Assembly (NCBI RefSeq): GCF_002688585.1
Contig: NZ_CP024034.1
Span: 301,501-365,500, forward strand
Length of the DNA: 64,000 nucleotides
Source of the DNA: Candidatus Fonsibacter ubiquis
GTDB taxonomy: Bacteria > Pseudomonadota > Alphaproteobacteria > Pelagibacterales > Pelagibacteraceae
Direction of reading: 5' to 3'
Within the stretch, counting starts at the first letter, position 1. Every line of letters begins with the position of its first letter. A model generated the notes under the pieces. It did not search any database, was not told the DNA's origin, and was given only the letters and a program-made list of their open reading frames with translations. Shown here one piece after another: positions 1-64,000 of the stretch. The position numbers and the translations under genes were made by a program.

Positions 1-5
1 AAATT

Positions 6-317
6 ATGGGAAACATTAAAACAAAAAGTAACAAGAATAAAATCTTAATTTATTTTATTATAGCAATCGTCATCACGGTTATTGTTTTAATAATAATATT
101 ATTTGCAACGCGTAAATCTCCATTGGAAAGATGCGCTGATGCTGGTCATATTTATATTTGGGGTGAACAAAATAAAGCATATATAAATAGAGGTTTTAAA
201 GAAAAAATGAGTGATATTAAGACTTTTAAAGATTTTCCTTATGTAAAATTATTTTCAATTTGCGATCAAAGTCAAAAGCAGTATCCGGAAAAATTTGAGG
301 AAAAGTGGGGAAAATAA
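6..317 (+). CDS. Small single-pass membrane protein, unknown function
   Basis: This 103-residue protein has a basic N-terminus (about residues 5-13, rich in Lys and Asn), then one strongly hydrophobic segment (about 14-36), then a polar domain of roughly 65 residues. The polar part carries two cysteines and several aromatic residues (WGEQNKAYINRGF is a readable stretch). The topology suggests an N-terminal anchor with the domain facing the periplasm. It ends only a few bases before the convergent fhs gene. I do not recognise a family. ATG start lies at the edge of the window, so upstream context and any longer start cannot be judged. Confidence 0.6.
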   Translation: MGNIKTKSNKNKILIYFIIAIVITVIVLIIILFATRKSPLERCADAGHIYIWGEQNKAYINRGFKEKMSDIKTFKDFPYVKLFSICDQSQKQYPEKFEEKWGK

Positions 318-323
318 TAAAGT

Positions 324-2027
324 TTATAAACCAACAATTTTTCCACCAACATAATCAATATTTTCTGCAGATGGTTTTTTAGATAATCCTGGCATTGTCA
401 TTATATTCCCACAAATTATAACAATAAATTCAGCTCCAGCAGAAAATCGAATTTCACGAACTGCAATACTGTGATTTGAAGGCGCCCCTCTTAATTTTGG
501 ATCAGTTGAAAAAGAACTTTGAGTTTTTGCAATACAAATTGGCATATGTCCATATCCTGCATTCTGTAAATTTTGAATTTGTTCTTTGACTTTATCATCC
601 ATAGTAACTTCACTTGCTCTATAAATTTTCTTTGCAATTTTATTAATTTTTTCTATTAATGTGTCTTTGTCTTCATAGACATATTGCATTTTTTGATTAG
701 AATTCTCACATAATTCAACAACAATTTTTGCAAGATCAACTGCTCCTTTACCACCATCACTCCAATGTGAGGCAAGTACAGTTTTAACATTTAATTTTTT
801 CATTCTATCAAAAATTAATTGAATTTCTGCAGGCGTATCACTTGTAAATTTATTAATAGCTACGACACATGGTAAATTAAAAACTTTAGTCATGTTCTCT
901 ACATGTCGCTCTAAATTAACAAGTCCTTTATCAACAGCTACAACATCTTCTTTGGTTAAGTTAGAAAGCTCAGCGCCGCCGTGATATTTTATTGCTCGAA
1001 TAGTTGCAACTAATACGGTTGCTGATGGCTGAAGATTGGATTTTCTACACTTTATATCTATAAATTTTTCAGCACCTAAATCAGCGCCAAAGCCAGCTTC
1101 AGTAACAACATAGTCTGCAATTTTTAATGCAGCTTTTGTAGAGATTACAGAATTACAACCGTGAGCTATATTTGCAAATGGTCCGCCATGAACAAATGCT
1201 GGATTATTTTCTAATGTTTGTACTAAATTTGGTGCTAACGCATCTTTCAAAAGCGCAGTCATTGCGCCAACCACTTTCAAATCCTTTGCAAGAATTGGTT
1301 GTTTTTTTTTATTATAAGCTACAACAATTTGTCCTATACGTTTTTTTAAATCTTCAATGGAAGTTGATAAACAAAAGATCGCCATGATTTCAGAGGCAGC
1401 TACAATTTCAAAACCTCCTTCATGAGGGAACCCTTCTTTCTTTTCATTTATTCCTAAAGTTATTTTACGAAGCGCACGGTCATTCATATCTACAGTGCGT
1501 TTCCATTGAATAGTTTTAATATCAATTCCTAATTCATTTCCGTGATAAATATGATTATCTAGTACTGCTGCTAATAAATTATGAGCTGCTGCAATCGCAG
1601 CAAAATCGCCGGTAAAATGCAAATTGATATCTTCCATTGGAACAATTTGCGCAAGCCCTCCACCTGCAGCACCCCCTTTAATTCCAAAGACAGGTCCTAA
1701 AGAAGGTTCACGTAAACAAATCATTGTTTTTTTACCAATACAATTTAGAGCATCACCTAATCCCACTGTGGTTGTAGTTTTTCCCTCACCTGCTGGAGTT
1801 GGACTTATGGCTGTAACCAAGATTAGTTTTCCGTCTTTATCATTTTTTAATTTATTTAAATAAGAGAATGAAACTTTTGCTTTATAGCGTCCATAATTTT
1901 CAAGATCATCTTCATGGATGCCCAAACGCTCTCTTGCCACATCAGCTATTTTTCGCATTTTAGCTTTTTGAGCTATTTCAATGTCACTAGGCATAATTAG
2001 TTTTGATAGTTTTTGATCATTAATCAA
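324..2027 (-). CDS. fhs: Formate--tetrahydrofolate ligase
   Basis: This enzyme condenses formate with tetrahydrofolate using ATP to give 10-formyl-THF, feeding formate into the cytoplasmic C1 pool. The 567-residue length is normal for the family (about 555-560). The family P-loop [11 protein letters not shown] is at residues 77-87, and the [19 protein letters not shown] signature follows soon after. The gene is alone on the minus strand, divergent from pntAA across about 155 bases. With serine-glyoxylate aminotransferase and the serCAB operon elsewhere in the window it fits active C1, glycine and serine metabolism. Identification is secure. Confidence 0.97.
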
Positions 2028-2182
2028 ATACAGTATTTATAAGTTTCTTTAAAAGATACCAGAAAAACTAATAGCAATTATTGCGTGTATTATTTTCTCT
2101 TCTATTATTTCAAATTTATATTTGATAATAAACTGGTTCAATAATTTTTTAATTAATTTTAATAAATCAAAAGTTATCCAGA

Positions 2183-3280
2183 ATGATATTAGGATCAGTA
2201 ATTGATAGTGATATAAATGAAAAGCGCATAGCCATTTCTTTAGATACAATTAAAAAATATATTTCTAACGGATTTTCTGTTCAATTAGAAAAAGATTTTG
2301 GAAAAAACTCAAATATTAATGATAGTGAACTGCAAAAGTTAGGAGCAAAAATATTAACTAAAGAAGAAGTTTATAAAACTTCTGATATTATTATTAAAAT
2401 TAACTGTCCAAATGAAACTGAAATTTCTTTAATAAAAGAAGGCGCTATATTAATTGGTAGTTTTTTTCCTCATTTAAACAAAGATAAAATAAATAAACTC
2501 TTAAAAAAAAATATTAAAATATTTTCTTTAGAGTTACTTCCAAGAATTACCAGAGCTCAATCAATGGATATTTTATCCTCACAGGCAAATCTAGCAGGAT
2601 ACAAAGCAGTTATAGATTCAGTTTATGAATTTAATAAAGCAGTGCCAATGATGATGACTGCCGCAGGCACAATAACTCCTGCAAAATTTTTTGTTATCGG
2701 AGCAGGTGTTGCGGGATTACAAGCTATTGCAACTGCAAAAAGATTAGGTGGAGTTGTATCTGCAACAGATGTAAGAGCCGCTTCAAAAGAGCAAGTTGAA
2801 AGTTTAGGGGGAAAATTTGTATTTGTTGAAAGTACAAAGAATTTAGAAACTAGTGGAGGCTACGCAAAAGAGCTAGATGAAGATGATAAAAAAAAACAAG
2901 AAGAATTATTAAAAACTACAATAAAAAATCAAGACATTGTGATTTGTACTGCTTTAATTCCAGGTAAAAAAGCTCCAAGAATTGTGACCGAAGAAATGGT
3001 CAAATCAATGAAGAGTGGTTCGGTTATTTGCGATTTAGCCGTTGAGCAGGGTGGAAATTCTGCTTTTTCAGAGCCAGGAAAAATTTCAATTGTAAATGGG
3101 GTAAAAATTATAGGATATAAAAATTTTCCTAGTAGAATTTCAGAAAGTGCGTCTATTTTGTTCGCAAAAAATATCTTAAACTTTTTAGAAATTATCTACG
3201 ATAAAGTTGGTAAGAAGATAAAAATTGATGAGAATGATGAAATTATTAAAGCAGTTTATATAAATAAGGAGATTCATTAA
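2183..3280 (+). CDS. pntAA: NAD(P) transhydrogenase alpha subunit, part 1 (PntAA)
   Basis: Soluble NAD(H)-binding domain I of the proton-translocating transhydrogenase, which drives NADPH formation with the proton gradient. The 365-residue protein shows the RAQSMD motif (124-129) and a Rossmann GAGVAG (173-178) followed by SATDVRAAS, all typical of PntA domain I. The alpha subunit is split: the membrane segments are in the next gene, as in Rhodospirillum rubrum and many alphaproteobacteria. The stop overlaps the start of pntAB by one base (TAATG), so the three genes form an operon. Confidence 0.96.
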
Positions 3281-3582
3281 TGGAAATTGATCCAATTATA
3301 TTTAGATTTGCTATTTTTATATTATCTATTTTTGTAGGTTATTACGTGGTGTGGAGTGTTACTCCTGCTTTACATACGCCTTTAATGTCAGTGACCAATG
3401 CTATTTCATCGGTCATTATTGTTGGAGCTTTAGTTGCTGTAGGTTTATCTCCAATTACTCAAGGATTTTTTGGAAAATTTCCAGGAATACTTGGCATTCT
3501 ACTTGCTTCCATAAATATTTTTGGAGGTTTTTTAGTTACACAAAGAATGCTGAAAATGTACAAAAAAAATAAAAAGAAATGA
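3280..3582 (+). CDS. pntAB: NAD(P) transhydrogenase alpha subunit, part 2 (PntAB)
   Basis: Membrane part of the split alpha subunit, 100 residues. It has about three hydrophobic helices (roughly 7-25, 38-58, 66-85) and a short basic tail ending KKNKKK. The segment [15 protein letters not shown] is characteristic of the PntA membrane region. It starts inside the pntAA stop (TAATG) and its own TGA stop overlaps the pntB start (ATGA), so translation is probably coupled across all three subunits. Confidence 0.95.
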
Positions 3583-4985
3583 TCTCAGCTAATATTACAG
3601 CCTCATTATATTTAGTTACCGGCATATTATTCATTATGGCCCTAAGAGGTCTTTCATCTCCCGAAACTTCAAGAACTGGAAATTTTTTAGGAATTTTAGG
3701 AATGGGACTTGCGGTTATTGTCACGTTATTATCGCTTGGTGATATTAATCAAATAAAAGAAAATATTTTCTATATTTTAATTCCAATTATTATTGGAGGT
3801 TTAGTTGGTGGAATAATTGCATTTAGAGTTTCAATGACAGCAATGCCGCAACTTGTTGCTGGTTTTCATAGTTTAGTTGGTCTTTCAGCAGTGTTAGTTG
3901 GTATTGTTGCATTTTATAATCCTGCTTCCTTTGGAATAGGACAAGTTGGAAATATTAAAATCTTATCATTGGTTGAAATGTCGTTGGGAGTTGCAATTGG
4001 CGCTATAACTTTTTCAGGTTCTTGTATTGCTTTTTTAAAACTTCAGGGACTTATGTCAGGAAATCCAATTACATTTAAAGGACAACATTTAATAAATTTA
4101 TTTATAGGATTGTTAATAATTTTTTTAATATTTTCATTTACAAAATTACAATCTGAAAATTTATTTTGGGCAATCATTATTATTTCAACACTCATAGGTT
4201 TTTTAATTATTATTCCAATCGGCGGAGCAGATATGCCCGTTGTGGTTTCCATGTTAAATTCTTATTCAGGTTGGGCTGCCGCTGGTATTGGTTTTACTTT
4301 AGAAAATATTGCATTAATTATCACTGGAGCATTAGTAGGCTCTTCTGGGGCCATTCTTTCGTACATCATGTGTAAAGGAATGAATCGATCACTGTTTAAT
4401 GTTATTCTTGGTGGCTTTGGTGGCGACACTTCAGCTTCAACTGTTCAGAAAAATACCAAACCTGTTAAGCAAGGAGGAGCAGACGATGCGGCTTTTTTAA
4501 TGAAAAATGCTTCATCGGTTATTATTGTACCAGGTTATGGAATGGCAGTAGCTCAAGCCCAACATGCTCTTCGTGAGATGGCAGATAAATTAAAAAAATT
4601 AGGTGTAAAAGTTTCTTACGCAATTCACCCCGTTGCTGGAAGAATGCCAGGACATATGAATGTTTTATTAGCTGAGGCAAATGTGCCTTATGATGAAGTT
4701 TTTGAACTTGAAAATATTAATAATGATTTTTCTAACACCGATGTTTCTTTTGTCATTGGAGCAAATGATGTGACTAATCCTGCAGCTAAAACTGATCCCA
4801 AAAGCCCTATTTTTGGAATGCCGATTTTAGATGTTGAAAAATCAAAGTCAGTTCTATTTGTTAAACGAGGTATGGCAGCAGGATATGCTGGCGTAGATAA
4901 TGAGCTTTTTTATAAAGATAATACGCTAATGCTTTTTTCTGATGCAAAAAAGATGGTTGAAGAGATAATTAAAAATTTAGATTAA
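3579..4985 (+). CDS. pntB: NAD(P) transhydrogenase beta subunit
   Basis: Beta subunit, 468 residues: about eight or nine N-terminal membrane helices (domain II) and a C-terminal NADP(H)-binding domain III. Domain III shows [30 protein letters not shown] and the late [10 protein letters not shown] and [13 protein letters not shown] segments, all hallmarks of PntB. The start overlaps the pntAB stop by four bases (ATGA). It ends five bases short of the convergent ABC permease gene. Its product with PntAA/PntAB supplies NADPH, for example to acrylyl-CoA reductase and anabolic reductases. Confidence 0.97.
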
Positions 4986-4990
4986 TTAAA

Positions 4991-5785
4991 TTATTCTCCA
5001 GTATTAATCAGTCCGCCTCGTTTTCTAGCTCCTTCAAATGATACTAAAAATACAACAATAGCTAATAAGGCGTAAACTAAATTTAGTATTAACGATTTTA
5101 TAAAATAAACTGTATTAAAATTATTATTAAAAAGAACCTCTCTCATTCCCTCAAAAACATAAGTTTGTGGAAATGATAATGAAAGCCATCTTATCCATTC
5201 TGGTAAAGTTTCAATTGGGTAATAAATTGCACTTAATGGAGCTAATGTAAAAATTGCACCCCATGCTAAACTTTCAGCGGAAACACCAAAGCGAATAATT
5301 GCTGCAATAATAAAAATACCAAGAATCCAACCCGTAATAAGTAAACTTGAAAAGAAAAGCATTAAACTAAAACCCATTTGGAATAGAGAAAATGAATAAA
5401 GAGGAATTGCAAGCAGCGCTGCAGGAATAATTGCAATCACTGTTCTAATCAAACTTATAGTCATTAATGATAAGACCATCTCTAAGGGCTTTAATGGGCT
5501 TACAAATAATTGTCCCAAATTTCTTGACCAGATTTCTTCAAGAAAAGATAAAGAAAATCCTAATTGACTTCTAAATAATACATCCCATAACAATACTCCA
5601 GCGATCAAAACACCGCCAATCTGTAGTGCGGTATCGTTAGAGTAAGTTAGGTATTTAGCAATCAGTCCCCACAATATCATTTGAAATGTTGGCCAATACA
5701 TAAGCTCTAGAATTCTTGGAAAAGATGTTTTGATTAAATAAAAATATCTTATTACAAGTGCAAAAATTCTAGCTAGTGATTTCAT
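4991..5785 (-). CDS. ABC-2 type transporter permease
   Basis: Membrane subunit of an ABC exporter, 264 residues with about six hydrophobic segments, in the ABC-2 family that includes drug, polysaccharide and lipid exporters. Readable segments include LEEIWSRNLGQLFVSPLKPLE, typical of ABC-2 permeases. It is translated from the same transcript as the upstream ATPase gene, overlapping it by four bases. The substrate cannot be told from sequence. The third gene of the cluster is tsaC, which gives no clue to the cargo. Confidence 0.87.
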   Translation of the reverse strand: MKSLARIFALVIRYFYLIKTSFPRILELMYWPTFQMILWGLIAKYLTYSNDTALQIGGVLIAGVLLWDVLFRSQLGFSLSFLEEIWSRNLGQLFVSPLKPLEMVLSLMTISLIRTVIAIIPAALLAIPLYSFSLFQMGFSLMLFFSSLLITGWILGIFIIAAIIRFGVSAESLAWGAIFTLAPLSAIYYPIETLPEWIRWLSLSFPQTYVFEGMREVLFNNNFNTVYFIKSLILNLVYALLAIVVFLVSFEGARKRGGLINTGE

Positions 5786-6519
5786 CTATTTCCTTCTCCT
5801 CTTGCAATTTTAAGAAAGACATCTTCTAATTTTTTCTTCCCATATTTTTTTAAAAGACTAGAAGGAGATCCTTGATCCGTAATCTCTCCATTCTTCATCA
5901 TGATTACGCTGTCACAAAGTCTTGTCACTTCTTCCATATTGTGGCTTGCAAGAATGATAGCGGTGTTATGTTTTTTACAAAAATTTTCAAAAAAAGTTCT
6001 TATTCTATCTGCTGTATCAGGATCTAAAGAGGCCGTTGGTTCATCGAGAAATAGTATTTCAGGATCATTAATGATTGCTTTTCCAAGGCTTACTCTAGTT
6101 TTTTGACCCGAAGATAATTCACCTACCTTAATATCAAGTAAGTTTTCAAAACCTAATTCCTTTGCAATACTTTTAATTTTTTTATTTATATTAGCAACTC
6201 CATACAGCATTCCATAAACAAATAAATTCTGCCTAACTGTTAATTTTTTTGGAAGATCAACATAAGGGGATGAAAAATTTATTTTATTTAAAATTTTGTA
6301 TCTATTCTTTGAAATGTCATGAGATAATATTTTAATACTTCCTGATGTTGGAGTTAACAAACCCAATAACATTGTAATAGTTGTAGTTTTGCCAGCTCCG
6401 TTAGCACCCAAGATTCCTTTTATTTCTCCTCTTTTTAAATCAAAGGAAATATTTTTAACTGCTTGATGATTGGTAAATTTTTTCGATAAATTTCTAACTT
6501 CAATAATATTTTCATTCAT
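5782..6519 (-). CDS. ABC transporter ATP-binding protein
   Basis: Nucleotide-binding subunit of the exporter, 245 residues. Walker A GANGAGKTT is at residues 38-46, the signature LSSGQ at 135-139, Walker B ILFLDEPT at 155-162, and the H-loop SHNMEE from 192. This CcmA/DrrA-like type pairs with ABC-2 permeases. The start overlaps the end of tsaC by eight bases (ATGAATGA), and its end overlaps the permease start by four, so tsaC, ATPase and permease are probably cotranscribed. Confidence 0.93.
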   Translation of the reverse strand: MNENIIEVRNLSKKFTNHQAVKNISFDLKRGEIKGILGANGAGKTTTITMLLGLLTPTSGSIKILSHDISKNRYKILNKINFSSPYVDLPKKLTVRQNLFVYGMLYGVANINKKIKSIAKELGFENLLDIKVGELSSGQKTRVSLGKAIINDPEILFLDEPTASLDPDTADRIRTFFENFCKKHNTAIILASHNMEEVTRLCDSVIMMKNGEITDQGSPSSLLKKYGKKKLEDVFLKIARGEGNR

Positions 6520-7468
6520 AAAAGGATGCTCTTTTTAACCTTTCATTTATTGCTTTACCTAAATCTTTATTTGGAATTTTATTTACACTAATCGATTCAA
6601 ATTTTTTATTTTTTATTATTCTTAAAATATTAAAAAAGTTCTTAGCAGCATCCTTTAATTTTCCATTAATACTTAAATTAAATATATTATGATTATTGTA
6701 ATTTTTTTTGCCAAAAACAATCAAAGCACCACCTTGGGTAGCTTTTTCTCTATTCATATAAATGGGAATGCCCGGAGAATAATGTAGACCAATCTGCCCT
6801 GGGGATTTTACAATTTTACTTTTATATTCAGTTAATTTTACCTTTAAAAATTTTTCTATAATTTTAGAGGAAAGCCCTCCTTCTCTTAAAATTTTAGGCG
6901 TCGTAGTTAAATCAATCACCGTAGACTCTATTCCAATTTTGCAAACTCCTCCATCAATGATCATCTTTACAGATTTGCCAAATTCTTCGGCAACATGTTT
7001 TGCTGTAGTTGGGCTTAAGGATTTTGATTTATTGGCACTAGGAGCTGCGAGTGGATATTTTAAAATACTTAATAATTTTATGATATTTTTTTCCTTTGGG
7101 ATTCTTACTGCAATGGTATCAAGACCTTTGTTTGCAAGTTTTGAGATTTTAGAAATTTTTTTCTTTTTTAAGATATAAGTTAATGGTCCAGGTGAAAACT
7201 TTTTTACAAGTTTTAAAAAATTTTTATTAATGAACGCTTCTTTTTTTATACTTTCAATATTTTTAAAGTGAACAATTAATGGATTACGGCTTGGGCGTCT
7301 TTTTAAACTATAAATTTTTTGAATTGCTTTGTTATTATAAGCATTTGCAGCAAGTCCATAAACGGTTTCAGTTGGAACAGCTACTACACCACCGTTATCA
7401 ACAATAATCTTTGCTTTGGTTAAATTATTATTTGTAGGTTTATAAATATTTGAATAGATATTTTTCAT
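6512..7468 (-). CDS. tsaC: L-threonylcarbamoyladenylate synthase (Sua5/TsaC type)
   Basis: Makes threonylcarbamoyl-AMP from threonine, bicarbonate and ATP, the first step of the t6A37 modification of ANN-decoding tRNAs. The N-terminal YrdC domain shows VAVPTETVYGLAANA, KRRPSRNPLIVH and LAAPSANKSKSLSPT. At 318 residues it is the long Sua5 form with a C-terminal domain, not the short TsaC form; SPGQIGLHYSP marks the linker. It is the first gene of the tsaC-ABC cluster and lies back to back with xseB. Confidence 0.93.
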   Translation of the reverse strand: MKNIYSNIYKPTNNNLTKAKIIVDNGGVVAVPTETVYGLAANAYNNKAIQKIYSLKRRPSRNPLIVHFKNIESIKKEAFINKNFLKLVKKFSPGPLTYILKKKKISKISKLANKGLDTIAVRIPKEKNIIKLLSILKYPLAAPSANKSKSLSPTTAKHVAEEFGKSVKMIIDGGVCKIGIESTVIDLTTTPKILREGGLSSKIIEKFLKVKLTEYKSKIVKSPGQIGLHYSPGIPIYMNREKATQGGALIVFGKKNYNNHNIFNLSINGKLKDAAKNFFNILRIIKNKKFESISVNKIPNKDLGKAINERLKRASFYE

Positions 7469-7512
7469 TAATTAATTAATATAAAAGAGTATTTTTTAAA
7501 AATGATACTTAT

Positions 7513-7767
7513 ATGAAAAAATCTAACAATTCTCCAGATATTACCAAGTTATCCTTCGAAGAAGCCCTAGAGCAACTGGAAGAAATTGTAAGTAAGTTAG
7601 AAGACGGTTCTATTAATCTTGAAGAGTCCATTGCAGAATATACTCGTGGCGTCCATCTTAAAAATCATTGCGAGACTAAATTAAAAGAGGCTACTTTAAA
7701 AGTTGAACAAATTACAATTGATAAAGATGGTAAATTTTCAACAAAGGAATTTATTAAAAATTCCTAA
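7513..7767 (+). CDS. xseB: Exodeoxyribonuclease VII small subunit
   Basis: Small subunit of exonuclease VII, which degrades single-stranded DNA with XseA. The 84-residue length and the conserved [20 protein letters not shown] plus [12 protein letters not shown] helices match the family. It starts an apparent xseB-ispA-dxs operon, a common proteobacterial arrangement, with two bases between its stop and ispA. XseA is not in the window. Confidence 0.93.
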
Positions 7768-7769
7768 CA

Positions 7770-8654
7770 ATGTTGGATACTGAGAAAAAGATTGTAAAAG
7801 TTGCAAGTCACGTTGATATTTTTCTTAAAAATTACCTAAAAAAAAGAACTGAAAATACCAAACTGTTCAATGCTTTAAAGTACGGATTATTTTCTGGCGG
7901 AAAAAAATTTAGATCCTATTTAATAGTTACTTCAGGAAAACTTTTTAATCTAAATTATAAACAACTAATTGCTATAGGAGCTGCAGTCGAATGTATGCAC
8001 TCTTATTCATTAATTCATGATGATCTTCCTAGTATGGATGATGATGATTTTAGAAGAGGAAAAAAAAGTACTCATAAAGTTTTTGGTGAAGCCACAGCAA
8101 TACTAGCCGGTAACTCATTACTGACTTTAGCTTTTGAAATATTAAGCTCAAATAATATTAATATAAATGCTAAATCTAAAATTAATCTTATAAATGCTTT
8201 AGCATCTTCAGCAGGTCATTCAGGTATTGCAGGCGGTCAATACTTAGATCTTAAATTTGAAAAAATGAGAGTAAATAAAAATTTAATTATTGATATGCAA
8301 AATAAAAAAACGGGAGAGCTAATTAGTTTTTGTACTGAAAGTGCTGCAATTATGGCTAATAAAAATTCACACAGAAAACTTTTAAAAAGAATTGGTCTAG
8401 ATATAGGTTTGCTTTTTCAAATTACCGATGATCTTTTAGATTTATATGGAGATAAAAATAAAACTGGCAAACCTACAAGAAGAGATAAACAAAAGGGCAA
8501 GGCTACAGTTATAAAAAGTCTTGGCATTAATAAAACCATAGAATTTTGTTATGAGCTATTAGATAACATCACTGATAAATTAGAAAATAAATATGGATCA
8601 AGGGCTAATAGCTTGGTAGATTCTGTAAACTTTTTACTTAGAAGAGACCATTAA
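7770..8654 (+). CDS. ispA: Polyprenyl (farnesyl/geranylgeranyl) diphosphate synthase
   Basis: Trans-prenyltransferase that elongates DMAPP with IPP, most likely to farnesyl diphosphate. The first Asp-rich motif [10 protein letters not shown] is at residues 84-93 and the second DDLLD at 220-224, both needed for magnesium and diphosphate binding. Length (294) fits. The short-chain product is inferred from the xseB-ispA-dxs context, because chain length is not certain from motifs. The stop overlaps the dxs start by one base. Confidence 0.93.
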
Positions 8655-10564
8655 TGCCACATACACCATTATTAGATAAAATTAAAAACCCTCAAGATTT
8701 AAAGAAACTTCAAATTTCTGAGCTTAAAACTTTAGCTGACGAATTAAGACTAGAGTTAATTGATGCTGTTTCAGTCACAGGCGGTCACCTTGGCGCTGGT
8801 CTTGGCGTGGTAGAATTAACCATCGCTCTTCATTATCTATTCGATACTCCAAAAGACCGGTTAGTTTGGGATGTAGGTCATCAAGCGTATCCACATAAAA
8901 TTTTAACAGAGCGAAGAGATAGAATTAGAACTTTGAGAAAAGGTGGAGGATTATCTGGATTTACTAAAAGATCTGAAAGTATTTACGATCCATTTGGCGC
9001 AGCTCACAGCTCAACTTCAATATCGGCTTCACTTGGAATGGCAGTTGCAAGAGATTTAGATGATAGAAATAATAATGTTATTGCCGTTATAGGCGATGGT
9101 GCCATGAGCGCAGGGATGGCCTATGAAGCCATGAATAATGCAGGCTCAATGAAATCAAGATTAATCGTTATCTTAAATGATAATGATATGTCCATCGCTC
9201 CACCTGTTGGTGCCATGAGATCATATCTTGCAAAATTATTGTCAGGAAAAACTTACATAGGATTTAGAGGATTTTTAAAGAAAATTGCATCTCTATTTCC
9301 AAGATCGATAAAAACTAGAGCTGCAAGATTTGAAGAATATTTTAGAGGCCTTGCTGTGGGGGGAACTTTATTTGATGAATTAGGTTTTTATTATGTTGGA
9401 ACAATTAATGGTCACGATTTTGATCAACTCATTCCAGTTTTAAAAAATGTGAGAGACTCATCTCACAAAGGGCCCTTCTTAGTCCATGCGATTACTCAAA
9501 AAGGAAAAGGTTATAAACCTGCAGAAAGTTCAGATGATAAATATCATGGTGTTAATAAATTTGATGTGATCACTGGTGCGCAGGTAAAATCAACAGCCAA
9601 CACTCCAACCTATACTAAAGTTTATGGCGATACTCTTGCTAAGCATGCAGAAATTGATAGCAAAATTATTGCAATCACAGGAGCAATGCCATCAGGAACA
9701 GGCGTTGATATATTTTCAAAAAAATTTCCAAAACGAACCTTTGATGTTGGAATTGCAGAACAACATGCAGTAACTTTTGCAGCAGGACTTGCAACAGAGG
9801 GGTATAAACCCTTTGCAACAATTTATTCTACATTTTTACAAAGAGCCTATGATCAAGTAGTTCATGATGTAGCCATTCAAAATCTACCGGTTCGATTTGC
9901 AATTGATCGAGCAGGGTTAGTTGGCGCAGATGGGCCAACGCATGCAGGTTCATTTGATATTACTTATCTTGCAACTCTTCCAAATTTTATAGTGATGGCT
10001 GCAAGTGATGAGGCTGAGCTTGTTCGAATGATTAATACTGCAGTGACAATAAACGATAGACCTTGCGCCTTTAGATATCCAAGGGGAAATGGTTATGGAG
10101 TAGAGTTGCCAAGTATTAAAGAGACCATTGAAATTGGAAAAGCAAGAATTATTCAAGAAGGAAAACAAATTTGCTTATTAAGTTTGGGCACAAGATTAGA
10201 AGAGTGTAAAATTGCAGCTAGTGAATTAAAAAATAAAGGAATAACAACAACGATTATTGATGCACGATTTGCAAAACCTTTAGATAAAGAATTAATTTTA
10301 AAATCTGCAAATACTCATGAAGTATTAATCACTATTGAAGAAGGTTCCATTGGTGGATTTGGCTCACACGTTGCAAATTTATTAGCTGAGAATGGAATTT
10401 TTGATAAGGGATTAAAATTTAGATCAATGATACTTCCAGATGTTTTTATTGATCAAGATACACCAGAGAAAATGTATGATGTTGCAGGATTGAATGCCAA
10501 GCATATTTCTCAAAAGGTTTTAGAAGTGTTTTTTAGTAAAGACGGAATAAGAGTCATTAAGTAA
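8654..10564 (+). CDS. dxs: 1-deoxy-D-xylulose-5-phosphate synthase
   Basis: Thiamine-diphosphate enzyme that joins pyruvate and glyceraldehyde-3-phosphate in the first step of the MEP isoprenoid pathway. The 636-residue protein has [20 protein letters not shown] near the N-terminus, the ThDP-binding [18 protein letters not shown] (about 147-164) with [14 protein letters not shown], and the transketolase pyrimidine domain with [17 protein letters not shown]. It starts in the ispA stop (TAATG) and is probably translationally coupled to it. Confidence 0.97.
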
Positions 10565-10659
10565 ATTTAAATAAATATCCACATACACCCTTAAAAGTTG
10601 AAAATTTGATTCAAAATGGAATCAAAAGGGAATCAAAACGAGAACATCTGAACTTTGAA

Positions 10660-11040
10660 TTATGAGATATCCACAGCAAACTTCTTTAAAGTGTCCATGG
10701 GTATGACTTCCAAGGTCTTTAAATGAGTTCTTCTGAGATAAATTTTGCATCCATGGCCAGCATCGATTGCGCGTTTTACCCAAATTGCACAAACGCACCA
10801 ATTATCTCCATCTTTTAATCCCTCAAATCCAAATTCAGGATGAGGAGTAATTAAATCATTACCATTTTCCTTACACCAAATTAAAAAATCATCCGTTACT
10901 TTTGCACATACACAATGCATTCCAACATCTGTTTTGTCTGTGTTGCACGAACCATCTCTAAACCAACCGGTTACTGGATTCATAGAACAAGGCTCAATAT
11001 CTTCACCTAGTACGTTTTTTTGTTTTGGAATTTTATTCAT
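10660..11040 (-). CDS. DUF2237 family protein
   Basis: A 126-residue soluble protein with the DUF2237 (COG3651) pattern: NVLGEDIEPCSMNPVTGWFR at the start, then HCVCAKVTDDFL, GNDLITPHPEFGFEGLKDGD and WCVCAIWVKRA. It has many conserved cysteines, and the family has no established biochemical function. Its ATG lies in the end of the 2OG-oxygenase-like gene (eight-base overlap ATGAATAA), forming a hisI / oxygenase-like / DUF2237 operon on the minus strand. Confidence 0.85.
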   Translation of the reverse strand: MNKIPKQKNVLGEDIEPCSMNPVTGWFRDGSCNTDKTDVGMHCVCAKVTDDFLIWCKENGNDLITPHPEFGFEGLKDGDNWCVCAIWVKRAIDAGHGCKIYLRRTHLKTLEVIPMDTLKKFAVDIS

Positions 11041-11668
11041 GTTTAAAAACGTTTGCTATTTTTTCATCAATGGTTGCATTAAATGAGAATGATCTTCGTT
11101 CATCACCCGATTGAAAAGGGTAAGCAGTGTGCATTAAGTAGTTTGGAAATAAGATCATATCACCAACTTTTGGCATATGATTATAAATACTTTTATTTAA
11201 AAAATTTCTTGATCCATGAATAAAATCAATTGTGCCATGGGTTTTTAAATTGTGTTTATGAGTTCTTTTATCTTCATTTAGAGATTTTGGAACTTTAAGA
11301 TAACCAACCCCAGATATATGACCATCGTGATAATGAATAGGATTGTATTCATTTTCAAATTGGCGAACGACCCAAACATTTTTAATGTTAAATTTAGTTA
11401 TTTTTTTATTTGTAGATTTTTCAACATAACTTTTCGTTGCTTTGTGTAAAAAATTTTTTAAATATTTATTAATAAATACTTTTGGAAGTTGTAATTCTTG
11501 ACTAACTTGTCCAACTAACTCTTTGCTATAATCAAATCTTTTTGAAAGATTTTGATTATCAACAATTTTATCGATTTCTTTATTTATTTTATTTATAAGA
11601 TTTTTTGGAATTTTTAATTTTGCAATTCTTGGACCAAAGGGAGCCAAGACATTTACATTATTAGTCAT
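11033..11668 (-). CDS. Putative 2OG-Fe(II) oxygenase family protein
   Basis: A 211-residue protein resembling the TIGR02466/PF13759 group of putative 2-oxoglutarate-dependent oxygenases. Likely metal and cosubstrate residues are the His pair in NPIHYHDGHISGVGYL (112 and 114), the distal His180 in LMHTAYPF, and Arg191/Arg192 in GDERRSFSFN. The region KVGDMILFPNYLMH is typical of the double-stranded beta-helix core. The substrate is unknown. It sits between hisI (one-base overlap) and DUF2237 (eight-base overlap). Confidence 0.78.
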   Translation of the reverse strand: MTNNVNVLAPFGPRIAKLKIPKNLINKINKEIDKIVDNQNLSKRFDYSKELVGQVSQELQLPKVFINKYLKNFLHKATKSYVEKSTNKKITKFNIKNVWVVRQFENEYNPIHYHDGHISGVGYLKVPKSLNEDKRTHKHNLKTHGTIDFIHGSRNFLNKSIYNHMPKVGDMILFPNYLMHTAYPFQSGDERRSFSFNATIDEKIANVFKHE

Positions 11669-12126
11669 TATAATTTTGTAGGATTAGGTTGTCCTTTATA
11701 GACTATATTTGGATTAAATTTTTTTCTTTTTTCTTTAAATTTTAATTTAATATTCTTTTTAGTTTTTGAAGGTATCGATCTATAAAAACAAGACCTATAA
11801 CCCACATGACAGCTTGCGCCTTGGCCAATATCAACTGAGATCCATACTGCATCTTGATCATCATCAATCCTAATATCTTTTACTTTTTGCACAAAGCCAC
11901 TGGTGGCTCCTTTGTGCCATAAAGCTTTTCTTGATCTGCTCCAGTAAAAAGCTTCGCCAGTTTCAATTGTCTTCTTTAATGCAAGTTTGTTCATAAATCC
12001 GTGCATAAGAACTTCTTTAGTTTTGTAATCTGTAGTGATCACTGGAATTAAGCCATCTTTGTTGAATTTAGGGCTTAAATACTTGCCTTCTTCCACTTGC
12101 TTAATTGAGGTTCTTTTTTTAAACAT
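11668..12126 (-). CDS. hisI: Phosphoribosyl-AMP cyclohydrolase
   Basis: Opens the adenine ring of PR-AMP in histidine biosynthesis. The 152-residue protein shows AFYWSRSRKALWHKGATSG, an acidic metal site DDDQDAVW (88-95) and the zinc cysteines C106 and C113 in GASCHVGYRSCFYR. It is the monofunctional form, without the HisE pyrophosphohydrolase domain. No other his genes are nearby, so it is separated from the rest of the pathway. It is divergent from folE across 71 bases. Confidence 0.96.
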   Translation of the reverse strand: MFKKRTSIKQVEEGKYLSPKFNKDGLIPVITTDYKTKEVLMHGFMNKLALKKTIETGEAFYWSRSRKALWHKGATSGFVQKVKDIRIDDDQDAVWISVDIGQGASCHVGYRSCFYRSIPSKTKKNIKLKFKEKRKKFNPNIVYKGQPNPTKL

Positions 12127-12197
12127 TTATGAGAAAATTAATTTGTTCTAAGCATTTAGTATATATTATAACTTAACAAAAAATATAATCACTTTTA

Positions 12198-12803
12198 ATG
12201 AACGTTACTGAATTAATAAAAAAGAAGTTAGAAAAAACTGTCACTAGAGAACAAGCGGAAGCTGCTATTAAAGTTTTACTTGCTTGGGCAGGGGAGAATC
12301 CAAAAAGAGAGGGTTTACTAGATACTCCAAAGCGGGTGATCAAAGCATTTGAAGAATATTTTTCAGGCTATTTAATCGACCCCTATAAAGATTTAGAAAA
12401 AACCTTTGGTGATGTTGAAGGATATGATGACATGGTGATCCAAAAAAATATTTCAATTTATAGTCACTGTGAACATCATATGGCACCTATCGTAGGTGTG
12501 GCTCATGTTGCTTATCTTCCCCATGAAAAAGTTGTAGGACTTAGTAAACTTGCAAGGGTAGTTGAGGCGTACTCGAGAAGATTACAAACCCAAGAGCGAT
12601 TAACTATGGAAATTGCAAATACAATATTTAAGGGTTTAAAAGCCCACGGGGCTGCTGTGAGTATTGATGCTGTTCATCACTGTATGACTTCTCGCGGAAT
12701 TAAAAAGCATGAGGCGACTACAGTTACTAATTATTTCACTGGAATCTTTAAAGAAAGTCATAATCTTCAAAATCGTTTCCTTCATTATATTGGTCAGAAA
12801 TAA
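12198..12803 (+). CDS. folE: GTP cyclohydrolase I
   Basis: Converts GTP to 7,8-dihydroneopterin triphosphate, the entry step to tetrahydrofolate. The 201-residue protein has zinc ligands C91 and H94 in SHCEHHMAPIVG and C162 in HHCMTSRG. LSKLARVVEAYSRRLQTQER forms the usual GTP-pocket helix. The folate link matters because a CADD-family gene, predicted to supply p-aminobenzoate, is 4.4 kb downstream. The next gene's ATG follows directly after the stop. Confidence 0.97.
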   Translation: MNVTELIKKKLEKTVTREQAEAAIKVLLAWAGENPKREGLLDTPKRVIKAFEEYFSGYLIDPYKDLEKTFGDVEGYDDMVIQKNISIYSHCEHHMAPIVGVAHVAYLPHEKVVGLSKLARVVEAYSRRLQTQERLTMEIANTIFKGLKAHGAAVSIDAVHHCMTSRGIKKHEATTVTNYFTGIFKESHNLQNRFLHYIGQK

Positions 12804-12971
12804 ATGTTAGATCAAGTCGTTGTTGATGCTGATATAGAATCTGTTTCTTGTAATGGTGGCGATGATGATGTGGGCCACCCGACCGTATATTATAATTTTG
12901 GAGAAAAATCTGAAGTTGTTTGTGGGTATTGTGGAAAAAAATTTTTAAAGAAAAAAAATAATCATGAGTAA
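12804..12971 (+). CDS. Zinc-finger (zf-CHCC, NDUFS6-like) small protein
   Basis: A 55-codon ORF beginning ATG immediately after the folE stop and overlapping acuI by eight bases (ATGAGTAA). The protein contains Cys16, His25, Cys40 and Cys43, with readable segments SCNGG, GHPTVYYNF and VVCGYCGKKF. This is the CHCC zinc-finger pattern (PF10276) of the mitochondrial complex I subunit NDUFS6 and its alphaproteobacterial homologues. It probably binds zinc and may accompany respiratory complex I, although no nuo genes are nearby. Confidence 0.85.
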   Translation: MLDQVVVDADIESVSCNGGDDDVGHPTVYYNFGEKSEVVCGYCGKKFLKKKNNHE

Positions 12972-13962
12972 TTTTAAAGCAATCGTTCTTAATAAAACAG
13001 GTGAACAATTTACACGTGAAGTAAAAAGTGTTGATAAAAGTTTTTTAATACACGGTGATGTTTTAGTTAAAGTAGATTATTCAGACTTTAATTATAAAGA
13101 TGGAATGATTTTAAAAAATGGCGGAAGTTTAGTTAAAGATTATCCCCACATTCCAGGAATAGATTTTGCAGGCACCGTTGAAGAAAGTAAAAGCGATAAA
13201 TTTAAAACCGGCGATAAAGTTATATTAACCGGCTGGCGAGTTGGTGAAATTTATTATGGGGGTTACTCTCAGTATGCAAAAGTTGATGCAAATTTTTTAG
13301 TCAAAGCTCCAAAAGAAATTTCAACAAAACATGCAATGGCAATTGGTACCGCAGGTTTTACCGCTTTATTATGTTCCTTTGCCGTTCAAGCAAGGGAGAC
13401 AATTCTTTTGGGTGAAAAAGTAAATGATGTCCTTGTAACTGGTGCAACAGGTGGAGTTGGAAGTGTGGCGGTGATGATTTTATCTAAGATGGGTTACAAA
13501 GTTCATGCCCTTACAGGAAAAAAAGATAAAACTGATTTTTTAAAAAAACTTGGCGCTAGCGCTGTTTTAGATCGATCGGAATTAGAAGGGGAAACAAGGC
13601 CATTAGATAAAGGCCTTTTTGACTGTGTTGTGGATACGGTTGGTGGAAAAGTTTTAGCTAAAGCTTTAACGCATACTAAGCCCACAGGAATTGTTGCTGC
13701 CTGCGGACTTACCAATAGTTTTAAATTAGAGACAACTGTTATGCCTTTTATTATTCGAGGCGTTAAATTATGGGGAATTAATTCAGTGGATACTCCAATG
13801 AAAAGAAGAGAATTTGTGTGGTCGCAAGCTGCAAATTTAATAGATATGAAAAAGTTAGATGAAATTACTCAAATCTGGAGTTTATCAAAGTTGATTGATT
13901 CATATGATAAAATATTAAAAGGAGAAGTTGCAGGTCGAGTAGTCATCGATGTAAATCAATAA
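12964..13962 (+). CDS. acuI: Acrylyl-CoA reductase (AcuI/YhdH family)
   Basis: Medium-chain dehydrogenase/reductase of the YhdH/AcuI group, which reduces acryloyl-CoA to propionyl-CoA with NADPH. The hallmark DYSDFNYKDGM is near residues 39-49 and the nucleotide-binding GATGGVGSVA at 160-169; length 332 is typical. In marine bacteria AcuI detoxifies acryloyl-CoA from DMSP breakdown or from 3-hydroxypropionate. The methylcitrate genes prpC-prpB later in the window could take up the propionyl-CoA made. No DMSP lyase gene is visible here. Annotation as a general quinone oxidoreductase is the alternative. Confidence 0.88.
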   Translation: MSNFKAIVLNKTGEQFTREVKSVDKSFLIHGDVLVKVDYSDFNYKDGMILKNGGSLVKDYPHIPGIDFAGTVEESKSDKFKTGDKVILTGWRVGEIYYGGYSQYAKVDANFLVKAPKEISTKHAMAIGTAGFTALLCSFAVQARETILLGEKVNDVLVTGATGGVGSVAVMILSKMGYKVHALTGKKDKTDFLKKLGASAVLDRSELEGETRPLDKGLFDCVVDTVGGKVLAKALTHTKPTGIVAACGLTNSFKLETTVMPFIIRGVKLWGINSVDTPMKRREFVWSQAANLIDMKKLDEITQIWSLSKLIDSYDKILKGEVAGRVVIDVNQ

Positions 13963-13964
13963 TT

Positions 13965-14855
13965 ATGGATTGGGATAAACTTAAAATTTTTCATGTAGTT
14001 GCCCAGGCCGGAAGTTTTACTGAAGCATCAGGAACTTTAAATTTAAGTCAATCTGCCATAAGTCGTCAAATTCAATCTTTAGAGCAAACGTTAAAAACAT
14101 CATTATTTGAAAGACATGCAAGAGGTCTTTCTTTAACTGAAGATGGTGAAACTTTATTTAAAACAGCAAATGAAGTCATCGTGCATTTAAAAGATGTTGA
14201 GACGTCTTTAATGGAGAAAAAAAATAAACCATCAGGAAAGTTAATCGTTACAACCGTTGTTGGCTTTGGAAGTATCTGGTTAACACCTAGAATTAAAGAG
14301 TTTATGGATAAGTATCCTGAAATGGAAGTTGAAGTGATTGTAACAGATAAAGAATTAGATTTAAGCACACGTGAGGCTGATGTTGCGGTTTGGATGAGAC
14401 AACCCACTCAGTTAAGCTACATTCAAAAAAAATTAATCGATATAAATTATCACATTTACGGATCGCCAAAATATTTGGAAGAAAATGGTTATCCAAATAA
14501 TGTTAAAGATTTAGATAAACATAAATTTATTGTTTACGGTAAAGGAACTCCATCTCCGTTATCACAGACGGATTGGATTTTAAAAGTTGGTAAAAAAGAT
14601 TCATCAAAAAGAAAACCTGTAATGCGAGTGAATAATATTTATTCTTTATTGCTTGCTGTTGAAAGCGGAGTAGGTTTAGCAGCGCTGCCTGATTATATGG
14701 TTCAAGAGAAAAGTACACTTATAAAAGTTTTACCAAATGTGGATGGCCCAAAATATGAAGCACATTTCGTCTATCCTCAATCATTAAAAAATGTAGCACG
14801 TGTTAAAAGTTTTAGAGACTTTATCTTTGATAAAGTAAATGAGTGGCGTTTTTAA
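13965..14855 (+). CDS. LysR family transcriptional regulator
   Basis: A 296-residue regulator. The N-terminal winged helix-turn-helix reads LKIFHVVAQAGSFTEASGTL then LSQSAISRQIQSLEQTL, and a substrate-binding (PBP2) effector domain follows from about residue 90. Two bases separate it from the acuI stop, so it is likely cotranscribed with acuI rather than divergent from its target. The ligand is unknown. Control of acuI or of the downstream LysE-type exporter is possible. Confidence 0.9.
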   Translation: MDWDKLKIFHVVAQAGSFTEASGTLNLSQSAISRQIQSLEQTLKTSLFERHARGLSLTEDGETLFKTANEVIVHLKDVETSLMEKKNKPSGKLIVTTVVGFGSIWLTPRIKEFMDKYPEMEVEVIVTDKELDLSTREADVAVWMRQPTQLSYIQKKLIDINYHIYGSPKYLEENGYPNNVKDLDKHKFIVYGKGTPSPLSQTDWILKVGKKDSSKRKPVMRVNNIYSLLLAVESGVGLAALPDYMVQEKSTLIKVLPNVDGPKYEAHFVYPQSLKNVARVKSFRDFIFDKVNEWRF

Positions 14856-14879
14856 TTTTAAAATTTTTAATTTAAATAA

Positions 14880-15500
14880 ATGTTAACTTTTCTTATTGGA
14901 GTTTTATCAGGATTTTGTCTTGCTTTGCCTGTTGGTGTCGTTGCATTGATGTGTATAAATAAAACATTACAATTTGGATTTAAATCTGGACTTGCTGTTG
15001 GCTTAGGTGCAGCTTTTGCAGATGCATTTTATGCACTCATTGCAATTTACAGCTTAACGACTATTTCAAATATCTTTCTGCAAAATCAAGAGATTATGAG
15101 AATTATTGGTGGTCTTTGCTTAATCTTTATATCAATTCGAATGATATTTAGTGGTCCAGTTGTTATTGAAACAAAAGAAGTTTCCTACAGTAAATGGCCA
15201 CAGGATATTATTTCAGGATTTGTTATCACGCTTAGCAATCCTTTAACTTATATTGGTTTTATAGCCTTATTATCTTATATGCATTTAGTATTTAGAAATT
15301 TTAACTCACAATTAGTTTTAAATTTTTCTCTGGGTGCCTTGGTGGGTTCGTTAATTTGGTGGTTAATTTTAATTGAGTTTGCAAGATTCTTAAAAAATAA
15401 AGTAAATTCTACTTTTATAAAACGATCTAATATTATTTCAGGATTTGTAATCTTGGGTTTTGGTGTACTTGTAATTTTATCAACCCTTGGTAATAATTAA
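14880..15500 (+). CDS. LysE family translocator
   Basis: A 206-residue inner-membrane protein with about six helices and the LysE/RhtB N-terminal pattern (LIGVLSGFCLALPVGVVALM, then GFKSGLAVGLGAAFADAFYA). Family members export amino acids or related small molecules. It is 24 bases after the LysR regulator, and regulators beside such exporters are common, but the cargo cannot be inferred. Confidence 0.85.
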   Translation: MLTFLIGVLSGFCLALPVGVVALMCINKTLQFGFKSGLAVGLGAAFADAFYALIAIYSLTTISNIFLQNQEIMRIIGGLCLIFISIRMIFSGPVVIETKEVSYSKWPQDIISGFVITLSNPLTYIGFIALLSYMHLVFRNFNSQLVLNFSLGALVGSLIWWLILIEFARFLKNKVNSTFIKRSNIISGFVILGFGVLVILSTLGNN

Positions 15501-15503
15501 TTT

Positions 15504-16610
15504 ATGGGTTTTTTAAATATTATTATCCCTTTTATCATTTTAATTTCTATCGTGGTATTCGTCCATGAGTATGGCCATTATTATTATGCTAGAAAATATG
15601 GTGTTAAAGTAACAGATTTTTCAATTGGTTTTGGAAAAGAATTATTTGGTTGGACAGACAAACATGGAACACGTTGGAAATTATGTTTAATTCCCCTAGG
15701 TGGTTATGTAAAATTTTTTGGAGACGTTAATCCAGCTAGTCAGCCTGACCAATTATCTAAGTTTTCCGATGAAGAAAAAACTTACTTACTTTCAACTAAA
15801 AAATTATATCAACGAGCAATCATTGTATCTGCAGGACCAATTGCCAATTTCATTTTAGCGTTAGTAATTTTTGCATGTGTATATATGTTTTTTGGTAAAG
15901 ATTTTTCCGTTCCAGTAATTCAAGATGTAAAAGTAGACAGCCCTGCTTATAAAGCTGGTTTAAAAAAAGGCGACCAAATTACCTCTATTAATGATAAGAC
16001 TATTAATAGTATTACAGAAGTTTCCCAATCAATTTCTTTATCTGATACTAATTTAATTAAAATTACAGTCTTGCGAGATAAAAAAGAATTCGATTTTCAA
16101 ATTCAAGCAATTGTTCAAGAAGGAAAAGATAATTTAGGAAATAATATCAATCGTAAAATGATTGGTATTCAAATTGTTCCATTAAATAATGAAATCAATA
16201 GACAAAGATTAGGACCTTCAAAGGCTATTTACCACTCTTTGAAAGAAATTTGGTTTACTATCTCAACAACCATGAGCTATATCGGTAAAATGATTGTTGG
16301 TACTGAAAAAGCTGACCAACTTGGTGGACCAATTAAAATTGCACAAATCTCCGGACAAGTTGCTGAACTTGGAATTATTCCTTTCTTATCCATCATGGCT
16401 TACATTTCCATCAGCTTGGGGTTAATTAATCTATTTCCAATTCCATTATTAGATGGAGGTCATTTATTATTTTACTTTTATGAGTTTGTTAGAGGCAAAC
16501 CCTTAAGTGAAAAAATGCAAACTTACTTCTTTAAATTCGGTTTATTTGTACTTTTAACTTTAATGTTTTTTTCCACTTATAATGACCTTAAAGGTCTGGG
16601 TCTTTTTTAA
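15504..16610 (+). CDS. rseP: RseP-type site-2 intramembrane metalloprotease
   Basis: M50-family regulated intramembrane protease, 368 residues. HEYGH (zinc-binding HExxH) is at residues 21-25 inside the first helix and the second-site motif PLLDGG ends at 319. A single PDZ domain lies at about 125-200 (DSPAYKAGLKKGDQITSIND). In E. coli the homologue cleaves anti-sigma factor RseA. Alphaproteobacterial rseP usually sits between dxr and bamA; here it follows the LysE gene instead, so it has been relocated. It is followed by a 148-base intergenic region before hup. Confidence 0.93.
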   Translation: MGFLNIIIPFIILISIVVFVHEYGHYYYARKYGVKVTDFSIGFGKELFGWTDKHGTRWKLCLIPLGGYVKFFGDVNPASQPDQLSKFSDEEKTYLLSTKKLYQRAIIVSAGPIANFILALVIFACVYMFFGKDFSVPVIQDVKVDSPAYKAGLKKGDQITSINDKTINSITEVSQSISLSDTNLIKITVLRDKKEFDFQIQAIVQEGKDNLGNNINRKMIGIQIVPLNNEINRQRLGPSKAIYHSLKEIWFTISTTMSYIGKMIVGTEKADQLGGPIKIAQISGQVAELGIIPFLSIMAYISISLGLINLFPIPLLDGGHLLFYFYEFVRGKPLSEKMQTYFFKFGLFVLLTLMFFSTYNDLKGLGLF

Positions 16611-16619
16611 AAAGTCATA

Positions 16620-16634
16620 TAAAACAGCGTTTTA
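16620..16634 (+). other. Short hairpin after rseP
   Basis: TAAAAC and GTTTTA (six bases each) flank AGC ten bases after the rseP stop. The stem is AT-rich and has no good T-run, so terminator function is weakly supported. Confidence 0.3.
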
Positions 16635-16656
16635 ACCCAAAAGCCTTAAAAATCAT

Positions 16657-16705
16657 ATCAACATGTAGTGTTCGAAAAATAAGCAAATACTACATTTATG
16701 TTGAT
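16657..16705 (+). promoter_or_regulatory. Interrupted inverted repeat upstream of the HU gene
   Basis: ATCAACATGTAGT (16657-16669) is matched by ACTACAT (16689-16695) and GTTGAT (16700-16705). The 13 complementary positions are interrupted only by a four-base bulge (TTAT) on the right arm. The loop is about 19 bases. It lies 53 bases before the HU start. It could be an mRNA leader hairpin, a protein-binding dyad, or a terminator for rseP; no T-run follows directly, which argues against the last. Confidence 0.45.
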
Positions 16706-16758
16706 TTCCTAGGTTTTTTAAACATTATTTAAATATTAACGAATCAAAAGGGTTAAAA

Positions 16759-17034
16759 ATGAACAAAAAACAATTAGTGGCTAAAATAGCTACTGCTTGC
16801 AATATGGGCAAAAGTGATGCCGAAAAAACCTTTGATAAAATACAAGATATCATTCTTGACTCACTGAAGAATGATGAAACTGTAAAAATCGCAGGTTTTG
16901 GTACGTATAAAGTTGCAAAAAGAAAAGCTAGAACTGGAAGAAATCCAAGAACAGGAGAAAGTATCCAAATCGCAGCTTCTCAAAAAGTTAAGTTTTTGCC
17001 AGCAAAAGCTTTAAAGGAGATGTTCAATAAGTAA
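16759..17034 (+). CDS. hup: HU family DNA-binding protein
   Basis: Nucleoid-associated histone-like protein, 91 residues, binding and bending DNA as a dimer. It opens MNKKQLVAKIATA and carries the HU signature GFGTYKVAKRKARTGRNPRTGE with the DNA-binding arm and the conserved Arg-Asn-Pro tip. It could be HU or the closely related IHF; the sequence fits HU better. It stands alone between an upstream dyad and a strong downstream hairpin, so it is probably monocistronic. Confidence 0.95.
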   Translation: MNKKQLVAKIATACNMGKSDAEKTFDKIQDIILDSLKNDETVKIAGFGTYKVAKRKARTGRNPRTGESIQIAASQKVKFLPAKALKEMFNK

Positions 17035-17042
17035 TTCTGTTT

Positions 17043-17076
17043 TTAATAACTCAGCCATCACCGGCTGAGTTATTAA
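17043..17076 (+). terminator. Hairpin terminator after HU
   Basis: Fourteen-base perfect inverted repeat TTAATAACTCAGCC / GGCTGAGTTATTAA with a six-base loop ATCACC, beginning nine bases after the HU stop. The G+C core stands out in this AT-rich sequence. The following T-run is weak, but position and symmetry support a terminator. Confidence 0.75.
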
Positions 17077-17198
17077 ATTAAATTCTCCTTATATTTTTCA
17101 ATTAATTTAGTCTTTTTTTTAAATTTTTTTTCAACCTTAACTTGTTTGTATATAAATTTAATTAATTTATAACTTAAATAAACAATTTGGAGAAAAAC

Positions 17199-17870
17199 AT
17201 GTTTTCTAAAGAACTAAATGCAAAATTAGATGAATTTCATCTTCTAAAACATCCATTCTATCAAGCATGGAATGAAGGTAAATTATCAAGAGAAATTATT
17301 AAAGATTACGCTGAGCAATATTATCATCACGTAAAAGCATTTCCTCGCTACATTAGTGCAACTCACTCAATTTGCGAAAACATTGCTGATAGAAAAATTC
17401 TATTAGAAAATTTAAATGATGAGGAAGATAAAAATAACGATCACCCTAAACTATGGAAACAATTTGCGGTAGCTTTAGGAGCTGATGAAAATGAAATCGA
17501 AAAAGTAAAATTAGAAAAATTCACATCTGAGATGATTGATAATTTCTTTAAACAAGGAAGATCAACATATGCTGAAGGACTTGCTTCTTTATACACTTAT
17601 GAAAGGCAAATTCCTGAGATCGCCGATGTTAAGATTGAAGGTCTTAAAAAATTTTACGGTGTAAATTCAGAATCTGGACTTGCATTTTTTGAAACTCATA
17701 AAAAAGCTGATGTTTATCATAGACAAGAGTGCGAAGTGTTACTTGATAATCTTTCTAAAGAAGATCAAGCAAAAGCTGAGAAAGCAGCTCTTTCAACTGC
17801 AAAATATCTCTGGAATTTTCTTTCAGGCGTAGCTCAAAAACATAATCTAAACGTTCAAGCAGCGGCCTAA
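17199..17870 (+). CDS. CADD family protein, predicted self-sacrificing p-aminobenzoate synthase
   Basis: Heme-oxygenase-fold diiron protein, 223 residues from the ATG at 17199, preceded by GGAG; an in-frame TTG at 17187 is a less likely start. It matches the CADD folate-related family. Ligands known from Chlamydia trachomatis CADD are all present at the same spacing: E75, H82, E135, H167, D171 and H174. So are the sacrificed tyrosine (Tyr21 in KHPFYQAW) and the lysine proposed as amino donor (Lys145 in ADVKIEGL). In Chlamydia, CADD makes p-aminobenzoate from its own residues, bypassing PabABC. It is flanked by hairpins and is probably its own transcript. A TenA/PqqC-like function is the less likely alternative. 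Confidence 0.88.
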   Translation: MFSKELNAKLDEFHLLKHPFYQAWNEGKLSREIIKDYAEQYYHHVKAFPRYISATHSICENIADRKILLENLNDEEDKNNDHPKLWKQFAVALGADENEIEKVKLEKFTSEMIDNFFKQGRSTYAEGLASLYTYERQIPEIADVKIEGLKKFYGVNSESGLAFFETHKKADVYHRQECEVLLDNLSKEDQAKAEKAALSTAKYLWNFLSGVAQKHNLNVQAAA

Positions 17871-17883
17871 TTAAGTTTTTTTT

Positions 17884-17920
17884 AAATATCCTGTGGCAAA
17901 TTAAGCCACAGGATATTTTT
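17884..17920 (+). terminator. Rho-independent terminator after the CADD gene
   Basis: Fourteen-base perfect stem AAATATCCTGTGGC / GCCACAGGATATTT with a seven-base loop, running into TTTTT at the 3' side. It starts 14 bases after the CADD stop and separates it from the serCAB operon. The clearest intrinsic terminator in the window. Confidence 0.9.
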
Positions 17921-17943
17921 GCATTTAGTTTAAAATATTAATT

Positions 17944-19104
17944 ATGACAGTCGAAAGACCCAATTCAAAACCCGATAGAGCTTTTTTTTCATCAGGTCCT
18001 TGCGCAAAAAGACCTGGTTGGTCAATTTCTAATATCCCAACATTTACATTAGGTAGATCGCATCGATCAAAAATTGCAAAAGAGAAATTAAAAGAATTAA
18101 TTACTTCATCAAAATCATTATTAAAACTTCCAAGCGATTATAAAGTTGGAATAGTTGCCGGTTCAGATACGGGTGCGATTGAAATGGCAATGTGGAGTTT
18201 GCTTGGAGCAACGGGAGTTGATGTTTTAGGATGGGAAAATTTTGGTAATGATTGGGTTAAAGATGCAGTCAGCCAACTAAAAATAAAAAATTTAAATGTG
18301 CATAAAGCAGATTATGGAAAGCTACCTGATTTAACAAAAGTCGATTTTAATAATGATGTTATATTTACATGGAATGGAACAAGTTCTGGAGTGTGTCTAC
18401 CTGATGCAAATTGGATAAAAGAAGACCGAAAGGGCCTTACACTATGTGATGCAACATCATCCGTTTTTGCAATGCCAATGGATTGGACAAAATTAGACGT
18501 AATTACCTGGTCATGGCAGAAGGTGTTAGGAGGCGAGGCTGCCCATGGAATGATTGCATTATCCCCTAAAGCTTTAGAGAGATTAAAAACCTATCAACCT
18601 AGTTGGCCAATTCCTAAAATATTTAGACTTGCTGAGGATAAAAAAATATTAGAGGGAGTTTTTGAAGGCGAGACAATCAATACTCCATCAATGCTTTGCG
18701 TTGAAGACTGTATAGATGCATTATTATGGATTGAGTCTATCGGTGGATCTGAAGGAGCAATAAAAAGATCGAAGAAAAATTTAGAAGAAGTTAAGTTTTT
18801 TGTTAAAGAAAATAAAGATTGGATTGATTTTTTAGCAGAGAAAGAAAATACAATTTCATCAACCAGTATTTGTTTAAAGATTACTGATCCAAAATTTAAA
18901 AAATTAAGCAAAGATGAACAGGCTGCAAAATTAAAGACTATTAATCAAATATTAGAGAAAGAAAATATTGCTTATGATATAAATTCTTATAGAACTGCAC
19001 CTGCAGGCTTTAGAATCTGGGGTGGTGCAACGGTTGAGTCTACTGACATTGAAAAATTACTTCCTTGGATCAAGTGGGCTTATTTGACAAATTTAAATGT
19101 ATAA
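17944..19104 (+). CDS. serC: Phosphoserine aminotransferase
   Basis: PLP enzyme that makes 3-phosphoserine from 3-phosphohydroxypyruvate and glutamate. At 386 residues it is the alphaproteobacterial/methanogen-type SerC with the N-terminal PDRAFFSSGPCAKRPGW motif. The PLP lysine is Lys193 in TWSWQKVLGGEAAHGM. It opens the serC-serA-serB operon; its stop overlaps the serA start by eight bases (ATGTATAA). Upstream is the CADD terminator, so an operon promoter should lie in the short AT-rich gap. Confidence 0.95.
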   Translation: MTVERPNSKPDRAFFSSGPCAKRPGWSISNIPTFTLGRSHRSKIAKEKLKELITSSKSLLKLPSDYKVGIVAGSDTGAIEMAMWSLLGATGVDVLGWENFGNDWVKDAVSQLKIKNLNVHKADYGKLPDLTKVDFNNDVIFTWNGTSSGVCLPDANWIKEDRKGLTLCDATSSVFAMPMDWTKLDVITWSWQKVLGGEAAHGMIALSPKALERLKTYQPSWPIPKIFRLAEDKKILEGVFEGETINTPSMLCVEDCIDALLWIESIGGSEGAIKRSKKNLEEVKFFVKENKDWIDFLAEKENTISSTSICLKITDPKFKKLSKDEQAAKLKTINQILEKENIAYDINSYRTAPAGFRIWGGATVESTDIEKLLPWIKWAYLTNLNV

Positions 19105-20689
19105 AGTTTTAATAGCAGACAAACTTAGTAATGAGGCGTTAGCCATTTTTAAAGAAAATGGAATTGAAGCTATTACTAAAACTGATCTTGATGCAAAATC
19201 ATTAATAAAAGAATTACAAGATTGTGATGCTTTAGTTGTAAGATCTGCAACAAAAGCAACTAAAGAAGTAATAGAGTCATGCAAGAAACTTAAAGTCATC
19301 GGTAGAGCAGGAATTGGAGTTGATAATGTAGATCTTGATGCTGCAACAAGTAATGGCAAAGTTGTAATGAATACTCCATTTGGAAATTCAATTACAACAG
19401 CTGAGCATGCAATTACATTGCTTTTATCTACTGCAAGACAAATTCCTTATGCAGACAAAACCACCCATGAAGGTAAATGGGAAAAATCTACTATTAAAGG
19501 GGTTGAGGTTACTGGTAAAATTTTAGGAATTATTGGCTGCGGTAATATTGGAACAATTGTTGCTCAACGTGCATTAGGTTTGCAGTTTAAAGTAATTGTG
19601 TTTGATCCATTCCTTCAAGATAAAAGAGCTTTAGAGCTTGGAGTAGAAAAAGTAACATTAGATGATTTGTTCAAAAGATCAGATTTTATAACACTTCATA
19701 CACCCCTTAATGAAAAAACAAAAAATATCGTAAGCAAAGACTCCTTTAAAAAAATGAAAAAGGGAGTTCGTATTGTTAATTGTGCACGCGGAGGACTTAT
19801 TGATGAAGCTGCTTTAAAAGAAAATTTAGAAAGCGGACATGTTGCAAGCGCTGCTCTAGATGTATTTGTGGAAGAACCACCAAAAGGAAGTCCTTTATTA
19901 GGAACTAAAAACTTAATTTTAACGCCACATTTAGGAGCATCCACAACAGAAGCTCAAGAAAAAGTTGCTGTACAAATTGCAGAGCAAATATCAGATTATT
20001 TAAAAACAGGCGCAATCACCAATGCAGTTAACACTTTTTCTTTAACAGCAAAAGAATATCAATCTGTTAAACCATTCTTAAAGTTATCAAGTTTGTTAGG
20101 AGGCTTTGCTGGTCAATTAACTGAAAACGCTATTAGATCTGTTCAAATAGAATTTGAAGGAACAGCAACAAATGTAAATAGCACCCCGATTACACAAACT
20201 ATTATTTACAGTTTATTAAAACCAACAACAGAAAGTGTTAATGTTATTAACTCTGTTTTAGTTGCAAAAAGTAAATCGATTTCAATTTCAGAAGTTAAAC
20301 ATCAAAAAGAAAATGATTATCAATCGTTGATTAAATTAACTGTCACAACAGATAAACAAACTCGCTCTGTGTCCGGAACTATTTTTGGTGGTAAAGCAAG
20401 AATTGTTGAAGTTAAAGGAATTAAAATAGAGGCAGATCTATCAGAGCATAACTTATATGTCTCAAATCAAGATAAACCTGGTTTTATTAAAGACTTATCA
20501 AAAATTTTAGCTGATAATAAAATTAATATAGCTACTTTTCATTTAGGTAGATTAAGCAGTGGCGGGGAGGCGATTGCTATTATTTCAACAGATAATAAGA
20601 TTGAAAATTCAGTTGTTGAAAGTATAAAAAAAATTCCATTAGTAATACAGGCAAAATATATTCAATTTAAAGACAAAGAGAATGAATAG
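19097..20689 (+). CDS. serA: D-3-phosphoglycerate dehydrogenase
   Basis: NAD-dependent first step of serine synthesis. The 530-residue long form has the substrate domain (VVRSATKATKEVIESC), the Rossmann segment GKILGIIGCGNIGTIVAQRA, the catalytic-arm motifs NCARGGLIDEAAL and LTPHLGASTTEAQEKVA, an intervening domain, and a C-terminal ACT domain (NQDKPGFIKDLSKILADN) that could sense serine. Eight-base overlaps join it to serC and serB. Confidence 0.97.
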   Translation: MYKVLIADKLSNEALAIFKENGIEAITKTDLDAKSLIKELQDCDALVVRSATKATKEVIESCKKLKVIGRAGIGVDNVDLDAATSNGKVVMNTPFGNSITTAEHAITLLLSTARQIPYADKTTHEGKWEKSTIKGVEVTGKILGIIGCGNIGTIVAQRALGLQFKVIVFDPFLQDKRALELGVEKVTLDDLFKRSDFITLHTPLNEKTKNIVSKDSFKKMKKGVRIVNCARGGLIDEAALKENLESGHVASAALDVFVEEPPKGSPLLGTKNLILTPHLGASTTEAQEKVAVQIAEQISDYLKTGAITNAVNTFSLTAKEYQSVKPFLKLSSLLGGFAGQLTENAIRSVQIEFEGTATNVNSTPITQTIIYSLLKPTTESVNVINSVLVAKSKSISISEVKHQKENDYQSLIKLTVTTDKQTRSVSGTIFGGKARIVEVKGIKIEADLSEHNLYVSNQDKPGFIKDLSKILADNKINIATFHLGRLSSGGEAIAIISTDNKIENSVVESIKKIPLVIQAKYIQFKDKENE

Positions 20690-21566
20690 TTCTTCTGAGC
20701 TAGTCTGTACTTTCGTAGCCAAGAATAAATTAAATCATAAAAGAATAATAAATTTTTTCTCAAAAATTCAAAATACTAATGATTACAAAATACTTTCCAA
20801 TAAAGCTCTCGATCTTTATTGTGATGATATAGGTAAAAAAAAAAGAGATAGACTTAGAAATTTTTGTTTTAAAAATAAAATTGATATTTGCATTCAGCTA
20901 GCAAAATGGAGAAAGAAGAAAATATTTCTAGCAGACATGGATGCCACAATGATCAAAGATGAAACTTTAGATAATCTTGTAAAATTTGCTGGAATAAAAG
21001 TAGATATTGATAAATTAAGTAAACTTGCAATGGATGGAAAAATTAGTCTAAGAGATACATTAAAATTTAGAGTTAGTTATTTAAAAGGTAAAAGTGCAAA
21101 TCTTATCAAACAAGTAATTAATAAAATTAGATTTAATGAAGGGTCGAAGGTTTTATTAAAAACTCTTAATAAAAATGGTTATCATACGAGTTTAGTCACT
21201 GGTGGGTTTCAGCCAATCTCCACTTATGTTGGAAAATTTTTAGGATTTAAAAAAGTGATTAGTAATAGATTTGTAATAAAAAATAATAAATTTACAGGTA
21301 AATATATTCCAATTACCGGCAAGCAGAATTCAAAATTGGTTTATTTAAATGAGATTTGTAAGCAAAAAAAATTAAATAAATTCAAAGATACTATTTGTGT
21401 GGGCGATGGAGCAAATGATCTTGGTATGTTACAAAATTCTGGTCTTGGTATAGGTTATTATCCGCATTCAATTGTAAAAAAAACAGTCGATAACAATATC
21501 CAATTTACTGATCTAAAAACAATTTTATTTTATTTGGGTTTTACTGAAAAAGAATTTTCTAAATAA
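20682..21566 (+). CDS. serB: Phosphoserine phosphatase
   Basis: HAD-family phosphatase giving L-serine. The nucleophile motif is DMDATM with Asp85 and Asp87; the SLVTGGFQPIS motif II and GDGANDLGML motif IV follow. Length (294) fits proteobacterial SerB with an N-terminal extension. It completes the serCAB operon. Its ATG overlaps the serA stop (ATGAATAG), and its stop overlaps the convergent bcp gene by eight bases. Confidence 0.94.
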   Translation: MNSSSELVCTFVAKNKLNHKRIINFFSKIQNTNDYKILSNKALDLYCDDIGKKKRDRLRNFCFKNKIDICIQLAKWRKKKIFLADMDATMIKDETLDNLVKFAGIKVDIDKLSKLAMDGKISLRDTLKFRVSYLKGKSANLIKQVINKIRFNEGSKVLLKTLNKNGYHTSLVTGGFQPISTYVGKFLGFKKVISNRFVIKNNKFTGKYIPITGKQNSKLVYLNEICKQKKLNKFKDTICVGDGANDLGMLQNSGLGIGYYPHSIVKKTVDNNIQFTDLKTILFYLGFTEKEFSK

Positions 21567-22017
21567 CTTCTTTTAAAAAGTTTAATACTTCTTTAGCGTG
21601 ATCTTTGACTTTAACGTTATTCCATATTTTTATAATTTTTCCCTTAGGGTTAATTAAAACAGTTGTTCTTTTAATTCCCATAAATTTTTTTCCATACATA
21701 CTTTTTTCTCCCCAAGCTCCATATTTCTTAAGAGCTATCATTTTTTCATCTGATAACAGTTGAAATGGAATTTTAAATTTATTGATAAATTTTTTATGAC
21801 TTTCAATACTGTCCTTTGAAATTCCTACAATCTCACAGTTTGATTTTTTAAATTGTTTATATAATTTTGTAAAATCTTTAGCTTCATTAGTGCAGCCTGG
21901 CGTATTATCTTTTGGATAAAAATAAATAACTATAAATTGATTTTTACTCTTTTTGAGTTGAAATTCACTATTGTTAGATGAAGGAATTTTAAAGTCAGGA
22001 GCTGATTTTTTATCCAT
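21559..22017 (-). CDS. bcp: Thioredoxin-dependent peroxiredoxin, BCP/PrxQ type
   Basis: Reduces hydrogen peroxide and organic hydroperoxides. The 152-residue protein has the peroxidatic cysteine Cys42 in YPKDNTPGCTNEAKDF. The resolving cysteine usual five residues later in many BCPs is Lys47, so it may act as a 1-Cys enzyme or use Cys61. KYGAWGEKSMYGKKFMGIKR is typical of the family's C-terminal half. Confidence 0.93.
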   Translation of the reverse strand: MDKKSAPDFKIPSSNNSEFQLKKSKNQFIVIYFYPKDNTPGCTNEAKDFTKLYKQFKKSNCEIVGISKDSIESHKKFINKFKIPFQLLSDEKMIALKKYGAWGEKSMYGKKFMGIKRTTVLINPKGKIIKIWNNVKVKDHAKEVLNFLKEVI

Positions 22018-22066
22018 TGCTAATATTATATTAAAAAAATGAAAAATACTTTATAAAATATTTTAA

Positions 22067-22459
22067 ATGAAGATTAAATCACATAAGCAATTAGTAGAAG
22101 AGGCGAGTTTGGAAATTGAAAATTTAACTCCTGAGGACGTTAAATTAAAATTAGATGACAATATTATTTTGATAGATATTAGAGATATAAGAGAATTGTG
22201 GAGAGAAGGAACCATTGAGAACTCCAAACATATACCAAGAGGAATGTTAGAATTTTGGCTTGATCCAAGTAGTCATTATTATAAAGAAGAATTTTCTATT
22301 GAGAAAAGAAAGATATTGTTTTGTGCTCAGGGAATGAGATCAGCTCTTGCTACTAAAACTTTAAAAGATATGGGTTTTACGAATGTTGCCCATGTTAAGG
22401 GCGGGTTTGAGGCATTAAAGAAATCTAATTTTAAAATTGTAGAAGTTAAGAAAAAATAA
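22067..22459 (+). CDS. Rhodanese-like domain protein
   Basis: Single rhodanese domain, 130 residues. DIRDIRELWREGTI and HIPRGMLEFWLDP are typical, and the active-site loop is CAQGMR with Cys86. Such proteins transfer sulfane sulfur or act as redox sulfurtransferases; the specific acceptor is unknown. It ends directly at the convergent HCCA-isomerase-like gene. Confidence 0.88.
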   Translation: MKIKSHKQLVEEASLEIENLTPEDVKLKLDDNIILIDIRDIRELWREGTIENSKHIPRGMLEFWLDPSSHYYKEEFSIEKRKILFCAQGMRSALATKTLKDMGFTNVAHVKGGFEALKKSNFKIVEVKKK

Positions 22460-23044
22460 TTATTTTTTTGCTTCATTAAGTGCAAACTCTAATCGGTCTT
22501 GTCCCCAAAACATTTTTCCATTTACTATAAAACTAGGAACTCCAAATACACCTAGTTCAAAAGAGTCATTGGTTCTTTTAACAAGATCATTCTTTATTAC
22601 AGGGTCATTATACTTTAAAGAAAACAAATCAGAATTTATGTCTTGGCTTTTAATAAATTTTAAAAAAACCTCCTCATCATTCATATTCATTGAGTCCACC
22701 CAAATTGCATTAAATGCTTTGTCTATAAAGGATCTAAAAAAATTATCTTTCTGAGCAACCAGCGCTGCTCTCATTAGATTAAGAGATTTTATAGGAAAGT
22801 ATCTGTTGAATTGATACTTAACTTTATATTTGTCAGCCCAAAGTTTGCAGTCTTTGATTAAGTATTTAGCTTTGAGTGGAATAAATGCTGGAGCTGTAAT
22901 CCCGGCTAATTTATGAAGACCTCCGACCAAAACAGGTATATAATTTACTTTTTCGCCAGTTTCTTTTTCAAATTTTTTTATTTGGGTGTGAGCTAGATAT
23001 GAATAAGGACTTCCAAAATCAAAATAGAAATCTATTTTTTTCAT
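22460..23044 (-). CDS. 2-hydroxychromene-2-carboxylate isomerase / DsbA-like thioredoxin-fold protein
   Basis: A 194-residue kappa-class GST-like protein. It starts with DFYFDFGSPYSYLAHTQI, where Ser12 is the likely glutathione-contacting residue, and has the C-terminal motif GVFGVPSFIVNGKMFWGQDR. Known members isomerise 2-hydroxychromene-2-carboxylate in naphthalene degradation. With no aromatic degradation genes here, a general glutathione-dependent isomerase or thiol role is as likely. Confidence 0.85.
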   Translation of the reverse strand: MKKIDFYFDFGSPYSYLAHTQIKKFEKETGEKVNYIPVLVGGLHKLAGITAPAFIPLKAKYLIKDCKLWADKYKVKYQFNRYFPIKSLNLMRAALVAQKDNFFRSFIDKAFNAIWVDSMNMNDEEVFLKFIKSQDINSDLFSLKYNDPVIKNDLVKRTNDSFELGVFGVPSFIVNGKMFWGQDRLEFALNEAKK

Positions 23045-23085
23045 GAGTATTTATAACTCTGAAATAAATTATAAGCTATAAAGAC

Positions 23086-23580
23086 TTAATCAAATAATTT
23101 AAATTTTTGCGCAGCTAGAAGTCTTAAAATTAAATAAACTCCAAGGCCAAGGGGTCCTGCAAAATAAGTAAGGACTAGTGGGACCAAGACTATGAATTGT
23201 AGGGCTTTATTCTTAGCAGCATCCGTTGCAATCCAAGCGCCCAGTATAAGATTTGCAGTTAAGAAATGGATCCAAAATAGTAACAAAACGTTTTTATCAC
23301 TAAATATTTTTTTAAGCTGATCAATTCCCATATAAAGTTCAAATATTTTCCCTTTATCAAGAATATTAGAAAAAATTCCTTCCGATGTATTTATATAAAT
23401 ATACAAAACATAAAAATAAGTAAGGCCCAGTATTAATGGAACTAATATACTATTTATTAAAATTTTGGTTCCGTTCCAACCTGGCAAAAATGCTAAAAGA
23501 ATCCACATTGGAATGACACCAATATTTGTGAAATGATAAATCATTTCAAGGGTAAAAAAATCTTTTAAAGTGTTAAGCAT
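23086..23580 (-). CDS. ABA4-like (DUF4281) membrane protein
   Basis: A 164-residue protein with about four membrane helices. HFLTANLILGAWIATDAAKN and the following PLVLTYFAGPLGLGVYLILR resemble the ABA4-like family (PF14108). In plants ABA4 is needed for neoxanthin formation; bacterial members have no firm role. It lies divergent from recX across 20 bases. Confidence 0.75.
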   Translation of the reverse strand: MLNTLKDFFTLEMIYHFTNIGVIPMWILLAFLPGWNGTKILINSILVPLILGLTYFYVLYIYINTSEGIFSNILDKGKIFELYMGIDQLKKIFSDKNVLLLFWIHFLTANLILGAWIATDAAKNKALQFIVLVPLVLTYFAGPLGLGVYLILRLLAAQKFKLFD

Positions 23581-23600
23581 GTGTTAGTAACGATTATTAT

Positions 23601-24161
23601 ATGAGATTTAATAAATCTGCAAAACAATCAATAAACAATAGAGAAGATATTAAAGAGTTGTCGTTAAAATATCTTGATAAATACCAGCCTTCAAAAAAAG
23701 ATCTTAGATTTTATTTGTATAGAAAAGTCCTAGATACAGATTATTTAAATAAAGACAAAGAAAGTATTCTTCAGGAAATTGATATGGTCATCGCCAATCT
23801 TGAAAGTATGGGCGTCATAAATGATACAATTTATTCTGAGATTAAATCAAAGAATTATTTGAAAAAAGGCTATTCATTAAACAAAATTAGAATGAATTTA
23901 GCTCAAAAGGGGATTGATGGAGATTTATTGAAGAAAACAATGAATGATATTCAAAAAGACAATGTCGATCCTGATTTTTACGCAGCAATAAGAGTTTGTC
24001 GAAGAAGAAGAATAGGACCTTATCGGCCAGATGCAAATAGGGAGATTTTTTATACTAAAGATACAGGTGTTCTTGCCAGAGCCGGATTTAGTTATGCCAC
24101 TTCCAAGAATGTCTTAGGTTTAGATAAAAAGGAACTTAAGATTTTCGAGAAGAAGATTTAG
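23601..24161 (+). CDS. recX: Regulatory protein RecX
   Basis: Small modulator that binds RecA filaments. The 186-residue protein has the repeated three-helix units of RecX, for example DLRFYLYRKVLDTDYLNKDK, and KGYSLNKIRMNLAQKGIDGD. The C-terminal RRRRIGPYRPDANREIF is a common alphaproteobacterial ending. recA is not in the window. Confidence 0.85.
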   Translation: MRFNKSAKQSINNREDIKELSLKYLDKYQPSKKDLRFYLYRKVLDTDYLNKDKESILQEIDMVIANLESMGVINDTIYSEIKSKNYLKKGYSLNKIRMNLAQKGIDGDLLKKTMNDIQKDNVDPDFYAAIRVCRRRRIGPYRPDANREIFYTKDTGVLARAGFSYATSKNVLGLDKKELKIFEKKI

Positions 24162-24294
24162 ATTTTTTTTTTAATTTTTCACTTAAAACTAATTCATCAA
24201 TCTTTTTTTTAAGAATATTCGAAACAAGAAAAAAGATAATAACTCCAAATAAAGATGTAAAACTAATAATTATTAGCGCTACATCAGTTTTCAT
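24136..24294 (-). CDS. Possible 52-residue single-pass membrane protein
   Basis: A short minus-strand ORF starting ATG at 24294 and overlapping the 3' end of recX by 26 bases. It encodes a hydrophobic segment VALIIISFTSLFGVIIFFLV (about residues 5-24) and then a basic, Lys/Ser-rich tail. The topology is plausible for a small inner-membrane protein. No family is recognised, and low-complexity coding makes this uncertain. Confidence 0.4.
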   Translation of the reverse strand: MKTDVALIIISFTSLFGVIIFFLVSNILKKKIDELVLSEKLKKKSKSSSRKS

Positions 24295-24305
24295 TTAAAA
24301 TTTAA

Positions 24306-24755
24306 TTAATTAATTCTTCTAAGTCCTAAAGAATTAAAGTCTTTATTTAATACTTGATTTAAAGTTAGTAAATAGACTTCATTTGATTTTAAAGTTTTTT
24401 CAACAGGTATAGTTTTTAATTTTGGGGCAATTGAAATTAAAGAGGATTTATTGCTTTGTCTTAGTGAGGCAAATTTAGATTTTGTTAAAACATTATTATT
24501 TTCCACAACCTCTTTATCTTTGCAGAATGATTTAGGGTTACTTAAATTTTCAATGTAAAATTCGCAATCTTTGTCAGTTATTTTTGAGAGTGCATGTTCA
24601 GACATTTTCTTTCCAGTATGTTTTTTTATTCCATAATCAATAAGACTTGAAGCAATTGAAGTTGGATTAAATAATGTTTCAGTTAAACTTGCAGAAATCA
24701 AACTTCCACATGAATTCAATAGCAAAAGTAAAATTATTAGAAAAAAGTTTTTCAT
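24306..24755 (-). CDS. Small putative lipoprotein, paralogue A
   Basis: A 149-residue protein with a lipoprotein signal: a hydrophobic run FFLIILLLLLNSC with the lipidated cysteine at residue 16. The mature part contains SLIDYGIKKHTGKKMSEHAL then a DC motif (TDKDCEF). The same core appears in the gene 200 bases upstream on this strand, so the two are paralogues. The longer C-terminal half here is Ser/Lys-rich and unrecognised. Function unknown; probably anchored to the outer or inner membrane. Confidence 0.72.
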   Translation of the reverse strand: MKNFFLIILLLLLNSCGSLISASLTETLFNPTSIASSLIDYGIKKHTGKKMSEHALSKITDKDCEFYIENLSNPKSFCKDKEVVENNNVLTKSKFASLRQSNKSSLISIAPKLKTIPVEKTLKSNEVYLLTLNQVLNKDFNSLGLRRIN

Positions 24756-24955
24756 ATTAAAATATTAATTTATGCAAATTCGCTTTAAAAGGGAATATAT
24801 ATTTAATAAGATTATTAAACTTTTTAAGAAGAATGTAATGATATTTAGATCAATATTATTTTTACAACATCTAATTTCTCAAAAAAAAACTATTTGTAAA
24901 AATATTGTTCATTAAAAAATTTCTTTATAACTAAAGTTTTTATTTTATTAGACTC

Positions 24956-25219
24956 TTAATAACTTTGATTTTTTAATTTTTCTAGTATTAAATTTTTAAT
25001 ATTATTTTTTAAGAAATTTTCATCTTTGCAAATTTCCTGAATATTTAAATCTATTTTGCAATCCTGGCCAGTAGCAAATGATAGAGCATGTTCTGAAATT
25101 TTCTTTCCTGTTTGTTGTTGAATTCTATAATCAATTAATGTTGTGGCTATAGTATTTGCACTAATTAGTTGACCACAAGAGTATAAAAATAATAAAAAAA
25201 TTATATATATAAATTTCAT
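24956..25219 (-). CDS. Small putative lipoprotein, paralogue B
   Basis: An 87-residue protein with a lipobox-like FLLFLYSCGQL (Cys15) and the core TTLIDYRIQQQTGKKISEHA followed by ATGQDCKI. This matches paralogue A in order and spacing (lipobox, LIS, LIDY.I...TGKK.SEHALS...DC). It is the compact form, lacking A's C-terminal extension. The tandem pair suggests local duplication. Confidence 0.7.
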   Translation of the reverse strand: MKFIYIIFLLFLYSCGQLISANTIATTLIDYRIQQQTGKKISEHALSFATGQDCKIDLNIQEICKDENFLKNNIKNLILEKLKNQSY

Positions 25220-25249
25220 TAAATTTAAATCTTAATATATTAAATAATA

Positions 25250-26029
25250 TCAAACTAGCAAATTTTCTGACCTTCTTAATATCAAAGCTGGATTTGCAAA
25301 ATCTTTTTTTCCATAAATAATTTTTTTTCCAGAAAAGGTAGTCAGTATAGCCCCGGCATGTTCAGCAATTGCATGTCCTGCAGCTATATCCCACTCTTTT
25401 GCTCTAGCTCTTGCTGCGTAAATATCAAACTCGCCAGCTGCTATAAGACAAAATTTTAATGAACTTGAGCATTTTACAAATTTTGTAACATCATATTTTT
25501 GGTGAATATTTAAAATAATATCAGAGGGCGTTAGACTATTAGATAAAGCCAAAATTTCATTTTTTTTAGATAATTTTTTACAATTTAACTTTTTTTTTAA
25601 ATCTTTATTAATTTCAAAAGCATAATTTTTTCCATATGAATAAAATAATCTTTTAAGTTTTGGCGCATAAATTATTCCAATTACAGGTTTTTTATTTAAA
25701 ATTAATGCAGCATTTAAAGTATATTCATTTTTATTTTTAATATATTCACGAGTTCCATCAATTGGGTCAATCAGCCAAAAATTGTTATTATCAAATTTCT
25801 TAATTTCATTAACATTTTCCTCAGAAACTATTTGAATATTTGGGGTTAGTTTAGATATTTTATCTTGTAATATTTTATCTACTGCTAAGTCACCATTTGT
25901 AACAGGGGTATTGTCTTTTTTTATTGTAATTTTTAGATTTTTTCCTGAAAGTTTAATGCTTTCTTTTCCAGCTAAATAAAAACTTGGAATTAGATCTTCT
26001 GTTATTTTTTTTAAATTAATTCTTAACAT
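25250..26029 (-). CDS. cysQ: 3'(2'),5'-bisphosphate nucleotidase CysQ
   Basis: Inositol-monophosphatase-fold, metal-dependent phosphatase that removes the 3'-phosphate from PAP formed during sulfate assimilation. Metal ligands are visible as EEN (70-72), DPIDGTREY (88-96) and the late WDIAAGHAIAEHAG. Length 259 is typical. Its start overlaps the DUF3553 gene by 14 bases. A general inositol monophosphatase is the alternative; the DGTREYI signature favours CysQ. Confidence 0.9.
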   Translation of the reverse strand: MLRINLKKITEDLIPSFYLAGKESIKLSGKNLKITIKKDNTPVTNGDLAVDKILQDKISKLTPNIQIVSEENVNEIKKFDNNNFWLIDPIDGTREYIKNKNEYTLNAALILNKKPVIGIIYAPKLKRLFYSYGKNYAFEINKDLKKKLNCKKLSKKNEILALSNSLTPSDIILNIHQKYDVTKFVKCSSSLKFCLIAAGEFDIYAARARAKEWDIAAGHAIAEHAGAILTTFSGKKIIYGKKDFANPALILRRSENLLV

Positions 26030-26192
26030 TTATTTTTTCTAACAAAACTTTGTCTGCAATAATTGTTTTTTTTCCAGCGTTTTCGAAGTTTACTGTGACA
26101 ACGTTTTTAATAATAGATTGGATTTGACCAGTTCCCCATTCTTTATTTTTAGGATTGATAACATAGTCTCCTGGTTCATAATCAAAAATCAT
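26016..26192 (-). CDS. DUF3553 domain protein
   Basis: A 58-codon ORF with the DUF3553 pattern: FDYEPGDYVINPKNKEWGTG, QIQSIIKNVVTVNFENAGKK, then a short tail. This small SH3-like/CarD-like beta fold is common in alphaproteobacteria, sometimes as a C-terminal domain of UvrD helicases; free-standing members are uncharacterised. It overlaps the cysQ start by 14 bases, suggesting cotranscription. Confidence 0.82.
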   Translation of the reverse strand: MIFDYEPGDYVINPKNKEWGTGQIQSIIKNVVTVNFENAGKKTIIADKVLLEKINVKN

Positions 26193-26244
26193 TTTTTATT
26201 TATACTTATTTATTTCTATAATGTAATAGTTTCAAAATATTACT

Positions 26245-27381
26245 ATGACAACTTTACTTAAAACAAAATCTAATAATAATTTATTAGGATTGGACAAACC
26301 ACCAAATGAGACAAAAGTTGTTGTTGCTATGTCTGGTGGTGTTGACTCATCCGTTGTTGCAGGCTTGATGAAAATGAATGGTTATCAGGTAATTGGTATG
26401 ACTTTGCAACTTTATGATTATGCGCAAATTAATAAAAAGCCAGGAACTTGTTGCGCTGGTCAAGATATTTACGATGCAAAAAGAGTTTCAGAAAAATTAG
26501 ATATTGATCATTATGTTTTAAATTACGAAAGTAAATTTAAAAACGAAGTTATTGAAAAATTTGCAGATTCTTATTTGAGAGGCGAAACGCCTATTCCTTG
26601 TGTAAATTGTAATCAAACCGTTAAGTTTAGAGATTTATTTGAATCAGCTAAGAATTTGAAAGCTGATGCATTAATTACCGGTCATTATGTAAAAAAAATT
26701 ATAGATAATAAAATATCTAAAATGTACAGACCAAAGGATTTAAACCGCGATCAAACCTATTTCTTATTCGCAACAACGCAAGAGCAACTTAATTACTTAC
26801 ATTTTCCCCTTGGCGATCTGCCAAAAGAAGAGACACGGAATATTGCAAAAAAACTAAATTTAGAAGTTGCTGATAAACCTGATAGCCAAGACATTTGCTT
26901 TGTGCCTAATGGTAATTATGTCTCTGTTATCGAACGTTTAAGACCAGAGGCGCATGAATCTGGAAATATTATTGACACCAAGGGAAATATTTTAGGAAAA
27001 CATGAGGGAATTATTAATTTTACTATAGGACAAAGAAAAGGAATAAAAATTTCTGGAGAAATTCCTTACTATGTAATTAAAATTAATCCAAAAACAAAAG
27101 AAGTGATAATTGGAAAGAAAGAAGAATTAGAAATAAAAAGATTAAAAGTTGAAGATATTAATTATCTCTCAGATAAGAATAGTGATTTTAATGAAAAAAT
27201 ATTTGTTAAAGTTAGATCCACTGGAAAACTTATAGAGTCAAAGCTTGATGTTAATACTGGCATGGTCTCTTTTGAAAAGAGTGAGTATGGAGTATCTCCA
27301 GGTCAGGCATGTGTTTTTTATAAACCCAACCAATTAGGCGTAAGAGTTCTTGGAGGTGGCTGGATAAGAGCTACAGAGTAA
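26245..27381 (+). CDS. mnmA: tRNA-specific 2-thiouridylase MnmA
   Basis: Thiolates U34 of tRNAs for Lys, Glu and Gln using ATP. The PP-loop AMSGGVDSS spans 28-36. The two catalytic cysteines are Cys119 in PIPCVNCNQTVKF and Cys218 in DSQDICFVPNG, matching E. coli C102 and C199. Length 378 includes the C-terminal beta-barrel. It is divergent from DUF3553/cysQ across about 50 bases. The sulfur donor chain is not encoded here. Confidence 0.97.
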   Translation: MTTLLKTKSNNNLLGLDKPPNETKVVVAMSGGVDSSVVAGLMKMNGYQVIGMTLQLYDYAQINKKPGTCCAGQDIYDAKRVSEKLDIDHYVLNYESKFKNEVIEKFADSYLRGETPIPCVNCNQTVKFRDLFESAKNLKADALITGHYVKKIIDNKISKMYRPKDLNRDQTYFLFATTQEQLNYLHFPLGDLPKEETRNIAKKLNLEVADKPDSQDICFVPNGNYVSVIERLRPEAHESGNIIDTKGNILGKHEGIINFTIGQRKGIKISGEIPYYVIKINPKTKEVIIGKKEELEIKRLKVEDINYLSDKNSDFNEKIFVKVRSTGKLIESKLDVNTGMVSFEKSEYGVSPGQACVFYKPNQLGVRVLGGGWIRATE

Positions 27382-27387
27382 AAGAAA

Positions 27388-27471
27388 CTATTTCTTTTTA
27401 TTTCTTCTTCTATTTCTTCTTATTTTTGAGCCAACTTTTCTTCGGCCTCTATGTTTTTTTGGGTATCCCAT
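27388..27471 (-). CDS. Candidate 27-residue, extremely basic small protein
   Basis: In the gap after mnmA, the minus strand has ATG at 27471 and TAG at 27388-27390. The peptide begins MGYPKKHRGRRKVGSK and continues as an Arg/Lys/Asn-rich tail ending NKKK. More than half of the residues are Lys or Arg. This composition resembles very small ribosome-bound proteins (THX- or mS38-like in style), but I cannot assign a family. The tail is purine-rich low complexity that could mimic coding; the first half is not repetitive. No strong ribosome-binding site precedes the ATG. Confidence 0.45.
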   Translation of the reverse strand: MGYPKKHRGRRKVGSKIRRNRRRNKKK

Positions 27472-27580
27472 GTTTTTATTTAAAGTTTGTATCCAAATTA
27501 ATTACCAAAACCAAAAGCAAAGACAAGAGCGTTTTTAGATAAAATTTGATTTTTTTAACAGTTATGATTTAACAGCGGTC

Positions 27581-27772
27581 ATGGGGATTTTTAAAGATAA
27601 TTCAGAAGTTTTTTACCGATCTGATTTTGATAAAAAGAATAAAGCAGATATTAGAACTTTGGTTCTTGAAAAAAATTCAAGAGATAAATACGATAAAAAA
27701 ATTCACAATAGAATTATTGTAGCTTTAATTTTTTGTCTTGTTGTTGGATTAGCTTTAGCGTTAATAAAATAA
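27581..27772 (+). CDS. Small C-terminally anchored membrane protein, unknown
   Basis: A 63-residue protein: a charged N-terminal region (FKDNSEVFYRSDFDKKNKAD) and one C-terminal hydrophobic helix (about residues 44-62, IIVALIFCLVVGLALALI). It precedes the YjbQ gene by 23 bases on the same strand. Family not recognised. The ATG follows a long AT-rich gap. Confidence 0.55.
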   Translation: MGIFKDNSEVFYRSDFDKKNKADIRTLVLEKNSRDKYDKKIHNRIIVALIFCLVVGLALALIK

Positions 27773-27795
27773 TCCTAAATTCTAATAAACATCAA

Positions 27796-28221
27796 ATGTT
27801 TACTCAATCCTTTGAGGAATTAAGTATTAAAACAAATGGTATTAAATTAATTAAAATTACAGAAAAAATATTAAATTTTATAAATCGATCTAAGATCGCA
27901 AATGGAATTTTAAATATATCAATTTTACATACAAGTGCTTCATTAATTATTCAAGAAAATGCTGATGAAGATGTCCAAAAAGATATTTTAAATTTTTATG
28001 AAAAATTAGTGCCAATGGATGAAGATTTATATATCCACAATACAGAAGGAAAAGATGATATGCCCGCACATATCAAGTCTTCATTGACTAATAGTAATTT
28101 AACTTTGAGTATAAATAATAATAAATTAGTCCTTGGAACTTGGCAGGGGATATATTTATTTGAACACAGAATTGAACAGCAGATAAGAAAAGTTTTTTTG
28201 CATATTATTGGAGAAAAGTAG
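27796..28221 (+). CDS. YjbQ family (UPF0047) protein
   Basis: A 141-residue protein of the YjbQ/UPF0047 family. Characteristic segments are LNISILHTSASLIIQENAD, the HNTEGKDDMPAHIKSS motif and NNKLVLGTWQGIYLFEHR. Conserved His residues suggest metal binding; members show weak thiamine-phosphate synthase activity but the physiological role is uncertain. I chose the ATG at 27796; an in-frame TTG at 27733 would overlap the preceding gene and adds non-family sequence. Confidence 0.88.
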   Translation: MFTQSFEELSIKTNGIKLIKITEKILNFINRSKIANGILNISILHTSASLIIQENADEDVQKDILNFYEKLVPMDEDLYIHNTEGKDDMPAHIKSSLTNSNLTLSINNNKLVLGTWQGIYLFEHRIEQQIRKVFLHIIGEK

Positions 28222-28267
28222 ATTGTAAACTTGCTGGATGAAATGTTTATTGGTAGAAACCAGTTAT

Positions 28268-28344
28268 GGCGGGGTAGCTCAGTTGGTTAGAGCGCAGGAC
28301 TCATAAGCCTGAGGTCGGTGGTTCGATCCCACTTCCCGCTACCA
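28268..28344 (+). tRNA. tRNA with CAU anticodon, probably elongator tRNA-Met
   Basis: A 77-base cloverleaf. Acceptor GGCGGGG pairs with TCCCGCT (two G-U pairs), the D arm is GCTC...GAGC, the anticodon loop is CTCATAA (CAT at 34-36), the T arm is GGTGG TTCGATC CCACT, and CCA is encoded. The acceptor is that of alphaproteobacterial elongator Met rather than initiator. The lowest anticodon-stem pair is an A-G mismatch. tRNA-Ile2 (lysidine-modified CAU) cannot be excluded by anticodon alone, but the acceptor disfavours it. Confidence 0.93.
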
Positions 28345-28356
28345 AATAGTAAATTT

Positions 28357-29154
28357 ATGTTTAACGTTTCATGTATTCAACTCACATCAGATAATAACGT
28401 TTTTTCTAATTTAGAAAAAACAACAGATTTAATAATAAATTCTATTAAGAAGAAAGCTGATTTAATTATTACTCCAGAAAATACTTCATTATTTACATTA
28501 GATCACAGTGAGCTTTTAGAAAAGGCAGAACAGATGAACAATAATTTTTTTTTAGAATCTATAAGTAGAATTTCAAAAAGTTATAAAAAATGGATTTTGA
28601 TTGGATCGTTGCCAATAAAGTTATCTAAAAAATTACTAGCCAACAGATCTGTACTTTTTAATTCAAATGGAAAAATTGCAAATTACTATGATAAAATTCA
28701 TATGTTTGATGTTAAACTTTCAAATAAAGAAAAATATGAGGAGTCAAAAAAATTTTTAGCTGGCAAAAAAAAAGTATTAGCTAAATTACCTTGGGGTTTG
28801 TTAGGTTTTAGTATTTGTTATGATGTTCGCTTTCCAAATTTATATAGAGACCTTGCAAAAAAAGGTGCAATTTTTATAACGGTTCCTTCAGCTTTTACAA
28901 AAACAACAGGCGAAAAACATTGGCATACTTTATTAAAAGCTAGAGCTATTGAAAATTTTTCCTATGTTTTTGCAGCAGCGCAAACAGGAAAACATTACAA
29001 CGATAGATTAACTTATGGTCATTCTTTAATTATTTCTCCAGATGGTGAAATATTAAAAGAAAAAGAAAAAGGAGAAGGTTTTATTATTGCAAGAATAGAT
29101 GAAAATCTTCCAAATAAATTAAGAGCTAAAATACCAAGTCTAAAATCAAATTAA
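28357..29154 (+). CDS. Carbon-nitrogen hydrolase (nitrilase/omega-amidase family)
   Basis: A 265-residue nitrilase-superfamily amidase. The catalytic triad is visible: Glu41 (TPENTS), Lys113 (YYDKIHMFD) and Cys154 (GFSICYDVRFP). HWHTLLKARAIENFSYVFAAAQTG is typical of the Nit/omega-amidase branch, which hydrolyses deaminated glutathione or alpha-ketoglutaramate. I place the start at ATG 28357; the longer ORF from 28318 would begin inside the tRNA. Only 12 bases separate it from the tRNA's CCA end. Confidence 0.9.
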   Translation: MFNVSCIQLTSDNNVFSNLEKTTDLIINSIKKKADLIITPENTSLFTLDHSELLEKAEQMNNNFFLESISRISKSYKKWILIGSLPIKLSKKLLANRSVLFNSNGKIANYYDKIHMFDVKLSNKEKYEESKKFLAGKKKVLAKLPWGLLGFSICYDVRFPNLYRDLAKKGAIFITVPSAFTKTTGEKHWHTLLKARAIENFSYVFAAAQTGKHYNDRLTYGHSLIISPDGEILKEKEKGEGFIIARIDENLPNKLRAKIPSLKSN

Positions 29155-29549
29155 TATTTCTTGTAGCTTTTTACTTCAGAAATATTAGATTTTGTTAGGC
29201 TATTAATCTTATTTTTGACGCGTGATCTTTCATCGTTAGTAAAATATACTGCTCTTGCAAGTTTTATAAATTTACTATCAAAATTATTTTTTCTTTCACA
29301 ATCTCTAATATCGTCCTCAATTTTCCACAATTTAAGGTTAATAGATTTAAGTTTTTTATATAATTTTATAATTGATTTTGATTTTTTAATATTTTTAGAT
29401 GCAGTTTCTTGTAACGAACTAAGTTCTTTTAAGATAATATTCCTTTTGTTTTTGTCTTTGATTTTATTTTTTTTTATCTCAAGAATTGAGATTTTATCGA
29501 ATAACTCACCAGCGGATATTTCAGAGTAAATTTTTTTTGTAATTTTCAT
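29151..29549 (-). CDS. DUF6165 family protein
   Basis: A 132-residue, highly charged, helical protein matching the DUF6165 pattern: ISAGELFDKISILEIKKNKI near the start, LKLWKIEDDIRDCERKNNF in the middle and KLARAVYFTNDERSRVKNKI near the end. Members often lie beside lipopolysaccharide or capsule glycosyltransferases, as here with a divergent GT9 gene. No biochemical function is established. Confidence 0.83.
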   Translation of the reverse strand: MKITKKIYSEISAGELFDKISILEIKKNKIKDKNKRNIILKELSSLQETASKNIKKSKSIIKLYKKLKSINLKLWKIEDDIRDCERKNNFDSKFIKLARAVYFTNDERSRVKNKINSLTKSNISEVKSYKKY

Positions 29550-29578
29550 AATTAATCAATAATGTTCTTTTATAATAT

Positions 29579-30490
29579 ATGTCAAATATTTTAATTATAA
29601 AACTTGGTTCTCTTGGAGACGTTGTTCAAATTTCTGGAGCTCTAAAAGACATAAGAGAGCATCATAAGAATGAAAAAATTACAATTTTAACCACTTCTAA
29701 ATATTTAAATTTATTTAAAAATTGTCCCTATGTTGATTCTTGTTTGGAAGATGAAAGACTTCCTAGATATAATATATTTTATCTTTTAAAATTAAGAAAA
29801 CTTATAAACTCTCTAAATTTTACAAAAGTTTACGATTTACAAAATTCAAATAGGACAAATTTTTATAGAAAATTTATTTTTAATATTGGTGATTGGTCTT
29901 CTTCTAAAGACATTCCAGAAAGCAAATATAATAGTTCAGTTTTACAAAGGTTTGATGAACAGTTAAGAAAATCAAATATTCAAACTCGTTATACTTTAAA
30001 GCCAGATTTTAGCTGGGCAGCGGAGAAGGCTAATAATTATAATCTTGATACTGATAAAAAATATATTTTATTTTTTCCCTTCTGTTCTAAAGATTTAATT
30101 CATAAACGATGGCCGTATTTTTCTGAGCTAATAAATTTAATAAAAAAAAATCACTCAGAATTTGAATTGGTTGTTGCGCCTGGACCAGATGAAATAGTTG
30201 AAGCTAAAAGTTTTAATATTAAAATAGCTTTGAATAATAATTCAGCGTTAAATTTTTTTGAACTTGCCTCATTAATAAAAAAATCACATCTTGTTATTGC
30301 AAATGATACAGGACCAGCTCATATGACAGCTCATCTTGGTGCTAGAGGCTTTGCATTGTTTGGTCCTCACACAACCCCTGAAAAAGTTTCAATTGAGAGA
30401 GAAAAGTTTATTGCGCTTCAGACCATGGATTTAAAATCACTTTTTGCTGATAGAGTTTATGCTTTAATTAAAAGTTCTATTACAAATTAA
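29579..30490 (+). CDS. Glycosyltransferase family 9 (heptosyltransferase-like)
   Basis: A 303-residue GT-B enzyme of the ADP-heptose:LPS heptosyltransferase family. The N-terminus ILIIKLGSLGDVVQISGAL and the C-terminal VIANDTGPAHMTAHLGARGF then ALFGPHTTPEKV are the family motifs. It probably adds a sugar to the lipopolysaccharide core at the inner membrane. It is divergent from DUF6165 and overlaps the convergent GT4 gene by 11 bases. Confidence 0.9.
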   Translation: MSNILIIKLGSLGDVVQISGALKDIREHHKNEKITILTTSKYLNLFKNCPYVDSCLEDERLPRYNIFYLLKLRKLINSLNFTKVYDLQNSNRTNFYRKFIFNIGDWSSSKDIPESKYNSSVLQRFDEQLRKSNIQTRYTLKPDFSWAAEKANNYNLDTDKKYILFFPFCSKDLIHKRWPYFSELINLIKKNHSEFELVVAPGPDEIVEAKSFNIKIALNNNSALNFFELASLIKKSHLVIANDTGPAHMTAHLGARGFALFGPHTTPEKVSIEREKFIALQTMDLKSLFADRVYALIKSSITN

Positions 30491-31577
30491 GAAGATCTGC
30501 GTATTTTTTAATTATTTCTTTCCAGTAAAATTGCTTAGCAAATTCTTTTGCATTTTTTCCTAATTCTAAATATTTTTTATTTTGAATTATATTTTTTAAA
30601 GCATCATAAATTTCAGAGTGATCATATCCATTACATAATAAACCAGTTTGATTATGTTTGACTGCATCGGGGGCTCCACCATCTTTTCCAGCAATGGATG
30701 GAATTCCATAACTTGCAGCTTCAATATAACTAATTCCAAAACCTTCAACCGAGGTTCCCTCAATTCTTGCAGGCATTAAAAAAATATTAGAATTTTTAAT
30801 TAGAGCATTCTTTAATTCTGAACTTATATTTTTAAGAAATGTGACGTTGTTTTCTAAATTTAAATTTTCAGTGGTTTTCTTTAAATTTTCCTCCTCATCT
30901 CCACTACCAACGATTACATATTTAAAATTTGGATAGATTGATTGAATATTTTTTAGAGCTAATAAGGAAAAATCAATTCCTTTTCTTTTATCAAATCTAG
31001 AGACAGTGATGATTTTAATATCGCAATTTTTAAATATTGTCTCAGCTTGTTGATTTGCTTCTGAGCTAATGGTTTGTGGTTCATTAATCCCAGGATTTAT
31101 CACGTGGATTTTACTTCCATCAGAACCTTTTTCAGTTGCTAAACTTTTTGTAAATTCTGAATTTGCAATAATATGTTTTGTTTTTGCTAGGGCATTTATG
31201 GACCTTCTGTTTATAGATGAGTTAGTTGGATGATTAATTTCCTTGCCGTGGATAAGACATAAAATTGGAATTTTATGTGATATATCCTCAGTAATTAATT
31301 CAATACTCTTCCAATGATCAGCAATTATAGCTTTAACTGGATTATTTTTAATAATTTCCTTTAAAAGATTAAATTTTCTATATTTTTTTAATATTTTAAG
31401 ACCCCCCATTCTATTAGTTTCAAAATTATTTTTTATGTCATAGTCTTGATCGCCAGAGAATGAGTCTGCTAAAACTTTAATTGGATGAAGATTGTTTAAA
31501 TGTATCGCAAGACCTCCCATTAAACTTTGCATGCCGCCAAGTTTTGGGGGATAACTTCTTGTTGTTATAACAATCAT
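30480..31577 (-). CDS. Glycosyltransferase family 4
   Basis: A 365-residue GT-B glycosyltransferase. The N-terminal SYPPKLGGMQSLMGGLAIHL is typical of GT4, with SRFDKRKGIDFSLLAL and the donor-binding EGFGISYIEAASYGIPSIAG in the C-terminal domain. It likely extends a surface glycan. Acceptor and donor are unknown. It is paired tail to tail with the GT9 gene. Confidence 0.9.
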   Translation of the reverse strand: MIVITTRSYPPKLGGMQSLMGGLAIHLNNLHPIKVLADSFSGDQDYDIKNNFETNRMGGLKILKKYRKFNLLKEIIKNNPVKAIIADHWKSIELITEDISHKIPILCLIHGKEINHPTNSSINRRSINALAKTKHIIANSEFTKSLATEKGSDGSKIHVINPGINEPQTISSEANQQAETIFKNCDIKIITVSRFDKRKGIDFSLLALKNIQSIYPNFKYVIVGSGDEEENLKKTTENLNLENNVTFLKNISSELKNALIKNSNIFLMPARIEGTSVEGFGISYIEAASYGIPSIAGKDGGAPDAVKHNQTGLLCNGYDHSEIYDALKNIIQNKKYLELGKNAKEFAKQFYWKEIIKKYADLLNL

Positions 31578-31581
31578 TTAA

Positions 31582-32136
31582 TTATCTTTTCCATTTTATA
31601 TTGCAGCCCATACTAGGAAACTGTTGCTTAGGACCATTTGAAGTTTCAGCAATTAATTCCATTGCATTTAAAAGATCATTTTTTTTATCTAATACTGGTT
31701 TGAGATTTTTCATTTCTGTAAATCTACCGCGATATTGCAGTTCATTATTTTTATTATATCCAAAAAAATCTGGAGTACATACCGCTCCAAAATTTTGAGC
31801 AATGTTTTGAGTTTCATCATATAAATATGGAAATTTAAAATTATTTATTTTTGCAAATTTTTTCATATTCTCAAAACTATCCTCAGGATAATTATTTACA
31901 TCATTCGACATTATTGCCACTGAATTAATGTCAATTTTTGCTAGTTTATTAGTTATGTCGACTAATTCTCTTATTATCGCTTTTACATAAGGACAGTGGT
32001 TACAAATAAACATAATTAAGGTCCCATTTTGACCTTTGATATCTTTAAGTGAAATAAATGTATCTTCAGTCGATATTAATTTAAAATCTTTTATTTTTTC
32101 TCCAAAATTACATACCGGCGTTTCTGTTAGAGACAT
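31582..32136 (-). CDS. Thioredoxin-like (redoxin) family protein
   Basis: A 184-residue protein of the AhpC/TSA-thioredoxin group. Its CxxC motif is Cys45-Asn-His-Cys48 in FICNHCPYVKAI. The segment VCTPDFFGYNKNNELQYRGR is typical of this cytosolic redoxin branch. It lacks an export signal. The electron donor and substrate are unknown. It lies four bases from the GT4 gene on the same strand. Confidence 0.87.
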   Translation of the reverse strand: MSLTETPVCNFGEKIKDFKLISTEDTFISLKDIKGQNGTLIMFICNHCPYVKAIIRELVDITNKLAKIDINSVAIMSNDVNNYPEDSFENMKKFAKINNFKFPYLYDETQNIAQNFGAVCTPDFFGYNKNNELQYRGRFTEMKNLKPVLDKKNDLLNAMELIAETSNGPKQQFPSMGCNIKWKR

Positions 32137-32177
32137 AATTTTATTTTACTATTTGGAATATTTGTTATGAATATAAC

Positions 32178-32696
32178 ATGATTTTTGAACTGGGTAATAA
32201 AAGATTAAAAGGTGATGGAAAATATTGGGTTTCTCCAACTGCAAATATAATTGGTGATGTAACTTTAAAAAATGACTCAAGTGTTTGGTTTAACGCAGTT
32301 CTCAGGGGAGACATTGAAAATATCACTGTAGGTGAGGGCAGTAATATTCAAGACAATTGTGTTCTGCATACTGATAAAGGTTTCCCTTTAAAAATTGGCA
32401 AGATGGTAACAGTTGGTCACTTGGTGATGCTACATGGCTGTACTATTATGGATAATAGTTTGATTGGTATTGGTTCAACAATTTTAAATAATAGTGTCAT
32501 TGGGAATAACTGTATTATCGGCGCTAATAGCTTAATTACTGAAGGAAAAAAAATTCCGGATAATTCTTTAGTTATGGGTAGTCCCGGAAAAGTAATTAGA
32601 CAAGTCACAGAGGAAGAAAAAAAAGCGATTACTGAAAATGCTCAGCATTATATAGACAATTGGAAGAGATACGTAAAAGATTTAAAAAAAATTTAA
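32178..32696 (+). CDS. Gamma carbonic anhydrase family protein
   Basis: Left-handed beta-helix protein of 172 residues with hexapeptide repeats. Histidines placed as zinc ligands are His64, His81 and His86 (CVLHTDKG, VTVGHLVMLHGC). PaaY/YrdA-type proteins share this fold, and activity as carbonic anhydrase is often unproven. Its end overlaps the convergent oxidase-like gene by four bases. Confidence 0.88.
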   Translation: MIFELGNKRLKGDGKYWVSPTANIIGDVTLKNDSSVWFNAVLRGDIENITVGEGSNIQDNCVLHTDKGFPLKIGKMVTVGHLVMLHGCTIMDNSLIGIGSTILNNSVIGNNCIIGANSLITEGKKIPDNSLVMGSPGKVIRQVTEEEKKAITENAQHYIDNWKRYVKDLKKI

Positions 32697-33301
32697 GGAA
32701 CTAGCCAAGTATTTTTATTTTCATCAATTAAAAATTTAGCTCGGCGATGACCTTGAGAGGCTAAATATAGCCATTCAAAACTTTTAATTTTACTCTCAAC
32801 TACACAAAAATTTTTATACCCAATTTCGCTTTGTTCTAAGGTTGGAACATTGCCACCCATATCTTTTGATAAATCAGAGGCAGACTCACTAATTAAATCT
32901 CCAGGAGCCTGTGGCGATAGATAACATTTTCTGCTCATCATTTGCGTTTTAGTCCATGCTTGCTTTGCAATTTCATTATCTTTATGAATGGTGGCAGTTC
33001 CTTCAGCACGAACCTGTATTTTTCTTTTTTTACTATAAAATACAAAATAAATTTTTTTATTTTTTTTTAGATATTCAATTTTTGGTGATCGATAATCTGT
33101 ATGAAATCTTAAGATATTTTTATCTTTAAAAGCTCCCCGTAACACAACAATTCTACCATCTGCACCTTCATCAGAGTTAGCAATGACAACGGGTAATCTA
33201 AAATCTTCATTTCTATCGACTACACCTCTTTGTAAGAGAGTCCAGATTTCATCTAATATTAAATTAATATTATTATAATAATCAGGAATATCCTTTATCA
33301 C
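32693..33301 (-). CDS. Pyridoxamine 5'-phosphate oxidase family flavoprotein
   Basis: A 202-residue split-barrel FMN protein. GRIVVLRGAFKDKNILRFHT with DYRSPKIEYLKKNKKIYFVF matches the COG5135/Alr4036-like N-terminal domain, and the end EWLYLASQGHRRAKF fits. It is related to PdxH but the classical PdxH C-terminal signature is not clear, so substrate is uncertain. Confidence 0.8.
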   Translation of the reverse strand: MIKDIPDYYNNINLILDEIWTLLQRGVVDRNEDFRLPVVIANSDEGADGRIVVLRGAFKDKNILRFHTDYRSPKIEYLKKNKKIYFVFYSKKRKIQVRAEGTATIHKDNEIAKQAWTKTQMMSRKCYLSPQAPGDLISESASDLSKDMGGNVPTLEQSEIGYKNFCVVESKIKSFEWLYLASQGHRRAKFLIDENKNTWLVP

Positions 33302-33311
33302 TCTTACTAAT

Positions 33312-34181
33312 TTATTTTTTTTTAAGTCGAGTAATCAAGCTTGATGTATCAAATCGATTGCCACCATTTTTCTGTACATCAGCGTAATAACCATCGATGA
33401 TTTTAGTTATTGGAAGGTCAGAACCATTATTTTTTGCTTCTTCCATGGCAATTCCCAAATCTTTTCTCATCCAATCAACTGCAAAGCCAAAATCAAACTT
33501 ATCTTGAATCATAGTTTTATATCTATTTTCCATTTGCCAAGATTGGGCAGCACCTTTGGATATAACCTCAATTACATCTTCCATATTTAATCCTGCGTTT
33601 TGACCAAACCGGATTCCTTCAGATAAACCCTGAACTAGTCCAACAATACATATTTGATTAACCATCTTAGCAAGCTGACCACTTCCAGCTGGACCTAATA
33701 CTTTCATTTTTTTACTATAACATTTGATAACATCTTGAGCTTTTTCAAAATCTTTATTTTCTCCACCAATCATAACAGTTAATTGGCCGTTTTCTGCACC
33801 GGCTTGCCCGCCAGAAACTGGCGCATCTAAAAATCCAAAACTTTTTTCTTTTGCAGCCTTAAATAATTCTCGCGCAATTTTTGCAGATGCAGTTGTGTTA
33901 TCAATAAACACAGCACCTTTTTTTACCGAATGAAATGCTCCTTCATAACCTAAGGTCACTTCTTTTAAATCATTGTCATTTCCAACACAGCAAAATATAA
34001 AATCAGAATCTTTACTTGCATCCTTTGGAGTTTTTGCAAATTTTCCGCCAAATTCTTTAACCCATTTTTCAGCTTTTGCAGTTGTTCGGTTATAAACTGT
34101 AACATCATGACCTGCCTTTGCTATGTGACGTGCCATTGGATAACCCATTACACCAAGACCTAAAAAAGTAACTTTAGCCAT
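33312..34181 (-). CDS. Beta-hydroxyacid dehydrogenase (3-hydroxyisobutyrate / tartronate-semialdehyde reductase family)
   Basis: NAD(P)-dependent enzyme of 289 residues. The Rossmann motif GLGVMG is at 8-13, the substrate motif DAPVSGGQAGAENGQLTVMI at 119-138, and the catalytic lysine is Lys172 in GSGQLAKMVNQ. Members oxidise 3-hydroxyisobutyrate or reduce tartronate semialdehyde or succinic semialdehyde. With glyoxylate-linked genes in the window a tartronate semialdehyde role is possible but not shown. Confidence 0.88.
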   Translation of the reverse strand: MAKVTFLGLGVMGYPMARHIAKAGHDVTVYNRTTAKAEKWVKEFGGKFAKTPKDASKDSDFIFCCVGNDNDLKEVTLGYEGAFHSVKKGAVFIDNTTASAKIARELFKAAKEKSFGFLDAPVSGGQAGAENGQLTVMIGGENKDFEKAQDVIKCYSKKMKVLGPAGSGQLAKMVNQICIVGLVQGLSEGIRFGQNAGLNMEDVIEVISKGAAQSWQMENRYKTMIQDKFDFGFAVDWMRKDLGIAMEEAKNNGSDLPITKIIDGYYADVQKNGGNRFDTSSLITRLKKK

Positions 34182-34290
34182 TTACGCTCCTATTAATCGT
34201 TTGTTAAATTGATCACTTAATATAACGCTCTTAAATCTTTATAAAACTTGATTTATTTAAGCTTTAAGATTAAAAGGGTCAATTCAAATT

Positions 34291-34755
34291 ATGGCCAGAG
34301 TAACTGTTGAGGACTGTTTACAGCAAGTTGATAATCAATACGATTTGGTTATTTTAGCAAAAGAGAGAACTTTGCAATTAGGAGTGGGCGATGCTCCACA
34401 GGTCCCAGTAGATAATGATAAACGAACAGTTTTAGCTTTAAGAGAAATCGCTGAAAAAAAAGTTTCAGTAAAAGAACTAGAAGAGTCAACAATTGATCGA
34501 ATGAGAGATCATCCCGATGATGCCGTTGAACAAGAGGATTTTGACAGTCCAGACGGAGATTCTTTTGAAGATTTATATCAAGGCGAAGTTTCAAAGTCAG
34601 GGCAAGCAATACTTCCATCTAAAAGATCTAGAAAAATTCCAGAACCTAAAGCTGGATCAGAAAATGAAGCCATTGAAGCAGATGACGATGATCTTGATGA
34701 TGACATAGCTTTAGATGCAACCCCTGAAAAAGAAGCCACAGAAGATAAAGCTTAA
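34291..34755 (+). CDS. rpoZ: RNA polymerase omega subunit with long acidic tail
   Basis: The first 60 residues are classic omega: [20 protein letters not shown], and [16 protein letters not shown]. The protein is 154 residues, against about 90 in E. coli, because of an acidic low-complexity C-terminus with repeated Asp/Glu ([14 protein letters not shown]). Alphaproteobacterial omegas are often longer than the enteric form. Its usual partner spoT is not next to it here. Confidence 0.93.
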
Positions 34756-35916
34756 TTAAATCTTAATTTTAAAATCTTTCAAAATTTTTTTTCTGTGCTG
34801 ATCAAGCTCAGGAATTTCACCGCGCGTTTTTGGATCTTTATAATTAGACATTTTGATTGGATTACCAGCCATTTTAAATTTTCCAACTTTTTTATGATCT
34901 GAACTTACAATCATATTTCTAAATGCAATTTGTGGATTTTCTACTGCTTGTTTAATATTATAAATAGGGCCACAAGGAATACTCATTTTAGTGAATAATT
35001 TAATCCAGTGATCAGTTACTTCATTAATTAAATATTTTTCTAAAATTACTTTTAAATCCTCAGCGTTTGCATTTCTTAGTTTATTATTTATAAATCTTTT
35101 ATCTTTTACATACTCTTTACAATCTAGAGCATTACAAAGATTTTCAAATAATTTATCATTTCCTGCTGCTATAATAATAAAGCTGTCTTTTGTTTTATAA
35201 GCTTCAAAGGGAGTTATAGAGGGATGGCGTGAACCCATTGGTTTTGGAATTTCACCACTACTAAAATATCTTGCAATTGCGTTTTCTAAAATTGCAATTT
35301 GACAATCAAGCATTGACACATCAATTTTTGTACCTTTGCCTGTTTTTTCTCTATCAAATAAAGCTGCATTAATTCCAATTGTTGTAAAAAGTCCTGCTGT
35401 AATATCACCTATAGATGTTCCAACTCTTGTTGGTTTTCCATCAGGTTGTCCTGTTACACTCATAAGTCCACCCATTCCTTGAACAACCATATCGTAAGCA
35501 GGTAAATTTTTTAAAGGTCCTGTTTGTCCAAATCCTGAAGCTGAAGCATAAATTAACCTTGGATATTTTTTTTTTAAAATATCCCAGGAGTATCCCCATT
35601 TATCTAATGTGCCGGGTCTAAAATTTTCAACTAATACATCTGCTTTAGCTAAAATCTTTTCAAATATTTTTTTATCTTCTTTATTTTTTAAATTTAGAGC
35701 AATACTTTCCTTACCTCTGTTGAGAGACATAAAATAAGCTGAGTAATCTTTAATAAATGGACCAAAACTTCTACTATCATCTCCAGTTTCGGGAGCTTCT
35801 ACTTTTATTATTCGAGCACCAAGGTCGGATAGAACCATGGTACAGTAGGGACCGACTAAAACCCTTGTTAAATCAAGAACAATAATGCCTTTTAATGGTC
35901 CCGAGTTATTCTTCAT
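34756..35916 (-). CDS. Class III CoA-transferase (CaiB/BaiF family)
   Basis: A 386-residue acyl-CoA transferase. It has LDLTRVLVGPYCTMVLSDLG at the start, DVLVENFRPGTLDKWG, and the likely catalytic Asp171 in GTSIGDITAGLF. Family members move CoA between carboxylic acids. It lies divergent from the dctPQM-malonyl-CoA decarboxylase cluster across 80 bases, so it may activate the imported acid (for example malonate to malonyl-CoA). That role is inference; the family is broad (formyl-, succinyl-, mesaconyl-CoA transferases and others). Confidence 0.9.
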   Translation of the reverse strand: MKNNSGPLKGIIVLDLTRVLVGPYCTMVLSDLGARIIKVEAPETGDDSRSFGPFIKDYSAYFMSLNRGKESIALNLKNKEDKKIFEKILAKADVLVENFRPGTLDKWGYSWDILKKKYPRLIYASASGFGQTGPLKNLPAYDMVVQGMGGLMSVTGQPDGKPTRVGTSIGDITAGLFTTIGINAALFDREKTGKGTKIDVSMLDCQIAILENAIARYFSSGEIPKPMGSRHPSITPFEAYKTKDSFIIIAAGNDKLFENLCNALDCKEYVKDKRFINNKLRNANAEDLKVILEKYLINEVTDHWIKLFTKMSIPCGPIYNIKQAVENPQIAFRNMIVSSDHKKVGKFKMAGNPIKMSNYKDPKTRGEIPELDQHRKKILKDFKIKI

Positions 35917-35996
35917 TAATTTTATCTTATATTGACCTTAGCCAATTTTCAAATCACAATAGAAGGTATTAAAAATTAATTAATAAGGGGGGACAC

Positions 35997-36995
35997 GTGA
36001 AAATTAAGAGTATATTTACAACGCTGTTTAGTATTTTTTTTATACTTACAGCTAGCAATTCATTTGCACAAATTACTTTAAAAGCTTCTCATCAATTTCC
36101 AGGCGGAAAAGGTGATGCGCGAGATGAAATGATGAACCTGCTTGCAAAAGAAGTTGAAAAAGCAAATGTTGGAGTAAAGATTCAAGTTTATCCTGGTCAG
36201 TCACTTTATAAAGCAATGGAGCAATACAAGCCTTTAGTTGAAGGTCAACTGGATCTCGTTTCTTTACCATTAGATTACGCTGCTGGTTTTGTTCCAGAGT
36301 TTAGTATTACTTTAATGCCGGGATTAGTAAAAAATCATGAGCACGCACAAAGAATTAATGCTTCTCCATTTATGAAGGATATTAAAAAAATGATTAATGA
36401 TCAGGGCGCAATAGTTTTAGCTGATGCTTGGTTTGCTGGCGGGTTTGCATCAAAAAAAACATGCGTAACAAATCCTGACTCAATGAAAGGTCAAGTAACT
36501 AGAGCAGCTGGCCCTATGTTTGAAGAAATGCTAGTCGGAGCTGGCGCTTCAATTTCTTCAATGGCTAGTTCTGAAGTTTATCAAGGTTTACAAACAGGAG
36601 TATTAAACGCTGTGAACACAAGTTCACAAAGCTTTGTATCATTTAAATTATTTGAACAAGTTAAATGTATTACACCTCCAGGAAAATATGCGCTTTGGTT
36701 TATGTATCAACCGGTTCTAATGTCAAAAAAATCATTTGATAAATTAAATCCAAAACAAAAAGAAGCAATTTTAGCTGCTGGGAAAAAAGCTGAGCAATAT
36801 ATAACAAAAGAGTCAGCAAAATTAGACAGTGAAATGGAAAAAGTATTTAAAGAAAAAGGAGTTCAGATCCATCAAATGACTGAAGCCGACTTTAATGCTT
36901 GGATTGCACTAGCTAAAAAGACTTCTTATAAGAAGTTTGCTGAAAAAGTTAAAGGTGGCGATCAATTAATCGCAAAAGCATTAGCAGTTAAGTAA
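35997..36995 (+). CDS. dctP: TRAP transporter substrate-binding protein
   Basis: Periplasmic binding protein of 332 residues with a Sec signal peptide (hydrophobic core about residues 7-18, cleavage after SFA). I take the GTG at 35997 as the start because it follows a strong ribosome-binding site AAGGGGGGA. The motif PGGKGDARDEMMNLLAKEVE and the conserved Arg in GQVTRAAGP fit the DctP family. The gene is separated from dctQ by a strong hairpin. Likely ligand is an organic acid; malonate is suggested by the neighbours. Confidence 0.92.
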   Translation: MKIKSIFTTLFSIFFILTASNSFAQITLKASHQFPGGKGDARDEMMNLLAKEVEKANVGVKIQVYPGQSLYKAMEQYKPLVEGQLDLVSLPLDYAAGFVPEFSITLMPGLVKNHEHAQRINASPFMKDIKKMINDQGAIVLADAWFAGGFASKKTCVTNPDSMKGQVTRAAGPMFEEMLVGAGASISSMASSEVYQGLQTGVLNAVNTSSQSFVSFKLFEQVKCITPPGKYALWFMYQPVLMSKKSFDKLNPKQKEAILAAGKKAEQYITKESAKLDSEMEKVFKEKGVQIHQMTEADFNAWIALAKKTSYKKFAEKVKGGDQLIAKALAVK

Positions 36996-37001
36996 ATTTA
37001 A

Positions 37002-37035
37002 ATTTACTGGCAGATCAAAAGATCTGCCAGTAAAT
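37002..37035 (+). terminator. Hairpin between dctP and dctQ
   Basis: Perfect 15-base inverted repeat ATTTACTGGCAGATC / GATCTGCCAGTAAAT with loop AAAA, seven bases after the dctP stop. Only a short T-run follows (ATTTT), ten bases before the dctQ start. It probably acts as a partial terminator or 3' stabiliser, so that the abundant binding protein is made in excess over the membrane subunits. Confidence 0.85.
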
Positions 37036-37044
37036 CATATTTTA

Positions 37045-37545
37045 ATGTTCGCCTTTATAAAATTTATTCATTCATTATCAAAAATTTGTGGAATAATTTC
37101 TACAATTCTCATTGGGTCTGCAGTTTTAGTGACAACTCAAATGGTAGTTGTAAGATATTTTTTTAAAATGAATACTGTTTGGCAAACTGAATACGTAATT
37201 TTTTCTCTAGCAGCTGCTACATTTATCGGTGCACCTTATGTTTTGCTTAAAAAAGGTCATGTAAATGTTGATCTTATTCCTTATTATTTAAGTGAAAAAG
37301 GTAAAAATATCCTAGCGGTAATTGCAGCGATCCTATCATTAATTTTTTTAGTTTTTTTATTTTATTCAAGCCTTCAATTATTTTCTCATTCTTGGGCAAA
37401 AAATATTAAAACACCAACAATATGGGCTTTGCCTATGTGGAAAGTGTATATATTTTTGCCTCTTGGGATGGGTATTTTAATTTTACAATACTTAGCTGAT
37501 ATTTTTTCAGTAATTTATAAATTCGAAACTCAAGAAAAAAAATAA
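37045..37545 (+). CDS. dctQ: TRAP transporter small permease
   Basis: Small membrane subunit, 166 residues with four helices. ISTILIGSAVLVTTQMVVVR and WQTEYVIFSLAAATFIGAPY fit DctQ. Its partner DctM follows two bases after the stop. Its start is downstream of the dctP/dctQ hairpin and lacks a good ribosome-binding site. Confidence 0.9.
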   Translation: MFAFIKFIHSLSKICGIISTILIGSAVLVTTQMVVVRYFFKMNTVWQTEYVIFSLAAATFIGAPYVLLKKGHVNVDLIPYYLSEKGKNILAVIAAILSLIFLVFLFYSSLQLFSHSWAKNIKTPTIWALPMWKVYIFLPLGMGILILQYLADIFSVIYKFETQEKK

Positions 37546-37547
37546 GA

Positions 37548-38858
37548 ATGGAACCATTAACACTTGCTTTATGGATTGTAGTTGCAACTTTAGCAGTACT
37601 TGCAACAGGTATACCAATAGCATTTGGTTTAGCATTAGTTTCTTCAGTTTTTTTTTTAGCCATCGAGGGATTTGGAAGGGTTCCGCTTTTAGCTGAGCAG
37701 TTTTGGAATGGTCTGCAAGACTTTGGTATTGTTACTATTCCAATGTTTTTACTTATGGGTATTGCAGTTGCTGCTTCGCCTGCTGGAAAAGATTTATATT
37801 CGGCTCTTGATCGATGGTTAAATAAAGTTCCAGGTGGTTTAATTGTATCAAATTTAGGCGCCTGTTCTATTTTTGCAGCTTTATGTGGATCTTCTCCAGC
37901 TACTTGTGCTGCAATTGGTAAAATGGGAATTCCCGAAATGAGAAAACGTGGATATTCTCCAGAGCTTGCAACAGGAACGATTTGTGCTGGTGGTACACTT
38001 GGAATTTTGATTCCGCCAAGCATCACTATGATTATTTATGGAATCTCCACCGGAACCTCAATTGGTAAACTATTTATAGCAGGAATTATTCCAGGAATTA
38101 TGCTTACAGCGTTGTTTATGATTTGGGCAATATTTTATGCTAGAATTAATAGAGAGGGTTCAGAAAAAGTTGAGGTAATTCAATATTCTTGGAAACAACG
38201 ATTTGAAATTTTACCAAAAATTATTCCGTTTTTTTTATTAGTTGTTGGTGTTCTTTATGTATTGTATGGCGGCATAGCAACTCCCAATGAAGCTTCAGCG
38301 GTTGGGGCATTAATTAGTGTGATCTTGGTTGCTGTGATTTATAAAATGTATAAGTTTAAGGATATCTGGGCAATCCTTGAAGAATCAATGAAGGAAAGCG
38401 TAATGCTTATGCTAATTATAGCCGCCTCATTTCTTTTTAGTTTTATTCTTTCTAATCTTTATATTACTCAAACTTTAGCAAAAGAAATGGTTGAGATTGC
38501 AGCTAATAAGTGGATTTTATTGCTTTATATAAATATATTTTTACTAATCGCTGGATGTTTCTTACCACCAGTTGCAATTATATTAATGACTGCACCTATT
38601 CTCTATCCAATTATTACAGCAGCAGGATTTGATCCCATCTGGTTTGGAGTTATTATGACAATTAATATGGAAATAGGGCTTATCACGCCCCCAGTTGGAC
38701 TTAATTTGTTTGTTATTAAGGGCATTGCACCAGATATTTCAATTAATAAAATTTTAAAAGGTTCATTTCCATTTGTTTTATTGATGATTTTACAAATAGT
38801 TTTGCTTTGCATTTTTCCTGAAATTGCAACTTGGCTTCCAAGCACTGTAATGAAATAA
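37548..38858 (+). CDS. dctM: TRAP transporter large permease
   Basis: Large subunit, 436 residues and about twelve membrane segments. Typical DctM motifs are seen: GTLGILIPPSITMIIYGIST, the repeat CFLPPVAIILMTAPILYPII, and MTINMEIGLITPPVGLNLFV. It forms the sodium-coupled uptake channel with DctQ and DctP. Malonyl-CoA decarboxylase follows seven bases after its stop. Confidence 0.95.
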   Translation: MEPLTLALWIVVATLAVLATGIPIAFGLALVSSVFFLAIEGFGRVPLLAEQFWNGLQDFGIVTIPMFLLMGIAVAASPAGKDLYSALDRWLNKVPGGLIVSNLGACSIFAALCGSSPATCAAIGKMGIPEMRKRGYSPELATGTICAGGTLGILIPPSITMIIYGISTGTSIGKLFIAGIIPGIMLTALFMIWAIFYARINREGSEKVEVIQYSWKQRFEILPKIIPFFLLVVGVLYVLYGGIATPNEASAVGALISVILVAVIYKMYKFKDIWAILEESMKESVMLMLIIAASFLFSFILSNLYITQTLAKEMVEIAANKWILLLYINIFLLIAGCFLPPVAIILMTAPILYPIITAAGFDPIWFGVIMTINMEIGLITPPVGLNLFVIKGIAPDISINKILKGSFPFVLLMILQIVLLCIFPEIATWLPSTVMK

Positions 38859-38865
38859 TAAACCC

Positions 38866-40179
38866 ATGTTGGGTTTAAAAAAATTCTTAAATTTTATTGC
38901 AGATAGAAGTAAAGGTCTTTTTTTAAATCTATTTACAAAAAAAAAAGACTCAACTTCACATCTAACTGATTTATGCGATCAATTAATATCTGAAGATGGA
39001 GTGGTCTCTGGCATTACTATTGCTCGAGAAATTTGGCAGTTGTATGAAAAGTTAAGTTTAGAAGAAAAAGAAGTTTTTTTCTTACAGATAGATAAGAAAT
39101 ATAAACCAAATTATTCAATAATTGTTAAAGCTTGTAAAGTTTTCATAGATAAAAATAATGAAACTAATTTAGAAATATTAAATGAAGCAACAGAGGGAAA
39201 AAGACAGGAATTAATAAGACGATTAAATCTTGCTCCTAATGGTACTCAATATTTAGTTAAAATGAGAGAGGATTTAATTTATTTTTTAAATAAACATCCT
39301 GAACTTAAAAGTTTAGATAAAGATTTTAGACATTTATTTAGATCTTGGTTCAATCCGGGTTTTTTAAAGCTAACACGCATAAAGAAAGATACTGATCCAG
39401 ATATACTTCAAAAAATTATTAAGAATGAGAGAGTTCATGAAATAAAAAATATAGAGGCCCTTTATAGAAGATTAGAAAACGATAGATTGTTTTATGCCTA
39501 TTTTCATCCAATTTTAGATAAAGAACCTTTAATTTTTGTTCAAGTTGCTTTTACAAAAGGAGTTGGAAATTCTATACAAGCTATTACTGAAGGAGACTTA
39601 AGTAATGTTGATGATTATGACTCTGTTACTTTTTACTCAATAAGTAATTCAAATAAGGGTCTTCAGCAAATAACACTTGGAAATTTTCTAATCAAAAGGG
39701 TTGTTTTTGAAATTCAGCAAGAATTTCCAAAGGTAAAACAATTTTATACTTTATCTCCAATACCTGGACTTGCTACGTGGTTTTTAAAACAACCGGAAGT
39801 AAAAATAAAAAATATTTTAAAAAATTATAATTCTAGTCAATTATATTTTCTAAAAGATGAAAATATTGATTCTTTCAATCATAAAAAACTTGAAGATAAT
39901 AAAGAAGCATTAAAAAAAATTACTTATTATTACTTAACAGAAGAAAAATTTAATGATCGACCTTTAAACGGAGTTGCAAACTTTCATTTAAATAATGGCG
40001 CATCGATTTATGATATTGTGATAAATGCTGATTTATCCTCCAATGGATACAAAGAATCTTTTGGGATAATGGTTAATTACTATTACGAGCTTGAAAAAAT
40101 AGTTAAAAATCATGAAGATTTTGTTAATAAGGGTAAAATTTCAATAATGAATAATTTAAAAGAGCATGTCAAAAGTTAA
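38866..40179 (+). CDS. Malonyl-CoA decarboxylase
   Basis: Cytoplasmic enzyme converting malonyl-CoA to acetyl-CoA and CO2. The 437-residue protein has FYSISNSNKGLQQITLGNFL (about 257-276), the catalytic serine Ser297 in TLSPIPGLATWF, and His374 in GVANFHLNNGASI, corresponding to the known active-site Ser and His. It follows dctPQM directly and overlaps dusA by 14 bases. In rhizobia MatA has this role with a malonate transporter; MatB is not seen here. Confidence 0.93.
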   Translation: MLGLKKFLNFIADRSKGLFLNLFTKKKDSTSHLTDLCDQLISEDGVVSGITIAREIWQLYEKLSLEEKEVFFLQIDKKYKPNYSIIVKACKVFIDKNNETNLEILNEATEGKRQELIRRLNLAPNGTQYLVKMREDLIYFLNKHPELKSLDKDFRHLFRSWFNPGFLKLTRIKKDTDPDILQKIIKNERVHEIKNIEALYRRLENDRLFYAYFHPILDKEPLIFVQVAFTKGVGNSIQAITEGDLSNVDDYDSVTFYSISNSNKGLQQITLGNFLIKRVVFEIQQEFPKVKQFYTLSPIPGLATWFLKQPEVKIKNILKNYNSSQLYFLKDENIDSFNHKKLEDNKEALKKITYYYLTEEKFNDRPLNGVANFHLNNGASIYDIVINADLSSNGYKESFGIMVNYYYELEKIVKNHEDFVNKGKISIMNNLKEHVKS

Positions 40180-41161
40180 TAGAAAAGTTTGCGTTGCTCC
40201 GATGATGGACTGCACAGACAGGCATGATCGCTATTTTTTAAGATTAATCAGTAAAAATGTAATGCTATATTCTGAGATGATAGCTACTGGAGCTATACTA
40301 AAAGGTAAGCAAAAAAACGTTCTAGAATTCAGTGAATTCGAAAAGCCAGTGGCTCTTCAGGTGGGCGGTTCTTCAGTAAAAGAGTTATCCGAGGTATCAA
40401 AGATTGCTGAGGATTATAATTATGATGAGATAAATTTAAATTTAGGTTGCCCTAGTAAAAAAGTTCAAAAGAATAAGTTTGGAGCTTGTTTAATCAAAGA
40501 GCCTGAATTAGTTGCAGAGTGTCTTTTAGGAATGGTGAACTCAACAAAACTTCCAGTGACAGTTAAAACTAGAATAGGTTTTGATGATGTAGAGAATTTT
40601 GAATATTTAGATAAATTTATAAAAAAAATAGCTAGCACAGGCGTTAAAACGATTATTTTGCATGCAAGAAAAGCTATTTTAAAGGGATTAAGCCCAAGAG
40701 ATAATTTAAGAATACCAAAATTAAATTACAAAATTGTAAAACAAATAAAGGATAACAATCCTAGTTTAGAAATAATCATTAACGGTGGAATTACGACTAC
40801 AGAACAAATCAAAGAACATTTAAACAATGTCGATGGAGTGATGATTGGTAGATCCATTTATCATTCGCCTTATTTTTTAGCAGATATTGAAAGAGAGATA
40901 TTTAACAACAATAACGTTCCTTCAAGGGAAGAAATTGTAAAAAAAATTGTAGAATATTGTCTAACTGAAGTTAAAAAAGGAACAAGAGTTAACCAAGTAA
41001 TGCGGCATACGGTTGGATTATTTCATGGAATTAATGGAGCTAATTTTTGGAAAAGATATTTAAGTGATAATATGCTTGTAAGAGATGCCGATGTTAGCAA
41101 AGTAAATTACATGCTAGACATAGTAAAACATAATTCAATAAATATAATTGAAAAAAATTAA
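40166..41161 (+). CDS. dusA: tRNA-dihydrouridine(20/20a) synthase DusA
   Basis: FMN-dependent reductase making dihydrouridine in the tRNA D-loop, 331 residues. It begins with VCVAPMMDCTDRHDRYFLRL, which is DusA-specific. The catalytic cysteine is Cys95 in NLNLGCPSKKVQKNKFGACL. The start overlaps the malonyl-CoA decarboxylase 3' end, which is probably packing rather than shared function. It ends immediately at the convergent oxidase gene. Confidence 0.95.
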   Translation: MSKVNRKVCVAPMMDCTDRHDRYFLRLISKNVMLYSEMIATGAILKGKQKNVLEFSEFEKPVALQVGGSSVKELSEVSKIAEDYNYDEINLNLGCPSKKVQKNKFGACLIKEPELVAECLLGMVNSTKLPVTVKTRIGFDDVENFEYLDKFIKKIASTGVKTIILHARKAILKGLSPRDNLRIPKLNYKIVKQIKDNNPSLEIIINGGITTTEQIKEHLNNVDGVMIGRSIYHSPYFLADIEREIFNNNNVPSREEIVKKIVEYCLTEVKKGTRVNQVMRHTVGLFHGINGANFWKRYLSDNMLVRDADVSKVNYMLDIVKHNSINIIEKN

Positions 41162-44071
41162 CTAATTTATTGTTTCAAAAATTTTAAATAATAATTGAGA
41201 TACATGTTGAGGTTTTTGATCTGAAAAATCAAAGATCTGACTTCTGCAACTAGTTCCGTTTGCTACAATTATATCATCGTATTTAAATTCCTTTTTAATT
41301 GTTGGAATCAAAGTTAGGTGTGCCATTTTTTTTGAAATATCATAATTTTTTGCATCATACCCGAAAGATCCAGCCATCCCACAACAACTCGTTTCAATTG
41401 GTTTATGTTTTATATTCAAAGTTGTTAATAATTCTAATAATCCTTTTAATCTATCTTGCGATTTTTGATGACAATGTCCATGCACTAATACGTTATTTGA
41501 AAATTTATTGGTTGATACTTTTTTACCATCTTTAATTTTTTCTAATATAAATTCTTCAATTAAATAAAATTTATTTTTAATTTTTTCTTTATTTTCAATA
41601 TTTTTTAACGAGTTATATTCATCATTAAAAGTTAACAAACAAGAAGGCTCAATACCCACAACAGGCGTTGAAGTGTAGTTATTATTAATGATATAATTTG
41701 TAAAACGTTGCATTTCAGCTCGTGCCTTATCCAGTTGACCGTACGAAATGTAAGTTCTTCCACAGCACAAAGGTCTTTCTAAAGAATCATCGTCAAAATT
41801 TGGAATAATGGCTTTATAATCAAATTTATTTAAAACTTTGATTGCATAAATTAAATTGTGAATTTCAAAATTAATATTAAATGTATCTGCAAGCAAAATT
41901 ACTTTATTATTAAAGTTTTTCTGAGAATAATAAATATCTTTAAGTGGGTTAATATTTTGTACCTCTGGCATAGTTCGTTTTGTTGAAAAATTAAATAGCC
42001 ATTCGATAACTTTATTTAATATAGGAATATTTTTAATATTGTTAAAAATAGGTGCCATTAATTTAATCAACCATATGTTTTGCGGCATATTTGAAATGAT
42101 TTTGTCTTTTAACTTCATTGAGAATTTTTTGTAGTAATGAAATAAAAATTCACTTTTCATTTTTGAAATATCTACACTCATAGGGCATTCTCTTTGACAA
42201 GCTTTGCAGCCTACACACAATTCCATAGTTTCAAACATTTCTTTTGAAACAAAAGCGTCTTTTGGTAATTGATTAGAAAGTGCTAAACGTAATGTGTTTG
42301 CTCTACCTCTTACTAAGTCTTTTTCATCTTTGGTAACTCTATAGGAAGGGCACATTACGCCTGAATCTAATTTTCTGCAGGCACCATTGTTATTGCACAT
42401 TTCCACTGCATCAGAAAATTCTCCCCAATTTGACCAATCATAATGAGTATTAATTTTTTCAGCTTTATAATCTGCCTTGTAACGCATTAATGATCTGTCA
42501 TTTTGTTTGTAAGATCTGACTATTTTATGAGGGTTAAAGATACTTTTATGATCAAATAAATCTTTCACGCTTTCAAAAGCGTTGACCAATTTTTTACCAA
42601 ACATCATTTCATGAAATTCTGAACGCAAAATACCATCCCCATGCTCTCCTGAGTGAGCACCTTTATATTCTTTTACCATCTGAAATGCTTCTTCTGTAAT
42701 ACTTCGCATATTTTTAATATCTTGTTCTGATTTCATATTAATAATAGGTCGTACATGTAATGTGCCAACAGAAGCGTGCGCATAAAACATACCGCTTGTA
42801 TTATATTTTTTAAACACTTCATTTAATCTAGTTGTGTAATCTGCAAGATGATCAAGTGAAACAGCACAATCTTCAATAAAAGCAACAGGTTTTTTATCAC
42901 CTTTAAGTGACATTAAAATATTAAGGCCAGCTTTTCTCATCTCAAATATTTCTTTTTGATCTGTTAAATTTTCATAAAACGAAAAGAAATTATTTTTATT
43001 TTGAGAGAGAATTAAAGACTCTAAGTTTTTAATCTTATGTTTTACTTCATTTAAATTATCATCAATAAATTCAACCATTAATACTGCCTCAGGATTGCCT
43101 TTGAAGTATTTTTTTATTGATCCTTGGAACATTGGAATCAATTTTGCAAGATTTAAAAGATTGTCATCCATTAACTCAACAGCAGTGGGTTTTAGTTTTA
43201 CAATTTCTTTGGTAATTTCCATGGCCTGTCTGAAGTTTTGAAATGCACAAAGTCCCAGCATTTTTTGTTTTGGAATAGGAGAAAGTTTTATTTTTACTTT
43301 ATTAAATAAAGACAGCGTTCCCTCTGAACCTACTAAAATATTTGAGGTATTAAAACCATTTGGATTAATAAGATCTAGATTGTATCCACCTACACGTCTT
43401 TGGGTTTTAGGAAAATTTTCATTTATTTCTTGTTTATTATTTAGATAAATTTTTATGAGTTCTTCTATAATTTTATACTGTCTATTCTTATTATTTTTAG
43501 TGATGAGATAATCTTTTTTTATATTTTCAAATATATAAAGAGAGCCATCATCTAAAATAGCTTCAACGGCTTCTACATTATGAACCATGTTGCCATAATA
43601 AAGCGATCTTGAACCACAACTATTGTTGCCTGTCATTCCTCCAATAGTCGCTCGACTACTAGTCGAGACGTCAACTGGAAAGCATAAATCGTATTTTTTT
43701 AAATGTGCATTTAATTGATCAAGTACTAATCCAGGTTGTACCCAAGCTGTTTTTTCATCTAAATTTATATCTAAGATTTGATTTTGAAATTTTGAATAAT
43801 CAAGAACAACACACTCACCAATACTTTGACCACATTGTGAACTGCCAGCACCCCTTGGTAAAATCGGAAGTTCATTTAATTTACAATATTCAAGAACTCT
43901 TAATACATCGTCTGTATCCTTTGGAATTATAATGGCAATGGGAGTTATTTGATAAATTGAAGCATCAGTGCTGTATCTTCCCCTTGAAAACTCATCAAAC
44001 AAAACTTCCCCTTTAACTAGAGATTGAAGTTCTCTTCCTATTTTTGAAATTGAACTTTGATTTAATTTCAT
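41162..44071 (-). CDS. YdiJ-type FAD-linked oxidase with Fe-S and CCG domains
   Basis: A 969-residue fusion of a GlcD-like FAD domain and a GlpC-like iron-sulfur domain. N-terminal FAD-binding motif: LPILPRGAGSSQCGQSIGEC. A 4Fe-4S cluster CVGCKACQRECP lies near residue 620, with a second cysteine set before it (MCNNNGACRK, GVMCPSYR). C-terminal CCG-type motifs are LCCGRTYIS, GHCHQKS and TSCCGMAGSFG. E. coli YdiJ, a D-2-hydroxyglutarate dehydrogenase, has the same architecture. D-lactate or glycolate oxidation are alternatives. Confidence 0.9.
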   Translation of the reverse strand: MKLNQSSISKIGRELQSLVKGEVLFDEFSRGRYSTDASIYQITPIAIIIPKDTDDVLRVLEYCKLNELPILPRGAGSSQCGQSIGECVVLDYSKFQNQILDINLDEKTAWVQPGLVLDQLNAHLKKYDLCFPVDVSTSSRATIGGMTGNNSCGSRSLYYGNMVHNVEAVEAILDDGSLYIFENIKKDYLITKNNKNRQYKIIEELIKIYLNNKQEINENFPKTQRRVGGYNLDLINPNGFNTSNILVGSEGTLSLFNKVKIKLSPIPKQKMLGLCAFQNFRQAMEITKEIVKLKPTAVELMDDNLLNLAKLIPMFQGSIKKYFKGNPEAVLMVEFIDDNLNEVKHKIKNLESLILSQNKNNFFSFYENLTDQKEIFEMRKAGLNILMSLKGDKKPVAFIEDCAVSLDHLADYTTRLNEVFKKYNTSGMFYAHASVGTLHVRPIINMKSEQDIKNMRSITEEAFQMVKEYKGAHSGEHGDGILRSEFHEMMFGKKLVNAFESVKDLFDHKSIFNPHKIVRSYKQNDRSLMRYKADYKAEKINTHYDWSNWGEFSDAVEMCNNNGACRKLDSGVMCPSYRVTKDEKDLVRGRANTLRLALSNQLPKDAFVSKEMFETMELCVGCKACQRECPMSVDISKMKSEFLFHYYKKFSMKLKDKIISNMPQNIWLIKLMAPIFNNIKNIPILNKVIEWLFNFSTKRTMPEVQNINPLKDIYYSQKNFNNKVILLADTFNINFEIHNLIYAIKVLNKFDYKAIIPNFDDDSLERPLCCGRTYISYGQLDKARAEMQRFTNYIINNNYTSTPVVGIEPSCLLTFNDEYNSLKNIENKEKIKNKFYLIEEFILEKIKDGKKVSTNKFSNNVLVHGHCHQKSQDRLKGLLELLTTLNIKHKPIETSCCGMAGSFGYDAKNYDISKKMAHLTLIPTIKKEFKYDDIIVANGTSCRSQIFDFSDQKPQHVSQLLFKIFETIN

Positions 44072-44109
44072 ATTTAATCAGTTTTTAAAAATTAATTATA
44101 TATAGCTTC

Positions 44110-45285
44110 ATGTCAAAATCGAACTCTTTCAAACCTGGCAAGCATTTTTTACAAATTCCTGGACCAACTAATATTCCTGATAGAGTTTTGCGTGCAATGA
44201 GTTACCCTACGATTGATCATCGTGGTCCAGATTTTGCTGAAATTGCTAAAAGAGTTTTAGATAGAATAAAAAGAATTTTTAAAACAACACAACCGGTTGT
44301 TATGTATCCAGCATCTGGAACTGGAGCATGGGAAGCAGCAATTGTTAATACTCTTAATCCGGGTGATAAAATTTTAATGTTTGAAACAGGCCAATTCTCT
44401 TATTTGTGGGCAGAACAAGCAAAAAAATTTTCATTAGTAGTTGATTTTGTTCCAGGAGATTGGCGACATGGGGCAGATCCTAAAATAGTTGAACAAAAAT
44501 TAAGTGAAGACAAAGGACATAAAATTAAAGCATTACTTGTTCTTCATAATGAAACAGCCACGGGTATTGTAAGTAATATAGGGAAAATAAGAAAAGCAAT
44601 GGATAGTGCTAAACATCCTGCTCTTTTATTAGTCGATACAATATCATCATTAGCTTCCATTGATTATCGCCACGATGAATGGAAAGTAGACGTCACTATT
44701 GCCGGATCTCAAAAAGGACTTTTGTTACCGCCAGGACTTTCTTTTAATGCTATCAGTCAAAAAGCTTTAGATGCTTATTCAAAATCGACTATGCAAAAAG
44801 CATATTGGGACTGGAAGCCAATGTTAGAAAATAATAAAAATGGTTTTTTTCCATATACACCTTCAACAAATTTAATTTTCGGTTTGGATGAGGCATTAAA
44901 TATTCTTATGGAGGAAGGGTTGGAAAATATTTTTAAACGGCATGCAAGATTAGCAGAAGCGACAAGAATTGCAGTAAAAGCTTGGGGCTTAGAGATTTTA
45001 GCAAAAAATCCAGAGGAGTATTCTAATACAATTACAGCTGTACTTTTGCCCGATGGCTATGATGCAGATAATTTAAGAAAAATGATATTAGATGATTTTA
45101 ACATGTCATTAGGTATGGGCTTAAATAAAATAAAAGGAAAAGTTTTTAGAATTGGTCATTTGGGAGATTTTAATGATTTAATGTTAGCTGGAGTTTTAGC
45201 TGGAGTAGAAATGGGTCTTAAAAAAAATAAAATTCCATATAAATCTGGTGGCCTTATGTCTGCTATCGATTACCTTTCTAAGTAA
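44110..45285 (+). CDS. sgaA: Serine--glyoxylate aminotransferase
   Basis: Class V PLP aminotransferase of 391 residues. The N-terminal LQIPGPTNIPDRVLRAM, the YPASGTGAWEAAIVNTL motif and the PLP Lys202 in AGSQKGLLLPPGLSF identify the SgaA/AGXT family. It converts serine plus glyoxylate to hydroxypyruvate plus glycine. It is divergent from the YdiJ-type oxidase, a possible producer of glyoxylate or pyruvate. Alanine-glyoxylate specificity cannot be ruled out. Confidence 0.92.
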   Translation: MSKSNSFKPGKHFLQIPGPTNIPDRVLRAMSYPTIDHRGPDFAEIAKRVLDRIKRIFKTTQPVVMYPASGTGAWEAAIVNTLNPGDKILMFETGQFSYLWAEQAKKFSLVVDFVPGDWRHGADPKIVEQKLSEDKGHKIKALLVLHNETATGIVSNIGKIRKAMDSAKHPALLLVDTISSLASIDYRHDEWKVDVTIAGSQKGLLLPPGLSFNAISQKALDAYSKSTMQKAYWDWKPMLENNKNGFFPYTPSTNLIFGLDEALNILMEEGLENIFKRHARLAEATRIAVKAWGLEILAKNPEEYSNTITAVLLPDGYDADNLRKMILDDFNMSLGMGLNKIKGKVFRIGHLGDFNDLMLAGVLAGVEMGLKKNKIPYKSGGLMSAIDYLSK

Positions 45286-45300
45286 ATAATATATTTCTTG

Positions 45301-45786
45301 ATGTTTTTTAAAAGATTATTTTCAAGAAGTAATTTAGAATTAAAAATTAATGATGGTGGTAGAGCAGCTGCTGGTTTTAAAGGTCAAGCAGGAGACTGTG
45401 TAGTTAGATCCATCGCTATTGCAACTGGCATGCCGTACCAAAAAGTTTACGATGATTTATTTAAAGCTAATCAAGAATTTAGAAATACATCAAGAACTAA
45501 ACTAGCTAGAAGTTTAAAGCAGAGAAATGATAGTCCAAGATCTGGTACTCACAGAGTAGTATTAAATAAATATTTAGAAAAACTAGGATGGAAGTGGACC
45601 CCGACTATGTTTGTAGGACAAGGTTGCAAAGTTCATTTAAAGAAAGAAGAACTTCCCATGGGTACACTCATTGTATCTTGCTCAAAGCATTTAACAGTTG
45701 TCATTGATGGTGTTCTCAACGATATCTTTGATTGTTCTAGAAATGGTACACGGTGTGTTTACGGATATTGGACTAAAGGAAATTAG
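45301..45786 (+). CDS. Papain-fold-like conserved protein, unknown function
   Basis: A 161-residue protein. GDCVVRSIAIATGMPYQKVYD (Cys33) and SKHLTVVIDGVLND (His130, Asp141) have the order and spacing of a cysteine-peptidase-like catalytic triad. I start it at ATG 45301, not at the in-frame TTG three bases before. No signal peptide. Activity is unproven; it may be inactive or a deamidase. It overlaps the convergent phosphohexomutase gene by four bases. Confidence 0.72.
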   Translation: MFFKRLFSRSNLELKINDGGRAAAGFKGQAGDCVVRSIAIATGMPYQKVYDDLFKANQEFRNTSRTKLARSLKQRNDSPRSGTHRVVLNKYLEKLGWKWTPTMFVGQGCKVHLKKEELPMGTLIVSCSKHLTVVIDGVLNDIFDCSRNGTRCVYGYWTKGN

Positions 45787-47237
45787 ATTTTCTGGTCGTA
45801 TTCGCCAATTTTTCCAGTTTTTTGAAGCAAATTATCAATAAAATCAAATATTTTTTTCTTACGTTCATTAGATGTTGGGCTTTCAGTTACCACAACTAAT
45901 GAAGGTTTATTAGATGATGCTCTTATTAATCCCCATGATCCATCATCCAATGAAAAACGAACCCCATTAACTGTTAATATATCTGTAATAGCTTGATTAT
46001 CTATTTTAGTATTTTTAATTTTTAATAACTCTACTTGTTTAATTAAATCTTCAACTACTAAATATTTTTCCTCATCTTTACAAAATGGCGCCATAGTTGG
46101 AGTTTGATAAGTCTTGGGTAGATCATTAATTATTTCATTCATTTTTTTATTTTGATCATTTAGTAAATGGCAGACCTGAAGGGCAGAATTTATTCCATCA
46201 TCATAACCATACCCTAAAGGGTTATTGAAAAAAAAGTGACCACTTTTCTCAAATCCAGCAAGCGCTTTAGTTTGATTTACTTTTCTTTTAATATGAGAAT
46301 GTCCTGTTTTCCAATATATAGTTTCACAGTTATTTTCTTTTAAAATTTTATCTTTTGCAAATAAGCCAGTTGATTTAACATCTACAATAAACTTTGATCC
46401 TTTATATTTTGGAGCAAGGTTTCGAGCTATTAAAAGTCCGATTTTATCTGAAAAAATTTCTTCTCCCTTATTATCAATTACTCCAACTCTATCTCCATCT
46501 CCATCAAATCCAAAACCAACGTCTGCATTATTTTCTCTTACAGCTTTTGCGATAGCATGTAACATTTCTAAGTCTTCAGGATTGGGGTTATATTTAGGAA
46601 AAGTAAAATCTAAATTACAATCTAGTTCTACAACCTCACAACCAATTCCCTTTAGGATTTGAGGCGCAAATACTCCAGCAGTTCCATTTCCGCATGCAAC
46701 AACAGCTTTAATTTTTTTTTTTATTTTATTTTTTGATATTAAATTATTGATATATATCTCTTTAAATCCTTTAATTTCTTTATAAGAACCTTTGTCAAAG
46801 TTAAATTTTTGATTAAGAACAATATCTTTTAGTTCGTTCATTTCTTCAGGAGCATGAGTTAATCCTTTTTCGATTCCCATTTTAACTCCAGTCCAGCCAT
46901 TTTCATTATGACTAGCTGTAACCATGGCTACTGCATCGGCATTTAATTCAAATTGAGCAAAATATACCATTGGAGAGAGTGATAGACCCACATCCTCAAC
47001 TTTGCATCCAGCTTCTATTAGTCCATTTGTTAGTGATCTTTTTATTTCTTCACTGTAAGACCTATAATCATGTCCAACAATTACTCTTGGATTTTTTTTA
47101 GTTCTATTTGTGATTTGTGTTCCAAGGCCTATTCCTAAACTTTTAATGCCTTCTAAGTTTATGTCCTTTGGATACAACCATCTCGCGTCGTATTCTCTAA
47201 AACCGTTTTTATTTATGTTAATATTTTTAAAATTCAT
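45783..47237 (-). CDS. Phosphomannomutase/phosphoglucomutase
   Basis: Alpha-D-phosphohexomutase of 484 residues. The phosphoserine is Ser109 in VTASHNENGWTG; the magnesium loop is DGDGDR (245-250); the C-terminal FEKSGHFFFN and LVVVTESP motifs complete the four domains. It interconverts hexose 1- and 6-phosphates for glycan precursors. AlgC-type dual specificity is likely given length. Confidence 0.92.
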   Translation of the reverse strand: MNFKNININKNGFREYDARWLYPKDINLEGIKSLGIGLGTQITNRTKKNPRVIVGHDYRSYSEEIKRSLTNGLIEAGCKVEDVGLSLSPMVYFAQFELNADAVAMVTASHNENGWTGVKMGIEKGLTHAPEEMNELKDIVLNQKFNFDKGSYKEIKGFKEIYINNLISKNKIKKKIKAVVACGNGTAGVFAPQILKGIGCEVVELDCNLDFTFPKYNPNPEDLEMLHAIAKAVRENNADVGFGFDGDGDRVGVIDNKGEEIFSDKIGLLIARNLAPKYKGSKFIVDVKSTGLFAKDKILKENNCETIYWKTGHSHIKRKVNQTKALAGFEKSGHFFFNNPLGYGYDDGINSALQVCHLLNDQNKKMNEIINDLPKTYQTPTMAPFCKDEEKYLVVEDLIKQVELLKIKNTKIDNQAITDILTVNGVRFSLDDGSWGLIRASSNKPSLVVVTESPTSNERKKKIFDFIDNLLQKTGKIGEYDQKI

Positions 47238-47290
47238 TAAAAAAATTAAATGTTATTTTTTAATGGTTTATCAAAATTAAATTTTTTTAT

Positions 47291-47382
47291 TTGACTTTTT
47301 TGCTATGTTCTATTAATGTTCTATTGTAGTATACTTATTAATAGTATATTCATGATTTTGTAACACAACATGTAGTTGTTTT
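47291..47382 (+). promoter_or_regulatory. Putative promoter and operator region for nrdAB
   Basis: The 174-base gap before nrdA holds a possible -35 TTGACT (47291), a tandem direct repeat ATGTTCTATT at 47305-47314 and 47316-47325 (11-base period), and an inverted repeat ACAAC-ATGTA-GTTGT (47365-47379) that extends imperfectly. The last resembles an operator for a nrd regulator but does not match the NrdR box symmetry well. No clear -10 is certain. Confidence 0.4.
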
Positions 47383-47411
47383 ACCATAAAAATCTAATAA
47401 AATATAGAGTT

Positions 47412-49352
47412 ATGCAAGATAATTTGGCTTTAGCCATCAAGAATCTCGTTTTGGATAAAGGAATCGATATTCCAACATCAGCTCCAAAATCTAATGTTCA
47501 GGAACTAAAAAAACCAGATCTTTTTTCTCTAACTAAAGAAACAGAATTATTTCAAAACGAAAAAGGGATTACAATTAAAATTGATCGATCCAAAGACTCA
47601 AAATTAACAAATTTTGGAAGAGCAACATTAGACGACAGATATTTAGCTGACGGAGAATCTTACCAGGATTTATTTGCTCGTGTTGCAGCCAATTATGCTG
47701 ATAACAATTTACACGCACAAAGAATTTATAATTACATAAGCAACCTTTGGTTCATGCCAGCAACACCTGTTTTGTCAAACGCAGGAACAGATAGAGGTTT
47801 GCCAATATCTTGTTTTTTAAATGAAGCCACAGATAGTCTAGATGGTATTTTAGATCTTTGGTCTGAAAACGTTTGGCTTGCAGCAAGAGGTGGTGGAATT
47901 GGAAGCTACTGGGGTAATTTAAGATCAATTGGAGAAAAAATAGGCAGAGTTGGAAAAACTTCTGGAATTATTCCATTCATCAAAGTTATGGACTCATTAA
48001 CTTTAGCAATCAGTCAAGGATCATTAAGAAGGGGATCGGCTGCATGTTATTTACAAATTGATCACCCTGAAATTGAAGAGTTTATAGAAATGAGAAGACC
48101 AACAGGAGGAGATCCAAATAGAAAAGCTCTAAATTTACATCACGGAGTTTTAGTTACAGATGCTTTCATGAGAGCGGTCGAGCTTGATGAGCAATGGGCA
48201 TTAAAAAGTCCTTATGATGGTGTAGTTCAAGCAACCATCTCAGCAAGAAATTTATGGATTAGACTGTTAACAGCAAGAGTTGAGACGGGTGAGCCTTATA
48301 TTATTTTTATAGACACAGTAAACAGAATGATACCACAGCATCATAAGCTAGCAGGTTTAACAGTTAAAACTTCAAATCTTTGTTCAGAAATTACTTTGCC
48401 AACAGGAATCGACAAAAATGGCAAAGATAGAACAGCTGTTTGTTGTTTGTCATCGTTAAATTTAGAAACATATGATGAATGGAAAGATGATAAAAATTTC
48501 TTAGAGGATGTGATGAGATTTTTAGATAATATTTTAAGTGAATTCATTGAAAAAGCTCCAGATTCTTTCAAAGATGCAAAATATTCAGCACATCGTGAAA
48601 GAAGTGTTGGACTTGGAGTAATGGGATTTCATTCTTTTTTACAAAAAAATATGATCCCTTTTGAATCTGTTATGGCTAAAGTTTGGAATACGAAAATTTT
48701 TAAATATATCGATCAAGAAGTTAACAAAGCTTCAAAAAAATTAGCAGAAGAAAGAGGTGCATGTCCTGATGCTGCAGAATATGGAATTATGGAAAGATTT
48801 TCGAATAAAACAGCAATAGCTCCAACCGCTTCTATTTCTATTATTTGTGGTGGGTCTTCTCCAGGAATTGAGCCGATAGCCGCAAATAGCTACACTCATA
48901 AGACATTATCAGGTTCATTTAATGTCAGAAATAAATTTTTAGAAGAGCTTTTAGAAAAATATGGAAAAAATAATAGTGATGTTTGGTCTTCTATCACAAC
49001 AAATCAAGGATCTATTCAGCATTTAAATTTTTTAACACAGGAAGAAAAAGATGTTTTTAAAACTGCATTCGAGCTTGATCAAAGATGGTTGATTGATCTT
49101 TCAGCAGATAGAACTCCTTATATATCCCAAGCACAATCTTTGAATGTATTTATTCCAGCAGATGTTCACAAAAGAGATCTTCATCAAATTCACTTTCAAG
49201 CATGGAAAAAAGGACTTAAGAGTCTTTACTACTGTAGGTCGAAATCTATACAGAGAGCAGAAGTTGTGAGTAAAAGTTTTGTTGAAAGTTCAGCAGAAAA
49301 AAAAGAAACTAACCAAACAACTAATTATGAGGAATGTTTATCATGTCAGTAG
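47412..49352 (+). CDS. nrdA: Ribonucleoside-diphosphate reductase alpha subunit
   Basis: Catalytic subunit reducing ribonucleotides. Start at ATG 47412 (646 residues); the TTG at 47376 adds no family sequence. Active-site residues are visible: Cys134 in LPISCFLN, Asn322-Cys324-Glu326 in TSNLCSEITLP, and the paired cysteines in VCCLSSLNLET. The C-terminal redox pair is CLSCQ at the extreme end. It is about 115 residues shorter than E. coli NrdA, and I see no N-terminal ATP-cone, so dATP overall-activity control may be missing. nrdB overlaps its end by ten bases. Confidence 0.95.
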   Translation: MQDNLALAIKNLVLDKGIDIPTSAPKSNVQELKKPDLFSLTKETELFQNEKGITIKIDRSKDSKLTNFGRATLDDRYLADGESYQDLFARVAANYADNNLHAQRIYNYISNLWFMPATPVLSNAGTDRGLPISCFLNEATDSLDGILDLWSENVWLAARGGGIGSYWGNLRSIGEKIGRVGKTSGIIPFIKVMDSLTLAISQGSLRRGSAACYLQIDHPEIEEFIEMRRPTGGDPNRKALNLHHGVLVTDAFMRAVELDEQWALKSPYDGVVQATISARNLWIRLLTARVETGEPYIIFIDTVNRMIPQHHKLAGLTVKTSNLCSEITLPTGIDKNGKDRTAVCCLSSLNLETYDEWKDDKNFLEDVMRFLDNILSEFIEKAPDSFKDAKYSAHRERSVGLGVMGFHSFLQKNMIPFESVMAKVWNTKIFKYIDQEVNKASKKLAEERGACPDAAEYGIMERFSNKTAIAPTASISIICGGSSPGIEPIAANSYTHKTLSGSFNVRNKFLEELLEKYGKNNSDVWSSITTNQGSIQHLNFLTQEEKDVFKTAFELDQRWLIDLSADRTPYISQAQSLNVFIPADVHKRDLHQIHFQAWKKGLKSLYYCRSKSIQRAEVVSKSFVESSAEKKETNQTTNYEECLSCQ

Positions 49353-50371
49353 CAGCAATTAAAGTACCAGAAAAAATTATCGATAAGAATTATTGTGACA
49401 CACAAGGTTTGTTAAAAGACAATCCTGTATATAAACCTTTTCGTTATCCATGGTGCTACGATGCATGGTTAACTCAACAAAGAATTCATTGGTTACCTGA
49501 AGAAGTTCCTTTATCTGAAGATATTAGAGATTGGCAAAAAAAATTAACGCAGAGTGAAAAAAATTTATTAACACAAATCTTTAGATTTTTTACTCAAGCA
49601 GATGTTGAGGTTAATAATTGTTATTTAAGACATTACACTAGTGTTTTTAAACCTACCGAAGTTTTAATGATGATGACAGCTTTTTCATCAATGGAAACTG
49701 TTCATATTGCTGCTTACTCTCATTTGTTAGACACAATTGGAATGCCAGATTCAGAGTATTCCGCATTTCTAAAATATAAAGAAATGAAAGATAAGTATGA
49801 CTACATGCAAAACTTTAACACAAGCAACAAACGTGAGATTGCTAAAACAGTAGCAGTATTTAGTGCATTTACAGAAGGACTACAATTGTTTGCAAGTTTT
49901 GCAATTTTATTAAATTTTCCAAGATTCAATAAAATGAAAGGTATGGGTCAAATAGTTACTTGGTCTGTAAGAGATGAAACTCTTCATTGTAATTCAATGA
50001 TTAAAATTTTTAACACTTTTTGTGATGAAAATCCTGGATTATTAGATGAGAGTTTAAAAAAAGAAATTTATGATGCCTGCAGAACAATCGTTCACCACGA
50101 GGATGCTTTTATTGATTTAGCATTTGAAATGGGAAATATCGAAGGCTTAACTGCTGAACAAGTAAAAACTTATATCAGATGGATTGCAAATCGTAGATTA
50201 TCTCAACTTCGTTTAAAGGAGATTTATGAAGTTAAAGAAAACCCATTAACCTGGTTAGATGACATGTTAAATGGTGTTGAACACATGAACTTTTTTGAGG
50301 GTAGAGCAACAGAATATTCTAAAGCATCTACAAAGGGTTCCTGGGTTGAGGCCTTTGAGTTTACAAAATAA
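49343..50371 (+). CDS. nrdB: Ribonucleoside-diphosphate reductase beta subunit
   Basis: Radical-generating subunit. I choose ATG 49343 because GAGGA lies at a proper distance before it; ATG 49334 is too close. The 342-residue protein has diiron ligands Asp87 (TQADVEVN), Glu118 and His121 (SMETVHIAAY) and Tyr125 in the place of the E. coli radical tyrosine, then the second pair in FTEGLQLF and RDETLHCN. This fits the tyrosyl-radical class Ia-like type. Confidence 0.95.
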   Translation: MSVAAIKVPEKIIDKNYCDTQGLLKDNPVYKPFRYPWCYDAWLTQQRIHWLPEEVPLSEDIRDWQKKLTQSEKNLLTQIFRFFTQADVEVNNCYLRHYTSVFKPTEVLMMMTAFSSMETVHIAAYSHLLDTIGMPDSEYSAFLKYKEMKDKYDYMQNFNTSNKREIAKTVAVFSAFTEGLQLFASFAILLNFPRFNKMKGMGQIVTWSVRDETLHCNSMIKIFNTFCDENPGLLDESLKKEIYDACRTIVHHEDAFIDLAFEMGNIEGLTAEQVKTYIRWIANRRLSQLRLKEIYEVKENPLTWLDDMLNGVEHMNFFEGRATEYSKASTKGSWVEAFEFTK

Positions 50372-50378
50372 TTCAGAG

Positions 50379-51506
50379 TTATCTTTTATCTATTGATTGG
50401 ACTTTTCGATGAGCCGACCCTGTATATTTTGAAAGGGGTCTAATTAGTTTATTGTCTTTTAATTGTTCATTTATGTGTGCTGCCCAACCTGTAATTCTAG
50501 ACATTACAAAAATTGGCGTAAAAAAATCAATATCAAATCCCATTAAATAATAAGTAGGACCTGATGGAAAATCTAGATTTGGAAATATATTTTTTTCTTT
50601 AATCATTGTTTGTTCTAATATTTTAGAAATTTTTGGAAACTTATCGTTTTTATAAAATTCTGCAGTTTTATAATAATATTTAGTCATTGTAGGAACTCTA
50701 GAATCTCCTTTTTTATAAACACGATGACCAAATCCAATAATCAAATCCTTACTTTTAATTTTATTTAAAATATATTTTTCAGTATTTTCCGGTTCTTTAA
50801 TATCTAAAAACATTTCCATAACAGCCTCATTTGCCCCACCATGTAAAGGACCCTTTAAGGCACTAATTCCTGCAACGATTGCACTATGGATATCAGCAAG
50901 GGTACTTGTTACGACCCGCGATGCAAAAGTTGAAGCATTAAAACTATGTTCAGCGTATAAAATTAGAGAAACATCAAATGCTTTAACAACATCTTTGCTT
51001 GGAACCTTGCCAAAGCACATATGAAAAAAATTTTCACTAAAACTTAAATCTATTTTTGGATCTATAATATCCAATCCTTTTCTAGTTCTAAAATTTGCTG
51101 CAATTGCTGTTGGGGTTTTTGCAAAAATTTTTATAAATTTATTATAATTAGCTTCAATAGTATTTGTGGAGGTTTCGCTATCTTCCAAGCCTAAATGACT
51201 AACTGAAGTTCGTGTTGTATCCATAGGATGAGCTTTTTTTGGATAGTTTTGGATAACTTTTTTTAAATTTTCGCTAATCTTTCTATTGTTTCTCTCATCT
51301 TCTTGAAATTTACTTAATTGAGATTTATTCGGAAGTTCGCCTTTTAACAATAAGTAAGCAACTTCTTCAAATGCACACACATCTGCAAGATCTTGAACTG
51401 CATAGCCTCTATAGGTTAAAGAATTGATATCCGGCATTACTTCTGAGACTTTAGTTTCATCAGCAATAACGCCGACTAGTCCTTTCTTAATCTCAATTTC
51501 AGCCAT
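50379..51506 (-). CDS. prpC: 2-methylcitrate synthase
   Basis: Citrate-synthase-fold enzyme of 375 residues that condenses propionyl-CoA with oxaloacetate. Active-site segments are AEHSFNASTFASRV, GPLHGGANEAVMEM, GFGHRVYKKGDSR and LDFPSGPTYYLMG. Length and the neighbouring prpB favour PrpC over GltA. It is downstream of prpB on the minus strand. The dehydratase prpD is not in this window. Confidence 0.93.
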   Translation of the reverse strand: MAEIEIKKGLVGVIADETKVSEVMPDINSLTYRGYAVQDLADVCAFEEVAYLLLKGELPNKSQLSKFQEDERNNRKISENLKKVIQNYPKKAHPMDTTRTSVSHLGLEDSETSTNTIEANYNKFIKIFAKTPTAIAANFRTRKGLDIIDPKIDLSFSENFFHMCFGKVPSKDVVKAFDVSLILYAEHSFNASTFASRVVTSTLADIHSAIVAGISALKGPLHGGANEAVMEMFLDIKEPENTEKYILNKIKSKDLIIGFGHRVYKKGDSRVPTMTKYYYKTAEFYKNDKFPKISKILEQTMIKEKNIFPNLDFPSGPTYYLMGFDIDFFTPIFVMSRITGWAAHINEQLKDNKLIRPLSKYTGSAHRKVQSIDKR

Positions 51507-51508
51507 GA

Positions 51509-52414
51509 TTATTCATGTCCTTTTTTGGAAAATTTAAATATAGAGCTGTCAAATTCACTATATTTTTCATAATCAACTAGTTCGTATAATCTCTTTCTGG
51601 TTTGCATTTTATCAATTACATTATTTTGGTGGCCATCTTTAAATATTTGTCTTAAACCATCCTCAACATTTTTTAGCGCCAATCTTTGTGTTGTTACTGG
51701 ATAAATGACTAAATTATATCCAAGGTTATTAAGTTCTTTGACAGAAAGTAATTTGGACTTTCCAAATTCAGTCATATTAGCAAGCAAATAAGCTTTTGTG
51801 GCTTTTCTAATTTTTTCAAATTCTTTTTCATCTCTTAAAGCTTCAGGAAAAATCATATCTGCCCCAGCATCTACGTAAGCTTTTATCCTTGAGATTGTTT
51901 TATCTAAGCCCTCAACAGCATTGGCATCTGTTCTTGCTATAATTAAAAAATTTTTATCTTTTCTAGCTTTTGTTGCAGATTTAATTTTTTTCACCATTTC
52001 ACTTACGCTAACAACATCTTTATTATCTAAGTGTCCGCATCTTTTTGGATTAATTTGATCTTCAATGTGGCAACCTGAAATTCCATAATTTTCAAATGTT
52101 TCAATTGTACGTGCGCAGTTCATAGGTTCTCCAAACCCAGTATCAGCATCTACAATTGAAGGTAAATTAGTAACCCTTGCAATTTGTTCAGCTCTATAAG
52201 AAACCTCTGTCAAAGTTGTCAGTCCGATATCAGGCAGCCCTAAATCATTGGCCATCACTGCTCCTGATATATAAATCCCGTCATAACCAATCTCTTCAAT
52301 TAATTTTGCAACTAAGGGATTATATGCTCCAGGAAAGCGAATAAGTTTTCCTGTTTTTAATTTTTTTTGTAAGTCTAATCTTTTTTCCAAAGGTGTTTTT
52401 TTAACAAAATACAT
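51509..52414 (-). CDS. prpB: 2-methylisocitrate lyase
   Basis: Cleaves 2-methylisocitrate into pyruvate and succinate. The 301-residue protein has the metal motif VDADTGFGEP (88-97) and the catalytic KRCGH loop (124-128, Cys126). Readable GISGCHIEDQ and RTDANAVEGLD fit the ICL/PEPM family. It is two bases upstream of prpC and two bases downstream of gph on the same strand. Confidence 0.93.
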   Translation of the reverse strand: MYFVKKTPLEKRLDLQKKLKTGKLIRFPGAYNPLVAKLIEEIGYDGIYISGAVMANDLGLPDIGLTTLTEVSYRAEQIARVTNLPSIVDADTGFGEPMNCARTIETFENYGISGCHIEDQINPKRCGHLDNKDVVSVSEMVKKIKSATKARKDKNFLIIARTDANAVEGLDKTISRIKAYVDAGADMIFPEALRDEKEFEKIRKATKAYLLANMTEFGKSKLLSVKELNNLGYNLVIYPVTTQRLALKNVEDGLRQIFKDGHQNNVIDKMQTRKRLYELVDYEKYSEFDSSIFKFSKKGHE

Positions 52415-52416
52415 AA

Positions 52417-53088
52417 TTAATTTAAAAATTTCATTTTAGATAATATTCCATTCATTTCAGTAAAGTCATTAATAAAATAATCATGATAAATACTTGTGTG
52501 ATCCTTTTCGGTATAACCGTCCTTTACAAGAATGAATTTCACCTTTGCTATTCTTGCTGTTTCAGCATCTGTTTCGCTATCTCCAACCATAATACTATCT
52601 TCTTTTTTTATATCTAAAATTTCTAATATATTTGTTAAATGTCTTGGATCCGGTTTTCTATATTCAAAGGTATCAACACCTGCAATATAATCAAAAAACT
52701 CAATAAGATTAATTTCTTTAAGAAGTTTTTTTGCTAAAGACTCCATTTTATTTGTACAAATTGCAAAATTAATTTTTTGTGATTTTCCCCAAACAAGAAA
52801 ATCATTAACTCCTTTGATAATTTGTGATTTTTTTGAGATATTCTCTCGATAATAATTAATAAAATCCTCAGTCATTTTTTTATGTATATTTTGATCGAAC
52901 ATTTTTTCTTCTTTTTTTAAAGAACTTAAAATCATATTAGCTGCACCTCTTCCAGCTAGACGACGAATATCTGTTAGCGGTTTTTGATCATAACCAAATT
53001 TTTTCATTACATAATTATGAGCATCCATTAAATCTGGCGCAGAATCTACAAGCGTTCCATCTAGATCAAACACTATTGCTTTGCTCAT
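52417..53088 (-). CDS. gph: Phosphoglycolate phosphatase (HAD family)
   Basis: A 223-residue HAD phosphatase. FDLDGTLVDSAPDLMDA gives nucleophile Asp8 and Asp10; ICTNKMESLAKKLL and MVGDSETDAETA are motifs II and IV. Gph clears 2-phosphoglycolate from DNA repair and side reactions, giving glycolate. It heads a gph-prpB-prpC transcript. Other HAD phosphatase substrates are possible. Confidence 0.88.
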   Translation of the reverse strand: MSKAIVFDLDGTLVDSAPDLMDAHNYVMKKFGYDQKPLTDIRRLAGRGAANMILSSLKKEEKMFDQNIHKKMTEDFINYYRENISKKSQIIKGVNDFLVWGKSQKINFAICTNKMESLAKKLLKEINLIEFFDYIAGVDTFEYRKPDPRHLTNILEILDIKKEDSIMVGDSETDAETARIAKVKFILVKDGYTEKDHTSIYHDYFINDFTEMNGILSKMKFLN

Positions 53089-53219
53089 AAATTAGTTGAA
53101 AAAAATTAGTAGTTAAAAGAAATAATTTGTGAGTTAAATTATTAAAATCATTACTATAGTAACATTGCTCAAATAGCAATAAATCATAAAGCTGAATTAA
53201 AGTTATTTATAATTTCATT

Positions 53220-53831
53220 ATGATTGAGTCTAAAAAATTATTACAAAATAAAATTAAAGAATTAGCAATTAAAAAGGGAGTTAAATTAATTTCTCCTGAA
53301 TCAATTTATTTATCTTCGGATACGAAATTTGGAAAAAATGTTTTAATAGAACCTTACGTTGTAATTGGCGAAGGTGTAAAAATTGGAAATAATGTAAAAA
53401 TTTTGAGTTTTTCTTATATAGAGAAAGCTAAAATTGGAGATAATGTAACCGTTGGACCGTTTGCAAGATTAAGACCAGATACAATTTTAGAAAATAATTC
53501 AAGAATTGGCAATTTTGTTGAAATTAAAAAATCTAAAATTGGAAAAAATTCTAAAGTTAACCATTTAAGCTATATTGGCGACTCAGTTTTAGGAAAAAAT
53601 GTTAATATTGGTGCAGGAACAATTACTTGCAATTATGATGGAAAAAATAAATATAAAACTAAAATTTTAGATAATGCTTTTATAGGATCTAACACATCTT
53701 TAGTTGCGCCGGTAAAGATTGGAAAGAATACTTTGATTGGTGCAGGTTCTACGATTACAAAAAATGTAAAAGATAATACGCTTGCCTTAAGCAGAACTTC
53801 TCAAAGAGAATTAAAAAAGAAAAAAAAATAG
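53220..53831 (+). CDS. Stand-alone glucosamine-1-phosphate N-acetyltransferase (GlmU C-terminal domain)
   Basis: A 203-residue left-handed beta-helix protein equal to the acetyltransferase half of Glm[11 protein letters not shown] (Arg84), [12 protein letters not shown] and [20 protein letters not shown] (His115, equal to E. coli His363) and [12 protein letters not shown] identify it. It begins in what would be the interdomain helix; the uridylyltransferase domain is absent and not encoded in the 130 bases upstream. It is nine bases before glmS, so both act in UDP-GlcNAc synthesis. Confidence 0.9.
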
Positions 53832-53840
53832 AAAAAGTTT

Positions 53841-55661
53841 ATGTGCGGTATTATTGGTATTGCCAGTTTTAAAGATATTTCAAAAGAAATTTTAGCTTCT
53901 TTAAAAAAACTCGAATATCGAGGTTATGACTCTGCAGGCATTTCAACAATAAATAATGGAGAAATAGTAGAGAATAAGTGCGCTGGTAAAGTTTCGGACT
54001 TGGAAAAATTAATTAAGAAAACATCATTATCAGGCAATATTGGAATTGGTCATGTTCGTTGGGCAACTCATGGAGCTCCAAATCAAATAAATGCCCATCC
54101 ACATTCCTCAGATGAGGTATCTGTTGTTCATAACGGCATTATTGAAAATTCATCAATTATTAAAAAAGAACTTGTAGAAAAAGGGCATGTTTTTAAATCT
54201 CAGACAGATACTGAGGTTATTACACATCTCATTACTGAAAATTTAAAAAAAATGAATTATTTAGATTCCGTATTTGAAACTCTAAAGAAATTAGAAGGAA
54301 GTTTTGCATTAGGAATTATTTTTAAAAAATTTAATAATTTAATTGTTGGAGCAAGAAGAGGAAGTCCACTTGCCGTTGGTTATGCAGACAAAGAAAAATA
54401 TTTAGGTTCAGATTCTTATGCGTTAAATTCCATGACTAAAGAAGTTTCCTATCTCGATGACGGGGACATATGCGTACTAACCAAAGATAAAATTGATTTT
54501 TTTGATAAAAATAAGAAAAAGATTGAAAAAAAAGTCCATAAATTAACTCAAGAAAAAGAAAGTTATAGTAAAGGAAATTTTAAAGATTTTATGTCCAAGG
54601 AAATTTCTGAGCAACCAGAAGTTATTAAAAAATGTATTAATGAATATTTAGATAAAATTAGAAAAGAAATTAATATTGTTAATTTTCCTATTGATCCTAA
54701 AAAGATTTCAAAAGTTAATTTAATAGCCTGTGGGACAGCTTATCATGCTTGTATAGTTGGAAAGTATTGGTTTGAAGAATTTACCAATATAGATGTGAAC
54801 GTAGATGTTGCTTCAGAATTTAGGTATAGAAATAATAAAATAAAAGAAAATGAGCTGTATATCTTTGTCTCGCAATCTGGTGAAACCGCAGATACAATTG
54901 CAGCATTAGAATTTTGTAAAAAAGAGGGAGCAAAAACGTGTGCAATTGTTAATGTTACCGAAAGTTCATTGTCAAGATTATCAGATTTAGTTTTACCTAT
55001 TCATGTTGGCGCAGAAATCGGTGTGGCTTCGACAAAAGCTTTCACGGGTCAGATTTTGGTTCTTTTATTATTTATTTTAAAAATTGCAAAAATTAGAAAT
55101 GAGATCAAAGCTGATGAATACTCAAATATTATTAAAGATTTAGAAAATGTTCATTCCCATGTGACATTAATTTTAAATAATAAAAAATCGATAGAAGAAC
55201 TTGCTGAGGATTTTATAAATATAAAAGGTTCAATGTTTTTAGGGAGAGGACTTTCCTATCCAATTGCATTAGAGGGTGCTCTTAAATTCAAAGAGTTAAC
55301 ATATTTACATGCTGAAGGTTATCCAGCCGGTGAGATGAAGCACGGACCTTTAGCGCTAGTTGAAAATGGGATGCCAGTTATAGTTATTGCTCCAAAAGAC
55401 AGATTTTATGATAAAACAATTTCTAATATGCAGGAAGTTATTGCAAGGGGTGGAAAAATTTTATTAATTTCAGATCATGCAGAGGAAATTACAACAAGCG
55501 AAAATGTTTGGTCAGAAATTAGACTTCCACAAATTCATAAATTTCTTTCTCCTTTTTTAAGTACTATCCCTTTGCAACTACTTGCATATTATGTTGCCTT
55601 AAAAAAAGGTAACGACATAGATAAGCCAAGAAATTTAGCTAAATCTGTTACGGTAGAATAA
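53841..55661 (+). CDS. glmS: Glutamine--fructose-6-phosphate aminotransferase
   Basis: First committed enzyme of UDP-GlcNAc synthesis, 606 residues. N-terminal glutaminase domain begins MCGIIGIAS with the catalytic Cys2; two SIS domains follow (VSQSGETADT, GRGLSYPIALEGALKFKE) and the C-terminus ends DKPRNLAKSVTVE with the catalytic lysine. It follows the GlmU-like gene directly. No glmS ribozyme is visible in the nine-base gap. Confidence 0.97.
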   Translation: MCGIIGIASFKDISKEILASLKKLEYRGYDSAGISTINNGEIVENKCAGKVSDLEKLIKKTSLSGNIGIGHVRWATHGAPNQINAHPHSSDEVSVVHNGIIENSSIIKKELVEKGHVFKSQTDTEVITHLITENLKKMNYLDSVFETLKKLEGSFALGIIFKKFNNLIVGARRGSPLAVGYADKEKYLGSDSYALNSMTKEVSYLDDGDICVLTKDKIDFFDKNKKKIEKKVHKLTQEKESYSKGNFKDFMSKEISEQPEVIKKCINEYLDKIRKEINIVNFPIDPKKISKVNLIACGTAYHACIVGKYWFEEFTNIDVNVDVASEFRYRNNKIKENELYIFVSQSGETADTIAALEFCKKEGAKTCAIVNVTESSLSRLSDLVLPIHVGAEIGVASTKAFTGQILVLLLFILKIAKIRNEIKADEYSNIIKDLENVHSHVTLILNNKKSIEELAEDFINIKGSMFLGRGLSYPIALEGALKFKELTYLHAEGYPAGEMKHGPLALVENGMPVIVIAPKDRFYDKTISNMQEVIARGGKILLISDHAEEITTSENVWSEIRLPQIHKFLSPFLSTIPLQLLAYYVALKKGNDIDKPRNLAKSVTVE

Positions 55662-55710
55662 TTTATTCTTGTAGGCTTAGAACACTCTATATATATACTG
55701 TAGGTTGAAT

Positions 55711-57087
55711 ATGAAAAATTGGAAACCTAATTCCTGGAGAACAAAAACTGGAAAACATTTACCCGTTTATGAAAACGAAGCCAAATTAAACGAGGTTTTG
55801 AAAGAAATTTCTAAATTCCCTCCACTTGTTTTCGCTGGCGAGTCTCGAACACTTAAACAAATACTCGGAGATGTGAGTGAAGGAAAAGCTTTTTTATTTC
55901 AAGGAGGAGATTGCGCTGAGAGTTTTGAGGAATTTCATCCAGATAATATTAGGGATTTATTTAAGGTTATTTTGCAGGTTTCTTTAATACTTACAGTTTC
56001 ATCTCACTTACCAATAGTAAAAATAGGTAGGGTTGCGGGTCAATTTTCTAAACCAAGAAGCTCTTCAACAGAGATTATAAATGGAAAAGAGCTTCCAAGT
56101 TATTTAGGTGACAATATTAATGGAATGAAATTCGATGAGCAGTCTCGAAAGCCTGATCCTATAAGATTATTAAAATCTTACTCACAATCTGCTGCAACAT
56201 TAAATTTATTACGAGCATTTTCTCAAGGAGGGTTTGCTGATTTGAGCAAAGTACATCTATGGAATATGGACTTTGTTAACAAGAGCGCTGATAAAAAATT
56301 TAAAGAAATTCAAAATAAAGTTATGGATGCTTTAAACTTCATGCATGCCTGTGGTATTACCATTGAGCAAAATAGAAGATTAAGAACTGTAAATTTTTAT
56401 ACGAGTCACGAGGCTTTGCATCTTCCTTATGAGGAAGCGATGACAAGAGTGGATTCAACTACAGGCGAATACCATGATACCTCAGCACATTTTTTATGGA
56501 TTGGAGATCGTACTAGGCAGATAGATGGAGCGCATGTAGAGTTTTGTAGAGGAATTAAAAATCCAATAGGAATTAAATGTGGTCCAAGTTTAGACGCAAA
56601 AGAATTAATTAAGTTAATTGAGGTTTTAAATCCAGAGGATGAAGCTGGAAGAATAACTTTAATAGCTAGATTCGGTCACGATAAAGTTGAAAAATTTTTA
56701 CCAAAACTTATTCAAGCCGTAAAAAAATCAAATAAGAAAGTAATTTGGTCTTGTGACCCGATGCATGGCAATACAATTAAATCTACCACTGGATTTAAGA
56801 CTAGACCATTTAAAGATATAATTTCAGAAGTTAAGAGTTTTTTTGATATTCATCAAGGGGAAGGAACCTATGCCGGCGGATTGCACATTGAAATGACTGG
56901 AAAAAACGTCACCGAATGTATTGGAGGTGCGCAGAATATTACAGATAAAGATTTATCTAGTAGATACCATACACACTGCGACCCTAGATTGAATGCAAAT
57001 CAAGCGATTGAGTTAGCATTTCTTATTTCAGAGGAAATTAAGAAAAATTCTAAATATTCAATAAACTCCATTAGAAAAGCTTCTTAA
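55711..57087 (+). CDS. 3-deoxy-7-phosphoheptulonate synthase, class II
   Basis: First step of the shikimate pathway, 458 residues from ATG 55711 (an in-frame TTG two codons before is less likely). It is the plant-like class II type: WKPNSWRTK, FQGGDCAESFEEF, PIVKIGRVAGQFSKPRSS, WIGDRTRQIDGAHVEFCRGI and WSCDPMHGN. Manganese- and PEP-binding residues lie in these segments. Being class II it lacks the class I feedback domains. Confidence 0.95.
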   Translation: MKNWKPNSWRTKTGKHLPVYENEAKLNEVLKEISKFPPLVFAGESRTLKQILGDVSEGKAFLFQGGDCAESFEEFHPDNIRDLFKVILQVSLILTVSSHLPIVKIGRVAGQFSKPRSSSTEIINGKELPSYLGDNINGMKFDEQSRKPDPIRLLKSYSQSAATLNLLRAFSQGGFADLSKVHLWNMDFVNKSADKKFKEIQNKVMDALNFMHACGITIEQNRRLRTVNFYTSHEALHLPYEEAMTRVDSTTGEYHDTSAHFLWIGDRTRQIDGAHVEFCRGIKNPIGIKCGPSLDAKELIKLIEVLNPEDEAGRITLIARFGHDKVEKFLPKLIQAVKKSNKKVIWSCDPMHGNTIKSTTGFKTRPFKDIISEVKSFFDIHQGEGTYAGGLHIEMTGKNVTECIGGAQNITDKDLSSRYHTHCDPRLNANQAIELAFLISEEIKKNSKYSINSIRKAS

Positions 57088-57141
57088 AAATTATTTTTTA
57101 ATAATTTTTTTGCTTCAAACTAAAAAAAAAGTAAAAATATT

Positions 57142-57888
57142 ATGATGACAGCAGCAGATAGAATTCAATTTATTAAAAACTGGATTAAAAACTATTGCAA
57201 TTCGATGGAGAAGAAACCTGATTGTTTAGTTGTAGGGGTTTCTGGTGGGATTGACTCAGCAGTTGTAAGTACCATTTCAGCAATGACGGAAATGAGAGTT
57301 AAGGCACTATCAATGCCGATAAGACAACTAAAATTTCAAGATGATTTAAGTAGGGCGCATTTAAAATGGTTAAAGAGTAAATTTTCTAATGTAGATGAGG
57401 TTATTATTAATTTAGATGAAGTTTTCAATAATTTTGAAAAGTCTTTAAAAGATTTTAATGATGAACATGCTTTTGCAAATTCACGCGCAAGATTACGAAT
57501 GACAACTTTATACCAAGTAGCAGGAGCAAATAATGGAATTGTTGTTGGCACCGGAAATAAAGTTGAAGATTTTGGAGTAGGTTTTTATACAAAATATGGC
57601 GATGGTGGAGTTGATATTTCCCCAATAGCAGATTGTCTCAAAACACAAGTGTGGGAGATGGGAAAAGAGTTAAAGATATTGGAGAGTATTATTAAAGCTC
57701 CACCAACGGATGGTTTGTGGGCAGATGGAAGAACAGATGAACGTCAATTAGGAATGTCCTATGAAGATTTAGAAAAAGCTATGCTTAATCCAGAAGATAA
57801 AAATTACGAAAAATATTTGAAAATTAGAAAAAGAAATCTTCATAAAATCAATCAAATTCCAATTTGTAAATTTAAAAAAGATGAATAG
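57142..57888 (+). CDS. nadE: NAD synthetase, ammonia-dependent form
   Basis: Converts nicotinate adenine dinucleotide to NAD. The 248-residue length shows the short form without the glutaminase domain. PP-loop GVSGGIDSAVVS is at residues 32-43; GTGNKVEDFGVGFYTKYGDG and PPTDGLWADGRTDERQLGMS follow. It opens a nadE-cysS-cimA-trmJ cluster, joined to cysS by an eight-base overlap (ATGAATAG). Confidence 0.93.
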   Translation: MMTAADRIQFIKNWIKNYCNSMEKKPDCLVVGVSGGIDSAVVSTISAMTEMRVKALSMPIRQLKFQDDLSRAHLKWLKSKFSNVDEVIINLDEVFNNFEKSLKDFNDEHAFANSRARLRMTTLYQVAGANNGIVVGTGNKVEDFGVGFYTKYGDGGVDISPIADCLKTQVWEMGKELKILESIIKAPPTDGLWADGRTDERQLGMSYEDLEKAMLNPEDKNYEKYLKIRKRNLHKINQIPICKFKKDE

Positions 57889-59230
57889 TTTAAAAATTTA
57901 CAATACTTTAAAAAGAGAAAAAGAAGATTTTATTCCCCTAAGCAAAGAATCAGTTGGAATGTATGTCTGTGGCCCAACCGTTTATGATGAGCCTCATATT
58001 GGCAATGCTCGACCATTAATTATTTTTGATCTTGTATATAGAATCTTAATTAAGAACTTTGGAAAAGATAAAGTTAATTATGTTAGAAACATTACTGACA
58101 TTGATGACAAGATTATTCAAAGAGCAAGTGAGTTAAAAATTGATATTAATGAACTAACAAAAAATATAACTGATATTTTTTTTGATGATTGTAAATATTT
58201 GAATTGTCTAGTTCCTAATTACCAACCTAAAGCAACTGAAAATATATCAGCCATGATTAAAATGACTGAAAATTTAATTACTAAACAAATTGCATACGTA
58301 AAAAATGGTAATGTTTATTTTAATGTAAATAAATTTAAAGATTATGGAAAATTATCAAATAAAAATCCAAAAGAATTAATTTCTGGATCAAGAGTTGAAA
58401 TCTCGGAATTAAAAAATAATCCTTTAGATTTTGTCTTGTGGAAACCTTCAAAAGATAAAGAACCTTCTTGGGATTCACCTTGGGGAAAAGGTAGACCAGG
58501 TTGGCATATAGAGTGTTCTGCAATGGCACAAAAGTATTTAGGTAAAGAATTTGATTTACACTGCGGTGGATTAGATCTTATTTTTCCTCATCATGAAAAT
58601 GAGATAGCCCAATCAATTTGTGCAAATGACTCTAATATTCTTGCAAAATATTGGATGCACAATGGTTATTTAACTGTTAATGGAAAAAAAATGTCAAAAT
58701 CTGAGGGAAATTTTGTCACTATTAATAATTTAAAAAATAATTTTAATGGGCAGATTGTTAGATTATCTGTTTTGGGCACTCACTACAGACAACCATTGGA
58801 TTGGAATCTAAAAATTTTAGAAACAAACAAAAAAATATTAGAAAATTGGTATACTTTTTATTCTTCTGAAAATGAGGAAATTAATGATGAATTACTAAAT
58901 ATTTTATTGGATGATCTAAATACACCAAAATTTATAACAAACATTCACAGTCTTTATAACAAAGCTAAAACTGGCGATAACACAGCTAAAAAAGATTTAA
59001 ATTCTGCACTAAAGTTTATTGGTTTATTTAATCAAAGTGAAGAACAATTTAATAGTTTAAGAAAAAAATCAAATCTTGATGTAGGTCAAATTGAAAATCT
59101 TATAGACCTTAGAAATCTTGCGAGAAAAAATAAAGATTTTAAAAAAGCCGATAAAATTAGACTAGATCTTGAAAATAATGGAATTTTAATAGAGGATCTT
59201 AATGATAAAACGCATTGGAAATATAAGTAA
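57881..59230 (+). CDS. cysS: Cysteinyl-tRNA synthetase
   Basis: Class I synthetase charging tRNA-Cys, 449 residues. The HIGH-type motif is PHIGNARP, zinc ligand Cys30 precedes it in MYVCGPTVYDEP, the GWHIECSAMA and GGLDLIFPHHENE segments are typical, and the KMSKS motif is in GKKMSKSEGNF near residue 268. Stop and cimA start share one base. Confidence 0.97.
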   Translation: MNSLKIYNTLKREKEDFIPLSKESVGMYVCGPTVYDEPHIGNARPLIIFDLVYRILIKNFGKDKVNYVRNITDIDDKIIQRASELKIDINELTKNITDIFFDDCKYLNCLVPNYQPKATENISAMIKMTENLITKQIAYVKNGNVYFNVNKFKDYGKLSNKNPKELISGSRVEISELKNNPLDFVLWKPSKDKEPSWDSPWGKGRPGWHIECSAMAQKYLGKEFDLHCGGLDLIFPHHENEIAQSICANDSNILAKYWMHNGYLTVNGKKMSKSEGNFVTINNLKNNFNGQIVRLSVLGTHYRQPLDWNLKILETNKKILENWYTFYSSENEEINDELLNILLDDLNTPKFITNIHSLYNKAKTGDNTAKKDLNSALKFIGLFNQSEEQFNSLRKKSNLDVGQIENLIDLRNLARKNKDFKKADKIRLDLENNGILIEDLNDKTHWKYK

Positions 59231-60834
59231 TGAGTAAAGAAAAAATTTACATATTTGATACTACTTTGAGAGATGGAGCACAAACACAAGGTGTGAATTT
59301 CTCAATGAATGAAAAAAATAGAATTGCAAACGCATTATCTAAATTAGGAGTTGACTACATTGAGGCCGGATGGCCTGGGGCAAATCCATTAGATACAAAT
59401 TTTTTTAATAAACCTCCAAAATTATCCAATTCAACCTTAGTTGCATTTGGAATGACCAAAAAATCCGGTAGGAGTGCTGAAAATGATCCTGGTTTATCTG
59501 CTATTATAAATTCAAATACCAAGTCCGTTTGTATCGTTGGAAAAACATGGGATTTTCACGTAGATGTAGCCTTAGGAATTTCAAAAGAAGAAAATTTAGA
59601 AAATATTGTCGACACAACGAAGCATTTTGTAAAAAATAATAGAGAATATATGTTTGATGCTGAACATTTTTTTGATGGGTACAAAAATAATCAAAAGTAT
59701 GCATTAGAATGTGTCCGCTCAGCTTATGATAATGGAGCAAGATGGATTGTTTTATGTGATACAAATGGAGGAACTTTGCCATTTGAGATTGAAGAAATAG
59801 TACATGATGTTGCAAAAGTTATTCCTGGAAAAAATTTAGGTATACACACCCATAATGATACTGAAAACGCTGTAGCAAACACTCTTGCTGCTATCAGATC
59901 AGGCGCAAGACAGGTTCAAGGAACTTTAAATGGCTTAGGAGAAAGATGTGGTAACGCAAATATTGTATCGATTATTCCAACATTGTTATTTAAGAAATAT
60001 TTTAGGGATAAATTTGATATTTCAGTAGAAGAAACAAAAGTTAAATATTTAACCGAATGTTCTAGATTATTAGATGAAATTTTAAATAGAAAACCTAATA
60101 ATCATGCTGCTTATGTTGGGGCTTCGGCTTTTGCTCATAAAGGGGGGCTTCATGTTTCTGCTGTAGAAAAAAATCCAAAAACATACGAACATATTATTCC
60201 AGATTCTGTTGGTAATAAAAGAAATATTGTTGTTTCTGATCAGTCAGGAAGATCTAATATTTTGTCGAGATTAGAAAAGTTAAATATTAAAATTAATAAA
60301 GATGATCCTAAAGTTCAAAAATTATTAGAACAAGTCAAAGATAGAGAATTTATTGGTTATGCTTATGATGGTGCCGATGCCTCATTTGAATTATTAACTC
60401 GAAGATTATTAGGGGATATTCCCAATTATTTAAATATTAAAAAATACGAAGTAAAAGTTAGCAAAAGTACTGATAATGATCTTATAAACTCTTATGCAAC
60501 AGTTGTATTAGAAGTTGATAAAAAAGAGATTACTTGTGAAGGATCAGGTAATGGACCAGTTAACGCAATTGATAATGCGATTAGATCTAACGTAAATAAA
60601 ATTAGAAAATATAGCGAGTATTTAAAAGATTTGCGGTTAGTAGATTATAAAGTCAGAATTTTAAATACAGGAACCAATGCAATTACCCGTGTTTCTATTG
60701 AGAGCACAGATAATACTGGAGATGTATGGTTTACCATTGGAGTATCGCCAAATATAATTGAAGCATCTTTTAGAGCGCTGATAGATAGTATTGATTACAA
60801 GTTGTATAAAGATAAGGCCCCAGCAAACTTTTAA
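59230..60834 (+). CDS. cimA: (R)-citramalate synthase
   Basis: Condenses pyruvate and acetyl-CoA to citramalate, giving 2-oxobutyrate for isoleucine without threonine deaminase. The 534-residue protein has the DTTLRDGAQT motif at 10-19 (alpha-isopropylmalate synthase family), HTHNDTENAVANTLAAIRSG and a regulatory LeuA-dimer domain at the C-terminus. The segment DYIEAGWPGANP distinguishes CimA from LeuA. One-base overlaps link it to cysS and trmJ. Confidence 0.93.
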   Translation: MSKEKIYIFDTTLRDGAQTQGVNFSMNEKNRIANALSKLGVDYIEAGWPGANPLDTNFFNKPPKLSNSTLVAFGMTKKSGRSAENDPGLSAIINSNTKSVCIVGKTWDFHVDVALGISKEENLENIVDTTKHFVKNNREYMFDAEHFFDGYKNNQKYALECVRSAYDNGARWIVLCDTNGGTLPFEIEEIVHDVAKVIPGKNLGIHTHNDTENAVANTLAAIRSGARQVQGTLNGLGERCGNANIVSIIPTLLFKKYFRDKFDISVEETKVKYLTECSRLLDEILNRKPNNHAAYVGASAFAHKGGLHVSAVEKNPKTYEHIIPDSVGNKRNIVVSDQSGRSNILSRLEKLNIKINKDDPKVQKLLEQVKDREFIGYAYDGADASFELLTRRLLGDIPNYLNIKKYEVKVSKSTDNDLINSYATVVLEVDKKEITCEGSGNGPVNAIDNAIRSNVNKIRKYSEYLKDLRLVDYKVRILNTGTNAITRVSIESTDNTGDVWFTIGVSPNIIEASFRALIDSIDYKLYKDKAPANF

Positions 60835-61565
60835 TGTTATTTAAAAATATTCACTTTATTTTAGTTAGACCTCAACTTGGAGAAAACATAGGAGCTGCCG
60901 CAAGATCATTAAAAAATTTTAATTTTGAAAATTTAAGATTAATTTCACCACGTGATAGTTGGCCAAATAAAAGCGCAATATATACTGCAGTAGAAGCAAA
61001 AGATATTATTCATAAAGCAAAAGTTTTTTTAAATACTGATCAGGCAATTGCAGATTTAGATTGTGTTTTTGCAACAACTTCAAGAAGTAGATCAGTTAAT
61101 AAAAAGATTGTAGATTTATCTAAAGCTGTAAAGATTATAAAAAAACTAAGTATATCCAATAAAAAAACTGGAATTTTTTTTGGGCCAGAAGCGTCAGGAT
61201 TAAGTAATGACGATCTTATTAATGCTAATTATTTAGTTAACATTCCAACAAGCAATAAATTTAAATCATTAAATTTATCACATGCAGTGACTATTTTTGC
61301 TTTTGAATTATTTATTTCTCAAAAAAAATTTGAACCTATTGTTAAGAATTTATATAGAAGTGAAGATGCAAAAAAGAATGAAGTTAATGCTTTTTTAGAT
61401 TTTATGATATCCCATTTAGATAAGGTGGGTTTTTTGAAGCCAGTTGAAAAAAAACAACAAATGATTAGAAGTGTTAAAAATATTTTTCATCGAAGCTCTC
61501 TTTCCACACAGGAAATTAGAACTTTATCAGGAGTTATCAGTTCTTTAATTAAATATAAGGGATGA
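60834..61565 (+). CDS. trmJ: tRNA (cytidine/uridine-2'-O-)-methyltransferase TrmJ
   Basis: SPOUT methyltransferase of 243 residues that 2'-O-methylates position 32 of tRNA. Motifs are LVRPQLGENIGAAARSLKNF, FGPEASGLSNDDL and LNLSHAVTIFAFEL. The C-terminal extension of about 80 residues is typical of TrmJ. It is the last gene of the nadE operon and is followed by the rpsD promoter. Confidence 0.92.
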   Translation: MLFKNIHFILVRPQLGENIGAAARSLKNFNFENLRLISPRDSWPNKSAIYTAVEAKDIIHKAKVFLNTDQAIADLDCVFATTSRSRSVNKKIVDLSKAVKIIKKLSISNKKTGIFFGPEASGLSNDDLINANYLVNIPTSNKFKSLNLSHAVTIFAFELFISQKKFEPIVKNLYRSEDAKKNEVNAFLDFMISHLDKVGFLKPVEKKQQMIRSVKNIFHRSSLSTQEIRTLSGVISSLIKYKG

Positions 61566-61573
61566 GAGTAACA

Positions 61574-61602
61574 TTGACTAAAAGAATGAGGGTTATTATA
61601 AG
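61574..61602 (+). promoter_or_regulatory. Predicted sigma-70 promoter for rpsD
   Basis: -35 TTGACT (61574-61579) and -10 TATAAG (61597-61602) are 17 bases apart, near the ideal. Transcription would begin about 61609, leaving only some ten bases before the rpsD ATG at 61618. The best ribosome-binding-like AGAGGG overlaps the -10 and would lie upstream of the start point. Confidence 0.6.
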
Positions 61603-61617
61603 AGGGCACTTTAAAAT

Positions 61618-62235
61618 ATGACAAAAAGAATAAATTCTACTCATAAAGTGGACAGACGCCTAGGGGTAAATCTTTGGGGCAGACCAAAAAGTCCCTTTAA
61701 TACTAGAGCCTATCGTCCAGGACAACATGGGCAGAGAAGTAAAGGCAAACCTTCGGATTACAATGTTCAATTACAAGCTAAGCAAAAATTAAAAAGTTAT
61801 TATGGCAATATGAGTGAACGACAGTTTAGAAATCTTTTTAGAAAAGCTTATAAGAAAAAAGGTGACACAGGAGAAAATTTAGTTGGTCTATTAGAAAGAA
61901 GACTAGATGCTGTTATCTACAGAGCGAAATTTGCAATCACTGTTTTTGCAGCAAGACAAATGATTAATCATGGAAAAGTAAAAGTGAATGGAAAGAAAGT
62001 TAATATTTCAAGTTACTTAGTTTCTGAAAATGATGAAATAGAAATTAAAGACTCATTCAAACAATCGATTCCAATTATAGGAGCAACACAAAGTAAAGAA
62101 AGAGAAGTTCCAGAATATATTATTGCTGATCACAAAAAAATGACTGCAAAATTTAATAAAGTTCCAAAATATGATCAGATCCCTTATCCTGTACAAATGG
62201 AACCTAAACTAGTTGTGGAATACTATTCTAGATAA
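61618..62235 (+). CDS. rpsD: 30S ribosomal protein S4
   Basis: Primary 16S rRNA-binding and assembly protein, 205 residues. The S4 domain reads [20 protein letters not shown] then [20 protein letters not shown]. The N-terminal [18 protein letters not shown] is typical of alphaproteobacterial S4. It is placed alone, outside the alpha operon, as in many alphaproteobacteria. The end overlaps the convergent grxD by eight bases. Confidence 0.98.
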
Positions 62236-62545
62236 TACTTAATTTTAGAATTTTTTGTAATTCACCTTTTTCGTACATTTCTTTTGCAATATCGCAGCCA
62301 CCAATAAATTCTCCTTTAATGTATAGTTGAGGAACAGTCGGCCAATTACTAAAATCTTTAATTCCTTGTCTTATTTCAGGGTCAGCTAAAACGTCAATAC
62401 CGCTAAATTTTACATTAAGTTTTTTTAAAATATTACTAACGGTCATTGAAAATCCACATTGTGGCATCTCAGGTGTACCTTTCATGAATAAAACTACATT
62501 ATTATTATTTATAATATCTTTTATTTTTTCATTTACGTTTGTCAT
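62228..62545 (-). CDS. grxD: Monothiol glutaredoxin (Grx4 family)
   Basis: Carries or delivers [2Fe-2S] clusters with BolA. The 105-residue protein has the CGFS motif at 30-33 ([14 protein letters not shown]), followed by the [19 protein letters not shown] glutathione-binding segment. It lies next to bolA in the order purL-bolA-grxD, the usual partner pair. Confidence 0.97.
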
Positions 62546-62546
62546 A

Positions 62547-62777
62547 TTATTTTTCTTCTGTTGTTAAAGCCAATGCATGTAATTCATTACCCATTTTACC
62601 TTTTAAAGATGCATATACCATTTGATGCTGCTGAACTCTAGTCTTTCCTTTAAATTGTGAAGATCTAATTTTAGCAGCATAATGATTATCATCACCAGCT
62701 AGATCATTGATTTCAATATCAGCATCTGGAAAACCTTCTTTTAATAATTTATGAATTTCTTCTTGTTTAATAGCCAT
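62547..62777 (-). CDS. bolA: BolA family protein
   Basis: A 76-residue protein, short even for BolA. The FKGKTRVQQHQMVYASL helix contains the conserved His used to bind a shared [2Fe-2S] cluster with Grx4. Placed one base before grxD and two bases after purL on the minus strand, so cotranscribed. Confidence 0.94.
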   Translation of the reverse strand: MAIKQEEIHKLLKEGFPDADIEINDLAGDDNHYAAKIRSSQFKGKTRVQQHQMVYASLKGKMGNELHALALTTEEK

Positions 62778-62779
62778 AA

Positions 62780-64000
62780 TTAATTTTTATTATAATTTTT
62801 AAACCAACTTTCATTTTTTGTCTTTAACTCTTTAACACTAATTTTGAAATTATTTTCTATTTCAAATATTTCACTTTGGGTTTCGCCAATAATATCTATT
62901 TTAATACTTTTATTTTTTGCAATTTTTTTTACTTTTTCAAAGTTTTTTCTATTAATCTCTATTAAATACCTAGCCTGATCTTCTGAAAATAAATATTTAA
63001 TCTTTTCATTATTAGATCCTGAAACTTTAATCTTTGCACCAATATTAGAGGCCATACACATTTCAGCTAATGTGACGATAATTCCACCGTGAGAAATATC
63101 ATGAACTGAAGTTACTAATTTGCTTTTGATTAAGTTACTAACAAAAAAACCATTCTTCTTCTCTTCTTTTAAATTAATTTGAGGAGGAGGGCCTTTTTTA
63201 TCTCCAATAACATCATAAATTAATGCGCTTTGGCTTAAGTGACCTGACGTTTCGCCTATAACTGCAATAATATTGTCAGTGTTTTTAAAATTAAAAGTCA
63301 TCATATTATTTATATTTTTTAAAAGACCAACTCCGCCAATTGTTGGAGTTGGGTAAATAGCAATACCATTTGTTTCATTATATAAAGACACATTCCCAGA
63401 TATCACTGGATAATTTAAAGCTTCACAGGCCTCTTTCATTCCATTGATACTATCTACAAACTGACCCATAATTTCTTTTTTTTCAGGATTTCCAAAATTT
63501 AAACAATTAGTAATAGCAATGGGCTGAGCGCCAACCGAAATTAAATTTCTCCAAGTTTCACATACAGCCTGCATAGCTCCAGATTTTGGATGGGCTTTAC
63601 AATATCTTGGAATACAATCAACTGTAGCAGCTATACCCTTATTTTTTCCATGATATCTAACTACAGCAGAGTCACCACCTGGTTTTTGGATTGTATCTGC
63701 CATTACCATATGATCGTACTGTTCCCATACCCATGATTTTTTTGAGTAATTGTGATGGGATAAAATTTTAATTAATGAATCTTTAATATCCAATTTCTCA
63801 ATATCTGAGTCATGATTAATTATTTTTGGATAATTGTAAGTTATGTAATCTCTTTTATATTTAGGCGCATTGTCTCCTAATGAATGTATTGGAATACTAC
63901 ATACATTCTTTTTATTAAATTCAAGTTCAAGTTTTTTTGAATTTGTTAATTTTCCTATAATTGCAAAATCTAATCCCCATTTTTCAAATATTTTTTGAGC
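62780..64000 (-). CDS. purL: Phosphoribosylformylglycinamidine synthase subunit PurL (partial)
   Basis: Purine synthesis enzyme using ATP to aminate FGAR. This is the C-terminal 406 codons; the frame is open to the window end. An apparent start at 63793 is an internal TTG: the frame continues upstream with IFEKWGLDFAIIGKLTNSKK, normal PurL sequence. Downstream motifs include GGDSAVVRYHGKNKGIAATV, NCLNFGNPEKKEIMGQF, SGNVSLYNETNG and TSVHDISHGGIIVTLAEM. It is the small, stand-alone PurL form to judge by the ending. Confidence 0.95.
   Translation of the reverse strand, partial: AQKIFEKWGLDFAIIGKLTNSKKLELEFNKKNVCSIPIHSLGDNAPKYKRDYITYNYPKIINHDSDIEKLDIKDSLIKILSHHNYSKKSWVWEQYDHMVMADTIQKPGGDSAVVRYHGKNKGIAATVDCIPRYCKAHPKSGAMQAVCETWRNLISVGAQPIAITNCLNFGNPEKKEIMGQFVDSINGMKEACEALNYPVISGNVSLYNETNGIAIYPTPTIGGVGLLKNINNMMTFNFKNTDNIIAVIGETSGHLSQSALIYDVIGDKKGPPPQINLKEEKKNGFFVSNLIKSKLVTSVHDISHGGIIVTLAEMCMASNIGAKIKVSGSNNEKIKYLFSEDQARYLIEINRKNFEKVKKIAKNKSIKIDIIGETQSEIFEIENNFKISVKELKTKNESWFKNYNKN

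Follow-up and report, generated by a model that had tools for sequence, protein, structure and literature searches.

A CADD-family protein of freshwater SAR11 as a candidate self-sacrificing p-aminobenzoate synthase, and its exchange in place with pabB-pabA-pabC in related lineages

The window, by which we mean the whole stretch of 64,000 nucleotides that was analyzed (contig NZ_CP024034.1 of Candidatus Fonsibacter ubiquis, positions 301,501 to 365,500), carries a gene for a 223-aa protein of the CADD family between an HU-like gene and serC. The host chromosome is closed in a single contig of 1,160,202 bp and is 99.88% complete. Its nearest named relatives are Fonsibacter/LD12-type single cells at 92-95% identity; the host is thus a freshwater SAR11 bacterium, and not of the marine type proposed in the first-pass annotation. 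The closed LD12 genome of the isolate LSUCC0530 is reported to have a size of 1.16 Mbp (PMC6018831). The genes and elements of the locus are as follows.

12198..12803, + strand: folE (GTP cyclohydrolase I), named from the first-pass annotation and the sequence, ending 4.4 kb upstream of the CADD gene
16759..17034, + strand: gene for an HU-like DNA-binding protein, the upstream neighbor, conserved in LD12/HIMB114-type SAR11
17189..17192, + strand: Shine-Dalgarno-like GGAG, 6 nt before the ATG, as read from the sequence
17199..17870, + strand: CADD-family (TIGR04305) predicted self-sacrificing p-aminobenzoate (pABA) synthase, 223 aa, ATG start
17884..17918, + strand: terminator-like hairpin of the CADD gene, 14 pairs, loop of 7
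17944..21566, + strand: serC-serA-serB, the downstream neighbors, conserved in LD12/HIMB114-type SAR11

The ATG at 17199 is the likely start, given the GGAG six bases 5' of it; an alternative TTG 12 nt further upstream would precede this ribosome-binding site and was regarded as less likely. The hairpin agrees with the terminator that had been claimed for this gene, and suggests that CADD is probably a transcription unit of its own between the HU-like gene and serC. Regarding the upstream side, no consensus sigma-70 promoter was found on the + strand between the HU-like gene and CADD, promoter-like sites being fewer than in shuffled sequences, and an Rfam search for structured RNAs or riboswitches near CADD returned only a tRNA at 28268-28341. 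The gene ranks 6th of the 64 open reading frames in the window for C-ending two-fold and Ile codons, which is suggestive only as a proxy of expression. Its dN/dS of 0.05-0.09 against eight LD12 relatives shows that it is under purifying selection. The product of folE, GTP cyclohydrolase I, catalyzes the first step of the pterin branch, and the distance of 4.4 kb that had been pointed out is correct; this proximity was not counted as a functional linkage because it is seen only where the whole block is conserved, namely, in the LD12/HIMB114-type lineages.

The protein matches the TIGR04305 profile (fol_rel_CADD) at 1.2e-92 with 309 bits, above the cut-off of 200, while it scores 39.8 bits with the PqqC profile TIGR02111 (cut-off 240) and 25.1 bits with the BesC profile (cut-off 500), both far below. 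Its Pfam matches are limited to the broad TENA/PQQC and haem-oxygenase-2 families, and among solved structures only NePabS of Nitrosomonas europaea (NE1434; 9pj4) and CtCADD of Chlamydia trachomatis (CT610; 1rcw and 8va9) are strong relatives at the sequence level, with E values of about 1e-46; CtCADD is 38% identical to the Fonsibacter protein. An AlphaFold2 model, calculated from an alignment of 34 natural homologues (pLDDT 94.7, pTM 0.91), has the CtCADD entries as its best structural matches (rmsd 1.3-1.4 A, TM 0.91-0.95), followed by PqqC, which aligned at about 4.6 A. Membership of the CADD family, including its fold, is thereby confirmed. PqqC, BesC, UndA, and TenA have the heme-oxygenase-like fold in common with CADD, but their chemistry is different.

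The residues of interest were numbered by mapping onto CtCADD, and their codons, all on the + strand, are as follows.

17259..17261, +: Tyr21, predicted sacrificial tyrosine (CtCADD Tyr27, NePabS Tyr25)
17307..17309, +: Tyr37 (CtCADD Tyr43; NePabS Tyr41, essential in NePabS)
17421..17423, +: Glu75, metal ligand (CtCADD Glu81)
17442..17444, +: His82, metal ligand (CtCADD His88)
17598..17600, +: Tyr134, metal-preference position 1 (CtCADD Tyr141; Phe148 in NePabS)
17601..17603, +: Glu135, metal ligand (CtCADD Glu142)
17631..17633, +: Lys145, predicted sacrificial amino donor (CtCADD Lys152, NePabS Lys159)
17685..17687, +: Phe163, metal-preference position 2 (CtCADD Tyr170; Phe177 in NePabS)
17697..17720, +: His167, Asp171, and His174, remaining metal ligands (CtCADD His174, Asp178, and His181)

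All six dimetal ligands (three His and three carboxylates) are kept, as the first-pass annotation had stated, and the alignment with CtCADD also bears out its assignment of Tyr21 and Lys145 as the counterparts of the Chlamydia residues. The aromatic residues that are essential or proposed for the radical path (Tyr43, Tyr47, and Trp92 in CtCADD) are kept as Tyr37, Tyr41, and Trp86. The spacing, which had been described as identical, agrees overall except for one indel of a single residue between Glu75 and Glu135; it is weak as proof of function because it follows from homology. All 34 diverse homologues in the alignment have the tyrosine and the lysine that correspond to Tyr21 and Lys145, and the sole departure from Lys145 among 102 homologues is an Arg in one Midichloria metagenome-assembled genome. 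This homologue (Ca. Midichloria HscuESP, locus L098) represents a natural test of the requirement for Lys.

A second protein with the heme-oxygenase fold is encoded outside the window in the same genome (225 aa; G000:C1:107051-107596, L033:1402-2079) and reaches 38.7 bits with TIGR04305. It retains all six ligands and has Val and Ser at the positions of Tyr21 and Lys145; therefore, the ligands alone cannot identify a pABA synthase, and judging from the two sequences it is the Tyr/Lys pair that separates CADD from this protein. The second gene adjoins an AMP-ligase-like open reading frame, a TPR-like protein, and a short-chain dehydrogenase.

Self-sacrificing pABA synthesis has been demonstrated for both CtCADD and NePabS (PMC11965152), and by analogy with them the Fonsibacter protein is very likely to be a single-turnover pABA synthase that supplies folate synthesis in freshwater SAR11 in place of PabA, PabB, and PabC. 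Following the chemistry of these relatives (PMC11965152, PMC13108848), the dimetal site formed by Glu75, His82, Glu135, His167, Asp171, and His174 would activate O2, and an oxidizing hole would travel about 14 A to Tyr21 through aromatic residues such as Tyr134, Trp86, Tyr41, and Tyr37. The side chain of Tyr21 would then be cut from the backbone, leaving a glycine behind, and be oxidized, with O2 as the oxygen source, to the carboxylate, while the amino group would be donated by Lys145, which would become aminoadipate. The released pABA would be taken up by dihydropteroate synthase, and the CADD protein would be spent. The cost would be one 223-aa protein per pABA and would scale with the number of folate molecules per cell; this number would be low in very small cells, and two or three genes would be saved.

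Sequence alone cannot distinguish sacrifice from catalysis, and the low in vitro conversion by a relative (<0.1 pABA per NePabS monomer; PMC11965152) may also be read in favor of an enzyme that makes pABA catalytically, whose free substrate would be tyrosine, chorismate, or a derivative, and in which Tyr21 and Lys145 would be ordinary active-site residues. We consider this improbable. The yield of NePabS was not raised by added chorismate, tyrosine, or p-hydroxybenzoate, and peptides with the Tyr-to-Gly and Lys-to-aminoadipate conversions were detected in that enzyme (PMC11965152); the invariance of both positions in the 34-sequence alignment points in the same direction, namely, to a self-sacrificing synthase.

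A search of the whole genome for pabA, pabB, and pabC had been set beforehand as a test, and no complete set was found. Searches with family profiles, on which the absences rest, detected neither PabB nor PabC; of the rest of the folate pathway, the check covered folE and folP, and the dihydropteroate synthase encoded by the latter, which consumes pABA, is present. The sole chorismate-binding enzyme lies above the TrpE equivalog (anthranilate synthase) cut-off and below every PabB cut-off, and its gene sits in trpE-trpG-trpD-trpC together with that of the TrpG-type amidotransferase; apart from IlvE and a D-amino-acid transaminase, the genome has no class-IV aminotransferase. Since these enzymes are all present, pABA might be produced by promiscuous TrpE/TrpG together with IlvE or the D-amino-acid transaminase, which would make CADD redundant, and in another bacterium aminodeoxychorismate lyase activity is known for a D-amino-acid transaminase (Rv0812; PMC8105722). 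This explanation is extremely improbable considering the scores of TrpE, the retention of pabBAC by Pelagibacter genomes that own a TrpE, and the strong purifying selection on CADD.

The order Pelagibacterales was surveyed in 154 genomes, in which CADD was counted above the TIGR04305 cut-off. We take genus code g7 to be SAR11 subclade I, g3 and g8 subclade II, and g1, g5, and g6 subclade III, partly from named relatives. CADD was found in 25 of the 154 genomes. None of these 25 has two chorismate-binding enzymes, vs. 101 of the 129 genomes without CADD (Fisher p 2e-14, in a test that ignores shared ancestry, with one to three independent exchanges that may lie behind the counts). For roughly a dozen of the remaining 28 genomes without CADD, a PabB-like match is the only one, which is presumably explained by incomplete assemblies that lack TrpE. 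One genome of the same genus as the Fonsibacter host (G017; about 96% complete, 60 contigs) lacks CADD as well as a second chorismate-binding enzyme, possibly due to an assembly gap.

The gene neighborhoods provide a closer view of this mutual exclusion. In Pelagibacter (g7), the order is a gamma-synthase-like gene, an MFS transporter gene, pabB, pabA, pabC, HIT, and an FeS-oxidoreductase-like gene; pabB-pabA-pabC occupies this slot in 21 of the 22 g7 loci read, while the other (L180) breaks off after pabA at the end of its contig, and HIT was not detected in the g7 loci L175 and L185. The same slot holds pabB, pabA, and pabC in the separate genus g4 (G018). In all 16 genomes of g3 and g8, CADD lies directly downstream of the same MFS gene; the distance is 74-196 bp in 13 of these genomes and about 910-930 bp in the other three. 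Five loci (L057, L159, L162, L163, and L166) also have the FeS-oxidoreductase-like gene as the far border of the slot. Since CADD lies between the flanks of pabBAC, a single gene stands in place of three in subclade-II-like SAR11. That the slots are one and the same is further strengthened by a nucleotidyltransferase-like open reading frame, which occurs after CADD in g8 and before pabB in G018. Thus, three unrelated multi-turnover enzymes that start from chorismate in Pelagibacter, and that by our inference make the same product, have a single CADD protein as their counterpart, and the claim that CADD acts in place of pabA, pabB, and pabC gains support from the lack of PabB and PabC, the mutual exclusion with pabB, and the replacement in place in sister lineages.

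Several loci deserve separate mention. The nucleotidyltransferase-like frame, of about 126 aa, lies next to or near CADD in L159, L162, L163, L165, L166, and L186, and may have a connection with the slot or with folate/cofactor metabolism. At L123:2409-3559 of a single-contig genome (G027), a frame break divides pabB into frames of 117 and 192 aa with stops in the HMM match, while pabA and pabC look intact; the split pabB is a pseudogene or a sequence error. In the LD12 and HIMB114-type lineages, CADD is found in a different place, in the order RseP-HU-CADD-serC-serA-serB. SerC was not found in the g7, g3, and g8 genomes tested, and serC-serA-serB follows CADD in the LD12/HIMB114-type genomes.

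Some Pelagibacter genomes appear to be without both the pab genes and CADD. Seven g7 genomes (G068, G107, G110, G113, G131, G133, and G136), one of which is about 99% complete, gave no match to CADD, a second chorismate-binding enzyme, or the slot MFS, and loss of the whole operon with pABA auxotrophy is possible from these sequences. Together with the distant PqqC and BesC matches, such genomes may be taken to suggest that pABA or folate is scavenged and that CADD has another oxidase role, either PqqC-like or that of another heme-oxygenase-like dimetal oxidase. The profile scores given above fall far short of the PqqC and BesC cut-offs, the residues that are particular to pABA synthesis do not vary in the alignment, and in sister lineages CADD occupies the place of pabBAC, all of which make this explanation highly improbable relative to pABA synthesis by CADD.

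Outside SAR11, a PabB above the cut-off occurs in one of 43 genomes with CADD, and 25 of the 43 are without any PabB-model match, and in a sample of 387 Alphaproteobacteria CADD exceeded the cut-off in seven, three of which are SAR11. The SAR11 sequences form one clade (100/98), next to which two other alphaproteobacterial genomes are placed; both a single gain with relocation and more than one gain are possible. A bin titled Legionellales (MED753, locus L073) has a CADD inside the SAR11 clade with unrelated neighbors, reflecting a transfer or a mislabelled bin.

Regarding the metal cofactor, two positions next to the metals have been associated with metal preference in the characterized enzymes. 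Phe occupies both in NePabS, which prefers Fe/Fe, and Tyr occupies both in CtCADD, whose cofactor is Mn/Fe; the engineered NePabS variant F148Y, which corresponds to Tyr/Phe, works with Fe/Fe or Mn/Fe, and F177Y switches to Mn/Fe (PMC11965152). The Fonsibacter protein, with Tyr134 and Phe163, belongs to neither the Tyr/Tyr, CtCADD-like Mn/Fe subtype nor the Phe/Phe, NePabS-like Fe/Fe subtype. Tyr/Phe is found in 59 of 59 SAR11 sequences and in 37 of 43 non-SAR11 homologues, the others being four Tyr/Tyr and two Phe/Phe (Nitrosospira); these homologues were picked by similarity to the query, and the fraction is not a fair estimate for the family. A SAR11-specific state is ruled out by the same counts in this query-similar sample. 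As far as the sampled sequences indicate, the two biochemically studied enzymes, CtCADD and NePabS, are thus both exceptions to the common state. By analogy with the one engineered NePabS variant, the cofactor of the Tyr134/Phe163 enzyme may tolerate Fe/Fe or Mn/Fe.

Compared with the known systems, the Fonsibacter protein is in the same family as NePabS, with the sacrificial Tyr and Lys, a free-living host, the essential Tyr41 (Tyr37 here), and Phe at the position of CtCADD Tyr170 in common, whereas NePabS has Phe148 in place of Tyr134 and an extra disordered loop. With CtCADD, it has the six ligands, the sacrificial pair, the equivalent of Tyr141, and the fold in common, but differs in Phe163; CtCADD has an added role in host-cell death signaling and its gene is clustered with folate genes. 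The kind of enzyme is already known, also from free-living bacteria, including Nitrosomonas, Sphingomonas, and Chloroflexi (PMC11965152). The open-access literature searched, which omits key papers, yielded no account of either CADD or pab genes for SAR11; in the searchable literature, the SAR11 setting, the exchange with pabBAC in place, and the prevalence of Tyr/Phe thus appear to be unreported.

Taken together, SAR11 lineages may have swapped a three-gene multi-turnover pathway for a single-turnover protein in the same slot, with the Tyr/Phe enzyme of the natural majority working with Fe/Fe or Mn/Fe; we put this joint reading forward tentatively, at slightly less than an even chance. If it is true, CtCADD and NePabS would be atypical specialists, and metal flexibility together with very small cells would let free-living oligotrophs afford a suicide enzyme. 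The exchange in place represents evidence from genetic context that pabBAC and CADD are interchangeable, and the Tyr/Phe finding opens metal selection to direct testing with natural enzymes. SAR11 bacteria rank among Earth's most numerous cells (PMC10030771, PMC7029224), so an essential vitamin route in which one protein is destroyed per product molecule would operate at a very large scale. The self-sacrificing route would then act in free-living, nutrient-limited cells, and not only in intracellular bacteria.
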